From: a virus | DNA length: 51,999 bases | IMG/VR virus record: IMGVR_UViG_3300050821_003104 | Coordinates: 1 to 51,999 of that record | Strand: one strand, 5' to 3' | Shown: positions 1-51,999 of the stretch, piece after piece | Numbering within the stretch: the stretch's first letter is position 1 | Layout: every line of letters begins with the position of its first letter | Program-made: the position numbers and the translations under genes | Notes under the pieces: model-generated | Databases searched by the model: none | What the model saw: only the letters and a program-made list of their open reading frames with translations | What the model was told of the DNA's origin: nothing

Positions 1-98
1 CGGCAATCGCGGGCGTCGGCGGGGCGGTAGGTGCGGTCGTCATGTCTTAAAACTCCAATTGTTGGTTAATATCGAGGGGTAGATTAGAAGCGACTGAC
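1..98. repeat. Terminal direct repeat, left copy
   Basis: These 98 bases are identical to 51902-51999. The window is therefore a complete circle of 51,901 bp, or a linear genome with a 98-bp direct repeat. The repeat length is typical of a k-mer overlap left by an assembler, so a physical repeat is not proven. Bases 1-43 are the 5' end of the 159-residue leftward gene whose full copy is at 51465-51944; they are not a separate gene. Confidence 0.95.
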
Positions 99-406
99 GC
101 ACGTGTCAAGTATGCCGCAGCTTTATTCACGCCGGCTAAGTTGTCGCCGAGGGCGCCAATTGCTGTATTGCAAGGCCAACAAATCCAACCGCGAAAAATG
201 CCGGTTACATGGTCGTGGTCCGCGTTGAGGCGCCGGCCGTCCGTTGGCACTTTATCGCAGCACTCGCACGCGGTCGGTATTGGGCGCAACGGTACGACAC
301 CGCGGATTCGCCAAGTCGCCTTGCGGCACTGTTGGCGCACCCGCTCGGCTTTCTCGTGAATCTTACTTGGTAAAAAGCCGAGCGACTTTGTTGGAATCAG
401 GGACAA
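47..406 (-). CDS. Endonuclease VII-like HNH nuclease
   Basis: A 119-residue protein of the recombination endonuclease VII family (Pfam Endonuclease_7), metal-dependent enzymes that cut branched DNA or act as HNH nickases. Visible features are a Cys cluster (C47, C49, C50), the core ADHDHVTG at about 62-69, and the second zinc pair CWPCN at 76-80. The start is TTG at 406, chosen because AGGAG sits 8 nt upstream; it overlaps the preceding exonuclease gene by 44 bp. The stop lies 3 bp before the ATG of the next leftward gene across the circle junction. In this operon it probably resolves replication or recombination intermediates before packaging. Confidence 0.85.
   Translation of the reverse strand: MSLIPTKSLGFLPSKIHEKAERVRQQCRKATWRIRGVVPLRPIPTACECCDKVPTDGRRLNADHDHVTGIFRGWICWPCNTAIGALGDNLAGVNKAAAYLTRASVASNLPLDINQQLEF
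95..108. promoter_or_regulatory. 14-bp palindrome, intragenic copy
   Basis: TGACGCACGTGTCA matches the genome-wide TGAC-N6-GTCA palindrome. It lies inside the endonuclease VII gene, at the right edge of the 98-bp terminal repeat. No promoter is evident around it. Confidence 0.6.
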
Positions 407-1472
407 GTTTAAATGCTCCTTTAGGCCGATCGCTATATTGGGTCACGAGCGCATCACTAAGTATTTTCCGTTGCTTCGCTTGCGTCGGCGTTATGGGCTT
501 CGGCGGCGACATCACGGTTTTGCCGTTGAGTTGTGCCGTGAACTCCACAACCTCAATCGGCATTGTCCACGTGAGGCGCCCAACGGTTTGTTCCATGCCG
601 AAATAGGGGACGCGTTTACCGCTGCGTATCATTCCCTCGGCGAGTGCTGCTAAGCCGGTTTCGCGCGCCTCAAGTCGCTTAATGAATTCTTGCACAACCT
701 TAAGTTCGCGGCCCACATCCTCGGGCGTCGATACCATCGGGTCGGCGCGGCCGGCGAAGTCGATACCGTTGCCGACTGTCTTGGCGTAGGTTTTGCACGT
801 CGCGCGGGCCGGGCAATAGGTGCAATGCGTGCCGCTGATTATGCGCGGGTTCGGCCCCTCGGCCTCGCGTACTGCGGCCTGCATGCGTTCGAGATAGGGC
901 CAAATCTCGGGCAGGGAAATTGTCCAAGTGCGTATGGGCTTCGCGCCATAGTACCGCGGTTGAACAATCGTCATTTCCAAACGGTACTCGGGGTCGCCGT
1001 AAATTTCCCATTCATCAATGAGCCCGACGAGGTACGCGAGCAATTGCCAGCACTCGAACTCGTCCACAAAACCGTGCCCGAATTTGTAGTCCGCGACGCG
1101 CGCGATTTTGGCGATTCGGTTTATCTGCCTCGCATCGGGCGTGCCCCAACACTTGGTCATGTGGATACGTTGGATTTGCACGGGCGTCTCGATATGCGCC
1201 GGGTAGCCTTCTAGGGCCTCACACCACAGCGCCGCGCCGTCTAACATTTCCTCGGTTGTCTCAACGCCGTTTTGACACGGCTGTCCGATTTCGCGGTTGA
1301 ACTTTTCGCCGAGCGTGGCCGCCATGGCTGCGACCCAATGGCCGGCCTCGCCCTCGCGTGTGGCCTCTGTCTCCGCCTCGGGCGGCAGCAAGGATGCTTG
1401 CTTTTTCCAGCCCGGGCAGGCGACGGTTAGATACATCGAACTCGGCGCAAAGTCGGCATGTAGTTCGGTCAC
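363..1472 (-). CDS. DUF2800 Cas4-like exonuclease
   Basis: A 369-residue PD-(D/E)XK nuclease of the phage DUF2800 type, related to RecB/Cas4 exonucleases. Visible motifs are GEAGHW near 41-46, D113 in TPDAR, the catalytic VADYKFG (D128, K130) and QLLAYL near 143-148. Four cysteines, C19 near the N terminus and C217, C220 and C226, match the [4Fe-4S] arrangement of Cas4/AddB. The start is GTG at 1472 in a 4-bp GTGA overlap with the upstream gene. It sits in one operon with DUF2815 and polymerase A, the usual phage replication-recombination set, where it would supply 3' or 5' single strands for annealing. Confidence 0.88.
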   Translation of the reverse strand: MTELHADFAPSSMYLTVACPGWKKQASLLPPEAETEATREGEAGHWVAAMAATLGEKFNREIGQPCQNGVETTEEMLDGAALWCEALEGYPAHIETPVQIQRIHMTKCWGTPDARQINRIAKIARVADYKFGHGFVDEFECWQLLAYLVGLIDEWEIYGDPEYRLEMTIVQPRYYGAKPIRTWTISLPEIWPYLERMQAAVREAEGPNPRIISGTHCTYCPARATCKTYAKTVGNGIDFAGRADPMVSTPEDVGRELKVVQEFIKRLEARETGLAALAEGMIRSGKRVPYFGMEQTVGRLTWTMPIEVVEFTAQLNGKTVMSPPKPITPTQAKQRKILSDALVTQYSDRPKGAFKLVPDSNKVARLFTK

Positions 1473-1657
1473 TGGCGTTTCGTCCTTTGCCCCTCAAGTG
1501 TGGGCGCATACTCAATATTCAAGGAAACAACATAACCCCTATGGGCGCCGTCGATTGGGTCAACCCAACGGTACGTGTTGCCAAACACGTGTTCCGCCGC
1601 AACCCCTCGCCTGAAATGTAGGCGAGGGGCCGGGTTGGAAGTCACGAGCTTAAGCAC
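1469..1657 (-). CDS. Small conserved-position protein, 62 residues
   Basis: A 62-residue protein with no recognised domain. The start is GTG at 1657, overlapping the upstream gene by 16 bp, and the stop overlaps the DUF2800 start as GTGA, so it is translationally coupled on both sides. It has a basic N-terminal half and no membrane segment. Its position between two replication genes suggests an accessory role, but nothing in the sequence shows one. Confidence 0.65.
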   Translation of the reverse strand: MLKLVTSNPAPRLHFRRGVAAEHVFGNTYRWVDPIDGAHRGYVVSLNIEYAPTLEGQRTKRQ

Positions 1658-2511
1658 TTGTCGATAGCTGCGTTGACGCTCGCAATCAAAGGTGCGTTGT
1701 TTATCAATGCCGCCATTTCCTCGGGCTTGAGGCCGACGCCCAACAGCGCCGCGTTGACTTGGTCGGTTGACAGCTTACCCGCAGCACTCGCGGCTTGGAT
1801 TTTCTGCATGAGCCCTCGGAAGTCAATCACTCCCGATTGCACGGCCGCAGCCGGGACAGCAACGCCAGCCGTAGGGGGCGGCGGGGGCGGAGGAGGCGGC
1901 GCAGTAGCCGCAGCCGGCGGGGCGCTCGTCGTCGGGGCTGGCGCGTTTCCCGGTTTGTTTTGTGCCTCGCACGCTGTCACCAAATCTTGCGACACGCCGC
2001 GTTTGTTTTTCCATTCGCCGCCGATTTTCTTGGCGCGGTTCGTGGCATGTATGCGGCTGTCCCAAGGCATGCCGCGCGAATCATACTCAACGGCAACGGC
2101 AGGACCGGGCGGCACGGGAGTCGGGGGCGGCGGCGGCGCCGTATTCCCGGGAACATCAACGGATGTAGTCAACGAGGATACGGCCCCCTCGTCGTCAAAT
2201 GTAACCTCGGGGTCGCTGTCGCCGACAACTTCGGCCATCGTGACCGGCGGCGGGGGCGGAGGAGGCGGCGCAACGGCGGCAGCCTCGACGGGGGCCGGCG
2301 CTTCGTAAGTGTCGTCGAGATTCGGCAGCACAATAGCGACTCGGGCGACAGCGTCAGATAGACCGGCTGTTGTGTCCTCAATGTCTCGGCCGATTTGCTC
2401 GCGTCGGTCGGCGCGGGCCGCGGGGCCGGCGGCGAAGTTATCGACGAGGTACTTGCCGAACTTGTACAATTGGTCGTGGTCGTCGTTGACCGTATCAATC
2501 ATTATTTGCAC
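1642..2511 (-). CDS. Proline-rich replication-operon protein
   Basis: A 289-residue protein that opens the leftward replication operon. The middle is low complexity, with two Pro-rich tracts (about 80-90 and 200-212). Near 145-168 is the block PWDSRIHA ... GEWKNKRG, a motif I know from many uncharacterised phage proteins. The last 60 residues look helical. GTG at 2511 is preferred over ATG at 2502 because GGAG lies 9 nt before the GTG. It is driven by the promoter at 2547-2575. Possible roles are scaffolding or single-strand DNA handling; the function is unknown. Confidence 0.75.
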   Translation of the reverse strand: MQIMIDTVNDDHDQLYKFGKYLVDNFAAGPAARADRREQIGRDIEDTTAGLSDAVARVAIVLPNLDDTYEAPAPVEAAAVAPPPPPPPPVTMAEVVGDSDPEVTFDDEGAVSSLTTSVDVPGNTAPPPPPTPVPPGPAVAVEYDSRGMPWDSRIHATNRAKKIGGEWKNKRGVSQDLVTACEAQNKPGNAPAPTTSAPPAAATAPPPPPPPPPTAGVAVPAAAVQSGVIDFRGLMQKIQAASAAGKLSTDQVNAALLGVGLKPEEMAALINNAPLIASVNAAIDKCLSS

Positions 2512-2546
2512 GTGGATAAACTCCGTTTGGTGTTGACGTGGGCCGC

Positions 2547-2575
2547 AATATAAGGCAGCCTGACACGCCTGTCAA
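2547..2575 (-). promoter_or_regulatory. Leftward replication promoter with operator
   Basis: Read leftward, TTGACA (2575-2570) and TATATT (2552-2547) are separated by exactly 17 bp, a near-perfect sigma70 promoter. The 14-bp palindrome TGACACGCCTGTCA (2561-2574) covers the -35 box, so a bound protein would block polymerase. The palindrome also lies 15 bp before the start of the divergent helicase gene and could control both directions. Confidence 0.85.
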
Positions 2576-2588
2576 CTTGTGAGACGAA

Positions 2589-4310
2589 ATGCTAAGAGAC
2601 TTTCAGCAAGAGCTAAAGGCCCGAACATACGAAGCATGGGCACGAGGCGCCCGTAACGTGATGGTCGTAACCGCTACAGGCGGCGGCAAAACGGTTTTAT
2701 TCTGCAACATCATTGCCGAGCTTGAACGCCCAACCGTTTCAATCAGCCATAGACAAGAGCTAGTCGGCCAAGCCGCGCTCGCCCTCAATCGCGAACAGGT
2801 GCCGCATGGAATCATTGCCCCCCAAGCTATCCAACGTCAGATTATTACCCTTGAACAAGAGATGCACGGCCGCAGCTTCTACAGCCCTCGCGCAGCCGTA
2901 CGCGTTGCCGGTGTCGATACTCTCATTGGGCACGACCCGGCCGACCCGTGGTTACGGCAAGTCGAATTGGTTGTACAAGACGAGGGCCACCACGTCGCCA
3001 ACGACAATAAATGGATGCGCGCCCAAGCGATGTTTCCCGCAGCGCGCGGGCTCCTCGTCACTGCCCACGCCATACGAGCCGACGGCCGCGGATTGGGCCG
3101 GCCACCAACGGGCGATGGTCTCGTTGACGAACTTATTGTTGGGCCGTGCGGCCGAAACTTAATTGACCGCGGGTTCCTGTGCGATTATCGATTGATCGCG
3201 CCCCCCTCTGGCATCCATGTCGAGGATATCGAAATCAGCGAGACGACCGGCGAGTACAACTACAAGAAAGTACGCGCCCGGGTGCATGCGTCCAAAACCA
3301 TTGTCGGCGATGTGGTCGAGCATTACATCAAGTTTGCCCGCGGCAAGCTCGGTATTACGTTCGCGGTCGATATCGAGGCCGCCACGGAAATCGCGGCGAA
3401 GTATCGCAGCGAAGGAATAAACGCGGAAATCATAACGGCCAAGACGCCGCTTGCAATCCGCGGTCAATTGATGCGTCAGTTTCGGCGCCGGCAAATCCTG
3501 CAACTCGTTTCGGTCGATGTACTCGGCGAGGGTGTGGACGTACCCGCCGTCGAGGTTGTGAGCATGGCGCGGCCGACGGCGTCGTTTCAGTTGTACGGCC
3601 AACAGTTCGGCCGCGCGCTGCGCCTCATGCTGACAGACGAACAAAACGCAACATGGAACGCTCGTAGCGACGCGCAGCGGCTAGCTGAGATTGCCACGAG
3701 TATCAAGCCCAAGGCCCTTATAATCGACCACGTCGAGAATTATGTGCGCCACGGGCTGCCCGATGTCGAGCGCTCGTATTCGCTCGCACGCGCCGAGCGC
3801 CGATCCCGCAAAAAGAAAAACGACGAGATACCCTTGCGTTACTGCGTCAATCCCGAATGCCTCGAACCGTATGAAATAACGCTGTCAGTTTGTCCGAACT
3901 GCGGAACGCCTCGGCCGCCGCCTGCAAAGCGCGGCAGCCCCGAGGAGGTAGACGGTAACTGTTTTGAACTCGACCCCGCGGTATTGCATGCCATGCGCGT
4001 CGAGCAAGCGAAGGTTGACGGGCCGGCGCGCGTGCCAGTCGGAGCGGCTGACGTGGTTGTCAAGTCGATACACAAGAACCACGCGCGCCGGCAGGATGCG
4101 CAACGCGAATTGCGCGAGGCAATGGGCCTGTGGGCCGGATGGCAGCACCACACGCTAGGACGCGATCCGGCCGAAGTGCAACGCCGATTTTTCTACAAGT
4201 TCGGGCGGGATGTCATGAGCGCGCAAGTTCTCGGCGCCGACGACGCTTGGCTGTTGCGGGCGGAAATCGCGCGCGACTTAGACGCCAACAACATCGTGGC
4301 GGCCACGTGA
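2589..4310 (+). CDS. SF2 DEAD/DEAH-type helicase with zinc ribbon
   Basis: A 573-residue superfamily 2 helicase. Motif I is ATGGGKT (29-35), motif II is DEGHH (131-135) in place of DEAH, and motif VI is QQFGRALR (338-345). A four-Cys zinc ribbon, CVNPEC (419-424) and CPNC (435-438), follows the second RecA fold, and then comes a helical tail. It would unwind or remodel DNA during phage replication or recombination. It is divergent from the replication operon and shares its control region; the stop overlaps the next gene as GTGA. Confidence 0.9.
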   Translation: MLRDFQQELKARTYEAWARGARNVMVVTATGGGKTVLFCNIIAELERPTVSISHRQELVGQAALALNREQVPHGIIAPQAIQRQIITLEQEMHGRSFYSPRAAVRVAGVDTLIGHDPADPWLRQVELVVQDEGHHVANDNKWMRAQAMFPAARGLLVTAHAIRADGRGLGRPPTGDGLVDELIVGPCGRNLIDRGFLCDYRLIAPPSGIHVEDIEISETTGEYNYKKVRARVHASKTIVGDVVEHYIKFARGKLGITFAVDIEAATEIAAKYRSEGINAEIITAKTPLAIRGQLMRQFRRRQILQLVSVDVLGEGVDVPAVEVVSMARPTASFQLYGQQFGRALRLMLTDEQNATWNARSDAQRLAEIATSIKPKALIIDHVENYVRHGLPDVERSYSLARAERRSRKKKNDEIPLRYCVNPECLEPYEITLSVCPNCGTPRPPPAKRGSPEEVDGNCFELDPAVLHAMRVEQAKVDGPARVPVGAADVVVKSIHKNHARRQDAQRELREAMGLWAGWQHHTLGRDPAEVQRRFFYKFGRDVMSAQVLGADDAWLLRAEIARDLDANNIVAAT

Positions 4311-4675
4311 ATCGAATCTATGTCAACATGGAACAGCGTCTAATCGTCAACTCGGTACTCGACTTAATAACCGGCTGTTGGGTTTGGATTGCCGCCCGAG
4401 ATAAAAGGGCCTCGACGCCATACGGCAAAATCAGCGTGCGCGTCCCGGGCCGCGATCGGCCGATTATGCGCCAAGCGCATCTCGTCAGTTACGAAACGTT
4501 CATTGGCCCCATACCCGAGGGCCACGAGATAGACCACACTTGCAGGTATGGGTTTTGCATTTGCCCGGATCATTTAGAGGCTGTGTTGCCGCTCGTCAAT
4601 AAGGATCGGCGAATATTTAAACACACGGCCAAAACAACCACGTACAGAGGAACAAGCGCCCATGCCCAAATTTAA
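4307..4675 (+). CDS. HNH endonuclease, homing-type fold
   Basis: A 122-residue HNH protein. It begins with GCWVWIAA, followed by a beta-rich DNA-contact region, and has the core HEIDHTC then CICPDHLE, with His and Cys residues suited to metal binding. This layout is that of free-standing phage HNH endonucleases. GTG at 4307 is chosen because it overlaps the helicase stop as GTGA; ATG at 4329 is an alternative. It may be a selfish element carried between helicase and VRR-NUC, or part of the replication set. Confidence 0.8.
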   Translation: MNRIYVNMEQRLIVNSVLDLITGCWVWIAARDKRASTPYGKISVRVPGRDRPIMRQAHLVSYETFIGPIPEGHEIDHTCRYGFCICPDHLEAVLPLVNKDRRIFKHTAKTTTYRGTSAHAQI

Positions 4676-4934
4676 AGTTTTCGCCTTTTGGTTCGCCGCC
4701 GAGTTTGTGCTGTACGGGCTCTTGGTCGCCAACGGCCGCGCCTATGTGCAAGCGAACTACGGGGCAACGCTCGTCACTGACATGACGATATCAGCCTTTA
4801 ATTTCTGGTTTGCCGTCAAGTTCATTGAGGGCAAGGATAACCGCACATGGCCCGCGCTCGCCGGCTGCGTCCTTGGCGGCGGCGCGGGTTCCCTATGCTC
4901 TATCGCGCTCACGAAATGGCTGTACGGCGCATGA
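4662..4934 (+). CDS. Small membrane protein, 90 residues
   Basis: A 90-residue protein with two or three predicted membrane segments (about 6-25, 42-54 and 64-88). GAGG lies 10 nt before the ATG. It overlaps the HNH gene by 14 bp and the VRR-NUC gene by 4 bp (ATGA), so it belongs to the same transcript. No enzyme motif is visible. Its place among replication nucleases rather than lysis genes argues against a simple holin. Confidence 0.75.
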   Translation: MPKFKVFAFWFAAEFVLYGLLVANGRAYVQANYGATLVTDMTISAFNFWFAVKFIEGKDNRTWPALAGCVLGGGAGSLCSIALTKWLYGA

Positions 4935-5314
4935 GCGCCAGCGAAAGCAATGTATCGAGCCGCACGCGATTGGCCGCCGTGGCGAAGCACTGGCGCCTAT
5001 GGCGCAACAATCGCGGCGCCGGCAAGCTCAAAAACGGAAACTTTGTACGGTGGGGCCTCGCGAACGATTCAAAGAAACTCGGCAACAAGCTCAAGTCCGC
5101 GGACTTGATCGGCTGGCGCCCCGTGATTATAACCCCGGACATGGTCGGCAAAGTTATCGCGCAATTCGTTTCTGTCGAGACCAAGGCCGAGGATTGGACG
5201 CCGCCGCCGCTCGATACCAAAGACGCCGACGCGGCTGCCCAATATCTTTGGGCCGACCTAGTCAACCGTGAGGGCGGCTACGCAGTATTTATCAACGATC
5301 CGACGAAGCTATAG
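4931..5314 (+). CDS. VRR-NUC nuclease
   Basis: A 127-residue PD-(D/E)XK nuclease of the VRR-NUC family, single-domain phage enzymes often encoded beside DUF2800, DUF2815 and polymerase A. The core is KSADLIGWRP (55-64), with the catalytic Asp in SADLIG, followed by the beta strand FVSVETK with E83 and K85. The start is in the ATGA overlap with the membrane-protein gene. It likely cuts flaps or branched structures during replication. Confidence 0.85.
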   Translation: MSASESNVSSRTRLAAVAKHWRLWRNNRGAGKLKNGNFVRWGLANDSKKLGNKLKSADLIGWRPVIITPDMVGKVIAQFVSVETKAEDWTPPPLDTKDADAAAQYLWADLVNREGGYAVFINDPTKL

Positions 5315-5315
5315 A

Positions 5316-5345
5316 TTGACACGCGTGGCAGAAACTAACCATACT
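5316..5345 (+). promoter_or_regulatory. Promoter and operator of the TetR-like gene
   Basis: TTGACA (5316-5321), an 18-bp spacer and CATACT (5340-5345) form a sigma70-like promoter. The -35 box is part of TGACACGCGTGGCA (5317-5330), a one-mismatch copy of the genome-wide palindrome. The next gene is the only TetR-like regulator, which is what autoregulation would look like. AGGAG follows at 5360-5364. Confidence 0.75.
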
Positions 5346-5373
5346 GTCGCGCCACACTTAGGAGTATTTTACC

Positions 5374-5670
5374 TTGGATAAACAAACCATTCTGTCGGCG
5401 GCCGTCACGCTCGCCAAGTCCCGCGGGTATCGCGGCGTTCTCAAGCGTCACCTGTCGGGCGTGCTTGGTATCGGTATGGGTACCGTCAACTATCATTTCG
5501 GAACCATGGACGCGCTGCGCGCCGAAATCGTACGCGAGGCAATCCGCTCGGACGACCGGCAAATTGTGTTGCAGGCCGTGGCACTGCGCGACCCGATCGT
5601 ATGGCGCAAGAACCTCGCGCCGAGCTTGCGGGAAAAACTCGACGCCATGGGCATAAGTCTTACAGCGTGA
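5374..5670 (+). CDS. Minimal TetR-like DNA-binding regulator
   Basis: A 98-residue protein whose first 55 residues match the N-terminal helix-turn-helix of TetR regulators: ILSAAVTLAKSRGYRG, then a recognition helix region ending in GTVNYHFG (36-43). Typical TetR proteins have about 200 residues; here the ligand-binding half is missing, leaving only about 40 further residues, perhaps a small dimer interface. The TTG start at 5374 is supported by AGGAG 9 nt upstream. I infer that it binds the TGAC-N6-GTCA palindromes found at its own promoter and across the genome. It heads an operon with primase and helicase. Confidence 0.82.
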   Translation: MDKQTILSAAVTLAKSRGYRGVLKRHLSGVLGIGMGTVNYHFGTMDALRAEIVREAIRSDDRQIVLQAVALRDPIVWRKNLAPSLREKLDAMGISLTA

Positions 5671-6164
5671 ACCCGTTCGCGGCTTGGGTATCCGCCAAGC
5701 CTATGTTTATCGTTTGGCGCGGCTCGGATAAGTCGCCCATTGACCCGTTGCACCCGGCGCCCGAGTCGGACTTTGCACGGTCGGACGCGCAAAAGCCGGC
5801 GACATGGCTGTCCTACGATGTCGCTGCGGAATACGCGCGCGCGCTCGGGGCCGGCTACGGCGTCGGTATCGTCATACACGAGGGTTGCGGCTTGCTGTGC
5901 GTCGATATCGACGGCTGCCTAGTTGATGGCAAGCTAACTGCCCTCGCCCGCGGTATGATCCGAGACACGTTTGCGATGTTCCCTGATTTGTACGTCGAAA
6001 TCAGCATGAGCGGCCGAGGCGTGCATATAATCGGGCCATACACGGGGGCGCCGCCGCCGCACTCGACCAAGAACCACGAACACCATATGGAACTGTATAC
6101 ATCGAAACGCTACATCGCATTGACCGGCAATTTGATACGGGCGAGCGATGAAAGACTTAACTGA
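5667..6164 (+). CDS. Primase-polymerase (AEP fold)
   Basis: A 165-residue archaeo-eukaryotic primase-type domain. Motif I is CVDIDG (D80 and D82), motif II is SMSGRGVHIIG (113-123), and motif III is in MELYTSKRYIALTG (141-154). GTG at 5667 is chosen because it overlaps the TetR-like stop as GTGA; an earlier ATG at 5601 would lie deep in that gene. It makes primers, and perhaps short DNA, for replication. It is separate from the helicase, with which it is usually fused; the two genes overlap by 17 bp. Confidence 0.85.
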   Translation: MNPFAAWVSAKPMFIVWRGSDKSPIDPLHPAPESDFARSDAQKPATWLSYDVAAEYARALGAGYGVGIVIHEGCGLLCVDIDGCLVDGKLTALARGMIRDTFAMFPDLYVEISMSGRGVHIIGPYTGAPPPHSTKNHEHHMELYTSKRYIALTGNLIRASDERLN

Positions 6165-8103
6165 CTTTCTTTGGTCGCTCGCGTGGTCACACTTCCGGCC
6201 CTCGACGATTGAGGGCGCCGACGGCTCGCAGGAATGGACGACAGAATACGACCCGGCTTGCACGGTCACGGGTACCGATGACGAGCGCATTGCGTTCTTG
6301 CTCAAAACGAAATCGATGGCCGCGAAGTTCAGCCCCAAGAAAATAACTTTTGAGGATTTATGGAATGTCAACACAGACAAGCTCGCCGCCGAATGGCCGG
6401 CAAACACGGATGCGAAATCGGGGCTACCCTATGACGGCTCAAGCGTTGACCAAGCCTTTTTTAATCATCTCGCTTTTGGTTTCGGGAACAATTGCGACGC
6501 TATGGAACGAATCGCTGCCCGTGGCGACTGCCTCTTACATCGTACAAAATGGGACGAGCGCCCGGACTATCGACGCGCAACAATCCTCAAAGCCGTTGCC
6601 ATCCCGAAACAATGGAAACGGCGAAACGCAGCGGTTGCCGAGCGCGCCGCCCCTCTGCCGCCGCGACCCGTTGCCGCGGTTCCGGTATCGTTCCAAGCAT
6701 CACAACTCGTCCCGGCGACGGTCGGCGAACGTGTAGAACGACCCGACGGAACGCCGACGCCGCCCGCTGCGATGCCCGAGGAAACCGCGGAGACAATGCG
6801 GTTTATCGGCGCCTCGCACATGCCCGAGATATTCGAGGGCTACACGTACGTCAATGACATGCATCGCATAGTGGGCGCCGACGGGTTCATAATGGACAAA
6901 GCGAAGTTCGACGCGCATCCACGGTTTGCAAAACGTATCTACATCATGACCCACGCGCTCGATAAGTCGAGCGAATCCGCGTGGGATGCGTTCATACAGT
7001 CGGAAGTCTCGACGGGGCGCAAGGTACGCGGCGCCATGTTCGACCCCCGCGAGGAGGCCGGCGCCGTGCTCGAACGTGAGGGCGTCGAGTACATCAACAC
7101 GTGGCGCCCTGTGAATATCGAGATGGTACAAGGCGACGTACAGCCGTTCCTGACACACTTGTCAACTCTGTTTGAAGATTGGCGCCTACTGTTGAACTAT
7201 CTTAAATTCATGATGCAATGTAAGGGTGAAAAGGCTATGTGGTGGCCGTTCTTACAGGGCGTGCCCGGTAACGGCAAATCGTTTATTTCGGACACTATGG
7301 AATACTGCATTGGTCACACCTACACGCAACGGCCGACGCCCAAGAACATAGACAGCAATTTCAACTCGACGCTGTACGGCTGTCTTTTCCTGGCAATCGA
7401 GGACATCAAACTAGCCGACGAATACGGCGCGTTTTGGGAAACCCTTAAGCCGATGGTCACGCAACTGCGGCTCGAAATCGAGTACAAAGGCGTCGATAAA
7501 TTGGCCCGTGAGGTTTGTTTCAATGCCATCATGAACTCGAACCACAAGAACGGTATACGCAAAGAGCCCGACGACCGGCGCATTGCCCCATTCTTTGCCA
7601 AGCAGCAACGCAAGTCGGATTTGGAACGCGACGGGCTCAACGAGGAGTATTTCAACAAACTGTGGGCGTGGGCCGAGGGCGGCGGGTGGGCTCACGTGGC
7701 GCACTACCTCGCAACCGATCCGATAGACCCGGGATTCTCCGCCAAGAAATGCCCCGTTACATCCTGCACTGCCGAGCACATACGGGTAAGCCGTTCGCCG
7801 GCCGAGCAAGAGATACTAGAGGCCGTGCGCTGCGGCTCCGTCGGATTCAAAGGGGGTTGGGTCAACCTGACGAAAGTCAACCATCTACTCGAATCGCGCC
7901 GCAACCGCTCTAGCCTCGATACGCGCCGCGCAATGGTCGAGGGCCTAGGTTACGTGCCGCACCCGGGTTTGCCGTCCGGGCAGGTTCTAACGCCGCTTGC
8001 CGATACCACGTTGCCTATCCTGTTCGTGCTGCCGGATCACACTTCAATCAGTGTGAGTGATCCGGCCCAAATCAAGGCAATGTACGAGGCGGCGAACCGC
8101 TAA
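6148..8103 (+). CDS. SF3-type replicative helicase with primase C-domain
   Basis: A 651-residue protein. Residues 40-160 carry the helical block FEDLWNVN ... DQAFFNHLAF ... WDERPDYRR typical of the region that follows AEP primases. The SF3/DUF5906 helicase then has Walker A GVPGNGKSF (371-379) and Walker B LFLAIEDIK near 413-421. The final 100 residues look like a winged-helix tail. With the preceding gene it makes up a primase-helicase split in two. A copy of the palindrome lies inside it at 7151. It converges with a leftward gene at 8100. Confidence 0.9.
   Translation: MKDLTDFLWSLAWSHFRPSTIEGADGSQEWTTEYDPACTVTGTDDERIAFLLKTKSMAAKFSPKKITFEDLWNVNTDKLAAEWPANTDAKSGLPYDGSSVDQAFFNHLAFGFGNNCDAMERIAARGDCLLHRTKWDERPDYRRATILKAVAIPKQWKRRNAAVAERAAPLPPRPVAAVPVSFQASQLVPATVGERVERPDGTPTPPAAMPEETAETMRFIGASHMPEIFEGYTYVNDMHRIVGADGFIMDKAKFDAHPRFAKRIYIMTHALDKSSESAWDAFIQSEVSTGRKVRGAMFDPREEAGAVLEREGVEYINTWRPVNIEMVQGDVQPFLTHLSTLFEDWRLLLNYLKFMMQCKGEKAMWWPFLQGVPGNGKSFISDTMEYCIGHTYTQRPTPKNIDSNFNSTLYGCLFLAIEDIKLADEYGAFWETLKPMVTQLRLEIEYKGVDKLAREVCFNAIMNSNHKNGIRKEPDDRRIAPFFAKQQRKSDLERDGLNEEYFNKLWAWAEGGGWAHVAHYLATDPIDPGFSAKKCPVTSCTAEHIRVSRSPAEQEILEAVRCGSVGFKGGWVNLTKVNHLLESRRNRSSLDTRRAMVEGLGYVPHPGLPSGQVLTPLADTTLPILFVLPDHTSISVSDPAQIKAMYEAANR
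7151..7164. promoter_or_regulatory. 14-bp palindrome inside the helicase gene
   Basis: TGACACACTTGTCA is an intact copy of the repeated palindrome within coding sequence. No promoter-like -10 box is obvious next to it, so it may act as a roadblock or decoy site rather than a promoter operator. Confidence 0.6.
8031..8066. other. 10-bp perfect hairpin at a convergent junction
   Basis: GCCGGATCAC (8031-8040) and GTGATCCGGC (8057-8066) are perfect inverted repeats with a 16-nt loop that can pair further. They lie in the last 75 bp of the helicase gene, just before the convergent leftward gene ends. There is no T-run on either strand, so this is at most a weak or factor-dependent terminator or an RNA-stabilising stem. 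Confidence 0.5.
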
Positions 8104-8210
8104 GCGTGGTCGTCAGAATCGCAAGAGCATTTAGAGTTGCGGAACGCGCGGCAAACGCCGGCAATCAAGAGTAGGTAGGCGAGGCCGAAGAGGATAGCGG
8201 CTAGTATCAT
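8100..8210 (-). CDS. Small membrane peptide, 36 residues
   Basis: A 36-residue product with one hydrophobic helix (about 2-19) followed by a short Cys- and Asp-rich tail. GGAG lies 8 nt before the ATG at 8210. An in-frame ATG at 8247 overlaps the promoter -10 box and is less likely. It is the last gene of the leftward block and overlaps the helicase stop by 4 bp. Confidence 0.6.
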   Translation of the reverse strand: MILAAILFGLAYLLLIAGVCRAFRNSKCSCDSDDHA

Positions 8211-8241
8211 TAGACGTACTCCGAATGTGATGCAAGTCCGC

Positions 8242-8270
8242 ATAATGTCCCCCTCTGACAACCGTGTCAA
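8242..8270 (-). promoter_or_regulatory. Leftward promoter with operator
   Basis: On the minus strand TTGACA (8270-8265) and CATTAT (8247-8242) are 17 bp apart. The palindrome TGACAACCGTGTCA (8256-8269) covers the -35 box and also contains the stop codon of the upstream gene. The geometry is the same as at 2547-2575 and 21412-21440. It drives at least the 36-residue membrane peptide and would send antisense RNA into the helicase gene. Confidence 0.75.
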
Positions 8271-8455
8271 TATCCCAATTCTCGCTCGCACTTCGGGCAA
8301 TGGCAGGCGTGCAATATACCAAATGCGGTTCGCTTGGCGTACTTGGGCGCATGGCGCCGGGCGGCCCCGTTCCAACGGCGAATGGTCCCGGTCATGCACA
8401 GCACAATGGCGCCGCAGCGGTCACAGATAGCCGCGTTGGGGTTAGTTTGTGACAT
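8267..8455 (-). CDS. Small zinc-ribbon-like protein
   Basis: A 62-residue protein with two Cys pairs, CDRC near 10-13 and CPKC near 55-58, plus nearby Cys and His, suggesting one bound zinc. The ATG at 8455 overlaps the previous gene by 14 bp. No specific family was recognised. It is one of several small metal-binding proteins in this leftward cluster. Confidence 0.6.
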   Translation of the reverse strand: MSQTNPNAAICDRCGAIVLCMTGTIRRWNGAARRHAPKYAKRTAFGILHACHCPKCERELGY

Positions 8456-8642
8456 GGGGGCCACACGTCGGGGCGTAGATGGTCGCGCCGTCTAACGACG
8501 CTGCGCCCGCTTGGCTGTTACCGTTGGCCGCCGCTGCCCGGGGGAAACAGGTAGTACAGCACGGCCAACGGTACCCGACGCCTAGAAACCAAAATATGTA
8601 CAGTGCGGGCGCCCGGCAAAAGCAGCATTTGATGTGGCTCAC
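8442..8642 (-). CDS. Cys-rich small protein, 66 residues
   Basis: A 66-residue protein with CCFC near 6-9 and CCTTC near 28-32, flanking a hydrophobic aromatic stretch. A zinc-binding knuckle is plausible. The start overlaps the upstream stop as ATGA. The function is unknown. Confidence 0.6.
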   Translation of the reverse strand: MSHIKCCFCRAPALYIFWFLGVGYRWPCCTTCFPRAAAANGNSQAGAASLDGATIYAPTCGPHVTN

Positions 8643-8956
8643 CCGAGCACCCGCTTAAATGCCACGCGCCAAACGTCTTGTATGGCCGCAGCGCGGCGTA
8701 TGGCAACCTCCTCGGGCTTACCTATGACAACCCCCCGGGCTCGCATCGTCTCGGCGTAGTCAGCCGCTACGGCGTCCAACTGCGCGTCTGTGCAAGGCTG
8801 CACGTCCCGGCGCCGTTCGGCTGTGCGGTTGCATTCCGGGCAATGGTACTGATTGCCGGCGCGCACGTGGGGGTTTTCGGTTATGAACTCGTGGCCACAT
8901 GTCAGCCTGACGAGGTTGTCGGCCTCGCGTTTGGTCACTCGCTCTATGACGTTCAA
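8639..8956 (-). CDS. Zinc-binding small protein, 105 residues
   Basis: A 105-residue protein with LTCGHEF near 18-24 and YHCPECN near 37-43, a Cys/His zinc site resembling a treble clef or ribbon, followed by a helical C-terminal half. The start is in an ATGA overlap. The product may bind nucleic acid or a host protein; the sequence does not say which. Confidence 0.7.
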   Translation of the reverse strand: MNVIERVTKREADNLVRLTCGHEFITENPHVRAGNQYHCPECNRTAERRRDVQPCTDAQLDAVAADYAETMRARGVVIGKPEEVAIRRAAAIQDVWRVAFKRVLG

Positions 8957-9234
8957 GACTGCGCGCCCCGTGCTGCCTTGCGGGCTCGCTTCGCCTCGGC
9001 TGCCGCTTTGCGCTCGGCCTCCTCGGGGCTGCCCGGCCGGGCTCGCTCTTGATGGTAGCGGTTGCCCGAGGTTATCGAGGACGGGAATCGCATACGACGG
9101 TTGCCCGTGTACAGCGACAGCTTGCGCGCATCGTCGAGACTTTCGCGCAGCGGGTCGCGCGTAAGTTCAGGGTACCCCTCGGGCGCCGTCAACAGCATGA
9201 TTAGCGCTGCCGCTAGATTGTGTTCCATTCTCAT
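8953..9234 (-). CDS. Basic helical protein, 93 residues
   Basis: A 93-residue protein. The C-terminal 30 residues are Ala/Lys/Arg/Glu-rich and likely form a charged helix. The start MRMEHN at 9234 is chosen because its ATG overlaps the stop of a tiny upstream gene as ATGA. The function is unknown. Confidence 0.65.
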   Translation of the reverse strand: MRMEHNLAAALIMLLTAPEGYPELTRDPLRESLDDARKLSLYTGNRRMRFPSSITSGNRYHQERARPGSPEEAERKAAAEAKRARKAARGAQS

Positions 9235-9290
9235 GATGTGATGGCCGTCCAACAAGCGAGCCCCGCGGCAAAAAATGCAATCAATGACAT
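9231..9290 (-). CDS. Tiny hydrophobic peptide, 19 residues
   Basis: A 19-codon reading frame (MSLIAFFAAGLACWTAITS) preceded by TAGGAG 8 nt before its ATG, a stronger ribosome site than most genes here have. Its stop overlaps the next start as ATGA. It may be a one-helix membrane peptide, or a leader that couples translation into the 93-residue gene. Confidence 0.55.
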   Translation of the reverse strand: MSLIAFFAAGLACWTAITS

Positions 9291-9301
9291 GTGCAAAACT
9301 C

Positions 9302-9499
9302 CTATATGAGACGCAGTTTTTTCAATTCGACGGGCTTGGCTTCGGTCATTGGCCCGAATGTGACGTTGACAAGCGTGTCAACCTTAATCATTTTCATGTA
9401 GGCAATGCCGCGGGGTTGGTCGATGCCCTGCGTTGCCATCCATGCAAGAGCGGCCTTGCGGCGCTTTGTGTTGCCGTAGGGATTGCGTGACTTTTTCAT
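9302..9499 (-). CDS. Small basic protein, 65 residues
   Basis: A 65-residue protein with a strongly basic N terminus (KKSRNPYGNTKRRKAA), suggesting nucleic-acid contact. GGAG lies 9 nt before the ATG at 9499, which overlaps the upstream stop as ATGA. The palindrome copy at 9367 lies within it. The function is unknown. Confidence 0.7.
   Translation of the reverse strand: MKKSRNPYGNTKRRKAALAWMATQGIDQPRGIAYMKMIKVDTLVNVTFGPMTEAKPVELKKLRLI
9367..9380. promoter_or_regulatory. 14-bp palindrome, intragenic copy
   Basis: TGACAAGCGTGTCA is the commonest form of the repeat, here extended by outer T and A bases to a 16-bp palindrome. It lies inside the 65-residue gene. On the plus strand TTGACA could pair with CATTTT 17 bp downstream, but no rightward gene follows. 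Confidence 0.6.
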
Positions 9500-9684
9500 G
9501 CGGTTTGACTCCAATCAGGGCGAAGTGTTCGGCGGGCCTGTGCAGCACGTTCGACATTACCAGCCTTGTCGGCTGCGTAACCCGTGGCAAACGTCCGAGC
9601 CCTACCGCGTTTATCAATCAGTAGCTTATCGCCTACTGTGACGGCGAAGCGTCCCCGAGGCAGCGGAAATACTACGACGTTCAT
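9496..9684 (-). CDS. Small protein, 62 residues
   Basis: A 62-residue protein. The first 25 residues look like a beta hairpin (VVVFPLPRGRFAVTVGDKLL), followed by a basic helical tail. Both ends overlap neighbours as ATGA. No family was recognised. Confidence 0.65.
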   Translation of the reverse strand: MNVVVFPLPRGRFAVTVGDKLLIDKRGRARTFATGYAADKAGNVERAAQARRTLRPDWSQTA

Positions 9685-9818
9685 ACGCCTAGTTTCCTCA
9701 GTAGTTCGGCACGCTCAGCCGCCGCTTGTTCGAGCGCGCGTTGCTGTGCCGGGGTTAGACGCAACCGGGCCGTTTCAGTGAGGGCCTTATGTGCGTCGTA
9801 TCTGCGCTTCGTATCCAT
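9681..9818 (-). CDS. Small helical protein, 45 residues
   Basis: A 45-residue, highly charged helical protein, first in its leftward operon. It has no ribosome site. Instead the -10-like CAGAAT ends 7 nt before the ATG, so the mRNA would begin at or next to the start codon. Its stop overlaps the next gene as ATGA. Confidence 0.65.
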   Translation of the reverse strand: MDTKRRYDAHKALTETARLRLTPAQQRALEQAAAERAELLRKLGV

Positions 9819-9825
9819 GGCGCGC

Positions 9826-9890
9826 ATTCTGGCGTGTGCGGTAACTGACGAGCGTGTCATACGTCACACTTTCGCATGTTCCCGGGAACA
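9826..9890 (-). promoter_or_regulatory. Composite control block with two palindromes
   Basis: From right to left on the minus strand this holds the palindrome TGTTCCCGGGAACA (9877-9890), an AAAGTGTGACG block, the operator TGACGAGCGTGTCA (9846-9859), 14 bp, then CAGAAT (9831-9826) and 7 bp to the ATG of the 45-residue gene. The same parts in the same order occur at 19534-19601, and the left half recurs at 14361-14404. The -35 region is not canonical, so an activator may be needed. Confidence 0.7.
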
Positions 9891-9895
9891 CTTCA

Positions 9896-9926
9896 AGAAA
9901 AACCCCGGGCCGCGAGCACCCGGGGG
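9896..9926 (-). terminator. Rho-independent terminator, leftward
   Basis: On the minus strand a CCCCGGG stem pairs across a 9-nt loop with CCCGGGG and is followed by TTTTT. It closes the transcript that carries the 225- and 73-residue genes, directly upstream of the next control block. Confidence 0.8.
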
Positions 9927-9932
9927 ATTCAA

Positions 9933-10154
9933 TCACTCGTCAATCGCTTTTTGGTGCCACAACCACTGAATGCCGGCAGTGATACAAGCTATCTCGGAAA
10001 ACAAGGTATCTTGTTTATGCCCCACGTCCGGCCGGCCTATGACCCCGTCGTACTCCTCGTGCAGTTGCGCGAGGCGTTGCCGGGCGGCCCGTAACAAGCA
10101 GCTACGTTCCTTGACCGTGAGCGATGGCGGGTCGCTCGCCCCCGAGAACGCCAT
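9933..10154 (-). CDS. Small helical protein, 73 residues
   Basis: A 73-residue, mostly helical protein (RSCLLRAARQRLAQLHEEYD region). Its start lies 2 nt after the stop of the 225-residue gene, and the terminator follows its stop. No domain was recognised. Confidence 0.65.
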   Translation of the reverse strand: MAFSGASDPPSLTVKERSCLLRAARQRLAQLHEEYDGVIGRPDVGHKQDTLFSEIACITAGIQWLWHQKAIDE

Positions 10155-10156
10155 GG

Positions 10157-10834
10157 CTAAGCGCCCCTATTCAACACGCGCGCCGGTTCCCGAAACGTGG
10201 GCGCCCCTGCCCGCGTGCGAATCACAGTAGACTCGCCGGCATCAACCTCGGGCAGTTCGTCAAGGGCCTCTTGCAACGCGGCTATGACCCCTTCGAGATG
10301 CGCCCGCGCAACGTCCGGGCCTTCCCTCGCCACGGCGGCGAGTATCGCCCGCTGCGCCCTCTGTAGGCGCGTCTCGGGAGGTACGCCCAAGAGCCCGCCT
10401 GTGGCTGCGGCCGTTGATGCCCGTAGTTCCCCCTTGGTCACCGTGGCCACATCAATCGCCCTCAAGTCTCCGCCCGCTTTGACCCATGCCACGAGCGTCG
10501 ATTTGGCCGTGCGTGCGAATGTCGCCCGTCGATTCCGTTCCCGATTGCGGGTGACGGCCTCGGCATGTTCCACCGTGGCGTCGATGGCAATCTCGTCGGT
10601 AGTAACGCCTCGGAGCACTGCCGCATAAAACGGAACGGCGACAGCTTCGAGGGCGGCCAACTGCGTCTCTTCGGTTGGCGTCTTGCCGCGTTTTGGTCCC
10701 AACTTACTTTGCGACCCCGTCACGAGTGCGCGTAAGTAAGTGCCTGCCATTGTCTCGGCGCCGAGCAACGAGTTAGTGCGCTCGCTGGCCAACGCCTCGA
10801 TTTGGACCTCTGTCATTACGTAAACGTTTTTCAT
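10157..10834 (-). CDS. Uncharacterised helical protein, 225 residues
   Basis: The largest product of this cluster, 225 residues, Ala-rich and helical, with a Pro/Thr-rich end. I chose ATG at 10834 because it follows the operator region and an AAGGG ribosome site, whereas the longer frame would run through the operator. The motifs do not match a family that I know. It heads a two-gene operon ending at the terminator 9896-9926, and the palindrome at 10883 lies 49 bp upstream. Confidence 0.7.
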   Translation of the reverse strand: MKNVYVMTEVQIEALASERTNSLLGAETMAGTYLRALVTGSQSKLGPKRGKTPTEETQLAALEAVAVPFYAAVLRGVTTDEIAIDATVEHAEAVTRNRERNRRATFARTAKSTLVAWVKAGGDLRAIDVATVTKGELRASTAAATGGLLGVPPETRLQRAQRAILAAVAREGPDVARAHLEGVIAALQEALDELPEVDAGESTVIRTRAGAPTFREPARVLNRGA

Positions 10835-10882
10835 GTCTGCTAATCCCTTGTATAACGATCGGTATTGATCGCAGGGATAGCC

Positions 10883-10896
10883 TGACACGCTTGTCA
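10883..10896. promoter_or_regulatory. Operator upstream of the 225-residue gene
   Basis: TGACACGCTTGTCA flanked by CC and GG gives an 18-bp perfect palindrome in the 128-bp gap before the 225-residue gene. A clear -10 box at the usual distance is not visible, so the promoter itself is uncertain. Confidence 0.65.
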
Positions 10897-10962
10897 GGTT
10901 AGGTATGTCGGAAAGCAGTGCAACATAATGTAGGATTACAAGAGACGTGCCTAAATCACACT

Positions 10963-11145
10963 TTAGCGGCGTTTTGTGCCTGAATTGCCCGCCTGCCAAT
11001 AGGTGTAACCGAGCACGGCCAACGAGTATGTTTCGAGGATTCGTTGCTTGCCGAACTCAACGCAGCCTTGCATTCCAATGCGCGCCACGAGACAACCGAC
11101 ACGGCCGTCAGGTACACGCACAACTTGCGGGTTGATGCTAATCAT
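10963..11145 (-). CDS. Small protein, 60 residues
   Basis: A 60-residue protein of mixed hydrophobic and basic character with two Cys residues. Its ATG overlaps the stop of the upstream membrane peptide as ATGA. It is the last gene before the regulatory gap at 10835-10962. The function is unknown. Confidence 0.6.
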   Translation of the reverse strand: MISINPQVVRVPDGRVGCLVARIGMQGCVEFGKQRILETYSLAVLGYTYWQAGNSGTKRR

Positions 11146-11237
11146 AGGACAGCTATTAAAACAAAAATGATACCGGCGATTGGATGCACAGGCAGCAATA
11201 TCGCGCCAATTACCAGCACGACGCAGCGAGCTAGCAT
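11142..11237 (-). CDS. Tiny membrane peptide, 31 residues
   Basis: A 31-residue, almost wholly hydrophobic peptide with one or two short membrane segments (ARCVVLVIGAILL and GIIFVLIAVL). It is coupled on both sides: TAATG with the upstream gene and ATGA with the downstream gene. AGGA lies 8 nt before the ATG. Confidence 0.65.
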   Translation of the reverse strand: MLARCVVLVIGAILLPVHPIAGIIFVLIAVL

Positions 11238-11422
11238 TACGATAAATCCTTGATGATAATCTCGTTCGTGTCAGTGCGTTCGTCGCGCGGCACGCTCAAT
11301 ACTTTGTTGGTGTTGTTGCGCACGGCGAACATGAGGCGGCACGGGGCACAGTCGGCGCTCGGGCTAATCTTCGCCATATAGTTCGGGTGCCTCGGGCATT
11401 GAATCGTGATTGTAAAACTCAT
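11237..11422 (-). CDS. Small zinc-binding protein, 61 residues
   Basis: A 61-residue protein with CPRH near 9-12 and CAPC near 25-28, a likely zinc site, then a polar tail. The start at 11422 is fixed by the ATGA overlap, and the stop overlaps the next gene as TAATG. No family was recognised. Confidence 0.65.
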   Translation of the reverse strand: MSFTITIQCPRHPNYMAKISPSADCAPCRLMFAVRNNTNKVLSVPRDERTDTNEIIIKDLS

Positions 11423-11652
11423 GTCGTACCTCGCATGCAAGTTAGAAATACGCCGTTGTCCATGTAATACGGCTGTGAGCCCTTCGGGCAGTGCTTGGCG
11501 TCTATCATCGCTCCCTGCCCATGGTTGCCCGTGGCGGGCCTGTGCGGCAGCGTGGGCGCATCCTCGAACGGCGCCCGAGCGTCAACAATCCATAGGGAGG
11601 CCGCGAAGCCGCAAGCAATGAACAACGCCGTAAACGGTATGATGTTTTTCAA
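11419..11652 (-). CDS. Single-pass membrane or secreted protein, 77 residues
   Basis: A 77-residue protein with an N-terminal hydrophobic helix (IIPFTALFIACGFAASLWIV) that could be a signal anchor, then a Pro-rich region and two Cys in the exported part. The TTG start at 11652 is supported by GGAG 5 nt upstream and a TTGA overlap with the upstream stop. It may act in the periplasm. Confidence 0.65.
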   Translation of the reverse strand: MKNIIPFTALFIACGFAASLWIVDARAPFEDAPTLPHRPATGNHGQGAMIDAKHCPKGSQPYYMDNGVFLTCMRGTT

Positions 11653-11894
11653 GGTGACTCCGAATGCATGCCGTGAGCGGCCCAAGCCGCCGTGGTTGTA
11701 CCGCGCGGGAGTGCGCTAAATTTATTCCATGCTTGATGCTCGCGCAGCTTGACAAGCGGCACGTACAGCCCGAGGCGGAACAGACAAATATGGCAGGTAA
11801 CATCCTCGCCCGTGGTTCCGTCAGTGCCGCACAGTGAGCGCCAGCCGGTACCCTGTGGCCCGCACGCCCGGGCATGTACCTTAAACTTTCGCAT
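11649..11894 (-). CDS. Zinc-binding small phage protein, 81 residues
   Basis: An 81-residue protein with the pattern SLCG ... VTCHIC (about 20-37), which occurs in many small uncharacterised phage proteins and probably binds zinc. It overlaps the DUF1643 gene by 14 bp. A degenerate copy of the palindrome (11896-11909) lies directly before its ATG. Confidence 0.7.
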   Translation of the reverse strand: MRKFKVHARACGPQGTGWRSLCGTDGTTGEDVTCHICLFRLGLYVPLVKLREHQAWNKFSALPRGTTTAAWAAHGMHSESP

Positions 11895-12387
11895 CTGACA
11901 CTCGTATCAGTTTCAAGTCAGCGGGCAAATACAGCGGGTGCAAGGGTTCGCCGTTGGCTGTGAATCCCAATGCGTAGCGCGTGGCTGTCGTGATGGCCTC
12001 GGGCACGGGGTCAAGCCGATTGCCGCCCCAAGCACAAACCAGTATGCGAGCGCTCGGGACGCGCGTCCAATGATGTAGGTGTGCCGCATTGTCAGGCCCG
12101 AACCGTTCGGCCGGCGTACGTAGGCGCAGCGCGGCGGGTTCCGTGGCTCGATAGGCGTAGAGGTTCACGACCACGAGGCGACCAAATCCCCAACTATCCG
12201 TAAATCCAATGCAGCGTCGTATCGTGGGGTCGTCAATGAGGGCGTCGGCTGTCGAGGGGTTTAACATGCACCAAATGACCGCGGGGCTATCGTACTGCGC
12301 GCCGCCCCAACGCCTTTCAAGCCAATAGCGGTATCGTTCGTCCGGGGTTATACAGGCTGAGCGATGTTCAATCGTGGGCTGTGGCAT
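11881..12387 (-). CDS. DUF1643 family protein
   Basis: A 168-residue member of the DUF1643 family, seen by YRYWLERRW, the core WCMLNPSTAD ... DDPTIRRC, and WGFGRLVVVNLYAYRAT. DUF1643 proteins occur in phages and bacteria, and their biochemical role is unknown. ATG at 12387 is preferred over GTG at 12405 because the -10 box TATCAT ends 7 nt before it, predicting a leaderless mRNA; the GTG lies upstream of that box. The operator at 12410-12423 covers the -35. Confidence 0.82.
   Translation of the reverse strand: MPQPTIEHRSACITPDERYRYWLERRWGGAQYDSPAVIWCMLNPSTADALIDDPTIRRCIGFTDSWGFGRLVVVNLYAYRATEPAALRLRTPAERFGPDNAAHLHHWTRVPSARILVCAWGGNRLDPVPEAITTATRYALGFTANGEPLHPLYLPADLKLIRVSDAKV
11896..11909. 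promoter_or_regulatory. Degenerate palindrome copy before the 81-residue gene
   Basis: TGACACTCGTATCA has one mismatch to TGAC-N6-GTCA. It lies inside the end of the DUF1643 gene, 1 bp before the start codon of the next gene. Confidence 0.4.
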
Positions 12388-12394
12388 GGGGCGA

Positions 12395-12424
12395 ATGATA
12401 GGCACGCCCTGACACGTGCGTCAA
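12395..12424 (-). promoter_or_regulatory. Promoter and operator of the DUF1643 gene
   Basis: On the minus strand TTGACG (12424-12419), 18 bp and TATCAT (12400-12395) form a sigma70-like promoter. The palindrome TGACACGTGCGTCA (12410-12423) overlaps the -35. Only 7 nt separate the -10 from the ATG at 12387. Confidence 0.7.
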
Positions 12425-12426
12425 CT

Positions 12427-12534
12427 TCAATATGCGTCGCCGTCGCCCGAGCCCTCGCGGCTCGATTCGCTGTCTCCGCAATCGTGGCTGTATTCGTACC
12501 AATCGGCGTCGGGCGCACAGAAAATAGGGGGCAT
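12427..12534 (-). CDS. Small acidic protein, 35 residues
   Basis: A 35-residue frame preceded by GAGGAG 9 nt before its ATG. The second half is Ser/Gly/Asp/Glu-rich and very acidic, and the first half has two Cys and three aromatics. Acidic small proteins can mimic DNA, but that is only a possibility here. Its stop lies 3 bp from the next operator. Confidence 0.55.
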   Translation of the reverse strand: MPPIFCAPDADWYEYSHDCGDSESSREGSGDGDAY

Positions 12535-12570
12535 GGCGGCGGGCTCCTCGGGTTGAGCCCGTAGTATCCG

Positions 12571-12786
12571 CTATGGTGCGTTGCGGCGGGGGTCGCATTT
12601 AACCTCGTGCGCGTAGATTTCCTCTAATGCCTTGATGCGCTTGGCGGATTTTCTATTGAGCGCGGCCAATCGCCGTTGAACCCCGGTTAGCCTCACGATT
12701 TCAACGCATCGCGCCTCAATACCCCGCCGCTCGTCTGCTAGGGCTACGCTTGTAGGCGTGACGAGCGGCGGGAGGGGAACGCGCAT
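12571..12786 (-). CDS. Small coiled-coil-like protein, 71 residues
   Basis: A 71-residue, basic, mainly helical protein (residues 15-60 rich in Arg, Glu, Leu and Lys) that could form a coiled coil. Its ATG shares a base with the upstream stop (TAATG). The function is unknown. Confidence 0.65.
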   Translation of the reverse strand: MRVPLPPLVTPTSVALADERRGIEARCVEIVRLTGVQRRLAALNRKSAKRIKALEEIYAHEVKCDPRRNAP

Positions 12787-13166
12787 TACCGCCCGGCCTC
12801 GAATTTTTCAGCCAATGTGCGCTCGTGGTCGTAGTGGGCCATCAATTTCGGATCGGCCCGCAGCAACGCAAGAACGTCGAGATGCATTTTCTTATCGGCC
12901 ATGTAGCGGAACACGGCTTGAGCCTCGGCCTCCGAGCCTGGGGGCATGCCCACCTCGTCAAAGGCGAACGGCTTGGCTGGCAAGTACAGGCGCCATTGTG
13001 GCTTAGCCTCTTGCTCGACCGTTCGCAGCAAACAGGAAACACAGGCCCCCGTGCTCGTGTAGCGCTCGGCCAAATGGCCCCGCTTGCACAAAACGCCTGT
13101 GAAATAGCGTTTTAAGCGTCGTTCCTGTGCAGCGTCCCGAGTAACGATTTCAGTATTACTATTCAT
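12786..13166 (-). CDS. Small protein with Cys/His metal site, 126 residues
   Basis: A 126-residue protein with RYFTGVLCKRGH (20-31) followed by YTSTGACVSCL (36-46). This C-x2-3-H / C-x2-C arrangement is common in phage HNH-associated and uncharacterised zinc proteins. The rest is helical and charged. It is the first gene of the leftward cluster, transcribed out of the AT-rich island at 13190-13335. Confidence 0.72.
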   Translation of the reverse strand: MNSNTEIVTRDAAQERRLKRYFTGVLCKRGHLAERYTSTGACVSCLLRTVEQEAKPQWRLYLPAKPFAFDEVGMPPGSEAEAQAVFRYMADKKMHLDVLALLRADPKLMAHYDHERTLAEKFEAGR

Positions 13167-13189
13167 ATTTACGCCCTCGTCTTAATCGG

Positions 13190-13335
13190 TATAGGAACGC
13201 TATTAAGTATTAGCTAAGTAAGAATGTCAATATCCTTAAGATATAGAAGATATGTACTTAATATTTAATAGTCTCGCGGTCCCTATATAGGTTTCCAGAA
13301 TATAATAACAATACTTAGCAATTATGGGCTACGGG
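13190..13335. other. AT-rich island with repeated 8-mers (candidate origin)
   Basis: This intergenic stretch is strikingly AT-rich within a GC-rich genome. It carries four copies of an 8-mer: ATTAAGTA (13202), GCTAAGTA (13213) and, inverted, TACTTAAT (13255) and TACTTAGC (13312). It also contains AATATAATAAC-like and CTTAAG elements. It lies between the divergent leftward small genes and rightward terS. It could be a replication origin, a promoter hub, or both. The 249-bp gap 13167-13415 holds no gene. Confidence 0.5.
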
Positions 13336-13361
13336 GCCGGGTTTGATTCGTGGCTAGTCTG

Positions 13362-13415
13362 TGATGTGGGTCACGGTATTTGCAATAATACTCAGTAGTT
13401 CGGCATACTGAACCC
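13362..13415 (+). promoter_or_regulatory. Putative terS promoter with CRP-like half-sites
   Basis: TTGCAA, an 18-bp spacer and CATACT lie just before terS, with only 6 nt between the -10 and the ATG; no ribosome site is visible, so the mRNA may be leaderless. Upstream, TGTGA-N6-TCACG near 13363-13378 resembles a CRP-type site centred about 46 bp before the start. The promoter is plausible; the CRP reading is weak. Confidence 0.45.
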
Positions 13416-14156
13416 ATGAGCGACCTTACCCACACCACGGCAGGCCCGCCCGCGCTGCCGCCCATGCCTCGCCCGTTGACCGAGCGACAGGAACGCTATG
13501 CGCGCGGCGTGGCGGCTGGCATGTCATACGCCGAGGCGTTCCGCTCGGGCGGGCTCGTGGCTAGCACGGCGGGCTCACAGTCGCGGCAGATTGGCGACCT
13601 AAACCGCGACCCCCGAATACGGGCGCGTATTGCCTCGTTGCGCGAGCGCGCCGACGAACAGATTGTAAGCACAGTCGCCGAGCGAATGGCGTGGCTTAAG
13701 TTAATCATTCAGGGCGACCCGGACGAACTGCGGCGCATCGTGCGCGACCCGTGCGACTTTTGTTGGACCGACGCCGAGATTGCCCGGGCCTACGGGGCAC
13801 ACTTCGCGCCGACCCCGTTTCACGAGGAGCGGCCCGCGCTGCCCAACGTGGCCAAGCCTCGGGACGATTGCAAGCATTGCCGAGGGGTCGGCTACTCACG
13901 CGTCGTGCTCACGCCCACGGACGAGCTAAGCCCCGCGGCTCGCGCGCTGTTCAAATCGGCGAGCCAAGACAAAGACGGCGTAATCAAAATCGAGATGCAC
14001 GACCAATTGGCGGCGGCTGAAATGTTGAACAAGCTGCAAAGCGCCTACGTGTCGCGCAGCCTGAATATCAACGCCAACGTCGCAGTGCAGGCGGCCAAGG
14101 ACGCGAACCCCGAGGACGCGTTGCGGCTGTTCGAGCAGTTCGGGGGCGCCCCGTGA
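13416..14156 (+). CDS. terS: Terminase small subunit
   Basis: A 246-residue DNA-recognition subunit of the packaging motor. LTERQERYARGVAAGMSYAEAFRSGG (21-46) is the helix-turn-helix region typical of Terminase_2-type small subunits, followed by NRDPRIRARIASL. An inserted zinc knuckle, CDFC (113-116) and CKHCRGVGY (152-160), interrupts the middle. The C-terminal helices would form the oligomer core. It lies 224 bp before terL, with a small leftward gene between them. Confidence 0.85.
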   Translation: MSDLTHTTAGPPALPPMPRPLTERQERYARGVAAGMSYAEAFRSGGLVASTAGSQSRQIGDLNRDPRIRARIASLRERADEQIVSTVAERMAWLKLIIQGDPDELRRIVRDPCDFCWTDAEIARAYGAHFAPTPFHEERPALPNVAKPRDDCKHCRGVGYSRVVLTPTDELSPAARALFKSASQDKDGVIKIEMHDQLAAAEMLNKLQSAYVSRSLNINANVAVQAAKDANPEDALRLFEQFGGAP

Positions 14157-14158
14157 GG

Positions 14159-14353
14159 TTAGCGGCGAATCGCGCGTTGCGCGAAACGGTCGGCCGCGTT
14201 GCCGTCCTCGAAATGGCGGGTTTCGAGCACCGACCCGTCAAGGCGGGCAATCTCGACAATGATTGTCGATTTGTAATCGGTCTTATATGCCAACGTGGCG
14301 TCAAGTTTCGCGTCGGTGTTGAGGTAGTAAGCAAATATGTTGTTGGTGTTCAT
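14159..14353 (-). CDS. Small leftward protein between terS and terL
   Basis: A 64-residue protein in reverse orientation to terS and terL, ending 2 bp from the terS stop. It begins MNTNNIFAYYLN and has a beta-rich look. CAGAAT ends 7 nt before the ATG with no ribosome site, so a leaderless mRNA is likely. The start context is nearly the same as that of the 54-residue gene at 18146 (CCCATGAACACCAA). The function is unknown. Confidence 0.65.
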   Translation of the reverse strand: MNTNNIFAYYLNTDAKLDATLAYKTDYKSTIIVEIARLDGSVLETRHFEDGNAADRFAQRAIRR

Positions 14354-14360
14354 GGGTCGT

Positions 14361-14404
14361 ATTCTGGTAGCAAACCGAAATGACAAGCGTGTCGCACGTC
14401 ACAG
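14361..14404 (-). promoter_or_regulatory. Divergent control region over the terL start
   Basis: Leftward CAGAAT (14366-14361) is followed by 14 bp and the near palindrome TGACAAGCGTGTCG (14381-14394), then GTCACAGTT. The spacing matches the blocks at 9826 and 19534. The palindrome begins 1 base into the terL start codon, so a bound protein would affect both the leftward gene and terL. Confidence 0.6.
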
Positions 14405-16290
14405 TTCCGACAAGCAACGAGATAGCGAACCGCGCATACTCAGCGATGCACAAGCCTCCTGACGCGCGTGTCAGTTTCGAGCGTATTCTAGGGTTGAGCG
14501 ATTACACTATGCGGCGCGTCGCCTGGTTCGCCATGACGGCCGACGAGCAAGCCGCATGCAGTGCCTATACTGCGCGGCGCCTCGAACTGCGCGACGTATA
14601 TGGCGACGCTGCGGCCACGATGCAAGCGCGCGAGGATTGTTTAGCGTGGCTACGACGAGATGACACGGGCGTCAAGAGCGTTGAGAAAATCGCATGGGTC
14701 AAACGCTACTATGGGCGCGACGCCGATACGCTGGCAGATTTCATCAACGATTGGGGCTACACGGTTGACCCGCGGCTTATCAACGAGAACAAAAACCCCG
14801 TCATGGCATTTGCGCTTTTCCCCAAGCAACGCGAAATGGTACGTTGGTTCATTGGCTGTTGGCTCGATAGCAAGCCCGGCGTCGTCGTCAAGTCGCGAGA
14901 CGTGGGCGCCTCGTGGGTCGCTATGGCGTTGCTGTCAGCCCTGTGCATATTTCGCAATGGGTTCGCGGCCGGTGTAGGCAGCGCGGTCGAAATCAAGATT
15001 GATCGCAGCGGCGACCCCGACACGCTATTTTACAAGATACGCTCGTTCCTCGAACACTTGCCGGCCGAGTTTAACGGCGGGTTCAACGTCGATACGTGCA
15101 GCGCTGACAAGCGTGTCAGTTTCCCATTGACCGGGTCGAGCATCACAGGCGAGGCCGGCGACCAAGCGGGGCGAGGCGGGCGCAAAGCAATATTCGTCGT
15201 TGACGAGTCGGCACACTTCGAGCATCCCAAGATAATCGACAAGAACCTGTCGGCCAACACCAAATGCCGTATTGACATGTCGAGCGTTAACGGCATGGCG
15301 AACAGTTTCTATACGCGCGCCCACAACCCGGCCATACGTCGATTCGATTTTACATGGCGAGACGACCCGCGCAAGAACTACGAGGGCAGCACGTGGTACG
15401 CGACGCAAGCCGCGGAGCTTGACGAAATCGTACTGAAACAGGAAATCGACTGCGACTTTGCCGCGAGCTTAGAGGGCGTATGCATCCCGAGCACGTGGGT
15501 ACAGGCGGCCATCGATATCGACAAGTTCCTTGGAATCGATATGGAATCGGGCGCATGGCGTGCGGCGCTCGACATCGCCGACCGCGGCAACGACAAATGC
15601 GCGCTCGTGCTCACGAAAGGCCGCAAAATCAAGTTCGCCGCGCAATGGTCCGGTAAAGCGAGCGACACGGGATACAGCGTGCAGCGAGCCATGGCTATCT
15701 GCGAATCGTGGGGCATACCGGCGTTCGACTACGACGCCGACGGCATGGGCGGCGCGGCTGTGCATAGCGATGCGCGGCTAATCAACGAGGCACGCGGCGC
15801 GGCTCAACAGCGACTCGGAAGTAAGCCCGGCGTCACGCCTTCCGAGTATTTCGCGCACGGGACAATCGGAACGCACCCGTACCGCGGCAGCGAGGCCGTC
15901 ATACGCCCCGAGGCCATCGTGCCCGGGACGAAGCGCAAAGCCAAAGACTTGTTTACGAACCGCAAGGCGCAAACGTGGTACGAGGGGCGGCTTGGATTTT
16001 TCAACGCATGGAAGGCACGCACGGGTAAGCCCTACGATGCAAGCCGCATGATTTGCATTGCCGGCGAACTGGCCAACGAGGACGGCAAACCATCGTTGCG
16101 CGATTTGCTCGTGTCGCAGTTGTCCCAAGCCACGGTTAAAGAGACGATACAGGGCAAAATACAAATCGAGAAAGCGCCCGACGACGTGGCAAGCCCCGAC
16201 GTTGCCGACGCGGCGCTAATGACGACGTGCCCGCGTAAGTCAAATTTCAACAACATGGGCGCGCTACTTGCCACGATTGGCGGCGGCTAG
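14380..16290 (+). CDS. terL: Terminase large subunit
   Basis: A 636-residue packaging ATPase-nuclease. The ATPase half has a Walker A variant KSRDVGASW (171-179) and Walker B AIFVVDESAH. The nuclease half shows ALDIADRGNDK with its catalytic Asp and FDYDADGMGG. The size fits T4-like large subunits. ATG at 14380 overlaps an operator; ATG at 14446 is an alternative. Four copies of the 14-bp palindrome lie in its first 740 bp, which is unusual for a late gene and suggests repression at several points. Confidence 0.9.
   Translation: MTSVSHVTVPTSNEIANRAYSAMHKPPDARVSFERILGLSDYTMRRVAWFAMTADEQAACSAYTARRLELRDVYGDAAATMQAREDCLAWLRRDDTGVKSVEKIAWVKRYYGRDADTLADFINDWGYTVDPRLINENKNPVMAFALFPKQREMVRWFIGCWLDSKPGVVVKSRDVGASWVAMALLSALCIFRNGFAAGVGSAVEIKIDRSGDPDTLFYKIRSFLEHLPAEFNGGFNVDTCSADKRVSFPLTGSSITGEAGDQAGRGGRKAIFVVDESAHFEHPKIIDKNLSANTKCRIDMSSVNGMANSFYTRAHNPAIRRFDFTWRDDPRKNYEGSTWYATQAAELDEIVLKQEIDCDFAASLEGVCIPSTWVQAAIDIDKFLGIDMESGAWRAALDIADRGNDKCALVLTKGRKIKFAAQWSGKASDTGYSVQRAMAICESWGIPAFDYDADGMGGAAVHSDARLINEARGAAQQRLGSKPGVTPSEYFAHGTIGTHPYRGSEAVIRPEAIVPGTKRKAKDLFTNRKAQTWYEGRLGFFNAWKARTGKPYDASRMICIAGELANEDGKPSLRDLLVSQLSQATVKETIQGKIQIEKAPDDVASPDVADAALMTTCPRKSNFNNMGALLATIGGG
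14460..14473. promoter_or_regulatory. 14-bp palindrome in terL
   Basis: TGACGCGCGTGTCA is an intact copy 80 bp into terL, 14 bp after the alternative ATG start at 14446. Confidence 0.6.
14661..14674. promoter_or_regulatory. 14-bp palindrome in terL
   Basis: TGACACGGGCGTCA is an intact copy within the terL coding sequence, with no adjacent promoter seen. Confidence 0.55.
15105..15118. promoter_or_regulatory. 14-bp palindrome in terL
   Basis: TGACAAGCGTGTCA, the commonest form of the repeat, lies within the ATPase half of terL. Confidence 0.6.
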
Positions 16291-16322
16291 TAGGATTGGG
16301 CAACCTCTTAGGAGCATCGACC

Positions 16323-16577
16323 ATGACAACCACGCCCCTCGTAAACCATGCCGTTATCAAGCCCGCTGCGCCCGTCAAGGCCGCGCCGGTCGCTGCGCCT
16401 GTGACACACGTGTCAGTGCCGATAACGCTGTTGCAATCGCTGCACGCGCAGTTGAGCACGCACGCCGAGCAAATCGCGGCATTGATTCCCGCGGTCAACA
16501 CGCCCGAGGAAATCGAGGCGGCGGCCAAAGTCGCAACGGCCTTGCGCCTCAAACAGCAAGCCGTGCAGGGCAAATAA
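16323..16577 (+). CDS. Small Ala/Pro-rich protein, 84 residues
   Basis: An 84-residue protein whose Pro/Ala/Val-rich N-terminal 35 residues are followed by a helical region. AGGAG lies 8 nt before the ATG. A palindrome copy (16402-16415) lies inside. The stop shares a base with the next start (TAATG). The function is unknown. Confidence 0.7.
   Translation: MTTTPLVNHAVIKPAAPVKAAPVAAPVTHVSVPITLLQSLHAQLSTHAEQIAALIPAVNTPEEIEAAAKVATALRLKQQAVQGK
16402..16415. promoter_or_regulatory. 14-bp palindrome, intragenic copy
   Basis: TGACACACGTGTCA is an intact and fully symmetric copy inside the 84-residue gene. Confidence 0.6.
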
Positions 16578-16747
16578 TGCAGCGGTACATCGTCACGTAT
16601 ACCCAAGAGGTAACGCAGCCGGTAGACGGCGAGACGCCCGAGGCTGTCGGCACGTATGCCAAGAACTTCGCGGCCGACCGCAAGGGTATGCGCTTGCTGT
16701 CCGTCGTGCCCGTCGCAACGCCCGCATTGCCGGCGCCGGCTGCATGA
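16577..16747 (+). CDS. Small protein, 56 residues
   Basis: A 56-residue protein starting MQRYIVTYTQEV, probably a small beta structure. It is coupled to both neighbours by TAATG and ATGA overlaps. No family was recognised. Confidence 0.65.
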   Translation: MQRYIVTYTQEVTQPVDGETPEAVGTYAKNFAADRKGMRLLSVVPVATPALPAPAA

Positions 16748-16989
16748 AAGCGTATCTGTTCAACGTCGCGCTCGCCCTCGACGTACTCGCGAGCGCGCTT
16801 ACGGGCGGCAAGCCGGGCGAAACGCTGTCGGGCCGCGCCGGCACGGCTCAACGCGCGGGCAAGCTACGCGGCCGAATATTCGCGCCCATAATCAATTTCA
16901 TCATGTTGAATCCGAACCATTGCGCCCAAGCCATCCTCGGCGACATGGCCCGGGCTCGGGCAGTCATTGCAGACGACAGCCGCGTTTGA
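16744..16989 (+). CDS. Small conserved phage protein, 81 residues
   Basis: An 81-residue protein with the pattern LDVLASALTGGKPGETLSGRAGTA, which I recognise from short hypothetical proteins in many proteobacterial phages, usually near packaging or lysis genes. The start overlaps the previous stop as ATGA. The function is unknown. Confidence 0.75.
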   Translation: MKAYLFNVALALDVLASALTGGKPGETLSGRAGTAQRAGKLRGRIFAPIINFIMLNPNHCAQAILGDMARARAVIADDSRV

Positions 16990-17039
16990 TAAGCTGGCGT
17001 CGGTTTCGTGGCATTCCCTTAAGCCCGCGCGCGTCTTGA

Positions 17040-17085
17040 GCGTGGCGGGTTGGCGTACAACTCCCGCCGTGGTGGCTCGCCACGC
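17040..17085. terminator. Nested inverted repeats at a convergent junction
   Basis: GCGTGGC (17040-17046) pairs with GCCACGC (17079-17085), and within it GGCGGG (17044-17049) pairs with CCCGCC (17063-17068). This lies between the convergent ends of the rightward and leftward genes in a 108-bp gap. There is no T-run, so it is only a candidate bidirectional termination site. Confidence 0.4.
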
Positions 17086-17097
17086 CTCAAGGCCGCG

Positions 17098-17367
17098 TCA
17101 ACCGCTCCGAGTCGCGAGCGTCGGCGGCGGAATGGGCCGGCCATCATGCAAGCACCCGATTTTATGCCAAGGCACATCCAACGGCGGATAGCCTAGCTCG
17201 CGTTCATTGAGCCAATTTCGCACGTGCATGGCGGCTCCGTACGAGTCGTATAGCTGCGAGCGGCACATGCGCCCGGGCTCGCGCGGCGGCACAGGAATTT
17301 CTTTCCCTGCCTTGTCCACTATGACGACCCAAAAATACGCGCTGCCTCGAACTTGAAAACGCCTCAC
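17098..17367 (-). CDS. Uncharacterised protein, 89 residues
   Basis: An 89-residue protein, last of the second leftward cluster. It starts with GTG in a GTGA overlap. A beta-rich N terminus (FQVRGSAYFWVVIVDKAGKEI) resembles small phage proteins that carry a post-translational or sugar-related label, but no family can be named. Confidence 0.65.
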   Translation of the reverse strand: MRRFQVRGSAYFWVVIVDKAGKEIPVPPREPGRMCRSQLYDSYGAAMHVRNWLNERELGYPPLDVPWHKIGCLHDGRPIPPPTLATRSG

Positions 17368-17561
17368 GTGGTCTTATCCTCGGGCAGAATCAGGCCCTTG
17401 ATTACGCGGTACGAGAAATCCTTGGGTTGCTTGTGGAACTGTTGGACGTACTGCGCTTGCATTACCTCGCCCGTGTTGCTGCATTGCTGGTAGGTCTCGC
17501 AGATGGCCGCCATTTTCTCGGGCGCGCCGGCTATCGAAAGAATCAAGAGAAATACGTGCAT
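17364..17561 (-). CDS. Small protein with signal-like N terminus, 65 residues
   Basis: A 65-residue protein whose first 16 residues (MHVFLLILSIAGAPEK) could be a short signal peptide. The rest is polar with two Cys, which would suit an exported protein. It overlaps its upstream neighbour by 19 bp. Confidence 0.6.
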   Translation of the reverse strand: MHVFLLILSIAGAPEKMAAICETYQQCSNTGEVMQAQYVQQFHKQPKDFSYRVIKGLILPEDKTT

Positions 17562-17740
17562 GGCCTAGGCCCTCGGGTTAGTGGTTCAATGTCAACCGAA
17601 ACGATACGCCCTCGCCGGTATTCTGTCAGCTTTGCGCCGCTCGAATCAGTCTCGGGCTCGTCAATGAAATAATGCCGGCCCGCGTGGCGCAACTGACGAC
17701 GTGCGCGGTACCGCGGCTTGCGTTGGCGGCGTCGGCTCAT
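17543..17740 (-). CDS. Small Arg-rich protein, 65 residues
   Basis: A 65-residue protein with a very basic start (SRRRQRKPRYRARRQLRHAG), then a polar tail. The ATG at 17740 is fixed by the ATGA overlap. Nucleic-acid binding is likely from its charge, but the role is unknown. Confidence 0.65.
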   Translation of the reverse strand: MSRRRQRKPRYRARRQLRHAGRHYFIDEPETDSSGAKLTEYRRGRIVSVDIEPLTRGPRPCTYFS

Positions 17741-17985
17741 GGGAGAAACGGCCGCTTGGGAATGTACGGGATGCCGTGCTGATACGTGGTATGGCCCAAC
17801 CACTCGGTCGGCCCCGTGCTGTATTCGTTGTGGCCCTTGAGCGAGCCGCGGACTTGGTAGAACGTGCCCTCAAGCCGGCGCACAGTCACGCCGGGCCAGT
17901 GCTTGACGAACTGCGAGGCGGCTTGGATGCTCGGGGCGCGCATCGTATACGCGACAGGGCCGGCCGTTACGCGGTAGGTGTTCAC
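17737..17985 (-). CDS. Small protein, 82 residues
   Basis: An 82-residue protein with mixed beta and helical character (TYRVTAGPVAYTMRAPSIQAASQFVKHW). The start is GTG in a GTGA overlap. No family was recognised. Confidence 0.65.
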   Translation of the reverse strand: MNTYRVTAGPVAYTMRAPSIQAASQFVKHWPGVTVRRLEGTFYQVRGSLKGHNEYSTGPTEWLGHTTYQHGIPYIPKRPFLP

Positions 17986-18146
17986 TTAACCCCGTAAGTG
18001 CTGGAACCGCGCGCGAACCGATTGGCGACCCGACACACGTGCAGGGCGTCGAGAATATCGGCATGGGTTGAGATTCCGACGAGCGCGCCCTGTGCAATCA
18101 CAAGGTACCCGGCGGCGTGTAGGCGAATTTCATATTTGGTGTTCAT
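17982..18146 (-). CDS. Small protein, 54 residues, leaderless start
   Basis: A 54-residue protein beginning MNTKYEIRLHAAGYLVI. No ribosome site is present. The -10 box GATAAT (18159-18154) ends 7 nt before the ATG, and the start context is nearly identical to that of the gene at 14353, suggesting a shared leaderless promoter type. The function is unknown. Confidence 0.65.
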   Translation of the reverse strand: MNTKYEIRLHAAGYLVIAQGALVGISTHADILDALHVCRVANRFARGSSTYGVK

Positions 18147-18154
18147 GGGTAGTA

Positions 18155-18415
18155 TTATCGACGCGCGCGGGCGTAGCTGTATGTGTTGTCTGTCACAGAT
18201 TTGATAGGCCGATAGCCCGAGCAAATGCCGTCACGGCCGGCGCTCGTGCTGTAGCGACCGGCGAATTGTTCCATAGCGGGCGGCAAGCTCAAGTATTCGA
18301 GCGTAGCCGGCCCGGGGGCCTCTTGCCACTCGAAAGCGTGATGTCGGTCCCACGCGCGCCCCGAGCCGCGCATCATGACATTGCGATAGGCATCCCGGGC
18401 GGCGTCGCTGTTCAT
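18155..18415 (-). CDS. Uncharacterised protein, 86 residues
   Basis: An 86-residue protein. AYRNVMMRGSGRAWDRHHAFEWQEAPGPATLEYLSLP gives an aromatic- and His-rich centre. ATG at 18415 overlaps the stop of the upstream membrane peptide as ATGA. No family was recognised. Confidence 0.65.
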   Translation of the reverse strand: MNSDAARDAYRNVMMRGSGRAWDRHHAFEWQEAPGPATLEYLSLPPAMEQFAGRYSTSAGRDGICSGYRPIKSVTDNTYSYARARR

Positions 18416-18492
18416 GCAAACCCCACGTACCACAGCCACACGACGAACAGCGCGACCGCAGCCCAATTAGTCAAACGGTCAATGCGGCTCAT
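18412..18492 (-). CDS. Tiny membrane peptide, 26 residues
   Basis: A 26-residue peptide with a single hydrophobic helix (NWAAVALFVVWLWYVGFA). Both ends overlap neighbours as ATGA, which makes it part of the translated chain rather than chance. Confidence 0.6.
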   Translation of the reverse strand: MSRIDRLTNWAAVALFVVWLWYVGFA

Positions 18493-18755
18493 GGTTGCCA
18501 ATCCCCGGGCCACCATTCAGCCGGGATAAAGGGCCAGCCGAATTGATGCCAACAGAATTGTTGGTACGCGTACAAGTCGCCGAGCACCATGGCGCGGGGC
18601 GCATTGTAGAGGCACAGGCGCCGGTATGTATCGCCGTCGAGGGCTTCGGCTGCGGCGTACAGCACCAACGCAACCTCGGGCAGCGGGCCGGCTATCGGGG
18701 GCAGCCGAGCGCAGGCGATACAGTGTACGGCGAGCGCGGTAGTTCGGGCGTTCAT
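18489..18755 (-). CDS. Small Trp-rich protein, 88 residues
   Basis: An 88-residue protein ending FGWPFIPAEWWPGDWQP, with three Cys in the N-terminal half. AGGAG lies 12 nt before the ATG, and an operator copy (18777-18790) sits just upstream, so this gene begins its own transcription unit. The function is unknown. Confidence 0.65.
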   Translation of the reverse strand: MNARTTALAVHCIACARLPPIAGPLPEVALVLYAAAEALDGDTYRRLCLYNAPRAMVLGDLYAYQQFCWHQFGWPFIPAEWWPGDWQP

Positions 18756-18776
18756 TAGTTATTCAAACTCCTATAT

Positions 18777-18790
18777 TGACAAGCGTGTCA
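18777..18790. promoter_or_regulatory. Operator upstream of the 88-residue gene
   Basis: TGACAAGCGTGTCA lies 21 bp before the ATG at 18755, directly upstream of its ribosome site. In the leftward direction CAATATAGG next to it could be a -10, which would put the palindrome between -35 and -10. Confidence 0.6.
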
Positions 18791-18814
18791 GGTTACGCCG
18801 CGACGGCCACGGCG

Positions 18815-18982
18815 TCAAGAATTATAGTCAGTAGTGGACTTCACAGTTTGGTCTATTGCCTCGACGGCCTCGCCAATCCATTCGGCCCACGCTGCCGAGC
18901 CCAAGGGCTTGCGCGACTGCCAACGCAACATTTCGATTGCGTCTTGCAGTGCGCGCGTTAGCCGGCGCTCGTTGGCGTTCAT
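18815..18982 (-). CDS. Small helical protein, 55 residues
   Basis: A 55-residue helical protein (ERRLTRALQDAIEMLRWQ). The start is set by the ATGA overlap with the upstream gene. It ends 25 bp before the operator of the next unit. The function is unknown. Confidence 0.65.
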   Translation of the reverse strand: MNANERRLTRALQDAIEMLRWQSRKPLGSAAWAEWIGEAVEAIDQTVKSTTDYNS

Positions 18983-19245
18983 TCCGTGAACCCCTGCCAG
19001 TCGCACGCCGGGCGGCTCGGATTCAGGCGGAAATTGACGGCGCCGAACTGAACGCACTGAACCCAACCCGTCAAGGCCGAGTTTGTACGCACGGAGCCGC
19101 CGCACGTCGGGCAGCGGTTATCCCGTAGGGCTTCGGCCGCCCTCGCGCGGGACGCCGCCATACGGTCGGCTGCGGCGCTCGACCGACGCGCCCTCATGGG
19201 CGCCCGGCTGTAGCGGTTGGCTGATTTTCGGATTGTGTCGCGCAT
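18979..19245 (-). CDS. Small zinc-finger-like protein, 88 residues
   Basis: An 88-residue protein. A basic helical N terminus precedes a four-Cys zinc site: CPTCGG near 45-50, then C64 in WVQC and C81 in ACDW, ending QGFTE. This is typical of small phage zinc ribbons. TAATG couples it to the upstream gene. Confidence 0.7.
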   Translation of the reverse strand: MRDTIRKSANRYSRAPMRARRSSAAADRMAASRARAAEALRDNRCPTCGGSVRTNSALTGWVQCVQFGAVNFRLNPSRPACDWQGFTE

Positions 19246-19502
19246 TAGCAGCGCACCGAACAGGACAAGTGTTTAGCGACAATTTCCAAGTGCCGCGCCA
19301 CGTTGGCGAGCGCGTACTTGCGGGTCGGGCTGCACCCTTCCCATTTGCCGTTGATGATTACCGCATGAGCACCGCGGCCCATGTTAACTATCACGGCATG
19401 GTCGCCGAAACGCTCAGCACTCACAATATGAGCCTGCCCGACAATCCAAGGGAACATATCGCGGGCCTGTTCGGCAGTTAATTTGGCGGTAACTTTAGGC
19501 AT
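19245..19502 (-). CDS. Small protein, 85 residues
   Basis: An 85-residue protein, first of the leftward cluster next to the portal gene. GGAGAA lies 6 nt before the ATG. It mixes a helical start (TAEQARDMFPWIVG) with beta strands. It is transcribed from the composite control block at 19534-19601. The function is unknown. Confidence 0.68.
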   Translation of the reverse strand: MPKVTAKLTAEQARDMFPWIVGQAHIVSAERFGDHAVIVNMGRGAHAVIINGKWEGCSPTRKYALANVARHLEIVAKHLSCSVRC

Positions 19503-19533
19503 CTGAAATTCTCCGGTCGTTGAAAGTGAGGCT

Positions 19534-19601
19534 ATTCTGGCGCGTAATCGAACTGACAAGCGTGTCAGGCGTCACACTTTTACGCCATGTTCCCGGGAAC
19601 A
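19534..19601. promoter_or_regulatory. Composite divergent control block before the portal gene
   Basis: Left to right: attctg (leftward CAGAAT, 19534-19539), 14 bp, operator TGACAAGCGTGTCA (19554-19567), GTCACACTTTT, then the palindrome TGTTCCCGGGAACA (19588-19601). The order and spacing copy the block at 9826-9890. It lies between the leftward 85-residue gene and the rightward portal gene and so probably controls both. Confidence 0.7.
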
Positions 19602-19647
19602 ATCGTTAAATTTGTGCGCAAAGTCACATTCCTGTAAGCTCGCCACC

Positions 19648-21411
19648 ATGGACAAAACACCACTAGCCGCCCTCGTGGCCGCCCTCGCCCTAGCCACGCC
19701 CCCTTTACAGGCGGCGCCAGTCAAAAAGCCTATGGCTATTCCCCGCTCGCTGCGGGCGATTGCCGAGCTAGTACAGGACGGGCAATTACTCCACCCGGTA
19801 CGCCCCGAGCGGCCGAAAGAGCCGTACAACTTTCCCGAACTGCCGCCGAACGTTTTGCCGCGCAGCGTCGAGGCGTTGGCAATGGATACCGTCCTACCCG
19901 GCGAAGTGCGGCGCACGTCGTTGGCCATGGATTCGGCCGGCGCCTCGTGGGGCTTCGGTGGCGCCACGTCCGGGGGATTCGCGGGCGGCCTATGGTTCCC
20001 GGGGTATCCGTACCTTGCCGAACTGACGCAGATATCCGAGTACCGCGAGCCGTGCGAAACGATCGCGCAGGAAATGACGCGCAAATGGTTCGAGATTCAA
20101 AGCAAGAGTAGCGGCGACAAGGCCGACAAAATCGCGAAGATTATGGCGGAGTGCGAACGCCTCAAGGTGCGCGAGAACTTCTACCGCGCTGCGCTCCTCG
20201 ATTGCGAATTTGGCCGCGGGCAAATCTACTTGAATGTGGACGACGCCAACGAAGAGAAACGACAGTTGCCGCTTGAGATATCGCCCAAAGGAATCGGCAA
20301 AGGTTCGCTGAAATCCATTCAATGTTTCGAGCCGTATTGGTCCACGCCGTACTCGTGGAACTCGTCATACCCCGAGCGCTCGGACTTCTACAAGCCGACA
20401 TCGTGGTACATCATGGGCCGCAAAACCCATAGCGACCGCATTTGCACAGTGATAGGCCGCGAAGTGCCCGACTTGCTCAAGCCGGCGTACAACTTTTCCG
20501 GCATCTCAATGATTCAGCTTGGCGAGATGTCCGTGAATATGTGGCTTCGCACGCGCAAAGCCGTCAACGATTTGGTGAACAATTTCTCAATGCTCGTGTT
20601 GTCCACGGACTTAGGCGCGACGTTGGAAGAGGGCGGCGACCCGGGCACGGGGCTGCTTGCCCGCCTGCAAATGTTGACCGCGCTGCGCAACAACCAAGGC
20701 GTGAATGCGATCAACAAGGACAGCGAGGAGCTTGCGTTTGCCGAGGCGACACTAGCCGGCCTCGATAAGCTACAGGCGCAATCGCAAGAGCATATGGCGG
20801 CCGTGTGGGGTATACCCCTCGTCAAGCTCACGGGTATTACGCCCTCGGGCCTCAACGCCTCTAGCGAGGGCGAAATAACGGTTTGGTACGATCGCGTCGG
20901 CGCCATGCAGGTACGCATTCTGCAACCGCATCTCGAAATCGTTCTCAAGGCCATACAGTGTTCGCTGTTCGGCGCAATCGACGACGATTTGATTGTGCAT
21001 TGGGTCACGCTCGACGAGCCGACAGAAAAGGAATTGAGCGAGATTCGCAAGTCTGACGCCGATATGGATACCGGCTATATCAACGCGGGCGTGATATCCC
21101 CCGACGAGGCCCGCGTGCGCCTACAGAGTGACCCGGATAGCGGCTACTCGAATTTGACCGGCCCGGCGCCCGAGCCGCAAGACATCGATCCGGAAACCGG
21201 CGAGCCCTTGGCGCCGGGCGAGGAACCGGGCGAACAGTCAGACGAAGAGGACGACGCAGCGCCCGAGGCCGACCCGAGCGAAGAGGCGCAAAAGGACCGT
21301 GACCACGAGGCCGAGCAAAACGAACTCGACCGCAAGCACAAAGAGAAATTGGCGGCAGCGGCGGCCAAAGCTAAGCCGGCTGTGCCGATCCGAGCGAAAA
21401 CCGGCGCCTAG
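19648..21411 (+). CDS. Portal protein (DUF1073/Phage_portal_3-like)
   Basis: A 587-residue portal protein of the DUF1073 type. It forms the dodecameric ring at the capsid vertex through which DNA is packaged. Supporting patterns are PYLAELTQISEYREPCETIAQEMTRKW (early core), SGISMIQLGEMSVNMWLRT and KLTGITPSGLNASSEGEI near the crown, and an acidic Glu/Asp-rich tail. ATG at 19648 is chosen; a longer TTG start at 19612 is less likely. The first 30 residues are oddly hydrophobic, so ATG at 19732 is also possible. Confidence 0.85.
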   Translation: MDKTPLAALVAALALATPPLQAAPVKKPMAIPRSLRAIAELVQDGQLLHPVRPERPKEPYNFPELPPNVLPRSVEALAMDTVLPGEVRRTSLAMDSAGASWGFGGATSGGFAGGLWFPGYPYLAELTQISEYREPCETIAQEMTRKWFEIQSKSSGDKADKIAKIMAECERLKVRENFYRAALLDCEFGRGQIYLNVDDANEEKRQLPLEISPKGIGKGSLKSIQCFEPYWSTPYSWNSSYPERSDFYKPTSWYIMGRKTHSDRICTVIGREVPDLLKPAYNFSGISMIQLGEMSVNMWLRTRKAVNDLVNNFSMLVLSTDLGATLEEGGDPGTGLLARLQMLTALRNNQGVNAINKDSEELAFAEATLAGLDKLQAQSQEHMAAVWGIPLVKLTGITPSGLNASSEGEITVWYDRVGAMQVRILQPHLEIVLKAIQCSLFGAIDDDLIVHWVTLDEPTEKELSEIRKSDADMDTGYINAGVISPDEARVRLQSDPDSGYSNLTGPAPEPQDIDPETGEPLAPGEEPGEQSDEEDDAAPEADPSEEAQKDRDHEAEQNELDRKHKEKLAAAAAKAKPAVPIRAKTGA

Positions 21412-21440
21412 TTGACACGCGCGTCAGCCTCATATAGATT
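21412..21440 (+). promoter_or_regulatory. Rightward promoter with operator
   Basis: TTGACA (21412-21417), 17 bp and TAGATT (21435-21440). The palindrome TGACACGCGCGTCA (21413-21426) covers the -35. The -10 ends 9 nt before the next ATG, predicting an almost leaderless mRNA. This is the same architecture as at 2547-2575. Confidence 0.8.
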
Positions 21441-21449
21441 TCGCCGCAC

Positions 21450-21971
21450 ATGCGAAAGCCTGACTTGATTATCGGCCCTCGGGACAACCCGCAAACGATT
21501 CGTTGGCACATATTCGTTTGGCGCGGTTGGCAATTGTCGTTGCATAAATGGCTGCGCTCGGACGACGACCGCGCGCCTCATGACCACAAAGCCGACAACA
21601 TTTCAATTATCTTGAATGGCGGATTTTTCGAGACTGTACGCGCGTTTGAATGGTACGACCCCGTAACCCATGACACGCCGCCCGGACACGAGCGCGGTTG
21701 GACGCATTACGGCGACGGCGAGTATTACCGTTACCGCGAAGTGACCCGGTTTCGTTGGCCGCTCGTGCCGTACTTTCGTAAGGCTGAAACGCCGCACAGA
21801 GTATCGTTACCGAGCGATGGCAAGCCGGTTTGGTCCTTATGGCTACGATGGCCCGCGCGCCGCCGTTGGGGCTATTGGTGCCCCAAGGGTTGGACAGACG
21901 CGGACGAATACAACAACTCGGACGATTATTACACCGACGGAATTAGCGAGGTTGGCAAAGGGTGCGACTGA
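21450..21971 (+). CDS. Cupin-like phage protein
   Basis: A 173-residue protein with a cupin-type pattern: LHKWLRSDDDRAPHDHKADN supplies His and Asp ligands, NISIILNGGFFE is the following strand pair, and a later His lies in ETPHRV. Such proteins bind a metal in a beta barrel; the substrate is unknown. It follows its own operator-controlled promoter, within the head gene block. Confidence 0.75.
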   Translation: MRKPDLIIGPRDNPQTIRWHIFVWRGWQLSLHKWLRSDDDRAPHDHKADNISIILNGGFFETVRAFEWYDPVTHDTPPGHERGWTHYGDGEYYRYREVTRFRWPLVPYFRKAETPHRVSLPSDGKPVWSLWLRWPARRRWGYWCPKGWTDADEYNNSDDYYTDGISEVGKGCD

Positions 21972-22126
21972 AAAAACAAAGCATGCGGCAGATGAAAGAC
22001 GCCGCGTTGGTCGAACGTCGCGACGCCGAGCGCGCCGCCGTAACGAGTATTCACGAGGCAACCCTTGACCCATTTAAGCGGCCGGCGCCCCGCTATTTCC
22101 GCGGCGCATTGATTAAACCAAAGTAG
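21962..22126 (+). CDS. Small basic protein, 54 residues
   Basis: A 54-residue, charged, helical protein. GTG at 21962 is chosen because GAGG lies 8 nt upstream; it overlaps the cupin-like gene by 10 bp. A later in-frame ATG lies at 21983. The function is unknown. Confidence 0.62.
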   Translation: MRLKKQSMRQMKDAALVERRDAERAAVTSIHEATLDPFKRPAPRYFRGALIKPK

Positions 22127-22139
22127 GAGTTTGACGACC

Positions 22140-22430
22140 ATGGCAGTTAAAGCGCGAACGATTGCGGATTTTCGGGCATCACACGACCGCGAAACCGTCG
22201 TTACCAACAAGGTAAAAACGGCCCTCGAAGAGTTGGCGAAAGTCGGCCCGGAACATTACGAATACGAGGGCGATTTTATCCGACTGGCAAAAATCAGCCA
22301 AACCGATGTAGGCTTGGTCCGCGAAAAGTTCAAGGCGTACATTGCCGACGCCCCCGCAGTTCACGGCAAAACTGCCCGCCGCGTGTGGTGTGGTAGCATC
22401 AAGACAGCAAAAACCCTCCGCGGAGAATAG
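22140..22430 (+). CDS. Small protein sharing an N-terminal tag with the next gene
   Basis: A 96-residue protein. Its start, KARTIADFRASHDRETVV, closely resembles the start of the next protein (MARTIKDFKALHDPATVI). The rest (GDFIRLAKISQTDVGLVREKFKAYI) resembles a helix-turn-helix and ends RRVWCGSIKTAK. AGGAG lies 10 nt before the ATG. A DNA-binding or docking role is possible. Confidence 0.72.
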   Translation: MAVKARTIADFRASHDRETVVTNKVKTALEELAKVGPEHYEYEGDFIRLAKISQTDVGLVREKFKAYIADAPAVHGKTARRVWCGSIKTAKTLRGE

Positions 22431-22435
22431 TCCTC

Positions 22436-23509
22436 ATGGCTCGTACAATCAAAGATTTCAAAGCACTGCACGACCCGGCAACGGTCATTGCGGACCTACG
22501 CCGGCAGTTAACCGAGGCCCAAGGCGAGGCGCAGACGGCCGAAGCGCTGCGCGAATTCCTAGGCACGGCTAAGTTAGCCGTCAACGAGTTGCAGTTGCCT
22601 ACGTGGGCGTACGAGCCCAAGAAAGCCAAGGCGCCCGGCGTCCCCAAGATAATGATAAGCGACATTCATTGGGGCGAACGGGTGCGGCCCTCGCAGATTG
22701 GGGGCGTGAACGCGTACAACCTCGCCATTGCGCATCGACGATTTGCGCAAATCATTCACACCACGATTGCATTGTGCAAGATTCTTGACCCGGGTATGAC
22801 GTACCCGGGTATCGTTATGCCGCTTGGCGGCGACATGGTAAGCGGCAACATTCACGATGAATTGGCCGCAACCAACGAACTAAACACCATGCCGACGTTG
22901 ATGGATTTATACAAGGTTCTTGTACCTGCCATCAAGCTAATGGCGGATACGTTCGGTCGCGTGTTTCTGCCATGCGTGTCAGGTAACCACGACCGCGACA
23001 CGAAAAAGATTTGGAGCAAGGACCGCAACCATACCTCGTTCGGTTGGTTGCTTTATCAGTTCTTGGCCGCGCATTTCGAGAACGACAAGCGTATTACGTT
23101 CTACATTCCCGACGGCTCGGACGCCCTGTATCGCATCTACGGTACACGGTACTTGCTGACGCACGGTGACCAATTCCGCGGCGGCGACGGCATCATAGGC
23201 CCGCTCGGCCCCGTGACTCGCGGCGAGCAAAAGAAAAACACGCGCAACGCCGCAGTCGGTCAAGACTATGACGTGATGGAATTCGGCCATTTCCATAAGC
23301 GCATGCTGACGGCGCGACTGCGCGGCAATGGCTCGCTCAAGGGCTACGACGAGTATGCCGCCGACAACAACTTTGGATTCGAGCCCGCCTCCCAAAACTT
23401 TTGGGTCACGCATCCCGACCACGGCATCACGTGCGATTGGCCGGTTTACGGCGACGTGAAAACCAAGGCCGCCGCGCGCATGGCGTGGGTATCGGTACCC
23501 GCCAAATGA
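22436..23509 (+). CDS. Calcineurin-like metallophosphoesterase
   Basis: A 357-residue protein with the motif set of two-metal phosphoesterases: SDIHWGERV, GGDMVSGNIHDE, GNHDRDTKK, THGDQF and FGHFHK. Substrates in this family range from nucleic acids to phosphoproteins and nucleotides; which one applies here is unknown. Its first 20 residues repeat those of the preceding protein, and the two genes are 5 bp apart, so they probably work together. Confidence 0.88.
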   Translation: MARTIKDFKALHDPATVIADLRRQLTEAQGEAQTAEALREFLGTAKLAVNELQLPTWAYEPKKAKAPGVPKIMISDIHWGERVRPSQIGGVNAYNLAIAHRRFAQIIHTTIALCKILDPGMTYPGIVMPLGGDMVSGNIHDELAATNELNTMPTLMDLYKVLVPAIKLMADTFGRVFLPCVSGNHDRDTKKIWSKDRNHTSFGWLLYQFLAAHFENDKRITFYIPDGSDALYRIYGTRYLLTHGDQFRGGDGIIGPLGPVTRGEQKKNTRNAAVGQDYDVMEFGHFHKRMLTARLRGNGSLKGYDEYAADNNFGFEPASQNFWVTHPDHGITCDWPVYGDVKTKAAARMAWVSVPAK

Positions 23510-24036
23510 AATTGATTGCGTTGACGGGGCTCCCCCGATCCGGCAAGGATACGCTGGCCGGATTTCTCCGCGGGCATTACTTCGTGTGCCTTGCGTTCGC
23601 CGACCCGCTCAAAGACGCTGCGGCTATTCTACTCGGCCGCGAGCGTTGGGAAATGAACGGCGAGGGGGATTTTGACCGTGAGGCCGTATTGCCCGAGTGG
23701 GGTTTCACTACTCGCGATTTTCTGCAACGGTTCGGTACCGAAGTAATGCGCGACAATTTTGGCCAAGACTTTTGGCTAAAACATATGCGTAATAGAATCG
23801 GCAAGGGCAACATAGTTATTACCGACTGCCGATTTGAAAACGAGGCGGCCTTGGTGCGCGAGCTTGGGGGCATTGTCGTCGAGATACGCCGCCCGGGTTG
23901 CGTGAAAAGCGGCCACGTCAGCGACGCGGGCGTTGTCCCCGATCGGTACGTGTACAATGACAGCACATTGGAACACTTGAAATCTGAGGCCGACTACCTT
24001 GCCAGTCTTACGCGCCGACCCGCCGCCCAACAGTAA
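23506..24036 (+). CDS. Deoxynucleoside monophosphate kinase
   Basis: A 176-residue kinase with P-loop GLPRSGKDT (8-16), FADPLKDAA, and the central RDFLQRFGTEVMRD typical of phage dNMP kinases. It would phosphorylate dNMPs toward dNTPs for replication. The ATG overlaps the phosphoesterase stop (ATGA). Its place within the head genes, away from the replication modules, is unusual. Confidence 0.85.
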   Translation: MKLIALTGLPRSGKDTLAGFLRGHYFVCLAFADPLKDAAAILLGRERWEMNGEGDFDREAVLPEWGFTTRDFLQRFGTEVMRDNFGQDFWLKHMRNRIGKGNIVITDCRFENEAALVRELGGIVVEIRRPGCVKSGHVSDAGVVPDRYVYNDSTLEHLKSEADYLASLTRRPAAQQ

Positions 24037-25129
24037 AAGGCCCGTCACGGTTCGGGCTATCCACGCGAGCGCGGCCGTTCATGCGTGGTACTTTGCCGAG
24101 CTTGACGCGCTTGTCAGTCGCATGCAGGCCGAAGTATCGCGCGCCGTGCTCGCGGCGTATGGTTCGCTCGAACCGCAAGAGATGGCCCACGACGAGCCAT
24201 TTGCGTATCCGCGCGTCATGCCCAACGGCAATTTCGGTTGCGTGCTGACTGACATGGCCGAGGACGCCAAGCAATATCCCTTTGAGGTTCTAGTAAAAGG
24301 GGGCTCGGCCGGCGAACGTTCGACCCGGGCGGCGGCCGAACAGTTGGCGGCCCGGGTCATATCCATGAGCCGCGGCAAGCTGACTGACGCCGATGTCAAA
24401 ATTGTAGAACGTCAGGCGCACGACGCTGCGCCCGCGAATCCGTCGCTCCTACTGCGCGCGGCGCTGCGAAAATGGGGCGGCCTTTGGGTTTCGCGATTCG
24501 ATAAGTTGTCGCTCGACTTGGGCCAAAAGTTCGCAACGAAGTCGTTCAACCTCACGCAAACGCAGATGCGCGCAGCGCTTAAGGACGCCGGCTTTACTGT
24601 GAAATTCGCGCCGACGCCGGGCAGCCGCGCCGCGTATCAGGCTGTCATTGCCGAGCAAGTCAACCTCATAAAATCAATTCCCCAACAGTACCTCAAGGAC
24701 GTTGAAAGCAAGGTATGGGGCTCGGTCATGAAAGGCGCGGACATGCACGCGTTGAGCGTGGACCTACGCAAAACGTACGGCATTACTCGCGACCGCGCGG
24801 CCGTCATTGCGCGCGATCAAAACAACAAAGCCAAGGCCATCATTGAGAAAACACGCCGGCAAGAGTTAGGCATCACACATGCAATCTGGCAACACTCCGC
24901 GGCGGGCCGGGTTCCGCGTGCGACACATGTGGCCATGAGCGGCAAGGCGTATCCGCTCGCGCAGGGGATGTACGACAGCGACGAGGGCAAATACGTATTG
25001 CCCGGCGAGTTGATAAATTGCCGCTGTACGAGCAAGGCAATTATCCCGGCATTCGATACCGTGGAAAGCGCCGAGCGTCGAGCGAAAGAAACGCCCTACT
25101 TACGCGCCGCGAGAAATCGCGCCCGCTAG
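23999..25129 (+). CDS. Mu F-like minor head protein
   Basis: A 376-residue protein of the phage Mu gpF family (PF04233). The C-terminal half has ARDQNNKAKAI ... WQHSAAGRVPRATHVAMSGKAY ... PGELINCRCTSKAII, the signature of this family. It is a minor capsid protein at or near the portal. The TTG start at 23999 is supported by GAGG 9 nt upstream and overlaps the kinase gene by 38 bp. An intact palindrome lies at 24103. Confidence 0.88.
   Translation: MPVLRADPPPNSKRPVTVRAIHASAAVHAWYFAELDALVSRMQAEVSRAVLAAYGSLEPQEMAHDEPFAYPRVMPNGNFGCVLTDMAEDAKQYPFEVLVKGGSAGERSTRAAAEQLAARVISMSRGKLTDADVKIVERQAHDAAPANPSLLLRAALRKWGGLWVSRFDKLSLDLGQKFATKSFNLTQTQMRAALKDAGFTVKFAPTPGSRAAYQAVIAEQVNLIKSIPQQYLKDVESKVWGSVMKGADMHALSVDLRKTYGITRDRAAVIARDQNNKAKAIIEKTRRQELGITHAIWQHSAAGRVPRATHVAMSGKAYPLAQGMYDSDEGKYVLPGELINCRCTSKAIIPAFDTVESAERRAKETPYLRAARNRAR
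24103..24116. promoter_or_regulatory. 14-bp palindrome, intragenic copy
   Basis: TGACGCGCTTGTCA lies about 100 bp into the Mu F-like gene. TTGACG is present on the plus strand but no good -10 follows. Confidence 0.55.
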
Positions 25130-25143
25130 TGTTCCCGGGAACA
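25130..25143. promoter_or_regulatory. Second palindrome family, intergenic copy
   Basis: TGTTCCCGGGAACA starts directly after the Mu F-like stop and 19 bp before the protease ATG. TATCAT (25151-25156) lies 6 nt before that ATG. The palindrome would cover the -35 region of such a promoter. Confidence 0.6.
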
Positions 25144-25162
25144 TTTCGGCTATCATGCCGGC

Positions 25163-25969
25163 ATGCCCCTTAAATCTGGTTCAAGTCAATCGGCGATTTC
25201 CGCCAACATCAAAACCGAGCGCGCCGCAGGCAAGCCCGAGAAACAGGCTATTGCCATTGCTGAATCGAAAGCGCGCGGCGACTGCGACGTTGACATGGAC
25301 GAGGACATAGACGGGCTCGACGACGAAGTAGAAAACGATTGCGAGGCCATGGACGCCGCGCCGCGCCTCGGGTTCGACCGTATGCCGCTCGAATTGCAAG
25401 CGCTCATTGCGACCGACCGGCGCATGGAATCGATAGACGGGCATTTGATCGTTTACGAGTGCAACATTACAAAGGCGAATGTCTGCCCGTACCTCGGCGC
25501 GGAAATTCCGAACAGTGAAGCGCTCGGCCTCAAGCCCGACAAAATTTACCATCTGTATCGAGACGCCGCAGAACTTCAAGCCGCGGTCAAGACATACGAC
25601 CGCGTACAGTTGCTCATGCAACATGTGGCCGTGAATGCCGACGCCCCGCAGCAATTTATAACGGTCGGCACTGTCAGCAACGCGCGATTTTCGCACCCGT
25701 ACGTAAAGGCCGATTTGACGGTTTGGGTTCGCGAAGGTATCGACGCGATCGGCACGCCCGAGGCGCCCGGGCCGCAGCGTGAATTATCATGCGGCTATCG
25801 CTACGTCGCTGATATGACGCCGGGAACTTCGCCCGAGGGCGAGCGCTACGACGGCCGCATGACGCAGATTATCGCGAACCATATTGCATTGGTTGAAGCG
25901 GGCCGCGCCGGCCCCGACGTGATGGTTGCCGACAGCATGTTTGCATTTCGCCCGCGGCTTGGTACATAA
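25163..25969 (+). CDS. DUF2213 prohead protease-like protein
   Basis: A 268-residue protein. The region after residue 75 (RRMESIDGHLIVYECNITKANVCPY to GYRYVADMTPGTSPEGERYDG) matches phage DUF2213 proteins, which serve as prohead maturation proteases, often joined to a scaffold. The acidic stretch at 40-62 precedes that domain. No ribosome site precedes the ATG; a -10-like TATCAT 6 nt upstream suggests a leaderless start. ATG at 25154 is out of the best context. Confidence 0.82.
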   Translation: MPLKSGSSQSAISANIKTERAAGKPEKQAIAIAESKARGDCDVDMDEDIDGLDDEVENDCEAMDAAPRLGFDRMPLELQALIATDRRMESIDGHLIVYECNITKANVCPYLGAEIPNSEALGLKPDKIYHLYRDAAELQAAVKTYDRVQLLMQHVAVNADAPQQFITVGTVSNARFSHPYVKADLTVWVREGIDAIGTPEAPGPQRELSCGYRYVADMTPGTSPEGERYDGRMTQIIANHIALVEAGRAGPDVMVADSMFAFRPRLGT

Positions 25970-26018
25970 TCGCTTTGCACTGTGAATCAGCCCACACTTT
26001 CCATATGGAACACTTGAC

Positions 26019-26729
26019 ATGAAATTATCCAAAGTTGCCGCGGCCGTTGCCGCCCTTCTCGCCACGGATGCCAAGCCGACCGAGGCGCAAATCATGGCCG
26101 CGTGTATCGCAGCCGACAAGAAAGGCAAGGACGAGGGCGGGCTTGGTCCTGTCGAGATTCAGAACAAGGCCAAGGACGAAAAAGAGAAAGAGGCCGCCGC
26201 CGACGCCGCTGCCGAATACTTCGGCCATACCAAAGACGAATGGGAAAAAATGCCGGCGAAGGATCGCAAGGGCGCCCGCGACGCCGCGCGCGATTCAGAC
26301 GACCCTGAGCACACCAACGACGCCGACCCGGACGACATCGAAGCCGAGGACGACGTGCAGCCGAAAGAGTCGGTAACGGGCGCAGGGGCGCCGGCCGGCA
26401 ACAAGGGGGCAACCCCGGCCAAGGATAAAAAGGGCATGGATTCAAAGGGCGTCGCCGCTTTGATCGCAGCCAACGACGCGAAGCATGCAGCGGCGCGCGA
26501 AGTCGAAACGATTCTCGGCGTGGTTACGTACGATTCTGCCGAGGCGTATTACAAAGCCGCCCTCGACAAGCTCGGCGTTGATACTGCCGAAGTTCCGGCC
26601 GCAGCGTTCAAAGCAATGTTGAAGTTGGCCCGCGACAAGGTTGCCGCCGAGACTCCGACGATTGCGACCGACGCCGCCCGGGTTACCTCGATGGCCGCCG
26701 CGATTCCGGGTTACAACCGTCTCAAGTAA
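26019..26729 (+). CDS. Capsid scaffold-like protein
   Basis: A 236-residue protein, rich in Ala, Lys, Asp and Glu, largely helical and low complexity, with a more ordered C terminus (AREVETILGVVTYDSAEAYYKAAL). Such proteins next to DUF2213 act as internal scaffolds and often form one fused gene with it; here they are separate. GGAA lies 8 nt before the ATG. Confidence 0.75.
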   Translation: MKLSKVAAAVAALLATDAKPTEAQIMAACIAADKKGKDEGGLGPVEIQNKAKDEKEKEAAADAAAEYFGHTKDEWEKMPAKDRKGARDAARDSDDPEHTNDADPDDIEAEDDVQPKESVTGAGAPAGNKGATPAKDKKGMDSKGVAALIAANDAKHAAAREVETILGVVTYDSAEAYYKAALDKLGVDTAEVPAAAFKAMLKLARDKVAAETPTIATDAARVTSMAAAIPGYNRLK

Positions 26730-26773
26730 GAGACACGATTTAGGCTAATTTTTCTCGAATAGGAAATACGACC

Positions 26774-27691
26774 ATGCCCTTTCAAAAGACGATCAACAAC
26801 ACTCAGGCGCCCGGCGTCGCTGGCGATTTCGCAAGCACGAATCCGTTTTCGTCTATCACCGCAGCCCCCGGCGCGTTGGTAGCCCCGGCCGGCGGCCTCA
26901 CGGTCGGCAATTTCTTTTGGGTCGGCCCGCTCGGGCAGACTTCACAGTCATTCGTGAACGGCTGGCAAATTGCGTTTCTCGGACGCAACGAGCAAGCGCT
27001 TATCGTGGAATTCTTGGGCGAATCGACGCTCGTGGTTCCCGAAGGTTTCATGGTTACCGGATTCAACGGCGGCGACTTTTGGGCGAACTTCGCGAACGGC
27101 GCAACGGCCGGCGCGGGCGTGTTCGCTGACGAAGATACGGGCGCCCCGCAGATGCAGGCGACCAACGTTGGTACGGGCCAAATTGGTTTCGTCGGCACGG
27201 GTTCCCTTGTCGCGCTCAGTAACGTACTGACGGTCGTTACGACCACGTCGGGCGTTCTGAACGTCGGCGACGCGATTACCGCGACCGGAACAAGCGGCCT
27301 GACGGTCGCCAGCTTCGGCACGTATACCCCGGCGTCGGGCGTCGGTACCGTGAACATGAGCGGCCCGGCCACCACGACCGAGGCCACGGAAGCCGTGACC
27401 ACGTCGAGCAACTTTATCAACATCACGGCGATTGCGACCGGCGGCTTTAGTGTCGGCGACCCGATTACCGGCGGCGGCTCGGGCATTCCCGCGGGTACCG
27501 TGATTTCGGCCCTCGGCACTGGAACCGGCGGAGTTGGTACCTACCAATTCACCGTCAACGGTCTTTCGACTCAGGAAACCGCGGCGTCGCAGACGGTCAC
27601 GGGGCCGGCGAATACCTCGACGGGTTGGACGGTCGGCCCAATTACTTTGGTCGGCGCAGGCGTGGCGAAAATCAGCCACTCGGCCGTTTAA
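26774..27691 (+). CDS. Capsid cement/decoration protein with inserted beta modules
   Basis: A 305-residue protein. Its first 125 residues (PGVAGDFASTNPFSSITAAPGALVAPAGGLTVG ... GDFWANFANGATAGAGVFAD) match phage structural cement proteins that brace capsid capsomers. Residues 140-285 hold two copies of a beta module with the pattern VGDxITGxG-IPAGTVISALGTGTGG-GTY, also found in two other virion proteins here. AGGAA lies 8 nt before the ATG. Confidence 0.82.
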   Translation: MPFQKTINNTQAPGVAGDFASTNPFSSITAAPGALVAPAGGLTVGNFFWVGPLGQTSQSFVNGWQIAFLGRNEQALIVEFLGESTLVVPEGFMVTGFNGGDFWANFANGATAGAGVFADEDTGAPQMQATNVGTGQIGFVGTGSLVALSNVLTVVTTTSGVLNVGDAITATGTSGLTVASFGTYTPASGVGTVNMSGPATTTEATEAVTTSSNFINITAIATGGFSVGDPITGGGSGIPAGTVISALGTGTGGVGTYQFTVNGLSTQETAASQTVTGPANTSTGWTVGPITLVGAGVAKISHSAV

Positions 27692-27734
27692 GATTTGATT
27701 TGACGAACTGACGACACAGACAGGAAACACGAAC

Positions 27735-28769
27735 ATGACCCGCATCGCAATTGACCACGCCGACTTGGGCCGCCGCTATGGAATTCATTTCATGTCGGGG
27801 CTCTTGCAAGAGGCCCGCGGAATGCAGCTTATCGACAAGTCGATGGCTCACGACGCACAGCCGACTTTGATTACTGCGGCCAATGCCGGTATTCCGTCGC
27901 TGTTCACGACCTTCGTTGACCCCAACATTATCGAAGTGTTGGTTTCTCCGACCAAGGCCGCGGAACTGTACGGCGAGACCAAGAAAGGCACATGGGTTGA
28001 CGATACGGCCATGTTCTTGATGGCGGAGCGTACCGGCGAAGTTGCCTCGTACGGCGATTTCTCGCAGGACGGAATGTCCAACAGCAACGAGAATTTCCCG
28101 CAGCGTCAAAGCTACCACTATCAAACCAACACGCGTTGGGGCGAGCGTGAGTTGGCGCGCGCAGCGGCGGCCAAAATCGACAAGGCCAATCAAGTCAACA
28201 TGGCCTCGGCGTTGGCATTGAAGAAATTCCAGAATCTCACGTACCTGTTTGGTGTGGCCGGGTTGCAGTGCTACGGCGGGACGAACGACCCGAGCTTGCC
28301 GAATCCCATTGCGCCGACGCAATCATGGTTCGGTGCGACCGGCGACGAGATTTACGCCGACGTGCTGCGCCTCGTGCAGCAAATCGTGGCGCAGGGCAAC
28401 GGCCTGATTGACGCCGAGACGCCCTACACCATGGGAATCTCGCCCGGCAATGCGATGAATTTCAACAACACGAACCTGTACAACGTCAACGTGTACACGC
28501 AAATCAAGACGAACTTTCCCAACATCAAAATTGTGACGGTTCCCGAGTTTGCGATAAGCGGCGGCGGCGGCGCGGGCGGCACAGAATTCGTGCAGTTGAT
28601 TGCGGACAGCGTCGAGGGACAGCGTACCGTCGAGTCGGCGTTTACCGAGAAAATGCGCGCGCATGCGATCGTGACCAAGACGAGTTCTTGGGAACAGAAA
28701 AAGAGCCAAGGGACTTGGGGCACGATTATCTATCGTCCCGTGTTCGTGGCTGCGATGCTCGGCGCCTAA
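27735..28769 (+). CDS. Major capsid protein (DUF2184)
   Basis: A 344-residue HK97-fold capsid protein of the DUF2184 type. Diagnostic stretches are IIEVLVSPTKAAELYGE, SSYGDFSQDG-like ASYGDFSQDGMSNSNENFPQRQ, and NYP-like NFPNIKIVTVPEFA. It forms the capsid shell. AGGAAA lies 9 nt before the ATG. A strong terminator follows within 65 bp of the stop. Confidence 0.92.
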   Translation: MTRIAIDHADLGRRYGIHFMSGLLQEARGMQLIDKSMAHDAQPTLITAANAGIPSLFTTFVDPNIIEVLVSPTKAAELYGETKKGTWVDDTAMFLMAERTGEVASYGDFSQDGMSNSNENFPQRQSYHYQTNTRWGERELARAAAAKIDKANQVNMASALALKKFQNLTYLFGVAGLQCYGGTNDPSLPNPIAPTQSWFGATGDEIYADVLRLVQQIVAQGNGLIDAETPYTMGISPGNAMNFNNTNLYNVNVYTQIKTNFPNIKIVTVPEFAISGGGGAGGTEFVQLIADSVEGQRTVESAFTEKMRAHAIVTKTSSWEQKKSQGTWGTIIYRPVFVAAMLGA

Positions 28770-28782
28770 TCGCGCAAGTCTC

Positions 28783-29367
28783 GTGACTCCAAACTCAAGC
28801 CCCCTCGCTGCGTTCGCGTACGAGGGGGCTTTTGCATCTGCCCCCCTTGCCCAAAATCTTGAACTGCGCGCGCCGTTCACGTCGGTTACGGCCGGCCCGG
28901 GCGCGCCCGTCTCGAACAAGCCGGGCACTATCCAAGGCCGGTTCGGTTGGCTCAACTCCGCCTCGGGCCAAGTCAACAACACGCGCGTTGCCTCTGACGA
29001 CGTGCTCGGCGTGGTCGTGCCGTTCCGCTCGATCAATGGCGCCAATGGCGGCGTCGTAGGCGGCTCGCGTGGCGTTGCAGGGCCTTACGCGGCTTGGTCG
29101 TGGGAGTTTTTTGACCCAAGCATTGCGCCGCGTGGCGGGCTTCGTGTGCGGCCGGGCCTCGTGGTTACGCTGCACTCGGGCGGCAACTTTTGGTTGCGCT
29201 TCGCCGCGGGTGCGTTGTATGGCAATTCCGTATATGCTTCATTGGTTGACGGTCAAGCCATATCCGGCCCCGCGGACAATACCGAACTGACGCCATTTAC
29301 TGTTTGTTCGATCGCGTCCCCCGGCGGGCTGGCAATCGTTTCGAGTAATGCGATTTTTACACCATAG
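28783..29367 (+). CDS. Second structural cement protein
   Basis: A 194-residue protein whose N terminus (AAFAYEGAFASAPLAQNLELRAPFTSVTAGPGAPVS) and middle (GLRVRPGLVVTLHSGGNFWLRF) align with structural cement proteins and with the 305-residue protein upstream. The start is GTG at 28783. The hairpin terminator at 28798-28833 lies inside codons 6-17, yet the encoded residues are part of the conserved fold, so the overlap is real. Expression may depend on readthrough. Confidence 0.78.
   Translation: MTPNSSPLAAFAYEGAFASAPLAQNLELRAPFTSVTAGPGAPVSNKPGTIQGRFGWLNSASGQVNNTRVASDDVLGVVVPFRSINGANGGVVGGSRGVAGPYAAWSWEFFDPSIAPRGGLRVRPGLVVTLHSGGNFWLRFAAGALYGNSVYASLVDGQAISGPADNTELTPFTVCSIASPGGLAIVSSNAIFTP
28798..28833 (+). 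terminator. Strong terminator inside the start of the cement gene
   Basis: AGCCCCCTCG (28798-28807) pairs perfectly with CGAGGGGGCT (28821-28830) across a 13-nt loop, followed by TTTT. It stands 29 bp after the capsid stop and inside the next gene. It would limit transcription of neck and tail genes relative to capsid. Confidence 0.85.
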
Positions 29368-29382
29368 ATAGGAGTTAGGACC

Positions 29383-29928
29383 ATGACAGAAGTAGCAGCG
29401 AGCGCGCCCCCTCCGCCGACGGTCACGCCGGCACAGACGGAAAAGGCGCCCAAGAAAGCAAAGGCGAGCGACACGGTAATCATTGGTTGCCGGCTGCCCT
29501 CGGGCATTACGCTCGAAGTCGGTTTGCAAACCCTCGAAAAGAACGCCGACGGCAAGTATTTTACGATGGTCAAGCGCTTGGACAACTACGAGCGAATCGT
29601 GCTCAAGGGCTGGCATCATCACAACACGACCGGGCTGCAAATGCCGGCCGGCGTGAGCATGAATAAGCCGTTTTTGAATCGCAACGTATCGCGCGCGGCG
29701 TGGGACGAATGGACACGGACGCATTCCAAATCGTGGTTGCTCAAGAACAAAGTATTGTTCGCGGCCAACACCGAAGCCGAGGCGCAGCTTATGGCGCTTG
29801 AGGCTGTGGACGGAACCCCGAAGGTGCTGGCGCCTATCGGGCTGACGAAAGAGGGCAAGCCGTTGATTGACGGCAAGCCGGCCAAGGATGTCGAGACAGC
29901 GGATTTTGTGAAAGAGCGTCAAGGATAA
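29383..29928 (+). CDS. Virion-region protein, 181 residues
   Basis: A 181-residue protein with a Pro/Ala/Lys-rich N terminus and a compact middle (IIGCRLPSGITLEV ... RIVLKGWHHHNTTG ... GVSMNKPFLNRNVSRAAWDEWTR). Comparable proteins lie next to capsid genes in myophages, but I know no assigned function. TAGGAG precedes the ATG. Confidence 0.72.
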   Translation: MTEVAASAPPPPTVTPAQTEKAPKKAKASDTVIIGCRLPSGITLEVGLQTLEKNADGKYFTMVKRLDNYERIVLKGWHHHNTTGLQMPAGVSMNKPFLNRNVSRAAWDEWTRTHSKSWLLKNKVLFAANTEAEAQLMALEAVDGTPKVLAPIGLTKEGKPLIDGKPAKDVETADFVKERQG

Positions 29929-29932
29929 AAAC

Positions 29933-30718
29933 ATGCCCGTCGTTCCGTGTACGAATGCCCAACCCGTGTTCGGTGTCGTCGATTACTCGGCGGCCGAATT
30001 CCTGGCATCGTACCCGGAATTTACGGGCATCAATAACGCGTCGCCGCAATCGCTCGCCAACGATTTCGCGGGCGCAACTTTCTTACTCAACAACTCGTGT
30101 CAGTCACGAGTGCGGGACGCCAATCAACGTCTCTTTTTGCTGTATCTGTTGACCGCGCATATCGCGACGATTTTCCAAGGCGTCAACGACGCGGGCATTG
30201 GCTCGCCGGCTTTTGCCGGTAGCGTTTCGCTGTCGGCCGGCACGCCGGGCGGCCTCGCCGTGCTCACAGTCACGCAGGGCGCCCTCGCGGTCGGCGCTTC
30301 GCTGTTTGATGGCCCGGGCGTAGGCCCTGGCAATGTTTCGCCGGGATCCGTGGTCGTGGCATCGCAGACGAGCGGCACGCCGGGCGGCGTCGGTCTATAC
30401 GTGCTTACGGCGGCCTCGGGTACCCTCGCGGCAGAAAATATGATCGTGCCCGGCATCCCCAACGTTTCGGCGCCGCTTGGCATCGTGGGCCGGATCAACA
30501 ACGCGAGCGAGGGCGACGTATCCGTGTCGTCTGAATGGTCCGCGCCGCCGAATGCGAATCAAGCCTATTTTGTGCAGACGAAGTACGGCGCTCAGTATTG
30601 GACCATGACCGCGAAGTACCGCACGGCTATTTTCCTGCCGGCGCCGTCGGGCGCATACAACCCGTTTGCCGGCTACGGCATTGGCCCTTGGGGGCCGGGC
30701 GGCCCGCGTGGCTTCTAA
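29933..30718 (+). CDS. DUF4054 neck protein with inserted beta module
   Basis: A 261-residue protein. Residues 10-82 (YPEFTGINNAS ... LFLLYLLTAHIATIF) and 180-255 (PLGIVGRINNASEGDVSVSSEW ... FVQTKYGAQYW) are the two halves of DUF4054, a head-completion or neck protein. Between them, at about 97-176, sits a beta module like those in the cement and sheath proteins. Removing it would restore a normal-length DUF4054. Confidence 0.85.
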   Translation: MPVVPCTNAQPVFGVVDYSAAEFLASYPEFTGINNASPQSLANDFAGATFLLNNSCQSRVRDANQRLFLLYLLTAHIATIFQGVNDAGIGSPAFAGSVSLSAGTPGGLAVLTVTQGALAVGASLFDGPGVGPGNVSPGSVVVASQTSGTPGGVGLYVLTAASGTLAAENMIVPGIPNVSAPLGIVGRINNASEGDVSVSSEWSAPPNANQAYFVQTKYGAQYWTMTAKYRTAIFLPAPSGAYNPFAGYGIGPWGPGGPRGF

Positions 30719-31220
30719 AAACCACGTCGTTGGCGGCAAGAAACTGGCATTGGCCCTCACGGCGATTGAGCAAAAGATTACCAACGCGGGCGTGCTGCGC
30801 ATGGGGTTTCTTGAGAATGCGAAGTATCCCGAGCGGACCAACGCGCGATTTCTAAAGGCTGTAGGCAGTAAGGCGACGCCGTCAGTTGTCCCCTCGATAT
30901 CGATTGCACAGGTAGCTTTCTGGAATGAGTACGGCACTGTGCGCGCCCCCGCGCGCCCTGCGTTCCGTACTACGATTTCGCAAAAGTCCAAGGATTGGGG
31001 CCACAAGCTCGGGCTTGCAATCAAGGCCACGAACTACGACGGGCAAAAAGCGCTAGCGTTGCTCGGGCAGGACATGCGCGACGATTTAGAAAATATGATT
31101 GCCCAATGGTCGAGCCCGGGCAATGCGGCGCTGACGATCAAAATTAAGGGCTTTGACAAGCCACTCGTTGACGGCGGCGACATGCAGCGAGCCCCTGATT
31201 ACGAGGTAAAAGCAAAGTGA
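30708..31220 (+). CDS. Neck/tail-completion protein (HK97 gp10-like)
   Basis: A 170-residue protein with RMGFLENAKYP, then SIAQVAFWNEYGTVRAPARPAFRTT, a pattern typical of gp10-like head-tail connector proteins. The start is GTG at 30708, overlapping the previous gene by 11 bp; the stop overlaps the next start. It lies in the neck gene group. Confidence 0.8.
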   Translation: MASKNHVVGGKKLALALTAIEQKITNAGVLRMGFLENAKYPERTNARFLKAVGSKATPSVVPSISIAQVAFWNEYGTVRAPARPAFRTTISQKSKDWGHKLGLAIKATNYDGQKALALLGQDMRDDLENMIAQWSSPGNAALTIKIKGFDKPLVDGGDMQRAPDYEVKAK

Positions 31221-31627
31221 ACTTACACGGCATAGTGCGCGGGGCAATCAACTCGGTGAACGCCGATCGAATGGCGTTGCTCCTCAAGAGCACAGGCGCG
31301 ACGACCAACGCGGATTTTTCGCAGACGCCGGCCTATGCGCCGGGCGTCTCGGTACGGATTCAGATACAGCCGCTCGGCAAAGAGGAGTTGCGCCACGTCG
31401 AGAAACTGAATTTGCAAGGCGTGTTCCGCACGGTCTACATGTTCGGCAACACGCAAGGCATTGTCCGCGTGCTCGCGCAGGGCGGCGACCTTCTACAGTT
31501 CGCGCCGTTCCAAGGGCAGGCCGTCCAAAACTGGAAAGTCGTTGGCCCCGTGGATGGTCCTTGGAACGTCGAGGATGGCGGATGGACTAAGTTTATCGTG
31601 TGCTTGCAAACGGATACCCCCACATGA
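31217..31627 (+). CDS. Neck protein, 136 residues
   Basis: A 136-residue protein with a conserved-looking core LNLQGVFRTVYMFGNTQGIVRVLAQGGDLLQF, found in myophage head-closure proteins of unassigned detail. GTG start in a GTGA overlap, ATGA overlap at the end. By position it is a head-tail joining component. Confidence 0.75.
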   Translation: MNLHGIVRGAINSVNADRMALLLKSTGATTNADFSQTPAYAPGVSVRIQIQPLGKEELRHVEKLNLQGVFRTVYMFGNTQGIVRVLAQGGDLLQFAPFQGQAVQNWKVVGPVDGPWNVEDGGWTKFIVCLQTDTPT

Positions 31628-32163
31628 GCGCGCCCCTTGCAACCGTCGTCAATACGCTGAGCGATGTCTATACGGCGCTCGGCAACTTCGTCGTCGCACA
31701 ACTCGGGCTCGCGGCCGGGCAAGTCGTGCAGGGCTACCCGAATCGCGTGGCCATGCCCAACGGCCCGTTCGTGCTCATTACCGGCACGACCAAAAAGCGG
31801 CTACGAACCAACGTCGATAATTTCGCCGGCACGAGCGAACCGGCGCCGGCCCCCGGCCCGGTCACGTCGGAGCAAGGGCAACAAATCGACGTGCAGCTTG
31901 ATTGCTATGGCCCGCTGTCCTCGGATTGGTCGGATATTCTGACGACGCTCCTACGCGACAACGTCGGTTGTTTGGCGCTCGCGCCCGTCTGTCAGCCGCT
32001 TTACGCTGACGACCCAATCCGGGCGCCCCTCACGAATGCCGAGTTGCAATACGAGGACCGTTGGATAGTGCAGGCCCGGATACAGTACAACCCGGTCGTG
32101 ACGACGGCCCAAACTTACGCAACCGTCGTCGGCCCCGTGGACATCAAGCCGGCAATTGTCTAA
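31624..32163 (+). CDS. Tail terminator-like neck protein
   Basis: A 179-residue protein resembling LIC_12616-type tail-completion proteins: GQVVQGYPNRVAMPNGPFVLIT, IDVQLDCYGP and YEDRWIVQARIQYNPVVT. It would cap the tail tube and sheath before joining to the head. The ATG at 31624 overlaps the previous stop. Confidence 0.78.
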   Translation: MSAPLATVVNTLSDVYTALGNFVVAQLGLAAGQVVQGYPNRVAMPNGPFVLITGTTKKRLRTNVDNFAGTSEPAPAPGPVTSEQGQQIDVQLDCYGPLSSDWSDILTTLLRDNVGCLALAPVCQPLYADDPIRAPLTNAELQYEDRWIVQARIQYNPVVTTAQTYATVVGPVDIKPAIV

Positions 32164-32225
32164 TATGCTACTTGGCTCACACTTTTCAGGGTTCGCCCTG
32201 TGACGCACGTCTAGGACAAAATGAC
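32164..32225 (+). promoter_or_regulatory. Leader of the sheath gene
   Basis: This 62-bp gap contains TCACACTTTT, an element also seen at 9861 and 19571, and TGACGCACGTCTAG (32201-32214), a degenerate palindrome copy. AGGA lies 10 nt before the sheath ATG. A promoter is possible but not clear. Confidence 0.35.
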
Positions 32226-33947
32226 ATGACAGCATCAATCCCGGCCTCCCGCTTTGCCCAAGTCATACCGGGCGTTCTCAGTGCCGGCGGCAACCCGCTT
32301 GCACTCAATTCCGTTTACATCACGTCCGACCCCTCGATACCGTATGGCACGGTTCAGGCGTTCGCGAGCGCGCCGGCTGTCTCGAATTGGTTTGGGCCGT
32401 CGGCGCCCGAGACGCTGTTGGCCAATGTTTATTTTGCCGGGTACATCGGTTGCTTGGCGCTGCCGGGCACGCTGTATTTCGCACAGTTCAATAGCGCGCC
32501 GATCGGCGCGTACCTCCGCGGCGGCAGCGTTGCGGATTTGACGCTTGCCGAACTGCAAGCGCTGTCGGGCTCGATTACTGTAACCATCAATGGTCAAGTG
32601 AACGTATCGGCGGCCATCAATCTGTCAGCCGCTACCAGTTTCACAAACGCCGCGACTCTTCTACAGGCGGGATTGCAGTCAGCAACGGCAATTTTCTCGG
32701 GCACGGCCTCACAGACGGCCGGCGTTGTCACCGTATCGGCAACGGCCTCGGGCTCCCTCGCGATCGGCGATACTCTCGCGGGTACCGGCGTCGAGGCGGG
32801 TTCTGTCATTGAATCGTTTGGAACGTATACCGTATTGGCCGGAACGGGAACGGTCAACGTATCCACGTCGGGAACTGTCGCGAGTGGTACGGCGACGGTC
32901 GCCGGCCTCGGGATTGTTTCATTCGATGCGTTGCGCGATGCGTTCGTAATCATGAGCCCGACGACCGGCGTTACCTCGACGATTGGATTTGGCGACTCGG
33001 GCGCGCTCAGCGAGGGCCTGAACCTGACGGCCGCGACCGGCGCGGTATTATCGCAGGGTGCGGCGGCGAATACGCCGGCCGGCGTCATGGCGCAGATTGT
33101 GAGCCAAACGCAGAATTGGGCAACGTTCTTGACTGTCACTGAACAGACGCTCAGCAACAAAGAGGCGTTCGCCGCGTGGGTACAAACCACGAATCAGCGC
33201 TATCTGTACGTCGGGCAGGATTCGAGCATACTGCCGACCGAAAGCCCGAACGCAACCGGGTCGTGGGGCAACATCAACGCCGCCGCGCAGAATACCGGCG
33301 TAATGCCCGTGTACGATCTTAGCGGGGGCCTTATTGCAGCCTTCCAGACGGCAATTGCGGCCTCGATAAATTTCAACCAACAGAACGGTCGGACCACGGC
33401 CGCTTTCCGCGGGCAAGCCGGCCTTGTGGCTCAAGTGACCGACGAGACGGTTTACGACAACCTCGTTGCCAACGGCTACAACTGTTATGCCTCGATCGCG
33501 ACGGCGAACCAACAGTTTACGCAGAATCAGCCCGGCCAAATCTCGGGGCCGTTCCTGTGGTTCGATACGTACATCAATCAGATTTTCTTGAACAGTCAAT
33601 TTCAATTGGCGCTCATGAATCTATTGGCGAGCGTGCCGGCCGTGCCGTACGTTACCCGCGGGTTCAACCTGATTCGCGCCGCGCTCCTCGGGCCGATCAA
33701 AGCCGGCTTGAACTTCGGCAGCATCGTCGCGGGCGTCCAATTGTCCTCGTCTCAATCGGCCGCGCTCAACAACGCGACCGGCGACACGAGCGCAACGGCG
33801 ACCATTCAGAATACCGGATGGTACTTGCAAATTCTCGACCCGGGCGCGATCGTGCGCGGTGGCCGTGGTTCGCCCACAATCAATTTCTACTACACCGACG
33901 GCGGCAGCGTGCAGCAAATCACGATGTCCTCAGTTGATGTGATCTAA
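32226..33947 (+). CDS. Tail sheath protein (DUF3383)
   Basis: A 573-residue contractile sheath protein of the DUF3383 type. Evidence includes NSVYITSDPSIPYGTVQAFASAPAVSNWFG, the handle region YLGQDSS-like YLYVGQDSSILPTES, and the C-terminal GFNLIRAALLGPIKAGLNFGSIVAGVQLS. A beta module of the type found in the cement and DUF4054 proteins is inserted at about 160-228. The contractile sheath identifies the virion as a myovirus. Confidence 0.9.
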   Translation: MTASIPASRFAQVIPGVLSAGGNPLALNSVYITSDPSIPYGTVQAFASAPAVSNWFGPSAPETLLANVYFAGYIGCLALPGTLYFAQFNSAPIGAYLRGGSVADLTLAELQALSGSITVTINGQVNVSAAINLSAATSFTNAATLLQAGLQSATAIFSGTASQTAGVVTVSATASGSLAIGDTLAGTGVEAGSVIESFGTYTVLAGTGTVNVSTSGTVASGTATVAGLGIVSFDALRDAFVIMSPTTGVTSTIGFGDSGALSEGLNLTAATGAVLSQGAAANTPAGVMAQIVSQTQNWATFLTVTEQTLSNKEAFAAWVQTTNQRYLYVGQDSSILPTESPNATGSWGNINAAAQNTGVMPVYDLSGGLIAAFQTAIAASINFNQQNGRTTAAFRGQAGLVAQVTDETVYDNLVANGYNCYASIATANQQFTQNQPGQISGPFLWFDTYINQIFLNSQFQLALMNLLASVPAVPYVTRGFNLIRAALLGPIKAGLNFGSIVAGVQLSSSQSAALNNATGDTSATATIQNTGWYLQILDPGAIVRGGRGSPTINFYYTDGGSVQQITMSSVDVI

Positions 33948-33963
33948 CGCGGGAGCCTAAGAC

Positions 33964-34398
33964 ATGAGTTTCATTACCTCGGCAAACAGCGAATTTACCC
34001 TTACCATTCCGGGCGTATTTTCCGGGCCTGTCGTGTTGCAGGGCTACGCGGTTGACGACGCATTTGATACGGCCAATGTGAAACCGGCCGAGGCCAAACA
34101 GGGCGTTGACGGTCGCAAATCGTCGGGCTTTACCCCGTTCCTTACGATCATGAAAATTCACTTGATGCCGGATAGCCCGGCCATTGCGATTTTCGATCAA
34201 TGGCTTGGCGCGCTCAAAGCGGCCCGGGATGATTTGCCGGCGTCCGAAGGTTCCATTTGGGCGCCCTCGCTCGGCAAGGCGTGGGCACTGTCAAACGGCA
34301 CGTTGACCGAATCGTCTGTTGTCCCGAACGCTAAAAAGTTGTTCGAGGCGCAGGAATACGAAATAACGTGGGAAACCGCAGACGTGTCGAACGTTTAG
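33964..34398 (+). CDS. Tail tube protein
   Basis: A 144-residue protein directly after the sheath gene. FTLTIPGVFSGPVVLQGYAVDDAF and the later IHLMPDSPAIAIFDQW match tube proteins paired with DUF3383 sheaths (DUF3277-like). It stacks as hexamers to form the inner tube. Confidence 0.85.
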   Translation: MSFITSANSEFTLTIPGVFSGPVVLQGYAVDDAFDTANVKPAEAKQGVDGRKSSGFTPFLTIMKIHLMPDSPAIAIFDQWLGALKAARDDLPASEGSIWAPSLGKAWALSNGTLTESSVVPNAKKLFEAQEYEITWETADVSNV

Positions 34399-34450
34399 AA
34401 TTCTGCTTAAGTTAACGAGAATTCCCGCCACCACGGGAGGAGTTTAGAAC

Positions 34451-34894
34451 ATGCGGCGAACTGAAAAGTTGGTCATTCCGGGCACCCGTGGCGAAGCCAT
34501 GGGCCAACGAGACAACGGCAAAACGTTCGTGCTTACCGAGATGGATGCATACACGGGGCAAGATTGGGCCTTACGGGCACTCCTCGCGTTGGCCGCCTCG
34601 GGCGTTAAGCTGCCCGACGGCGCCTTAGCGACAGGGTGGGCGGGCCTAGCAGGCTTCGGCGTGACGGCCCTCCTACAAGCCCCCTACGGCGCTTTGCGGC
34701 CCCTCCTCGACGAGATGCTAGGGCAGGCGAAGTATGCCCACGAACCGAACAACCCAAAGCACCCGCTGACGCCCATTGTTCCCGGGGTCAATTGCTGCGT
34801 CGAGGAAATCGGAACCTTTCTCAAGCTGCACGTTGCGCTCGTGAAACTTCACACGGGTTTTTCGCCAGGCGCCGAAGCCCCGACTACGGGCTAA
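34451..34894 (+). CDS. Tape-measure chaperone, short form (gpG-like)
   Basis: A 147-residue tail assembly chaperone, the zero-frame product. It lies between tube and tape measure, the position of lambda gpG. GGAGG lies 10 nt before the ATG. A slippery GGGTTTT at 34855-34861, ten codons before the stop, lets some ribosomes shift to -1 and make the longer form. The 52-bp leader carries a GAATTCT/AGAATTC inverted repeat. Confidence 0.85.
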   Translation: MRRTEKLVIPGTRGEAMGQRDNGKTFVLTEMDAYTGQDWALRALLALAASGVKLPDGALATGWAGLAGFGVTALLQAPYGALRPLLDEMLGQAKYAHEPNNPKHPLTPIVPGVNCCVEEIGTFLKLHVALVKLHTGFSPGAEAPTTG

Positions 34895-35088
34895 GCCTGC
34901 CCGCGGGTCGTTCGGCCGGCCTTATCGATTACGCGAATTTGCCGCCCATGTGCGGTATGGTAATATCCAAGGGCAAGGCCACGCTGTACGAATTGCAGTC
35001 GGTGTACGGCGTCGGCGACTTGTTCAATCTGTGCGAGGTTATCGCCGTAGACGCCCATAACCGACGCGAATTGAGCAAGGAATCTTAG
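34451..35088 (+). CDS. Tape-measure chaperone, frameshifted form (gpGT-like)
   Basis: Joined product of 34451-34861 and 34861-35088 after a -1 shift, 137 + 75 = 212 residues. The heptamer G_GGT_TTT is in the correct X_XXY_YYZ phase. The -1 frame adds LIDYANLPPMCGMVISKGKATLYELQSVYGVGDLFNLCEVI, which resembles the T domain of such proteins and has no own start. The long form would bind the tape measure and tube protein during tail assembly. Confidence 0.88.
34855..34861 (+). other. Programmed -1 frameshift site GGGTTTT
   Basis: GGGTTTT is read G_GGT_TTT in the gpG frame, a canonical XXXYYYZ heptamer. Slipping lets GGT re-pair on GGG and TTT on TTT. A further T extends the run to five. Confidence 0.88.
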
Positions 35089-35091
35089 CCT

Positions 35092-36618
35092 GTGGCTACC
35101 GTCATTGACTCCCTAGTCGTGCTCCTCGGCCTCGACGCGTCCAACTACAAAAAGGGCCGTGAAACGGCCGAGAAAGAGACCGGCGAAACCGCGCGCAAGG
35201 CGCAGCAATCAGCCGACGCAATCACGAAGTCATTGGCCGAAGTAGGCCGCACAATCGCGGGCCTGTTCCTTGGGTTCGAGTCGGTCACAGGGTTGACCAA
35301 ATGGCTTGGCGGATTGAATGCCGGCGAGGCCGCGTTGGGACGCACTGCCGCCAACATCGGCATGAGCGCGCACGAGTTGAACAAATGGGGCAGCGCTGCC
35401 CGACTTGCCGGCGGCGACGCGAGCGACGCACAGTCGGCATTCTCGAAACTGACAGAAGATTTTCAGACAATGTCTACCGGCGCCGGGCCGCCGTCGGCGT
35501 TGCTTGAATTGCTCCGCAACCGCGGCGTGAATATTCGCGACCAAAACGGCAACCTGCGAGACCAAGGCGAAATCTTAGAAGAGTTGGCCGACAAGACAGC
35601 GCAGTACGGCCGCCAATATCAAATCACAATGTTTAAGGCTGCGGGGTTGTCCGCGGGCGAGGCCAATTATTTAGCACAGTCTAAGCAGTTGCGCGAGGAC
35701 CAATTGCGGCTCGCCGAGCAAAACAACAACGTCGATGCCGACAGCATAGCCAAGGCCCAAGCGCTGCAAGAATATTGGCGCAACATCGGCGAGCAAATCG
35801 AGGGCGTCGGACAAAAGATTTTGCAGGAAGTCACGCCCGCGATTACTGCCGCATTCACGCAAGCGTCTAAGCTCATGGGCGAATTCAAGGACACGGGCGG
35901 CCTCGACCGGATCGCGCAGGCCATGCGGGTAATCAGCGCCATTGCGGGCGCGATCGGCGACAGCATCAAATTTTGGGCCGGCGCCGTCAACGATTCGTTG
36001 ATTGGCAAATACTTTAATTTCATGTTCAAGCTGTACGGCAAGGGCCTCGACTTGCTCGACCCGGGCGCGCCGACTGGCGCCGCAGCACCCGCCACAGTGG
36101 GCGGCGTTGCTACGCCTACCGTGCCACCTGACACGGGTATCACATACCGCAACCACAACCCCGGCAACCTGCGCCCGTACCGCGCGGGACAGCCCGTAGA
36201 CTCGCGAGGCATTCGCACGTTCGGCAACGACGCCGAGGGCAAACAAGCTCTTGACGACGACCTACGCGCCAAGCTCAAAGAGGGTTTAAATACCATCTCA
36301 GCGATTATCACGAAGTACGCCCCGTCGTCCGAGAACGACACGACCGGATACATATCCGATGTTTCGCAGCGCTTGGGCAAGAATGCAAACGCGACGTTGA
36401 GCGAGGCCGACATACGACAGTTGGCGGCAGCGATAACCGCACACGAGGGCGCGCAAATCAAGACGGCGAAAGCTGCCGGCGGCAACACGACAACTGTGCA
36501 GGTTGATAAAATCGAGGTTCACTCGAATAGCGCCGACCCGCGAGCCGTGGCCGAACAAGTGCCGGGCGCGATACAGCGCAAATTCTCCGTTGCTCAAGCT
36601 GACACGGGGCAATCATGA
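35092..36618 (+). CDS. Tape measure protein with lysozyme-type domain
   Basis: A 508-residue protein. The N-terminal 300 residues are helical and alanine-rich with a hydrophobic stretch near 265-290, as in tape measures. Residues 350-460 (ITYRNHNPGNLRPYR ... FGNDAEGKQALDDDL ... YAPSSENDTTGYI ... AITAHEG) match the virion muralytic domain that opens peptidoglycan during entry. Five hundred residues predict a short tail of roughly 75 nm. GTG start, AAGGAA 9-10 nt upstream. Confidence 0.88.
   Translation: MATVIDSLVVLLGLDASNYKKGRETAEKETGETARKAQQSADAITKSLAEVGRTIAGLFLGFESVTGLTKWLGGLNAGEAALGRTAANIGMSAHELNKWGSAARLAGGDASDAQSAFSKLTEDFQTMSTGAGPPSALLELLRNRGVNIRDQNGNLRDQGEILEELADKTAQYGRQYQITMFKAAGLSAGEANYLAQSKQLREDQLRLAEQNNNVDADSIAKAQALQEYWRNIGEQIEGVGQKILQEVTPAITAAFTQASKLMGEFKDTGGLDRIAQAMRVISAIAGAIGDSIKFWAGAVNDSLIGKYFNFMFKLYGKGLDLLDPGAPTGAAAPATVGGVATPTVPPDTGITYRNHNPGNLRPYRAGQPVDSRGIRTFGNDAEGKQALDDDLRAKLKEGLNTISAIITKYAPSSENDTTGYISDVSQRLGKNANATLSEADIRQLAAAITAHEGAQIKTAKAAGGNTTTVQVDKIEVHSNSADPRAVAEQVPGAIQRKFSVAQADTGQS
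36129..36142. promoter_or_regulatory. Degenerate palindrome in the tape measure gene
   Basis: TGACACGGGTATCA has one mismatch to the repeat and lies at the linker before the lysozyme-type domain. It may be chance. Confidence 0.3.
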
Positions 36619-37346
36619 GCGCGCAACTTATCGTGCAGGGCGCAGGGGCCGGGCTCGGAATCTCGATTACCGTGCCAACGCCGCCATTTCCGAATGTGCC
36701 GGCACTGCCCGGCGTTCCGCAGTTGGCCCGCTCGTTGCTGTTTGCAGCCACTACGCCGCCCATGTTGGGCTTTGCGGCCAACCCCGATGTACTTTGGCGT
36801 TCCACACAAACGAGCATCGTGTGGGGCGTATACGACGACAATAACAACCTCGTCGTGAATGCCGACAGCGTGCAGGATTTGGGATGGCGCAAGGAAAATC
36901 GCATGCCCAATTTCCCGATTCAATTGGGACAATTCGGCTCATACAACCGCGTAGGGCTGCCCGAGGAAACCTCCGTCATGCTGAGCAAGGGCAGCGCGAA
37001 CGGCGAGGGCTTGGCCGCGCGTAGGGCGTTCTTGCAGCAAATCGACGCTATTGCCGACCAACAGAATATCAACCTGTACACGATACGCACGCCCGAAAAA
37101 TCGTATTTCAATGCGAGCGTTACCCGAGCCGAGATGTCCCGGCGCGGGACGGCGAATGCCAACTATATCGATGTCGAACTGTATTTTATCGAGATTGCCC
37201 CCGTTGCCGCGCAGTACAGCACGGTAGCCACGCCGACGAACAACGCGAGCGTGCCGAGCGCGATACCTCCCACGAATCAGGGATTGAGCAACCCGCAAGT
37301 ACCCGTGGGCAGCATTGCCAACCTTGCGCCTTGGTGGACATCGTAA
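36615..37346 (+). CDS. Baseplate/tail-tip protein, 243 residues
   Basis: A 243-residue protein following the tape measure by an ATGA overlap. PNFPIQLGQFGSYNRVGLPEETSVMLSKG and NLYTIRTPEKSYFNASVTRAEMSRRGTANANYIDVELYFIEI match DUF6046-like baseplate proteins of myophages that sit at the tube end. The C-terminal 45 residues are Pro/Asn-rich. Confidence 0.8.
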   Translation: MSAQLIVQGAGAGLGISITVPTPPFPNVPALPGVPQLARSLLFAATTPPMLGFAANPDVLWRSTQTSIVWGVYDDNNNLVVNADSVQDLGWRKENRMPNFPIQLGQFGSYNRVGLPEETSVMLSKGSANGEGLAARRAFLQQIDAIADQQNINLYTIRTPEKSYFNASVTRAEMSRRGTANANYIDVELYFIEIAPVAAQYSTVATPTNNASVPSAIPPTNQGLSNPQVPVGSIANLAPWWTS

Positions 37347-37347
37347 C

Positions 37348-37722
37348 ATGCAGCAAATCCCCTTAAGCGCGGCCCCTTCGCAAACGCTGAGCATCGTCCT
37401 TGCCGGGCAAAGCTGCCAAATTGCCGTGTACCAAAAACAGCCAATCGTTGACGAGTACGGCGTTGCGGCCGGCTTGTTCTTTGACTTGATCGTGGGCGGC
37501 GTGCCTATTGCCAATGGCGTGCGCGCGTACGATCGAATGCCGCTACTCCTCGATCGGCAATACTTGGGATTCAGCGGCGACTTTTGGTTCGTGGATACGC
37601 TCGCGACCAATGGCGGGCCGCCCACGTTCAACGGGGCGCCGCCGTTTTATACCGGGCTCGGCACGCAATTCGTGTTGCTGTATCTGTCGGCGGCTGACTT
37701 GGCCGGAACCAATGACAAGTAA
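37348..37722 (+). CDS. Baseplate plug-like protein
   Basis: A 124-residue protein. IPLSAAPSQTLSIVLAGQSCQIAVYQK, then NGVRAYDRMPLL and GLGTQFVLLYLS match the small baseplate plug proteins that precede the hub gene in myophages. The ATG lies one base after the previous stop. It overlaps the hub gene by 11 bp. Confidence 0.82.
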   Translation: MQQIPLSAAPSQTLSIVLAGQSCQIAVYQKQPIVDEYGVAAGLFFDLIVGGVPIANGVRAYDRMPLLLDRQYLGFSGDFWFVDTLATNGGPPTFNGAPPFYTGLGTQFVLLYLSAADLAGTNDK

Positions 37723-38656
37723 TACTTTCACCGTCAAAAATCTGCGGGTCACATTCACGTTGACCAACAGCAACGCCGTGTTCCCGGGAACAAACGGCGC
37801 AAATCAATTGACGCTGCAAGGGCTGCGCATGTCCGCAGTAATCAAGGGCTCGGGCCTCCCGGCATTCCCCGAGGCATCGTTGCGAATCTATGGCATGGCG
37901 CAAGCAGACATGAACGCGTTGGCTATTGTCCAAGTTCAGGGCGGCAAGCCCGAATACTCGCGCAACACTGTGCAGATTGAGGCCGATAGCGGCAACGGAT
38001 TTACGTTTGTATTCTCGGGGCAGATTTACCAGGCCGGCCCGGATTTCGAGAACTCCCCCGATGTATTTTTATTCGTTCATGCACAGTCGGCCGGGTTCGA
38101 CCAATTGACCGCGGCGAACCCGACGGCCTACCCGGGCACGGCCAACGTTGCCGACATCGTGGCAAATCTCGCGTCGAAAATGTCCATGGCGTTCGAGAAC
38201 GACGGCGTAACCGGCACGCTCACGAATGCGTATTACTCGGGCACGCTCGCCTCACAACTGCGCAAAGTGTGCCAAGACGCGAATATTTATTTCGCCATGG
38301 AAAACCAAAACTTGCTCGTCATATCACCGGCCGGCCAAGCGCGGCGGAACGTGCCGGCGTGGGTACTGACGCCAACGTCAGGTTTAGTAAATTATCCGCA
38401 GGTACTAGGAAATGGATACCTCAACGCTCGGTCAATTTTCAATCCCGCATTTCGGCAAAACGGGCCTGTAACGATTCAGGGCAGTATCGTTATGATTGAC
38501 CCGCTATTGCCCAAGACGCTCAACAGCCAAGCCGACGGCAATTGGCTCATTGGTCCGCTGACGCACACGCTCGAATGCCAGAAACCCGGCGGCGCGTGGT
38601 TCACCGATATGAAGCTGTACCCGCCGAATGCGCCGCCCGCCGAGGGCTCGCCATGA
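37712..38656 (+). CDS. Baseplate hub protein (gp27/gpD-like)
   Basis: A 314-residue protein. LRVTFTLTNSNAVF, QIEADSGNGFTFVFSGQIYQAGPDF, KVCQDANIYFAMENQNLLVISP and ARSIFNPAFRQNGPVTIQG follow the hub fold of contractile tails. It joins tube to spike. A copy of the second palindrome (37779-37792) lies near its start and encodes VFPGT. Confidence 0.85.
   Translation: MTSNTFTVKNLRVTFTLTNSNAVFPGTNGANQLTLQGLRMSAVIKGSGLPAFPEASLRIYGMAQADMNALAIVQVQGGKPEYSRNTVQIEADSGNGFTFVFSGQIYQAGPDFENSPDVFLFVHAQSAGFDQLTAANPTAYPGTANVADIVANLASKMSMAFENDGVTGTLTNAYYSGTLASQLRKVCQDANIYFAMENQNLLVISPAGQARRNVPAWVLTPTSGLVNYPQVLGNGYLNARSIFNPAFRQNGPVTIQGSIVMIDPLLPKTLNSQADGNWLIGPLTHTLECQKPGGAWFTDMKLYPPNAPPAEGSP
37779..37792. promoter_or_regulatory. 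Second palindrome family, intragenic copy
   Basis: TGTTCCCGGGAACA, perfect 14-bp palindrome, 67 bp into the hub gene. Confidence 0.5.
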
Positions 38657-40245
38657 ATCCGGCCGTTGGCCAATCCAACCCATTCAGCGACGCAAGCGAA
38701 TACAACTCGTTGGCTTTCATCATTGCGCGCGCGCTCGACGAAGTGCAAACCGTTTCGATTGCGCAGGTTAAAGCCGTGGATACCGACGCGCAAACGGTCG
38801 ATATTCTCGTGTTGGTCAACCTCGTGACCGGCGCAGGGATTCAAGTCCCGCACGGGGTTATCTCGGGGCGGCCGTACTTTCGAGCGCAGGGTGGCACGAG
38901 CGGAATTATCCTCGACCCGGCTGTTGATGATATAGGCATTGTCGTATTTGGCTCGCGGGATTTGACCGCGGTCATATCATCCAAAGGCATCGCTAACCCG
39001 GGCAGCCAACGCAAGTTTTCGTGGTCGGACGGTATCTACCTCGGCGGCGTGCTCAATACAACACCGACGCAATACCTACAGTTTACGACAGGCGGTATTA
39101 ATCTTGTTTCGCCTACGGCAATCACTCTTACGTCGCCTGACAACACTGTCAACGGCCCTTTGAATGTTACCGGACTTGCCACGTTTCAGGACGGCGGCGT
39201 AGTTGACGGTAACTTGATGGTCACTGCGACCGTGCTGGCATTGACGGTTTCAGCGACGAACGTGGATGCTACTAACCTTAATGTGTCCTCGGGAGGTTCC
39301 ATATCCTTTCCGGCCGGCAGCCTGCCTAACTCCGTACTCGCAGCGTCGGGGGTAACAGCCGGCAGCTACACGAATGCCAACATAACGGTTGACGCGGCAG
39401 GCGTTATTACGGCAGCCGCAAGCGGCACAGGGGGCGGCGGGACGCTGTCTATTACCGATGGTGTGCATACTGTGACGGGTGTTACAGGGCTGACTGTCTC
39501 GGGGGGCACGGTCGGAGGTTCAACGCCCAATGCAACACTTACAATTGCCGCGAGCGGCGGCACAGTTACTAATGTAAGCATTCACAACTCTGACGGAAAT
39601 CTAAGCGTCAGCGTGGCGACCCCTACCACTACGCCGGCCCTTGAGATTGATTTATCCTCAGCCTTTGCCGCCGCCCTCGCCGTAACGGCTGGATTGGCAG
39701 CAAGCGCCCTACAATCTATTTCGATTGCCACGGGCACGGGGTTGACGGGCGGCCCGCTCGGGGCCTCTGGTTCGACCGTGGCGTTAGGTAACACGGCAGT
39801 TACGGCGGGTACCTACGCAAATCCGATCGGCCTAACAGTGAACGCCCAAGGGCAAATAACGGCTATTGCTAGCGGCGGCGCATTTATGCCGGGCGCTTCG
39901 TGGGGCAGCGCCACGGGGTCGCCAATCACTCTAACCGGCATATTGCCCGTGCCCCGGCCTATTGGCGCCGCTTGCACAATCAAAGAGGTTTTGATACTGA
40001 CGACAGGCGGCACCGGTAGCTGTACAATCGCCATTTGGAAAGCCAACTTAAGCGCGCATTATCCGCCCGTCATTGGCGACGATATTACGGGAGGTGTGCC
40101 GCCCGCAATCTCGGCAGGGGTTACCTACCGCAATAGTACGCTGTCGGGTTGGACAACGACGATTGCCCAAGACGACGTTTTATATTTTACGCTGACAGCC
40201 ACGTCAACTTTTACGTCGGTGGCAATTTTCATAAGGTACGGATAA
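38653..40245 (+). CDS. Baseplate spike with fibre-like tail
   Basis: A 530-residue protein. Residues 1-130 (TVSIAQVKAVDTDAQTVDILVLVNL ... VISGRPYFRAQGG ... DPAVDDIGIVVFGSRD) are the OB-fold N-terminal domain of gp138/gpV-type membrane-piercing spikes. The long remainder is Ser/Thr/Gly/Ala-rich with repeated SGVTAGSYTNANITVDAAGVITAA-type units typical of trimeric fibres. Spike and fibre in one chain is uncommon. The ATG overlaps the hub stop. Confidence 0.82.
   Translation: MNPAVGQSNPFSDASEYNSLAFIIARALDEVQTVSIAQVKAVDTDAQTVDILVLVNLVTGAGIQVPHGVISGRPYFRAQGGTSGIILDPAVDDIGIVVFGSRDLTAVISSKGIANPGSQRKFSWSDGIYLGGVLNTTPTQYLQFTTGGINLVSPTAITLTSPDNTVNGPLNVTGLATFQDGGVVDGNLMVTATVLALTVSATNVDATNLNVSSGGSISFPAGSLPNSVLAASGVTAGSYTNANITVDAAGVITAAASGTGGGGTLSITDGVHTVTGVTGLTVSGGTVGGSTPNATLTIAASGGTVTNVSIHNSDGNLSVSVATPTTTPALEIDLSSAFAAALAVTAGLAASALQSISIATGTGLTGGPLGASGSTVALGNTAVTAGTYANPIGLTVNAQGQITAIASGGAFMPGASWGSATGSPITLTGILPVPRPIGAACTIKEVLILTTGGTGSCTIAIWKANLSAHYPPVIGDDITGGVPPAISAGVTYRNSTLSGWTTTIAQDDVLYFTLTATSTFTSVAIFIRYG
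39138..39151. promoter_or_regulatory. 14-bp palindrome, intragenic copy
   Basis: TGACAACACTGTCA has both half-sites intact, with a less typical centre, inside the spike gene. Confidence 0.45.
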
Positions 40246-40248
40246 GCC

Positions 40249-41196
40249 ATGGCGAATACTGCAACAACCAATACACCGTGTTCCATGCTCAATAGCGCGG
40301 GCTTCCAAGCGTGGATAACCGAGATGACAACGGAACTTACGGCCGTTGGTCTCACGCAAACGGCGGACACGGGACAAATCAATCCGGCCACGGTCGCATT
40401 GCCCGGCGCCATCAATACGGTTGCGGGTTACCAAATTTGGCGATTCAATGACACGCTACAAGCGACAAGCCCTATTTTCTTAAAGCTCGAATACGGGACC
40501 GGGGGTAGCATAACCTCGGTCCCGAATATTATTCTTAGCATTGGGCAAGGATCAAACGGCTCGGGAACTTTAACCGGCACAGTCACCACTCGCGCGTCGT
40601 GTACGGGTGGTAACGCGCTTAACAGTGCGGTTGCAAATGCGCCGTCTTTTTGGGTCTATAACCCGACGTATGGCGTACTTGCATGCGGGTGGAAATTCGG
40701 TATCAATAGCTCCAACGTTGTGTCAACGGTTCCGATGGCCGGGTTCATTATTGAGCGATCGTGCGACACGAACGGCAACGCCACGGGGGACGCTGCTATT
40801 GTTGTAACGCCTAGCATTTCATCGACCGGCAGCGCGATCGTAGGCGCGTGCGCTCAGATATTCTCATACTTGACCTCGGCGCTCACAACCCCGGCAACGC
40901 CGACCGCCGCGCTCAATGCGTGGTCGACTTTTTGGCCTATGAATCCGGCAAGTTCCGCCGTTGGGTCGAACAATCAAGTAATGCCGCGTTTTCATTTGAC
41001 GCCTAATATTCAATTGAGCGGCACTAGCGGCGTGTGTCTCGCGTCAGAGTTTTCAATGGCTTCGACATTCGCGGCGGCGCTTATAGGGACGACATCGAAA
41101 ACATATATAGCGCTCGGTAATTTTGTCGGCATCACACAGAATCAACTTGCTCAAACAGGCGGGCAACCCGTAGCAGGATATGTACTGTGGCAATAA
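40249..41196 (+). CDS. Fibre or baseplate protein, 315 residues
   Basis: A 315-residue protein, beta-rich and Ser/Thr/Asn-rich with FWVYNPTYGVLACGWKFGI and AGFIIERSCDTNGNATG. It lies between spike and wedge genes, where myophages often carry accessory tip or fibre proteins. I cannot name a family. Confidence 0.7.
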   Translation: MANTATTNTPCSMLNSAGFQAWITEMTTELTAVGLTQTADTGQINPATVALPGAINTVAGYQIWRFNDTLQATSPIFLKLEYGTGGSITSVPNIILSIGQGSNGSGTLTGTVTTRASCTGGNALNSAVANAPSFWVYNPTYGVLACGWKFGINSSNVVSTVPMAGFIIERSCDTNGNATGDAAIVVTPSISSTGSAIVGACAQIFSYLTSALTTPATPTAALNAWSTFWPMNPASSAVGSNNQVMPRFHLTPNIQLSGTSGVCLASEFSMASTFAAALIGTTSKTYIALGNFVGITQNQLAQTGGQPVAGYVLWQ

Positions 41197-41366
41197 TCTC
41201 GAATCCGCCGAAATATTTTAGTAGTACGGGGCAAGCGAATTGCCAGGCGCCAATCGTAGCGCTTACAAGCGGTCACCCTGTTATTATTCCTTCGGGCCGA
41301 GTTGTCGTTGGATATCACACTAACCCACTCGTCACGCCTGCCAACGCCGTAGGGTCGCCCGTATGA
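41187..41366 (+). CDS. Small baseplate-region protein, 59 residues
   Basis: A 59-residue protein that fills the space between the fibre and wedge genes. The GTG at 41187 has AGGA 9 nt upstream and overlaps the previous gene by 10 bp; the stop overlaps the next start as ATGA. Beta-rich C terminus (HPVIIPSGRVVVGYHTN). The function is unknown. Confidence 0.62.
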   Translation: MAIISNPPKYFSSTGQANCQAPIVALTSGHPVIIPSGRVVVGYHTNPLVTPANAVGSPV

Positions 41367-41731
41367 GCGCGCCATTCACGACACTTTTGCTCGACGTTGG
41401 GACTTGGGACTTAGTCCTAGACGCCTATGGTAATATGGCCCTTGCTGCGGCTCCGTATGCGCTTGCGCAGGATGTGGCGAGCGCGTGCCGAACTGTGCTT
41501 GGCGAGGTTTATTATGACGTGCTATTGGGCGTCGATTACTTCGGGCAGATTTTCGGCCTCACTCCGCCCGCGACCGTGTTCCAAGAACAGTTCGTTGCGC
41601 AGGCTGAGCTTGTTCCGGGCGTCGTCACTGCGACGTGCATTATTGAATCCTACTCGGCAGTGACCCGCGGGGCGACGGGCCAAATTCAGTTTATCGATAT
41701 CAATCACATTTCGCAGACAGTAGGCTTTTGA
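41363..41731 (+). CDS. Baseplate wedge protein (gp25-like)
   Basis: A 122-residue protein. WDLVLDAYGNMALAAAPYALAQDVASACRTVLGEVYYD and GVVTATCIIESYSA match the small gp25/gpW-like wedge protein that precedes the J protein. It docks the sheath onto the baseplate. Confidence 0.82.
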   Translation: MSAPFTTLLLDVGTWDLVLDAYGNMALAAAPYALAQDVASACRTVLGEVYYDVLLGVDYFGQIFGLTPPATVFQEQFVAQAELVPGVVTATCIIESYSAVTRGATGQIQFIDINHISQTVGF

Positions 41732-41732
41732 C

Positions 41733-42995
41733 ATGGCAAACACGACCAACGTACCCGCCCCTGAATTCACGCCGACCGGGCTTGTACTGCCGCAAGAGGC
41801 CGCGATTCTCGCCGGCATACAACAAGATTACAATGCGGCGTTCGGGGGCAATCTCAATCCTCAGTTGACGACGCCGCAAGGGCAACTGTGCTCCTCGACG
41901 ACGGCAATAGTTGCGAATGCAAATACCGTTTTCGCCACGTTTGTCAACCAAGTAGACCCCGATACCGCGACCGGGTTTATGCAAGATGCTATAGGCCGTA
42001 TTTATTTCTTGAATCGAAATCCTGCTATTCCTACTTCGGCCAATTTGCAATGCGTCGGTGCGTTCGGTACCCCGATACCCGTAGGCGCGCTCGCGCAAGA
42101 TACGAGCGGCAATATTTATTCATGTACCCAAGCGGGCGTTATACCCGTGGGAGGTTCGGTTACGTTGGCATTCGCTAATGTCATCGCCGGCCCGACGGCC
42201 TGTCCCGCGAACACGGTTACAAAAATATACCAAGGCATCAACGGTTGGGAGTCGGTCAACAATTCCTCGCCCGGCACGATTGGCGCCAATGTGGAGTCAC
42301 CCGCCGCGTTTGAGTTTCGCCGTCAAAATTCTGTAGGCAAGAACGCACAGGGTTCGATTCCTGCCATTTTCGCGGCATGTTTTACTGTTCCAAATGTCAT
42401 TGACGTATTCGTTACCCAAAACAACACGGGCTCGGTTATCTCAGGTGGCATCAATGGCAACCCGAACTCAACGGGCTACCCGGTCGCGGCACATTCGGTA
42501 TACGTGGCTGTGACCGGCGGAGCCGCGCAGGCCGTAGCTAATGCCATATGGGCGGCTACGAACATCGGAGCGGCATATCAGACGGCAACGGGTAGCGCAG
42601 GCGCGTCGCTTGTCTCAGAGACGGTAACGGACAACAGCGGATACAACATCCCGGTACCGGCGTATACGGTAAATTTTATTAATCCCGCATCAACGCCGGT
42701 ATTCTTTGCGGTCACGCTTGCGGCGTCTGCCTTGTTGCCGGCCAATATCGTAACCCTCGTGCAACAAGCCGTCATTGCGCAATTCACGGGGCAATCGCAA
42801 GGCAGCTTACGCGAACGCATAGGCGCTCAGATATTGGCGTCTCGGTACTTCGGCCCTGTTCAATCGATCGGTAACGAAGTCTCGATACTAACGATTACGA
42901 TTGGTTTCAATTCGTCGGTTGGCAGCGCTTCGCTGCAAATGGGCATTGATCAAGAACCAACTATTTCGATGGCCAACATTGCGGTAATAACATGA
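41733..42995 (+). CDS. Baseplate J-like protein
   Basis: A 420-residue wedge protein of the baseplate J/gp47 family. It shows the DPDTATGFMQDAIGRIYFLNR N-terminal block, ESPAAFEFRRQNSVGKNAQGS, and the Ig-like C-terminal half with HSVYVAVTGGAAQAVANAIW. It builds the wedges around the hub. The stop overlaps the next start. Confidence 0.9.
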   Translation: MANTTNVPAPEFTPTGLVLPQEAAILAGIQQDYNAAFGGNLNPQLTTPQGQLCSSTTAIVANANTVFATFVNQVDPDTATGFMQDAIGRIYFLNRNPAIPTSANLQCVGAFGTPIPVGALAQDTSGNIYSCTQAGVIPVGGSVTLAFANVIAGPTACPANTVTKIYQGINGWESVNNSSPGTIGANVESPAAFEFRRQNSVGKNAQGSIPAIFAACFTVPNVIDVFVTQNNTGSVISGGINGNPNSTGYPVAAHSVYVAVTGGAAQAVANAIWAATNIGAAYQTATGSAGASLVSETVTDNSGYNIPVPAYTVNFINPASTPVFFAVTLAASALLPANIVTLVQQAVIAQFTGQSQGSLRERIGAQILASRYFGPVQSIGNEVSILTITIGFNSSVGSASLQMGIDQEPTISMANIAVIT

Positions 42996-45106
42996 GTTGC
43001 GATCCGAACTTTGCCGACGTAAGTCTATTGCTTCATTGCGACGGGACGAACGGCAGCACGTCGTTTCCTGATTCGTCGGCGAACGCTTTTGCAATGACGC
43101 CGTCGGGAGTGACGGTTGATACGTCAGCCCCTGAGTTTGGCACAGGCGCCGCAAATTTCGGTAGTTCGTTTAATTCCAATACGATAACAACGCCGATTAC
43201 TGGGGGCGGCCCGCTTGACATGCAGGCCGGCGATTTCACCGTCGAAGGTTGGGTAAAACTCGATTCAAGTGCGGTTAGCTGCTTACTCGTGTCGAGCAAT
43301 ACGACCGGCGCCATTCATGGCGGGTTTGAAGTTTCGGCAAACATCGGCGGCACAATAGACATAGGTATTTCCTTAGTCATAGCCGGGACACGATACGCAG
43401 TAGGAACAACCGCAATTACCGCGACGCCGGGCGTGTGGTATTCGTGGGCGGCAGTGCGCCAAGGAACGGAGGCAATGGCGTTTTTAAATGGCGTTGCTAG
43501 CCTTCCTGTAACGATACCCGTAGGCGCAATTACAAGTGACACGCATATTGTAGTGGGCGGCGTTGGTGGCCTCGGTTCAAGCATCGTCGGCGAAATGGAT
43601 GAAATCCGCATTACAAAGGGGCTTGCGCGATATACCGGCAATTACACGCCGGCCGGCCCGTTCGGCGGAACATGCGCCGTTACCGTACCCAATGTTGTCG
43701 GTGAAGTCCTCGCAACGGCGGAATCAGATATTACGGCGGCGCTCTTGACTGTAGGTACTGTCACGACCGGAAATAGCCCGACAATTCCAGCCGGCAGCGT
43801 AGTAAGTCAATCGCCAATTGCAGGCGCAATTGCAATGCAGGGCGACCCCGTATCCCTTGTGAATTCGCTAGGACCGGCGCCTGTCGCAGTTCCTAATGTT
43901 GTTGGCTTGTCCCTCGCTGACGCCTCGGCGACTTTGCTTACGGTCGGATTTTTCACGGGTACAGTTACTCTCGCGACGAGTCTTACGGTTCCTGTCGGCG
44001 ATATCATTAGCCAATCGCCGACGGCGGGAACTTTCGAGACACCAGGCACAAATGTCGATTTGGTCGAATCCGAAGGGCCTAGCGCGCTTTTGGTTCCTGA
44101 CTTGACAAACTTGTCAGTGCCAGTAGCCGAAGCCCTACTAACGTCTATAGGGCTTGTTCTTGGTATTGTTTCAGAACAACCCGACGCAATTATTATAAAG
44201 GGCAACATCGACGCGCAGGGTACCGCGGCCGGCACGCCAGCTTCACCGGGCGACGCGGTCAACGTGACGATTTCTTCGGGGCTGCCGTCTCTTCTCGTCC
44301 CCGATCTATTCGGGCTGACACAATCGGACGCAGTCACGTTGCTGCAATCGCTCGGCCTCGTGGTTGGGGCAATCGGTACGGCGCCGTCAACCTTTCTGCC
44401 ACCCGGCGAAGTCGAAACCCAAAACCCAAGCGCGGGCACGCCCGTTGCTGCGGGCTCTATCGTTAGCTTTGTCCTAGCGATTGCGCCGCCCGCCGTTGGT
44501 ACTCTGTTCGACGTTGAGGCAACTGTCATTTCGCAATATGCGAACTCGCCGACGTTGTTGCAACTTGTCGCCAACATGAACCAATACGTTGACCAATCGG
44601 CCAACATGGCAAATTTCTATAACTACGTTTGGAATATTGACTCGGCTGTCGGTTTTGGCCTCGACATATGGGGCAAGATTGTAAACGTGTCGCGCTTGCT
44701 GCAAATCCCGAACACAACCGATTATGTCGGGTTCGACAACAGCGCGACGCCGCCGCCCGACTGGCAAACCATGGGCAGCACGCAAACAGTTGGTGGTCCC
44801 GTCGGTGGCGCCATGTACACGGGGCAGAATGCAACGACCGCGTATTTGTTACCTGACGACGCTTACCGGCAATTGATTCTAGCTAAAGCGTTCGCGAATA
44901 TTTGCACCACGACCGCGCCAGCCATCAATCAGATTTTGCAAAACCTGTACGGGCCGGGCACAGCATGGGTACTCAACACGGGACCGATGGCCATTTCATA
45001 CAATCTATCGTTCACGCCAACCGCGATTCAGCTTGCAATTCTAGAGCAATCGGGCGTGATTCCCACGCCGCCCGGCGTTTCTGTTACCATAAATACCGGC
45101 GTCTAG
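42992..45106 (+). CDS. Baseplate protein: LamG-like, four PASTA repeats, DUF2612
   Basis: A 704-residue chimera. Residues 1-225 form a concanavalin/LamG-like lectin domain (VSLLLHCDG ... DFTVEGWVKL ... GEMDEIRITKGLARY). Four PASTA-like repeats of about 68 residues start near 231, 299, 368 and 436, each opening VPNVVG or VPDL and carrying V-x-SQSP-x-AG. The last 200 residues are DUF2612, the wedge protein that follows J (QYANSPTLLQLVANMNQYVDQS ... GFGLDIWGKIVNVSR). PASTA domains bind cell-wall muropeptides elsewhere; here they probably help surface binding. Confidence 0.85.
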   Translation: MSCDPNFADVSLLLHCDGTNGSTSFPDSSANAFAMTPSGVTVDTSAPEFGTGAANFGSSFNSNTITTPITGGGPLDMQAGDFTVEGWVKLDSSAVSCLLVSSNTTGAIHGGFEVSANIGGTIDIGISLVIAGTRYAVGTTAITATPGVWYSWAAVRQGTEAMAFLNGVASLPVTIPVGAITSDTHIVVGGVGGLGSSIVGEMDEIRITKGLARYTGNYTPAGPFGGTCAVTVPNVVGEVLATAESDITAALLTVGTVTTGNSPTIPAGSVVSQSPIAGAIAMQGDPVSLVNSLGPAPVAVPNVVGLSLADASATLLTVGFFTGTVTLATSLTVPVGDIISQSPTAGTFETPGTNVDLVESEGPSALLVPDLTNLSVPVAEALLTSIGLVLGIVSEQPDAIIIKGNIDAQGTAAGTPASPGDAVNVTISSGLPSLLVPDLFGLTQSDAVTLLQSLGLVVGAIGTAPSTFLPPGEVETQNPSAGTPVAAGSIVSFVLAIAPPAVGTLFDVEATVISQYANSPTLLQLVANMNQYVDQSANMANFYNYVWNIDSAVGFGLDIWGKIVNVSRLLQIPNTTDYVGFDNSATPPPDWQTMGSTQTVGGPVGGAMYTGQNATTAYLLPDDAYRQLILAKAFANICTTTAPAINQILQNLYGPGTAWVLNTGPMAISYNLSFTPTAIQLAILEQSGVIPTPPGVSVTINTGV
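44103..44116. promoter_or_regulatory. 14-bp palindrome, intragenic copy
   Basis: TGACAAACTTGTCA lies at the start of the third PASTA repeat. It may be partly a coding coincidence (DLTNLSV). Confidence 0.4.
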
Positions 45107-45122
45107 GTAGGGACTTGGTCAC

Positions 45123-46292
45123 ATGGCGAGCACGTTAGTTACCCCGTTGTTGATTTCTGAGCCGTTCGGCAGCGGCGCGGCCAACCCGACGTACATAAAC
45201 TTGCCGATTCCCGTGCCGTCGCAGATTTCCACGACGGTCAACGCGGCCTCGTTCACAGATGGGTTCCCGCCTTCGACCATGACCCCCGAGGCGTCGGGCG
45301 GCCTGCCGTTCTTTGGGCAGGATATGAACGGTATTCTGTGGATGATTTCGGCATACTGCGCGAACTTCGCCGCGGGCGCACTGTCGCCTTATAATGCGAC
45401 ATTGTCCGGGTTGATTTCAGGGTATCCGGTTGGCGTCGTCCTCGTGAATGCCGACGGCAATGGCCTATGGGTCAATCAAGTTTCGGGCAACACGACCGAC
45501 CCCGATACGGGCGGCGCGGGTTGGATGCCAACTGCCGGCGTTGGCGGGTTGAGTCTTACGGTTACTGGCAGTTCAAATGTTACCTTGACCGCGCTGCAAG
45601 CTGCGTTGCCCTTTATCTCGTTCGGCGGCGCGCTGTCTGGAAATATCAATGTCATATTTCCAGCGAACGAAGGACAGAGTTGGATTCTATCGAATGTCAC
45701 GTCGGGTGCGTTCACGATTACCGCCAAGACTGCGAGCGGCACAGGGGTCGTGATTCCCGCAACGGGACTTGCCGCCCCCACGTCCGTCTATTGTGACGGG
45801 ACGAATATTCAAAATACGGGCATATCAACGGCCGGCCTCGCGCCGATCAATTCGCCTGCCCTGACGGGTACGCCGACGGCGCCGACCGCGGCAGCCTCGA
45901 CCAATACAACGCAGATTGCCACGACGGCCATGGTACAGGCCGCGATTACGGTCGCGCTGTCCCTATACGCGCGTCTCGCCTCGCCCACGTTCTCGGGTAC
46001 GCCGGCCGCTCCGACCGCGGCGCAAGGTACGAATACCGCGCAGATTGCAACAACGGCGTTTGTGACGACGGCTGCGCCCGACTACCGCGCCGGTAATTTT
46101 ACGTGCGTGAATGGAACGGTTACGGTGACGTTCTCGACGCCTTTGGCATTCGTGCCGATTGTCATGGTGCAATGGGCCTATACGTCGCCGGATACAGGTT
46201 TCATAGTTCCCGGCAGTATCACAACGAACGGATTTCAATACACCAACGGGAATAGCGGCACGTGCGGCTATCATGCGGTGAAACCACGATGA
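45123..46292 (+). CDS. Tail fibre protein
   Basis: A 389-residue fibre. The N terminus (ISEPFGSGAANPTYINLP ... GLPFFGQDMNGILWMISAYCANFAAG) is the baseplate-attachment region common in tail fibres. Two TGTPTAPTAA...TNTTQIATTA-type repeats follow, and the end (NGTVTVTFSTPLAFVPIVMVQWAY) resembles gp53-like receptor-binding tips. It likely determines host range. Confidence 0.85.
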   Translation: MASTLVTPLLISEPFGSGAANPTYINLPIPVPSQISTTVNAASFTDGFPPSTMTPEASGGLPFFGQDMNGILWMISAYCANFAAGALSPYNATLSGLISGYPVGVVLVNADGNGLWVNQVSGNTTDPDTGGAGWMPTAGVGGLSLTVTGSSNVTLTALQAALPFISFGGALSGNINVIFPANEGQSWILSNVTSGAFTITAKTASGTGVVIPATGLAAPTSVYCDGTNIQNTGISTAGLAPINSPALTGTPTAPTAAASTNTTQIATTAMVQAAITVALSLYARLASPTFSGTPAAPTAAQGTNTAQIATTAFVTTAAPDYRAGNFTCVNGTVTVTFSTPLAFVPIVMVQWAYTSPDTGFIVPGSITTNGFQYTNGNSGTCGYHAVKPR

Positions 46293-46531
46293 GCTATGCG
46301 GAATTAGACGAAAAATCGTTGATGCTCGGCGGCCACGAGGCGCGTTTGATCGCACTCGAAAAACAAGCCGCAGAGACAGGCGCCGACGTAAAGAAAATTC
46401 TAGCATTCGTCGAACGCTCGAAAGGTTCATGGAAAACGCTAGTGGGCCTCGGGACATTGGTCGCCGGCTTGGTCGAGGCCGGCCATTGGGTCGTTCAATT
46501 GTTCGGTAGCGGAACCCATGGCACTCATTGA
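46289..46531 (+). CDS. Holin-accessory-like membrane protein, 80 residues
   Basis: An 80-residue protein with an N-terminal charged helix (about 16-45) and one C-terminal membrane segment (about 51-72). This layout is that of XhlA/hemolysin-type holin partners. It overlaps the fibre gene by 4 bp and the lysozyme gene by 14 bp, at the head of the lysis cassette. Confidence 0.68.
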   Translation: MSYAELDEKSLMLGGHEARLIALEKQAAETGADVKKILAFVERSKGSWKTLVGLGTLVAGLVEAGHWVVQLFGSGTHGTH

Positions 46532-46976
46532 CTTTGTAAAGCTGCGCGAGGGCCGCGCCACAGACAACCATGACGGCACGGTTACCGCGTATTGGGATGT
46601 CGCCGGGCAAGTCTATACGATCGGGTACGGTACGACCGGCCCGGACATCGTCCAAGGACTCGTATGGACATATGCGCAGTGTGACGCCGCGTTACTCGCC
46701 AAGCTCACCCAAGCCCGGCAAGAACTCCTCGCCCTGACGCCGTCGAGCGTCGTGTGGCCAGCCGGCGCGCAGGATGCCCTAACGGATTTCGTCTACAACG
46801 AGGGCTCGGGCAATTATCAGGGCTCAACCGTCCGTAAATGCGTGGACAACGGCGATTGGGACGGAGTGCGCCGGCACTTACTCGATTGGGAGTTTGCCGG
46901 CGGCAAGCGCTTAGGCGGGCTCGTGACGCGCCGCGAGGGCGAGGCGGCTATGATCGGGACGCAGCCCGCGGTATAA
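46518..46976 (+). CDS. Endolysin, GH24 phage lysozyme
   Basis: A 152-residue lysozyme of glycoside hydrolase family 24. Catalytic E11 in LREG, D27 in AYWDVAG and T34 in TIGYG are present, and the C-terminal VYNEGSGNYQGSTVRK and RRHLLDWEFAGGKRLGGLVTRREGE match the family. It cleaves peptidoglycan at lysis. No signal sequence is seen, so it should need a holin. Confidence 0.92.
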   Translation: MALIDFVKLREGRATDNHDGTVTAYWDVAGQVYTIGYGTTGPDIVQGLVWTYAQCDAALLAKLTQARQELLALTPSSVVWPAGAQDALTDFVYNEGSGNYQGSTVRKCVDNGDWDGVRRHLLDWEFAGGKRLGGLVTRREGEAAMIGTQPAV

Positions 46977-47005
46977 TCCGGGCTCCCTCAATAGGAGTTT
47001 CGACC

Positions 47006-47269
47006 ATGTCCCCACAAAACCCATTCAACGACGTAAAGGCCGGCATCGAATCCGTTGCCGCCGAGGCCGTCAAAGTTGCGCCGGCTGTCGCTGCCGCCGT
47101 TGCTGATGTTCCGAAGGTTGCCGCAACCGTCACGGCTGACGTTGCCAAAGCCAAGGCCGATGTCGTCGCCGCCGATACCAAGTTGACCGCGTTTATCAAA
47201 GCGAACGCCGGCAAAATTGCCGTCGGTGTTCTCGTGGTCGCGGGCTTGCTGGTTTGGCATTTGATCTAA
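47006..47269 (+). CDS. Small C-terminally anchored protein, 87 residues
   Basis: An 87-residue protein: an Ala/Val/Lys-rich amphipathic region followed by one membrane segment (GKIAVGVLVVAGLLVWHLI). AGGAG lies 9-10 nt before the ATG. In the lysis cassette it could be a holin component. Confidence 0.65.
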   Translation: MSPQNPFNDVKAGIESVAAEAVKVAPAVAAAVADVPKVAATVTADVAKAKADVVAADTKLTAFIKANAGKIAVGVLVVAGLLVWHLI

Positions 47270-47455
47270 ATGCATTTCATCGATTGGTACATAGCGTTAC
47301 ACGTCGGCATCGCTGAGCTTGCGTTGCTGACGTTGGCGTTTATGCACCCGCAACCCGAGATTGTCGGCGCCGTCTGTGTAGCACTGCCGGCAATACTCGG
47401 GTTGTATCACTGGTTCACCATTCGCGACGCAAAAACCCCGGACGCCCAACCATGA
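47270..47455 (+). CDS. Probable holin, 61 residues
   Basis: A 61-residue protein with two membrane segments (about 7-25 and 31-48) and a charged C terminus, the size and topology of small holins. It starts directly after the previous stop and overlaps the spanin gene by 4 bp. The assignment rests on position and topology only. Confidence 0.6.
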   Translation: MHFIDWYIALHVGIAELALLTLAFMHPQPEIVGAVCVALPAILGLYHWFTIRDAKTPDAQP

Positions 47456-47964
47456 CAGCCCTACTTAAGTTGATACCCGGTTCAGATATTTTCTACGCCA
47501 CGGTAATCGGCCTACTCTTGATTGTCGGCGGCGGTGCGTGGGTTCACCACGACCACGTCGAGCAAGCCAAAGGCGCGGCCGTTGTCGTGGCGCAGGATAC
47601 GAAACTTGCTACTGTGACCGAACAGCGCGACGCCGCGTTGGCCTCGAATGCATCTCATGATTTAGACGAAATTGGAGTGACTTACCATGCAAAAATTACT
47701 CTACCCGCTGTTGCTGATACTGGCATCGTGTGCCGCAACGCCGCCGTGCCGGCCATACGCGGTACAACTGCCACCGCCTCCGACAGTAGACCCGGCACTA
47801 ATGCAGGCCCCGTGTTACCAAGCCGAGGGGACTTTGACCCTAGCGGGCCAACCCTTACAGCCTTGCAGCACGCTGACGACCAAGTAACGGGCCTTGAGGC
47901 AACCGTCGCGCGGCTCGAAAAGTACATTGCTGATTTGCAAGCCGCGAGCGCTAAGCCTCCCTAG
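47452..47964 (+). CDS. Inner-membrane spanin (Rz-like)
   Basis: A 170-residue protein with one N-terminal membrane anchor (about 14-34), then a charged helical periplasmic region, ending in QHADDQVTGLEATVARLEKYIADL. It carries a complete Rz1-type lipoprotein gene in another frame, as in lambda Rz/Rz1. The pair fuses inner and outer membranes in the last lysis step. It converges on the DNA polymerase gene with a 4-bp overlap. Confidence 0.85.
   Translation: MTALLKLIPGSDIFYATVIGLLLIVGGGAWVHHDHVEQAKGAAVVVAQDTKLATVTEQRDAALASNASHDLDEIGVTYHAKITLPAVADTGIVCRNAAVPAIRGTTATASDSRPGTNAGPVLPSRGDFDPSGPTLTALQHADDQVTGLEATVARLEKYIADLQAASAKPP
47687..47887 (+). CDS. Outer-membrane spanin (Rz1-like lipoprotein), nested
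   Basis: A 66-residue lipoprotein wholly inside the Rz-like gene in another frame. The signal MQKLLYPLLLILASC has a lipobox LASC with the acylated Cys at 15; the mature part is Pro-rich. GGAGTG lies 9-10 nt before the ATG. The nested arrangement and lipobox make this a confident call and imply an outer membrane in the host. Confidence 0.88.
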   Translation: MQKLLYPLLLILASCAATPPCRPYAVQLPPPPTVDPALMQAPCYQAEGTLTLAGQPLQPCSTLTTK

Positions 47965-50198
47965 TCGAGCTTGACGTATCGTTTGCCGCGCCATCCGCCG
48001 CTCGCCTTTATGGGCCACGCGGCGAACTCGGCGGGCACGTCGCACATGATGCGCTCAACCTCTTCAACCGACCCGAACCCCTCGGGCGCCTCGGTCACGG
48101 GCTCGTCATGGGTATGCATCACGACCGCGTAGCCGGCCGCCTCAAGCCGCAACATGCCACCCGCCATAATCATGCGGGCGACGTGCTGCACGGCATTCTC
48201 GAACAGAATGCCGCCGTACAGCTTCATACGAATCCAACCGATCGGCCCTTTCTTTTGGTTGGTGTTGAAACCCTCGAAACTTAACTCTAGCTCCCACGGT
48301 TGCGCATAGGGACGCGTCGAGGCGTACAGGCGCGGCCTGTGATATGTGAGCAACCCGCCGCCCGGGCACGCCATGTACAGCGCGTCGCCGTGCATCTGTA
48401 GCGTGATGGTCCGCGCAGCGTTGCCGTAAAATGCCTGCCCGGGATTCTGCACGGCTTTGATTGCCGCACCCTCAAGCCCGTACAGTTCCTCGTAAGGCGT
48501 CTTGTTCCAATCGAATGTATCGCGCGATTGGCCGCCCCACGTTTCCACGATGTTCGGAGACTTCGCACGCCATGCCAAGATACCGGCTTTAATTTCCTCG
48601 TCGGTCAAAAACTCGTCGGCGCCAAACCCTTTCCATGCTCCTATCCACCCGCCGAACTGCGACCCGAGCGCGCCGAATTTTCCCATTTTGTTGCGCATGG
48701 GATGATGCTTGCCGGTTCGCTTTTTGTGGTCGATAAATTCCTGTAGCGGTATGCCGGTAATCATCGACGCCGTGGCCTCGTAAATGAGCGCGTCGCCTCG
48801 ATACACTTCTAAAATCCACTCCTCGCCCGCGAGGCCCGCGGCCACGACGTTCTCGATTCCAGTGTAGTCGGATGAAACAAAATCTTTGCCAGGGCTCGCA
48901 ATGAACAACGAGCGCATGCAGTTGTTCACCGCTTCGAGCGCGTCGCCGTAGTACCACTCGACAAGCTCAAGCGTTCGCGTTGCGATGCGCGATAGGCATA
49001 GCTCAATTTCCGCAATCGTTTTAAAGCTGCCCTTGTACAAATTTTGCGGCTGCGGCCCGGCGCCCGTCCAACGGCCCGTGCGACTACCGTAGTACATATA
49101 CAGCGAGTGCAGCCGATCGGCCGCGCTGCGCTGCGCGCGAATCGCAAACAGTTTCTTGACAGAGGCGGAGCCCAACGCCGAGCGGATTTCGAGCGCGCGA
49201 TATGCCGGGCCGAATGTGCCCATGTCGCCTAGCCGCTCCTCGGCGTATTTCCTCAGACGGGCAAGCATTTCTTGCACGCTGTCGTCTGTCATATCGACCA
49301 TGGGCACTTGCTGCGTACTGAGCCAATTTTGCAATTGCTCTAGTTCGCTGGCCTCGCCGACCGTGCCGCCTGTGATGCGCCACAACTCCGCGTTGTATTT
49401 GGCGTGCGCTTGCTCGACGATCGCAATGCAGTTCTCGACCGCGATCATATCGACCCGTATGCCGCGGTCGTTTATTTTTTGGTCGAGTAGCCATACATCA
49501 AGCTCGAACGGCGACAAATCGGGGCAGCGTATCGACGCCTCCGACTCCGATAAAATGTCGCCCTCGTTGTAGGCGTACAGCTTCGGGCCGTCCACGGGGT
49601 CGGCGTCGGGATAGTTCCACAACGCGGGGTTCGTTTTGGTCGGATTGCGCGGCTTGCTGAATTTATCAATGAGCCGCTTGCCGTCCTTGTGTTTGCCGTG
49701 CTCAATGCCGAGGACTTCGCCGAGCTTGTCGAGGCCGCCCGGGTACGCGTGGGCTCGGGCCTTGGCCATTGAACAGCGGAGTTGCGCGAGGCCGAGCGCC
49801 AGTGCTGGCCAGCCGAGTACGGGTACACAATGGTACGTCCATACGTTCCACTCGAATTCGCTGTTGTGCGCTTCGAGAATCTTGCCGGCGCGCACGTGCT
49901 CGAATAAATCCTCGGGCAGCGGGTCGCCCGGTTTCCAGCGACGGCGCCCGCGGCCGTCCTTTAGATCGTAGGCCAATGACAGCAACCCAAACGTCGGATG
50001 CTCGACGTAGGCACGCAAACAAACCGGGATGCCCTTAGCGTTGACGCCCTTTACCTTGGACCATTTGCGGCGCTCTTTGTCGTAGTTGTAGCCGGCGGCG
50101 CTTTTGGTTTCAAAGTCGAAATCAGCGTGGACAGTCGCCACGGCGAGGCCGGCGTAAAACTGTTGCCCGGCGTCGTACCCTAGGGAACCGTCAGCCAT
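47961..50198 (-). CDS. Family A DNA polymerase with 3'-5' exonuclease
   Basis: A 745-residue replicative polymerase. The exonuclease domain shows DFDFET (D28, E30), EAHNSEFEWN (110-119) and YNEGDILSE (D214). Polymerase motif A is in SSDYTGIENVV near 445, motif B in MRNKMGKFGALGSQFG near 500, and motif C is HTHDEP near 697. It ends the leftward replication operon. A 5' leader hairpin lies at 50216-50278. Confidence 0.93.
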   Translation of the reverse strand: MADGSLGYDAGQQFYAGLAVATVHADFDFETKSAAGYNYDKERRKWSKVKGVNAKGIPVCLRAYVEHPTFGLLSLAYDLKDGRGRRRWKPGDPLPEDLFEHVRAGKILEAHNSEFEWNVWTYHCVPVLGWPALALGLAQLRCSMAKARAHAYPGGLDKLGEVLGIEHGKHKDGKRLIDKFSKPRNPTKTNPALWNYPDADPVDGPKLYAYNEGDILSESEASIRCPDLSPFELDVWLLDQKINDRGIRVDMIAVENCIAIVEQAHAKYNAELWRITGGTVGEASELEQLQNWLSTQQVPMVDMTDDSVQEMLARLRKYAEERLGDMGTFGPAYRALEIRSALGSASVKKLFAIRAQRSAADRLHSLYMYYGSRTGRWTGAGPQPQNLYKGSFKTIAEIELCLSRIATRTLELVEWYYGDALEAVNNCMRSLFIASPGKDFVSSDYTGIENVVAAGLAGEEWILEVYRGDALIYEATASMITGIPLQEFIDHKKRTGKHHPMRNKMGKFGALGSQFGGWIGAWKGFGADEFLTDEEIKAGILAWRAKSPNIVETWGGQSRDTFDWNKTPYEELYGLEGAAIKAVQNPGQAFYGNAARTITLQMHGDALYMACPGGGLLTYHRPRLYASTRPYAQPWELELSFEGFNTNQKKGPIGWIRMKLYGGILFENAVQHVARMIMAGGMLRLEAAGYAVVMHTHDEPVTEAPEGFGSVEEVERIMCDVPAEFAAWPIKASGGWRGKRYVKLD

Positions 50199-50215
50199 AA
50201 TTTACTCGTGTCGAG

Positions 50216-50278
50216 CCCCGCGCGCCCGTTGGTGTTTGTCACCGAACTTTAAAGGGCTGTGCCATGTGGCGCGCGGGG
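50216..50278 (-). other. GC-rich hairpin in the polymerase leader
   Basis: CCCCGCGCGCC (50216-50226) and GGCGCGCGGGG (50268-50278) form a perfect 11-bp inverted repeat around a 41-nt loop, 18 bp before the polymerase ATG. There is no T-run. It could regulate translation or protect or process the mRNA. A related stem lies at 51398-51449. Confidence 0.6.
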
Positions 50279-50284
50279 CGGGAC

Positions 50285-50386
50285 TCAAAACGGTATGCAA
50301 TCTTCGGTACAGTCGGGCCATTCAGGGCTGCCGGCCCGGTAGTTTCCCGTAGCCGGCCCCCTCGACAAATGGCCCGAACAGCACAT
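50285..50386 (-). CDS. Tiny Cys-rich protein, 33 residues
   Basis: A 33-residue frame (MCCSGHLSRGP ... CTEDCIPF) with four cysteines in two pairs, which could bind a metal. It lies 18 bp after the DUF2815 gene in the operon. The ribosome site is weak (GAGCG), so the call is tentative. It explains part of the 206-bp gap before the polymerase. Confidence 0.45.
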   Translation of the reverse strand: MCCSGHLSRGPATGNYRAGSPEWPDCTEDCIPF

Positions 50387-50404
50387 GCGCTCGCGCTCGT
50401 TCAG

Positions 50405-51361
50405 TCAGCCGGCGTAGCCGTCGGCCCGCATCTGTTCGAGCGTCCATCCCTGCGCCATGTAGGACGCGAACGCAATGCCCTTGTGCGGCGGCCGAGTGGC
50501 TGGCGCGGGAGGGGCTGCGGGAGCCGCGGAGGGTGGCGGAGGGGCGCCCACGGTTGGCGGTATGCCAACGATACCGGGGGCCGGCACGACGGCTGTAGGA
50601 GCCGCAGCGGGGGCGGGAGCGGCCGGCGGAGGGGCAGCGGCGCCCGGGGGAGGCGGGAGGGCCGCAGACGGCGCAGGCGCGGCGGCCGGCACTGCGGGAG
50701 GGGCAAAGCCCGCGGCGGGCACAGTGGACGCGCCAGAGGGCAGCGTGCCGCCGAATTTGCCCGTTACATCGACGCCGGCCGTTCGGATTTCCGGCAGGTA
50801 GGCGCGCAGGCCGACCGCGGCATGGTTAAGGTAAATACCGGGCGAGTTGCCCGTATTGCCGGCCATCGTGCCGACTACTTGAATCACATAGCCCGGAACG
50901 ATGGCGTTGGCTCCCTCAAGCAATACCGGATGGTCAACGTCGCGCGCGTCGTAAATCTTCGGCGCGAACTGTGAGGAAAATTTCAGAATCCAACAGCCTT
51001 TGTGCCCTTCGCGGTCACACGGCGCAATCTTCGACTTGCTCTTTGGCGGGATGCGCGTCGAGTCGCCGTCTGTGATTTTCCACGAGAATTCGGGAGCCAT
51101 GGCCGCCGACTTGTCGCCGCCCGGAAAGGCTGCGTGTGCAGTCGCCCAAGCCAATTGGCCCCAACCGGGTTCGTTCGCGAAATGGGCTTGCGTCTTGGGA
51201 ACGGCTACGCCGAAATCATACATTACGTAGGATTTGCCGGCGTCGGCGCCCTTTTTGTAAATGAGGGGGTTGCCATCAAAGTCTGTGTCTCGGGGCTCGT
51301 ACAGCGACCCCCAAACCATTTGGCCCGGCGGCGTAGTGAATTCAACTGCTTTACTTGTCAT
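50405..51361 (-). CDS. DUF2815 ssDNA-binding/annealing-type protein
   Basis: A 318-residue protein. The first 190 residues (TPPGQMVWGSLYEPRDTDFDGNPLIY ... WKITDGDSTRIP ... KIYDARDVDHPVLLEGANAIVPGYVIQVVGTM ... GIYLNHAAVGL) match DUF2815, an OB-fold-like phage protein that accompanies DUF2800 and polymerase A. A 90-residue Pro/Ala linker follows, then a conserved-looking tip GWTLEQMRADGYAG that may recruit partners like an SSB tail. GGAG lies before the ATG. Confidence 0.88.
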   Translation of the reverse strand: MTSKAVEFTTPPGQMVWGSLYEPRDTDFDGNPLIYKKGADAGKSYVMYDFGVAVPKTQAHFANEPGWGQLAWATAHAAFPGGDKSAAMAPEFSWKITDGDSTRIPPKSKSKIAPCDREGHKGCWILKFSSQFAPKIYDARDVDHPVLLEGANAIVPGYVIQVVGTMAGNTGNSPGIYLNHAAVGLRAYLPEIRTAGVDVTGKFGGTLPSGASTVPAAGFAPPAVPAAAPAPSAALPPPPGAAAPPPAAPAPAAAPTAVVPAPGIVGIPPTVGAPPPPSAAPAAPPAPATRPPHKGIAFASYMAQGWTLEQMRADGYAG

Positions 51362-51397
51362 GTGCGCGAAACTCCGTCTTGGTGTGGTGTGGCCCTA

Positions 51398-51449
51398 TCT
51401 CGCGCGCCGCCCCGTGTCGTAACGGTAGCCGTAGCAACGGCGCGCGAGA
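51398..51449 (-). other. GC-rich hairpin before the DUF2815 gene
   Basis: TCTCGCGCGCCG (51398-51409) and CGGCGCGCGAGA (51438-51449) form a perfect 12-bp inverted repeat with a 28-nt loop in the 103-bp gap between two genes of the replication operon. The GGCGCGCG core is shared with the stem at 50216-50278. It lacks a T-run. Confidence 0.6.
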
Positions 51450-51464
51450 ATCGGTACGCGGATA

Positions 51465-51944
51465 TTACATCGATTCCGTTGGCGTTGCCGGCACGTTCGT
51501 CGGCAATGTCTCGGCAGTCGCGTCGGGTGCGAGCGCGGCGGCCGTCACTTCGATAGCTTCGGCCGGGGGCATTACCAATTCTTGCGCGGGGTCAACTACG
51601 CCAATCGGGGCGGGCGTTGCATCCTTTGCTGTCTCGTCGTTCGCGCTCGGGGCCGGGGGCTCTTTCTGCGGCGGCGCGGGCAACGGGGGCGTGCCGTACG
51701 TCAACACGTGCTTAATGACCCACATGGCGGCCTCGTCGATTCGTTGGTGCGCGAATTCGAGATGCTTGGTAAGCAGTGCGCGGCCTTCCAAATCCTTGTG
51801 TTCGAGCGTCCGCACGTACTCGTGCAGCGAATTGAACACAGCCCCAATCTGTGAGGCGGCAACTTGGCGCTCGGGCGTAATCGTCTGTTGGCCCGCAGTA
51901 GCGGCAATCGCGGGCGTCGGCGGGGCGGTAGGTGCGGTCGTCAT
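51465..51944 (-). CDS. Pro/Ala-rich replication-operon protein, 159 residues
   Basis: A 159-residue protein. The middle (QVAASQIGAVFNSLHEYVRTLEHKDLEGRALLTKHLEFAHQRIDEAAMWVIKHVL, 27-82) is helical and resembles small helical proteins seen beside phage SSB genes; both tails are Pro/Ala/Thr-rich and probably disordered. Its ATG lies 3 bp after the endonuclease VII stop across the circle junction, proving that the operon is continuous. The function is unknown. Confidence 0.72.
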   Translation of the reverse strand: MTTAPTAPPTPAIAATAGQQTITPERQVAASQIGAVFNSLHEYVRTLEHKDLEGRALLTKHLEFAHQRIDEAAMWVIKHVLTYGTPPLPAPPQKEPPAPSANDETAKDATPAPIGVVDPAQELVMPPAEAIEVTAAALAPDATAETLPTNVPATPTESM

Positions 51945-51999
51945 GTCTTAAAACTCCAATTGTTGGTTAATATCGAGGGGTAGATTAGAAGCGACTGAC
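51902..51999. repeat. Terminal direct repeat, right copy
   Basis: Identical to bases 1-98. Joining the two copies places the 159-residue gene directly behind the endonuclease VII gene. Confidence 0.95.

Follow-up and report, generated by a model that had tools for sequence, protein, structure and literature searches.

Analysis of the window, by which is meant the whole stretch of viral DNA examined (51,999 nucleotides), identified an intact open reading frame on the + strand (42992-45106) whose 704-residue product comprises a LamG/concanavalin A (ConA)-like lectin domain, four PASTA repeats and a complete DUF2612 domain, and which is probably a baseplate wedge protein of the gpI/XM1 gp17 type carrying at its N-terminal side a fused, stalked and lectin-tipped receptor-binding arm, six to each baseplate. 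Host recognition in contractile phages usually falls to separate fibres or spikes that dock on the wedge; in this protein the recognition modules appear instead to be joined covalently to the wedge, carried by a stalk taken over from a repeat of cell-wall sensors. An exact direct terminal repeat of 98 bases (window 1-98 = 51902-51999) indicated that the virus record probably represents a whole genome, about 51.9 kb long. The relevant locus, in which the gene order is gp25-like, J, DUF2612 wedge and tail fibre, contains the following features:

41363-41731, + strand: gp25-like baseplate wedge / sheath initiator gene (PHROG 120, E = 1.8e-21)
41733-42995, + strand: baseplate J (gp6-like) gene, coding for the partner of the wedge protein (Pfam Baseplate_J, 7.4e-10; PHROG 6, E = 3.6e-50)
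42992-43681, + strand: head, LamG / ConA-like lectin, residues 1-230 (Pfam Laminin_G_3, E = 2.1e-11; AlphaFold2; fold search)
43682-43885, + strand: PASTA repeat 1, residues 231-298 (family HMM i-E 5.6e-27; Pfam PASTA; model partly of low confidence)
43886-44089, + strand: PASTA repeat 2, residues 299-366 (family HMM i-E 5.8e-29; model of low confidence up to 330)
44090-44293, + strand: PASTA repeat 3, residues 367-434 (family HMM i-E 4.2e-28; pLDDT >90 over most, alpha plus three beta)
44294-44497, + strand: PASTA repeat 4, residues 435-502, abutting the wedge domain (family HMM i-E 1.4e-27; Pfam 436-495; pLDDT >90)
44504-45106, + strand: DUF2612 baseplate wedge domain (gpI-type), residues 505-704 (Pfam, E = 3.6e-50; PHROG 587, E = 5.7e-58; profile matches to XM1 gp17 and Pam3 gp23)
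45123-46292, + strand: separate tail fibre gene, directly 3' of the wedge gene (PHROG 12796 tail fiber, E = 8.2e-47)

Pfam searches located DUF2612 at residues 508-699, PASTA in four stretches (E = 1.1e-40) and Laminin_G_3 at residues 76-208, all three matches being far above the curated cut-offs; no kinase or transpeptidase match was recorded on the same chain. An HMM built from the family repeats resolved the PASTA region into four contiguous repeats of exactly 68 residues with zero spacers, and returned no PASTA match in the other open reading frames of the window. Taken with structure prediction, these data bore out the layout of lectin, four PASTA repeats and DUF2612 given in a preliminary description of this DNA, and placed its domain limits (1-230, 231-504 and 505-704) correctly to within 2-3 residues. 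The annotated start is right, since the N-terminal MSCDPNF recurs in contigs L002 and L003, and the ATG of the wedge gene overlaps the J stop codon (ATGA). Identity between the repeats is only 28-44% as protein and 41-48% as DNA, and they are thus old copies rather than the outcome of a recent or assembly duplication.

The DUF2612 match was full length (profile positions 1-180 of 181). Searches with phmmer linked the domain to Pam3 gp23 (1.3e-6) and XM1 gp17 (2.1e-5), and profile matches to wedge proteins of solved baseplates were obtained with XM1 gp17 (9.5e-17), Pam3 gp23 (1.5e-5) and gp46 'Baseplate wedge 2': by these sequence comparisons the domain is a gpI-type baseplate wedge domain, its identity as a wedge having been proposed earlier and being upheld by the DUF2612 and PHROG 587 assignments, the XM1 and Pam3 matches and the gene order. 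XM1 gp17, Pam3 gp23 and MMNM_26 have the same domain at full length and in the same order after gp25-like and J genes (PMC10457771, PMC11633184), and the J-then-wedge order is common to Bcep1, phiAO1, Orisa03 and a Helicobacter prophage, with wedge proteins of 191-242 residues as annotated. However, XM1 gp17 (242 residues) and Pam3 gp23 (238 residues) lack any N-terminal extension, whereas some 500 residues are fused in front of the window domain. In an AlphaFold2 model of the 704-residue protein, based on 39 aligned sequences, the DUF2612 domain was moderately confident, the helices at 508-516, 520-532 and 538-547, where the N-terminal hairpin of the core bundle would lie, being predicted at pLDDT about 45-65.

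No match covering the whole protein was found in 50,697 phage records. A survey of DUF2612 proteins in IMG/VR established that the insertion recurs but is uncommon, rather than a singleton: 30 of the 143 distinct proteins examined, a sample ordered by similarity to the window and whose ratio is therefore not a frequency, carry one to four PASTA repeats directly before DUF2612 (confirmed by Pfam). All 30 came from metagenomic viral contigs, and the repeats were always either between a head and DUF2612 or N-terminal; PASTA was absent from all 45 of the bacterial-genome loci searched. The window falls in a well-supported clade of 17 members, every one of which has PASTA and none of which has the C-terminal tail considered below. 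A single origin of the fusion was not supported, the tree requiring about six gains or losses, at least four of them on well-supported branches. Two phage-labelled records, L008 (MT836719.1) and L009 (OR847152.1), were discarded as phage PASTA relatives because they encode complete Ser/Thr kinases with PASTA and are probably bacterial DNA contamination, while long 'N-terminal extensions' in L064, L067, L070, L072 and L074, and likewise in L097, L103, L121 and L080, proved to be open frames overlapping the J gene and not real extensions.

The literature search found no paper joining PASTA with phage baseplates, although an automatically annotated 'PASTA_pknB domain' protein exists in an uncultured phage. 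Wedge proteins that include receptor-binding parts are a known kind, whereas the literature searched yielded no description of gpI bearing exchangeable heads on a PASTA stalk.

The head was modelled as a beta jelly-roll with pLDDT about 90 over most of residues 1-90, the lectin being largely confident; it aligned with ConA-like lectin domains such as domain 4 of arabinanase AbnA (VIA Z 18.6-19.0), and in BFVD matched LamG proteins of other phages. Clostridial toxin binding domains also ranked high in the fold search by virtue of the common ConA-like jelly-roll, and a toxin relation was rejected (identity 9-16% in most matches). LamG-type heads occur as well in cyanophage structural proteins (S-SKS1, ACG-2014f 'baseplate wedge initiator'), some of them annotated as wedge, but unlike the window protein none of those among the hits listed was a PASTA-DUF2612 protein.

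Across the family, the regions before PASTA form several groups, namely LamG, beta-propeller and at least two more without any Pfam match; the propeller heads gave weak Pfam matches of the BNR/Vps10 type, and their AlphaFold2 model (pTM 0.81) had propellers as its top PDB matches. Identity declines from base to tip, so that the window and L002 share 85% over DUF2612, 63% over the last PASTA repeat and 42% over the head, with corresponding values of 96%, 78% and 22% for L013 and L157, and 95%, 75% and 27% for L137 and L138. In both of the latter pairs, DNA identity of about 80% was maintained across J as far as the wedge start codon, the head and the greater part of PASTA 1 gave no alignment, and similarity then resumed. 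Head replacement on near-identical wedge domains has the look of cassette exchange at a receptor-binding tip, for which the junction of head and stalk would be a natural site, and the retention of the stalk while the head is swapped suggests a built-in exchangeable arm. The earlier proposal that the chain presents surface-binding arms from the baseplate gains support from this wholesale replacement, the binding itself being predicted. The stalk is not always tipped, since L030, L026 and L151 have PASTA with almost no head, a point against reading the extension as an arm.

When the complete model was compared with the PDB, PASTA regions ranked first, namely those of PknB and of S. aureus PrkC (6.9e-12 for PrkC), and repeats 3 and 4 were predicted at pLDDT >90 with the PASTA order of a helix and three strands, so that structure prediction agreed with the assignment of residues 231-504 to PASTA folds. 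Residues 266-330, in the region of repeats 1 and 2, were mostly at pLDDT <40, a consequence of the few aligned sequences with four repeats, and the support for these two repeats is the sequence profile. In sequence, fold and linear array the repeats resemble the extracellular PASTA regions of PrkC and PknB, but the window protein is without a kinase, without a membrane anchor and almost without basic residues: residues 231-502 (272 in all) contain one Lys and no Arg, compared with 31 Lys plus Arg for S. aureus PrkC (198 residues), and the family average for phage PASTA repeats was 0.73 Lys plus Arg per 100 residues versus 3.5 in the DUF2612 domains of the same proteins.

The type of host bears on the role of these repeats. 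Two nested genes of the window are described from sequence features:

47452-47964: 170-residue protein with an N-terminal membrane segment
47687-47887: 66-residue proline-rich lipoprotein with a LASC lipobox, nested in 47452-47964 in another frame

Their arrangement resembles that of Rz/Rz1 spanins. The earlier attribution of Gram-negative type spanins is thus supported by sequence features, the membrane segment and the nested LASC lipoprotein, neither product having given a PHROG match. Together with the nested lipoprotein gene, the isolated phages most closely related in their J and DNA polymerase genes, which infect Gram-negative hosts, indicate that the host is probably Gram-negative.

The window protein also differs from ordinary members of the family at its C-terminus. 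Its DUF2612 domain ends 8 residues past a conserved PPGV, as opposed to 26-63 in most members without PASTA, and it lacks the tail of about 25 residues, with a FGF...PF..G.F motif, that ordinary members possess. In XM1, where each wedge contains one gp17 and two gp16, gp17 has an N-terminal hairpin in the core bundle, and the spikes dock on its loop 80-106 and C-terminus 201-242 (PMC10457771). Alignment with XM1 gp17 mapped the missing tail to this spike-holding region; the spikes of XM1 are proteins in their own right, attached to its wedge at an internal loop and at the C-terminus, whereas the window wedge has no C-terminal docking tail. The tail was absent from 31 of the 143 members (20 of the 30 with PASTA versus 11 of the 113 others) and so is not defining for DUF2612 in practice. 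A tie between gain of the arm and loss of the tail was not upheld, the independent changes being few and a sign test not significant; that the fused arm may have replaced a docked spike is accordingly put forward only as a hypothesis.

If the favoured reading is correct, the C-terminal DUF2612 would build into the (J)2-I wedge, the four PASTA repeats would form a straight, inert, monomeric stalk, and the lectin-fold N-terminal head would serve as an exchangeable tip contacting a host-surface glycan. Given a single gpI in every wedge, each baseplate would carry six of these arms, pointing outward, as we infer, beside the separate tail fibres, and head binding would help adsorption or trigger contraction. 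A monomeric phage arm is consistent with the PASTA arrays of the kinases, which are straight and in vitro showed no dimerisation (PMC3601408). Precedent for an arm is provided by the docking of XM1 spikes on gp17 and by gp075 of Pseudomonas phage K8, a DUF2612 wedge protein able to join receptor recognition, mutants of which bind the LPS core (PMC9887876); gp075 nevertheless differs from the window protein in having 243 residues and neither lectin nor PASTA, its binding arising from point mutations or small duplications. A point against an arm is the position of the N-terminus of XM1 gp17 within the core bundle, from which an N-terminal arm would need an exit path.

An unlikely alternative would have the extension serve assembly or attachment, the head and PASTA repeats holding a separate tail fibre or stabilising the baseplate rim. 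The role of the XM1 wedge protein as the docking place of spikes, the tail fibre gene directly 3' of the wedge gene, and the loss from the window wedge of the tail matching the XM1 spike-docking region would all suit such a part, yet a docking part should match its partner, whereas unrelated heads are swapped on near-identical wedges within flanking DNA of about 80% identity, and 10 of the 30 PASTA members retain the C-terminal tail. That the fusion is an artefact of assembly or gene calling, or a decayed gene, is extremely improbable, and on the sequence evidence already refuted: the lack of such a fusion in isolated phages was the one observation found in its favour, and independent contigs from many metagenomes carry the same fusion with the frame intact and the start conserved, in addition to which the wedge gene is ATGA-coupled to J.

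Slightly less likely than an attachment role is one in which PASTA binds peptidoglycan or its precursors, the lectin making first contact and the baseplate anchoring after breach of the outer membrane. The peptidoglycan of a Gram-negative cell is covered, rather than exposed, at adsorption, which counts against this role given the apparent host type. The phage repeats are PASTA in both sequence and fold, and PASTA is a muropeptide/LipidII-binding module in PknB and PrkC (PMC6428115, PMC3601408); however, PrkC recognises DAP via Arg500 (PMC3601408) and the ligand residues of PknB are Ser556/Lys557/Asn559/Gln560 (PMC6428115). Judged by composition, the window repeats would lack ligand residues such as Arg500 of PrkC, and the near absence of Lys and Arg means that the known contacts are probably missing and PrkC-like muropeptide binding is unlikely. 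The hint in the preliminary description that PASTA binds muropeptides here was therefore not sustained, there being almost no basic residues to set against the arginine contact of PrkC, and the peptidoglycan of a Gram-negative host being covered. A repeat number that drifts from one to four is a further objection, and together with the low Lys and Arg content and the probable host type favours a passive stalk.

The receptor-binding arm may also be placed in a broader scheme, to which we would give rather less than even weight: uncultivated phages, probably of Gram-negative type, would use PASTA as a gpI stalk of adjustable length bearing six arms with swappable heads, and in the clade of the window the arms would replace the C-terminal tail on which spikes dock, coupling host binding directly to the wedge from which contraction starts. 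If true, the protein would offer a simple system for asking how receptor contact passes to the sheath, and an instance of PASTA serving as a scaffold instead of a peptidoglycan reader.

A number of further observations were made on related loci. Achromobacter-type prophage DUF2612 proteins in L057 (3140-4663), L090 (3170-4663) and L100 (4149-5645) have N-terminal extensions of about 280 residues, the ends of which are constant and the middle variable; like the window protein they are extended by a variable N-terminal region, but one without PASTA, and so provide this wedge protein with another type of variable arm. A 315-residue protein coded 5' of the gp25-like gene (window 40249-41196) has a homologue of 32% identity in L151 (2767-3654), which sits between J and the wedge gene and shows that the module has moved. 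The 567-residue product of window 38542-40245, the C-terminal 90 residues of which match PHROG 35197, is possibly a second tip-bearing tail protein. In L003, two fibre-like open reading frames between J and the wedge gene (2942-4537 and 4408-4986) have TNVLKSAGGGGGGAPVTPGGASGTVQYNNAGSFGG in common, which looks like the duplication of a module whose copies differ in their C-terminal parts.
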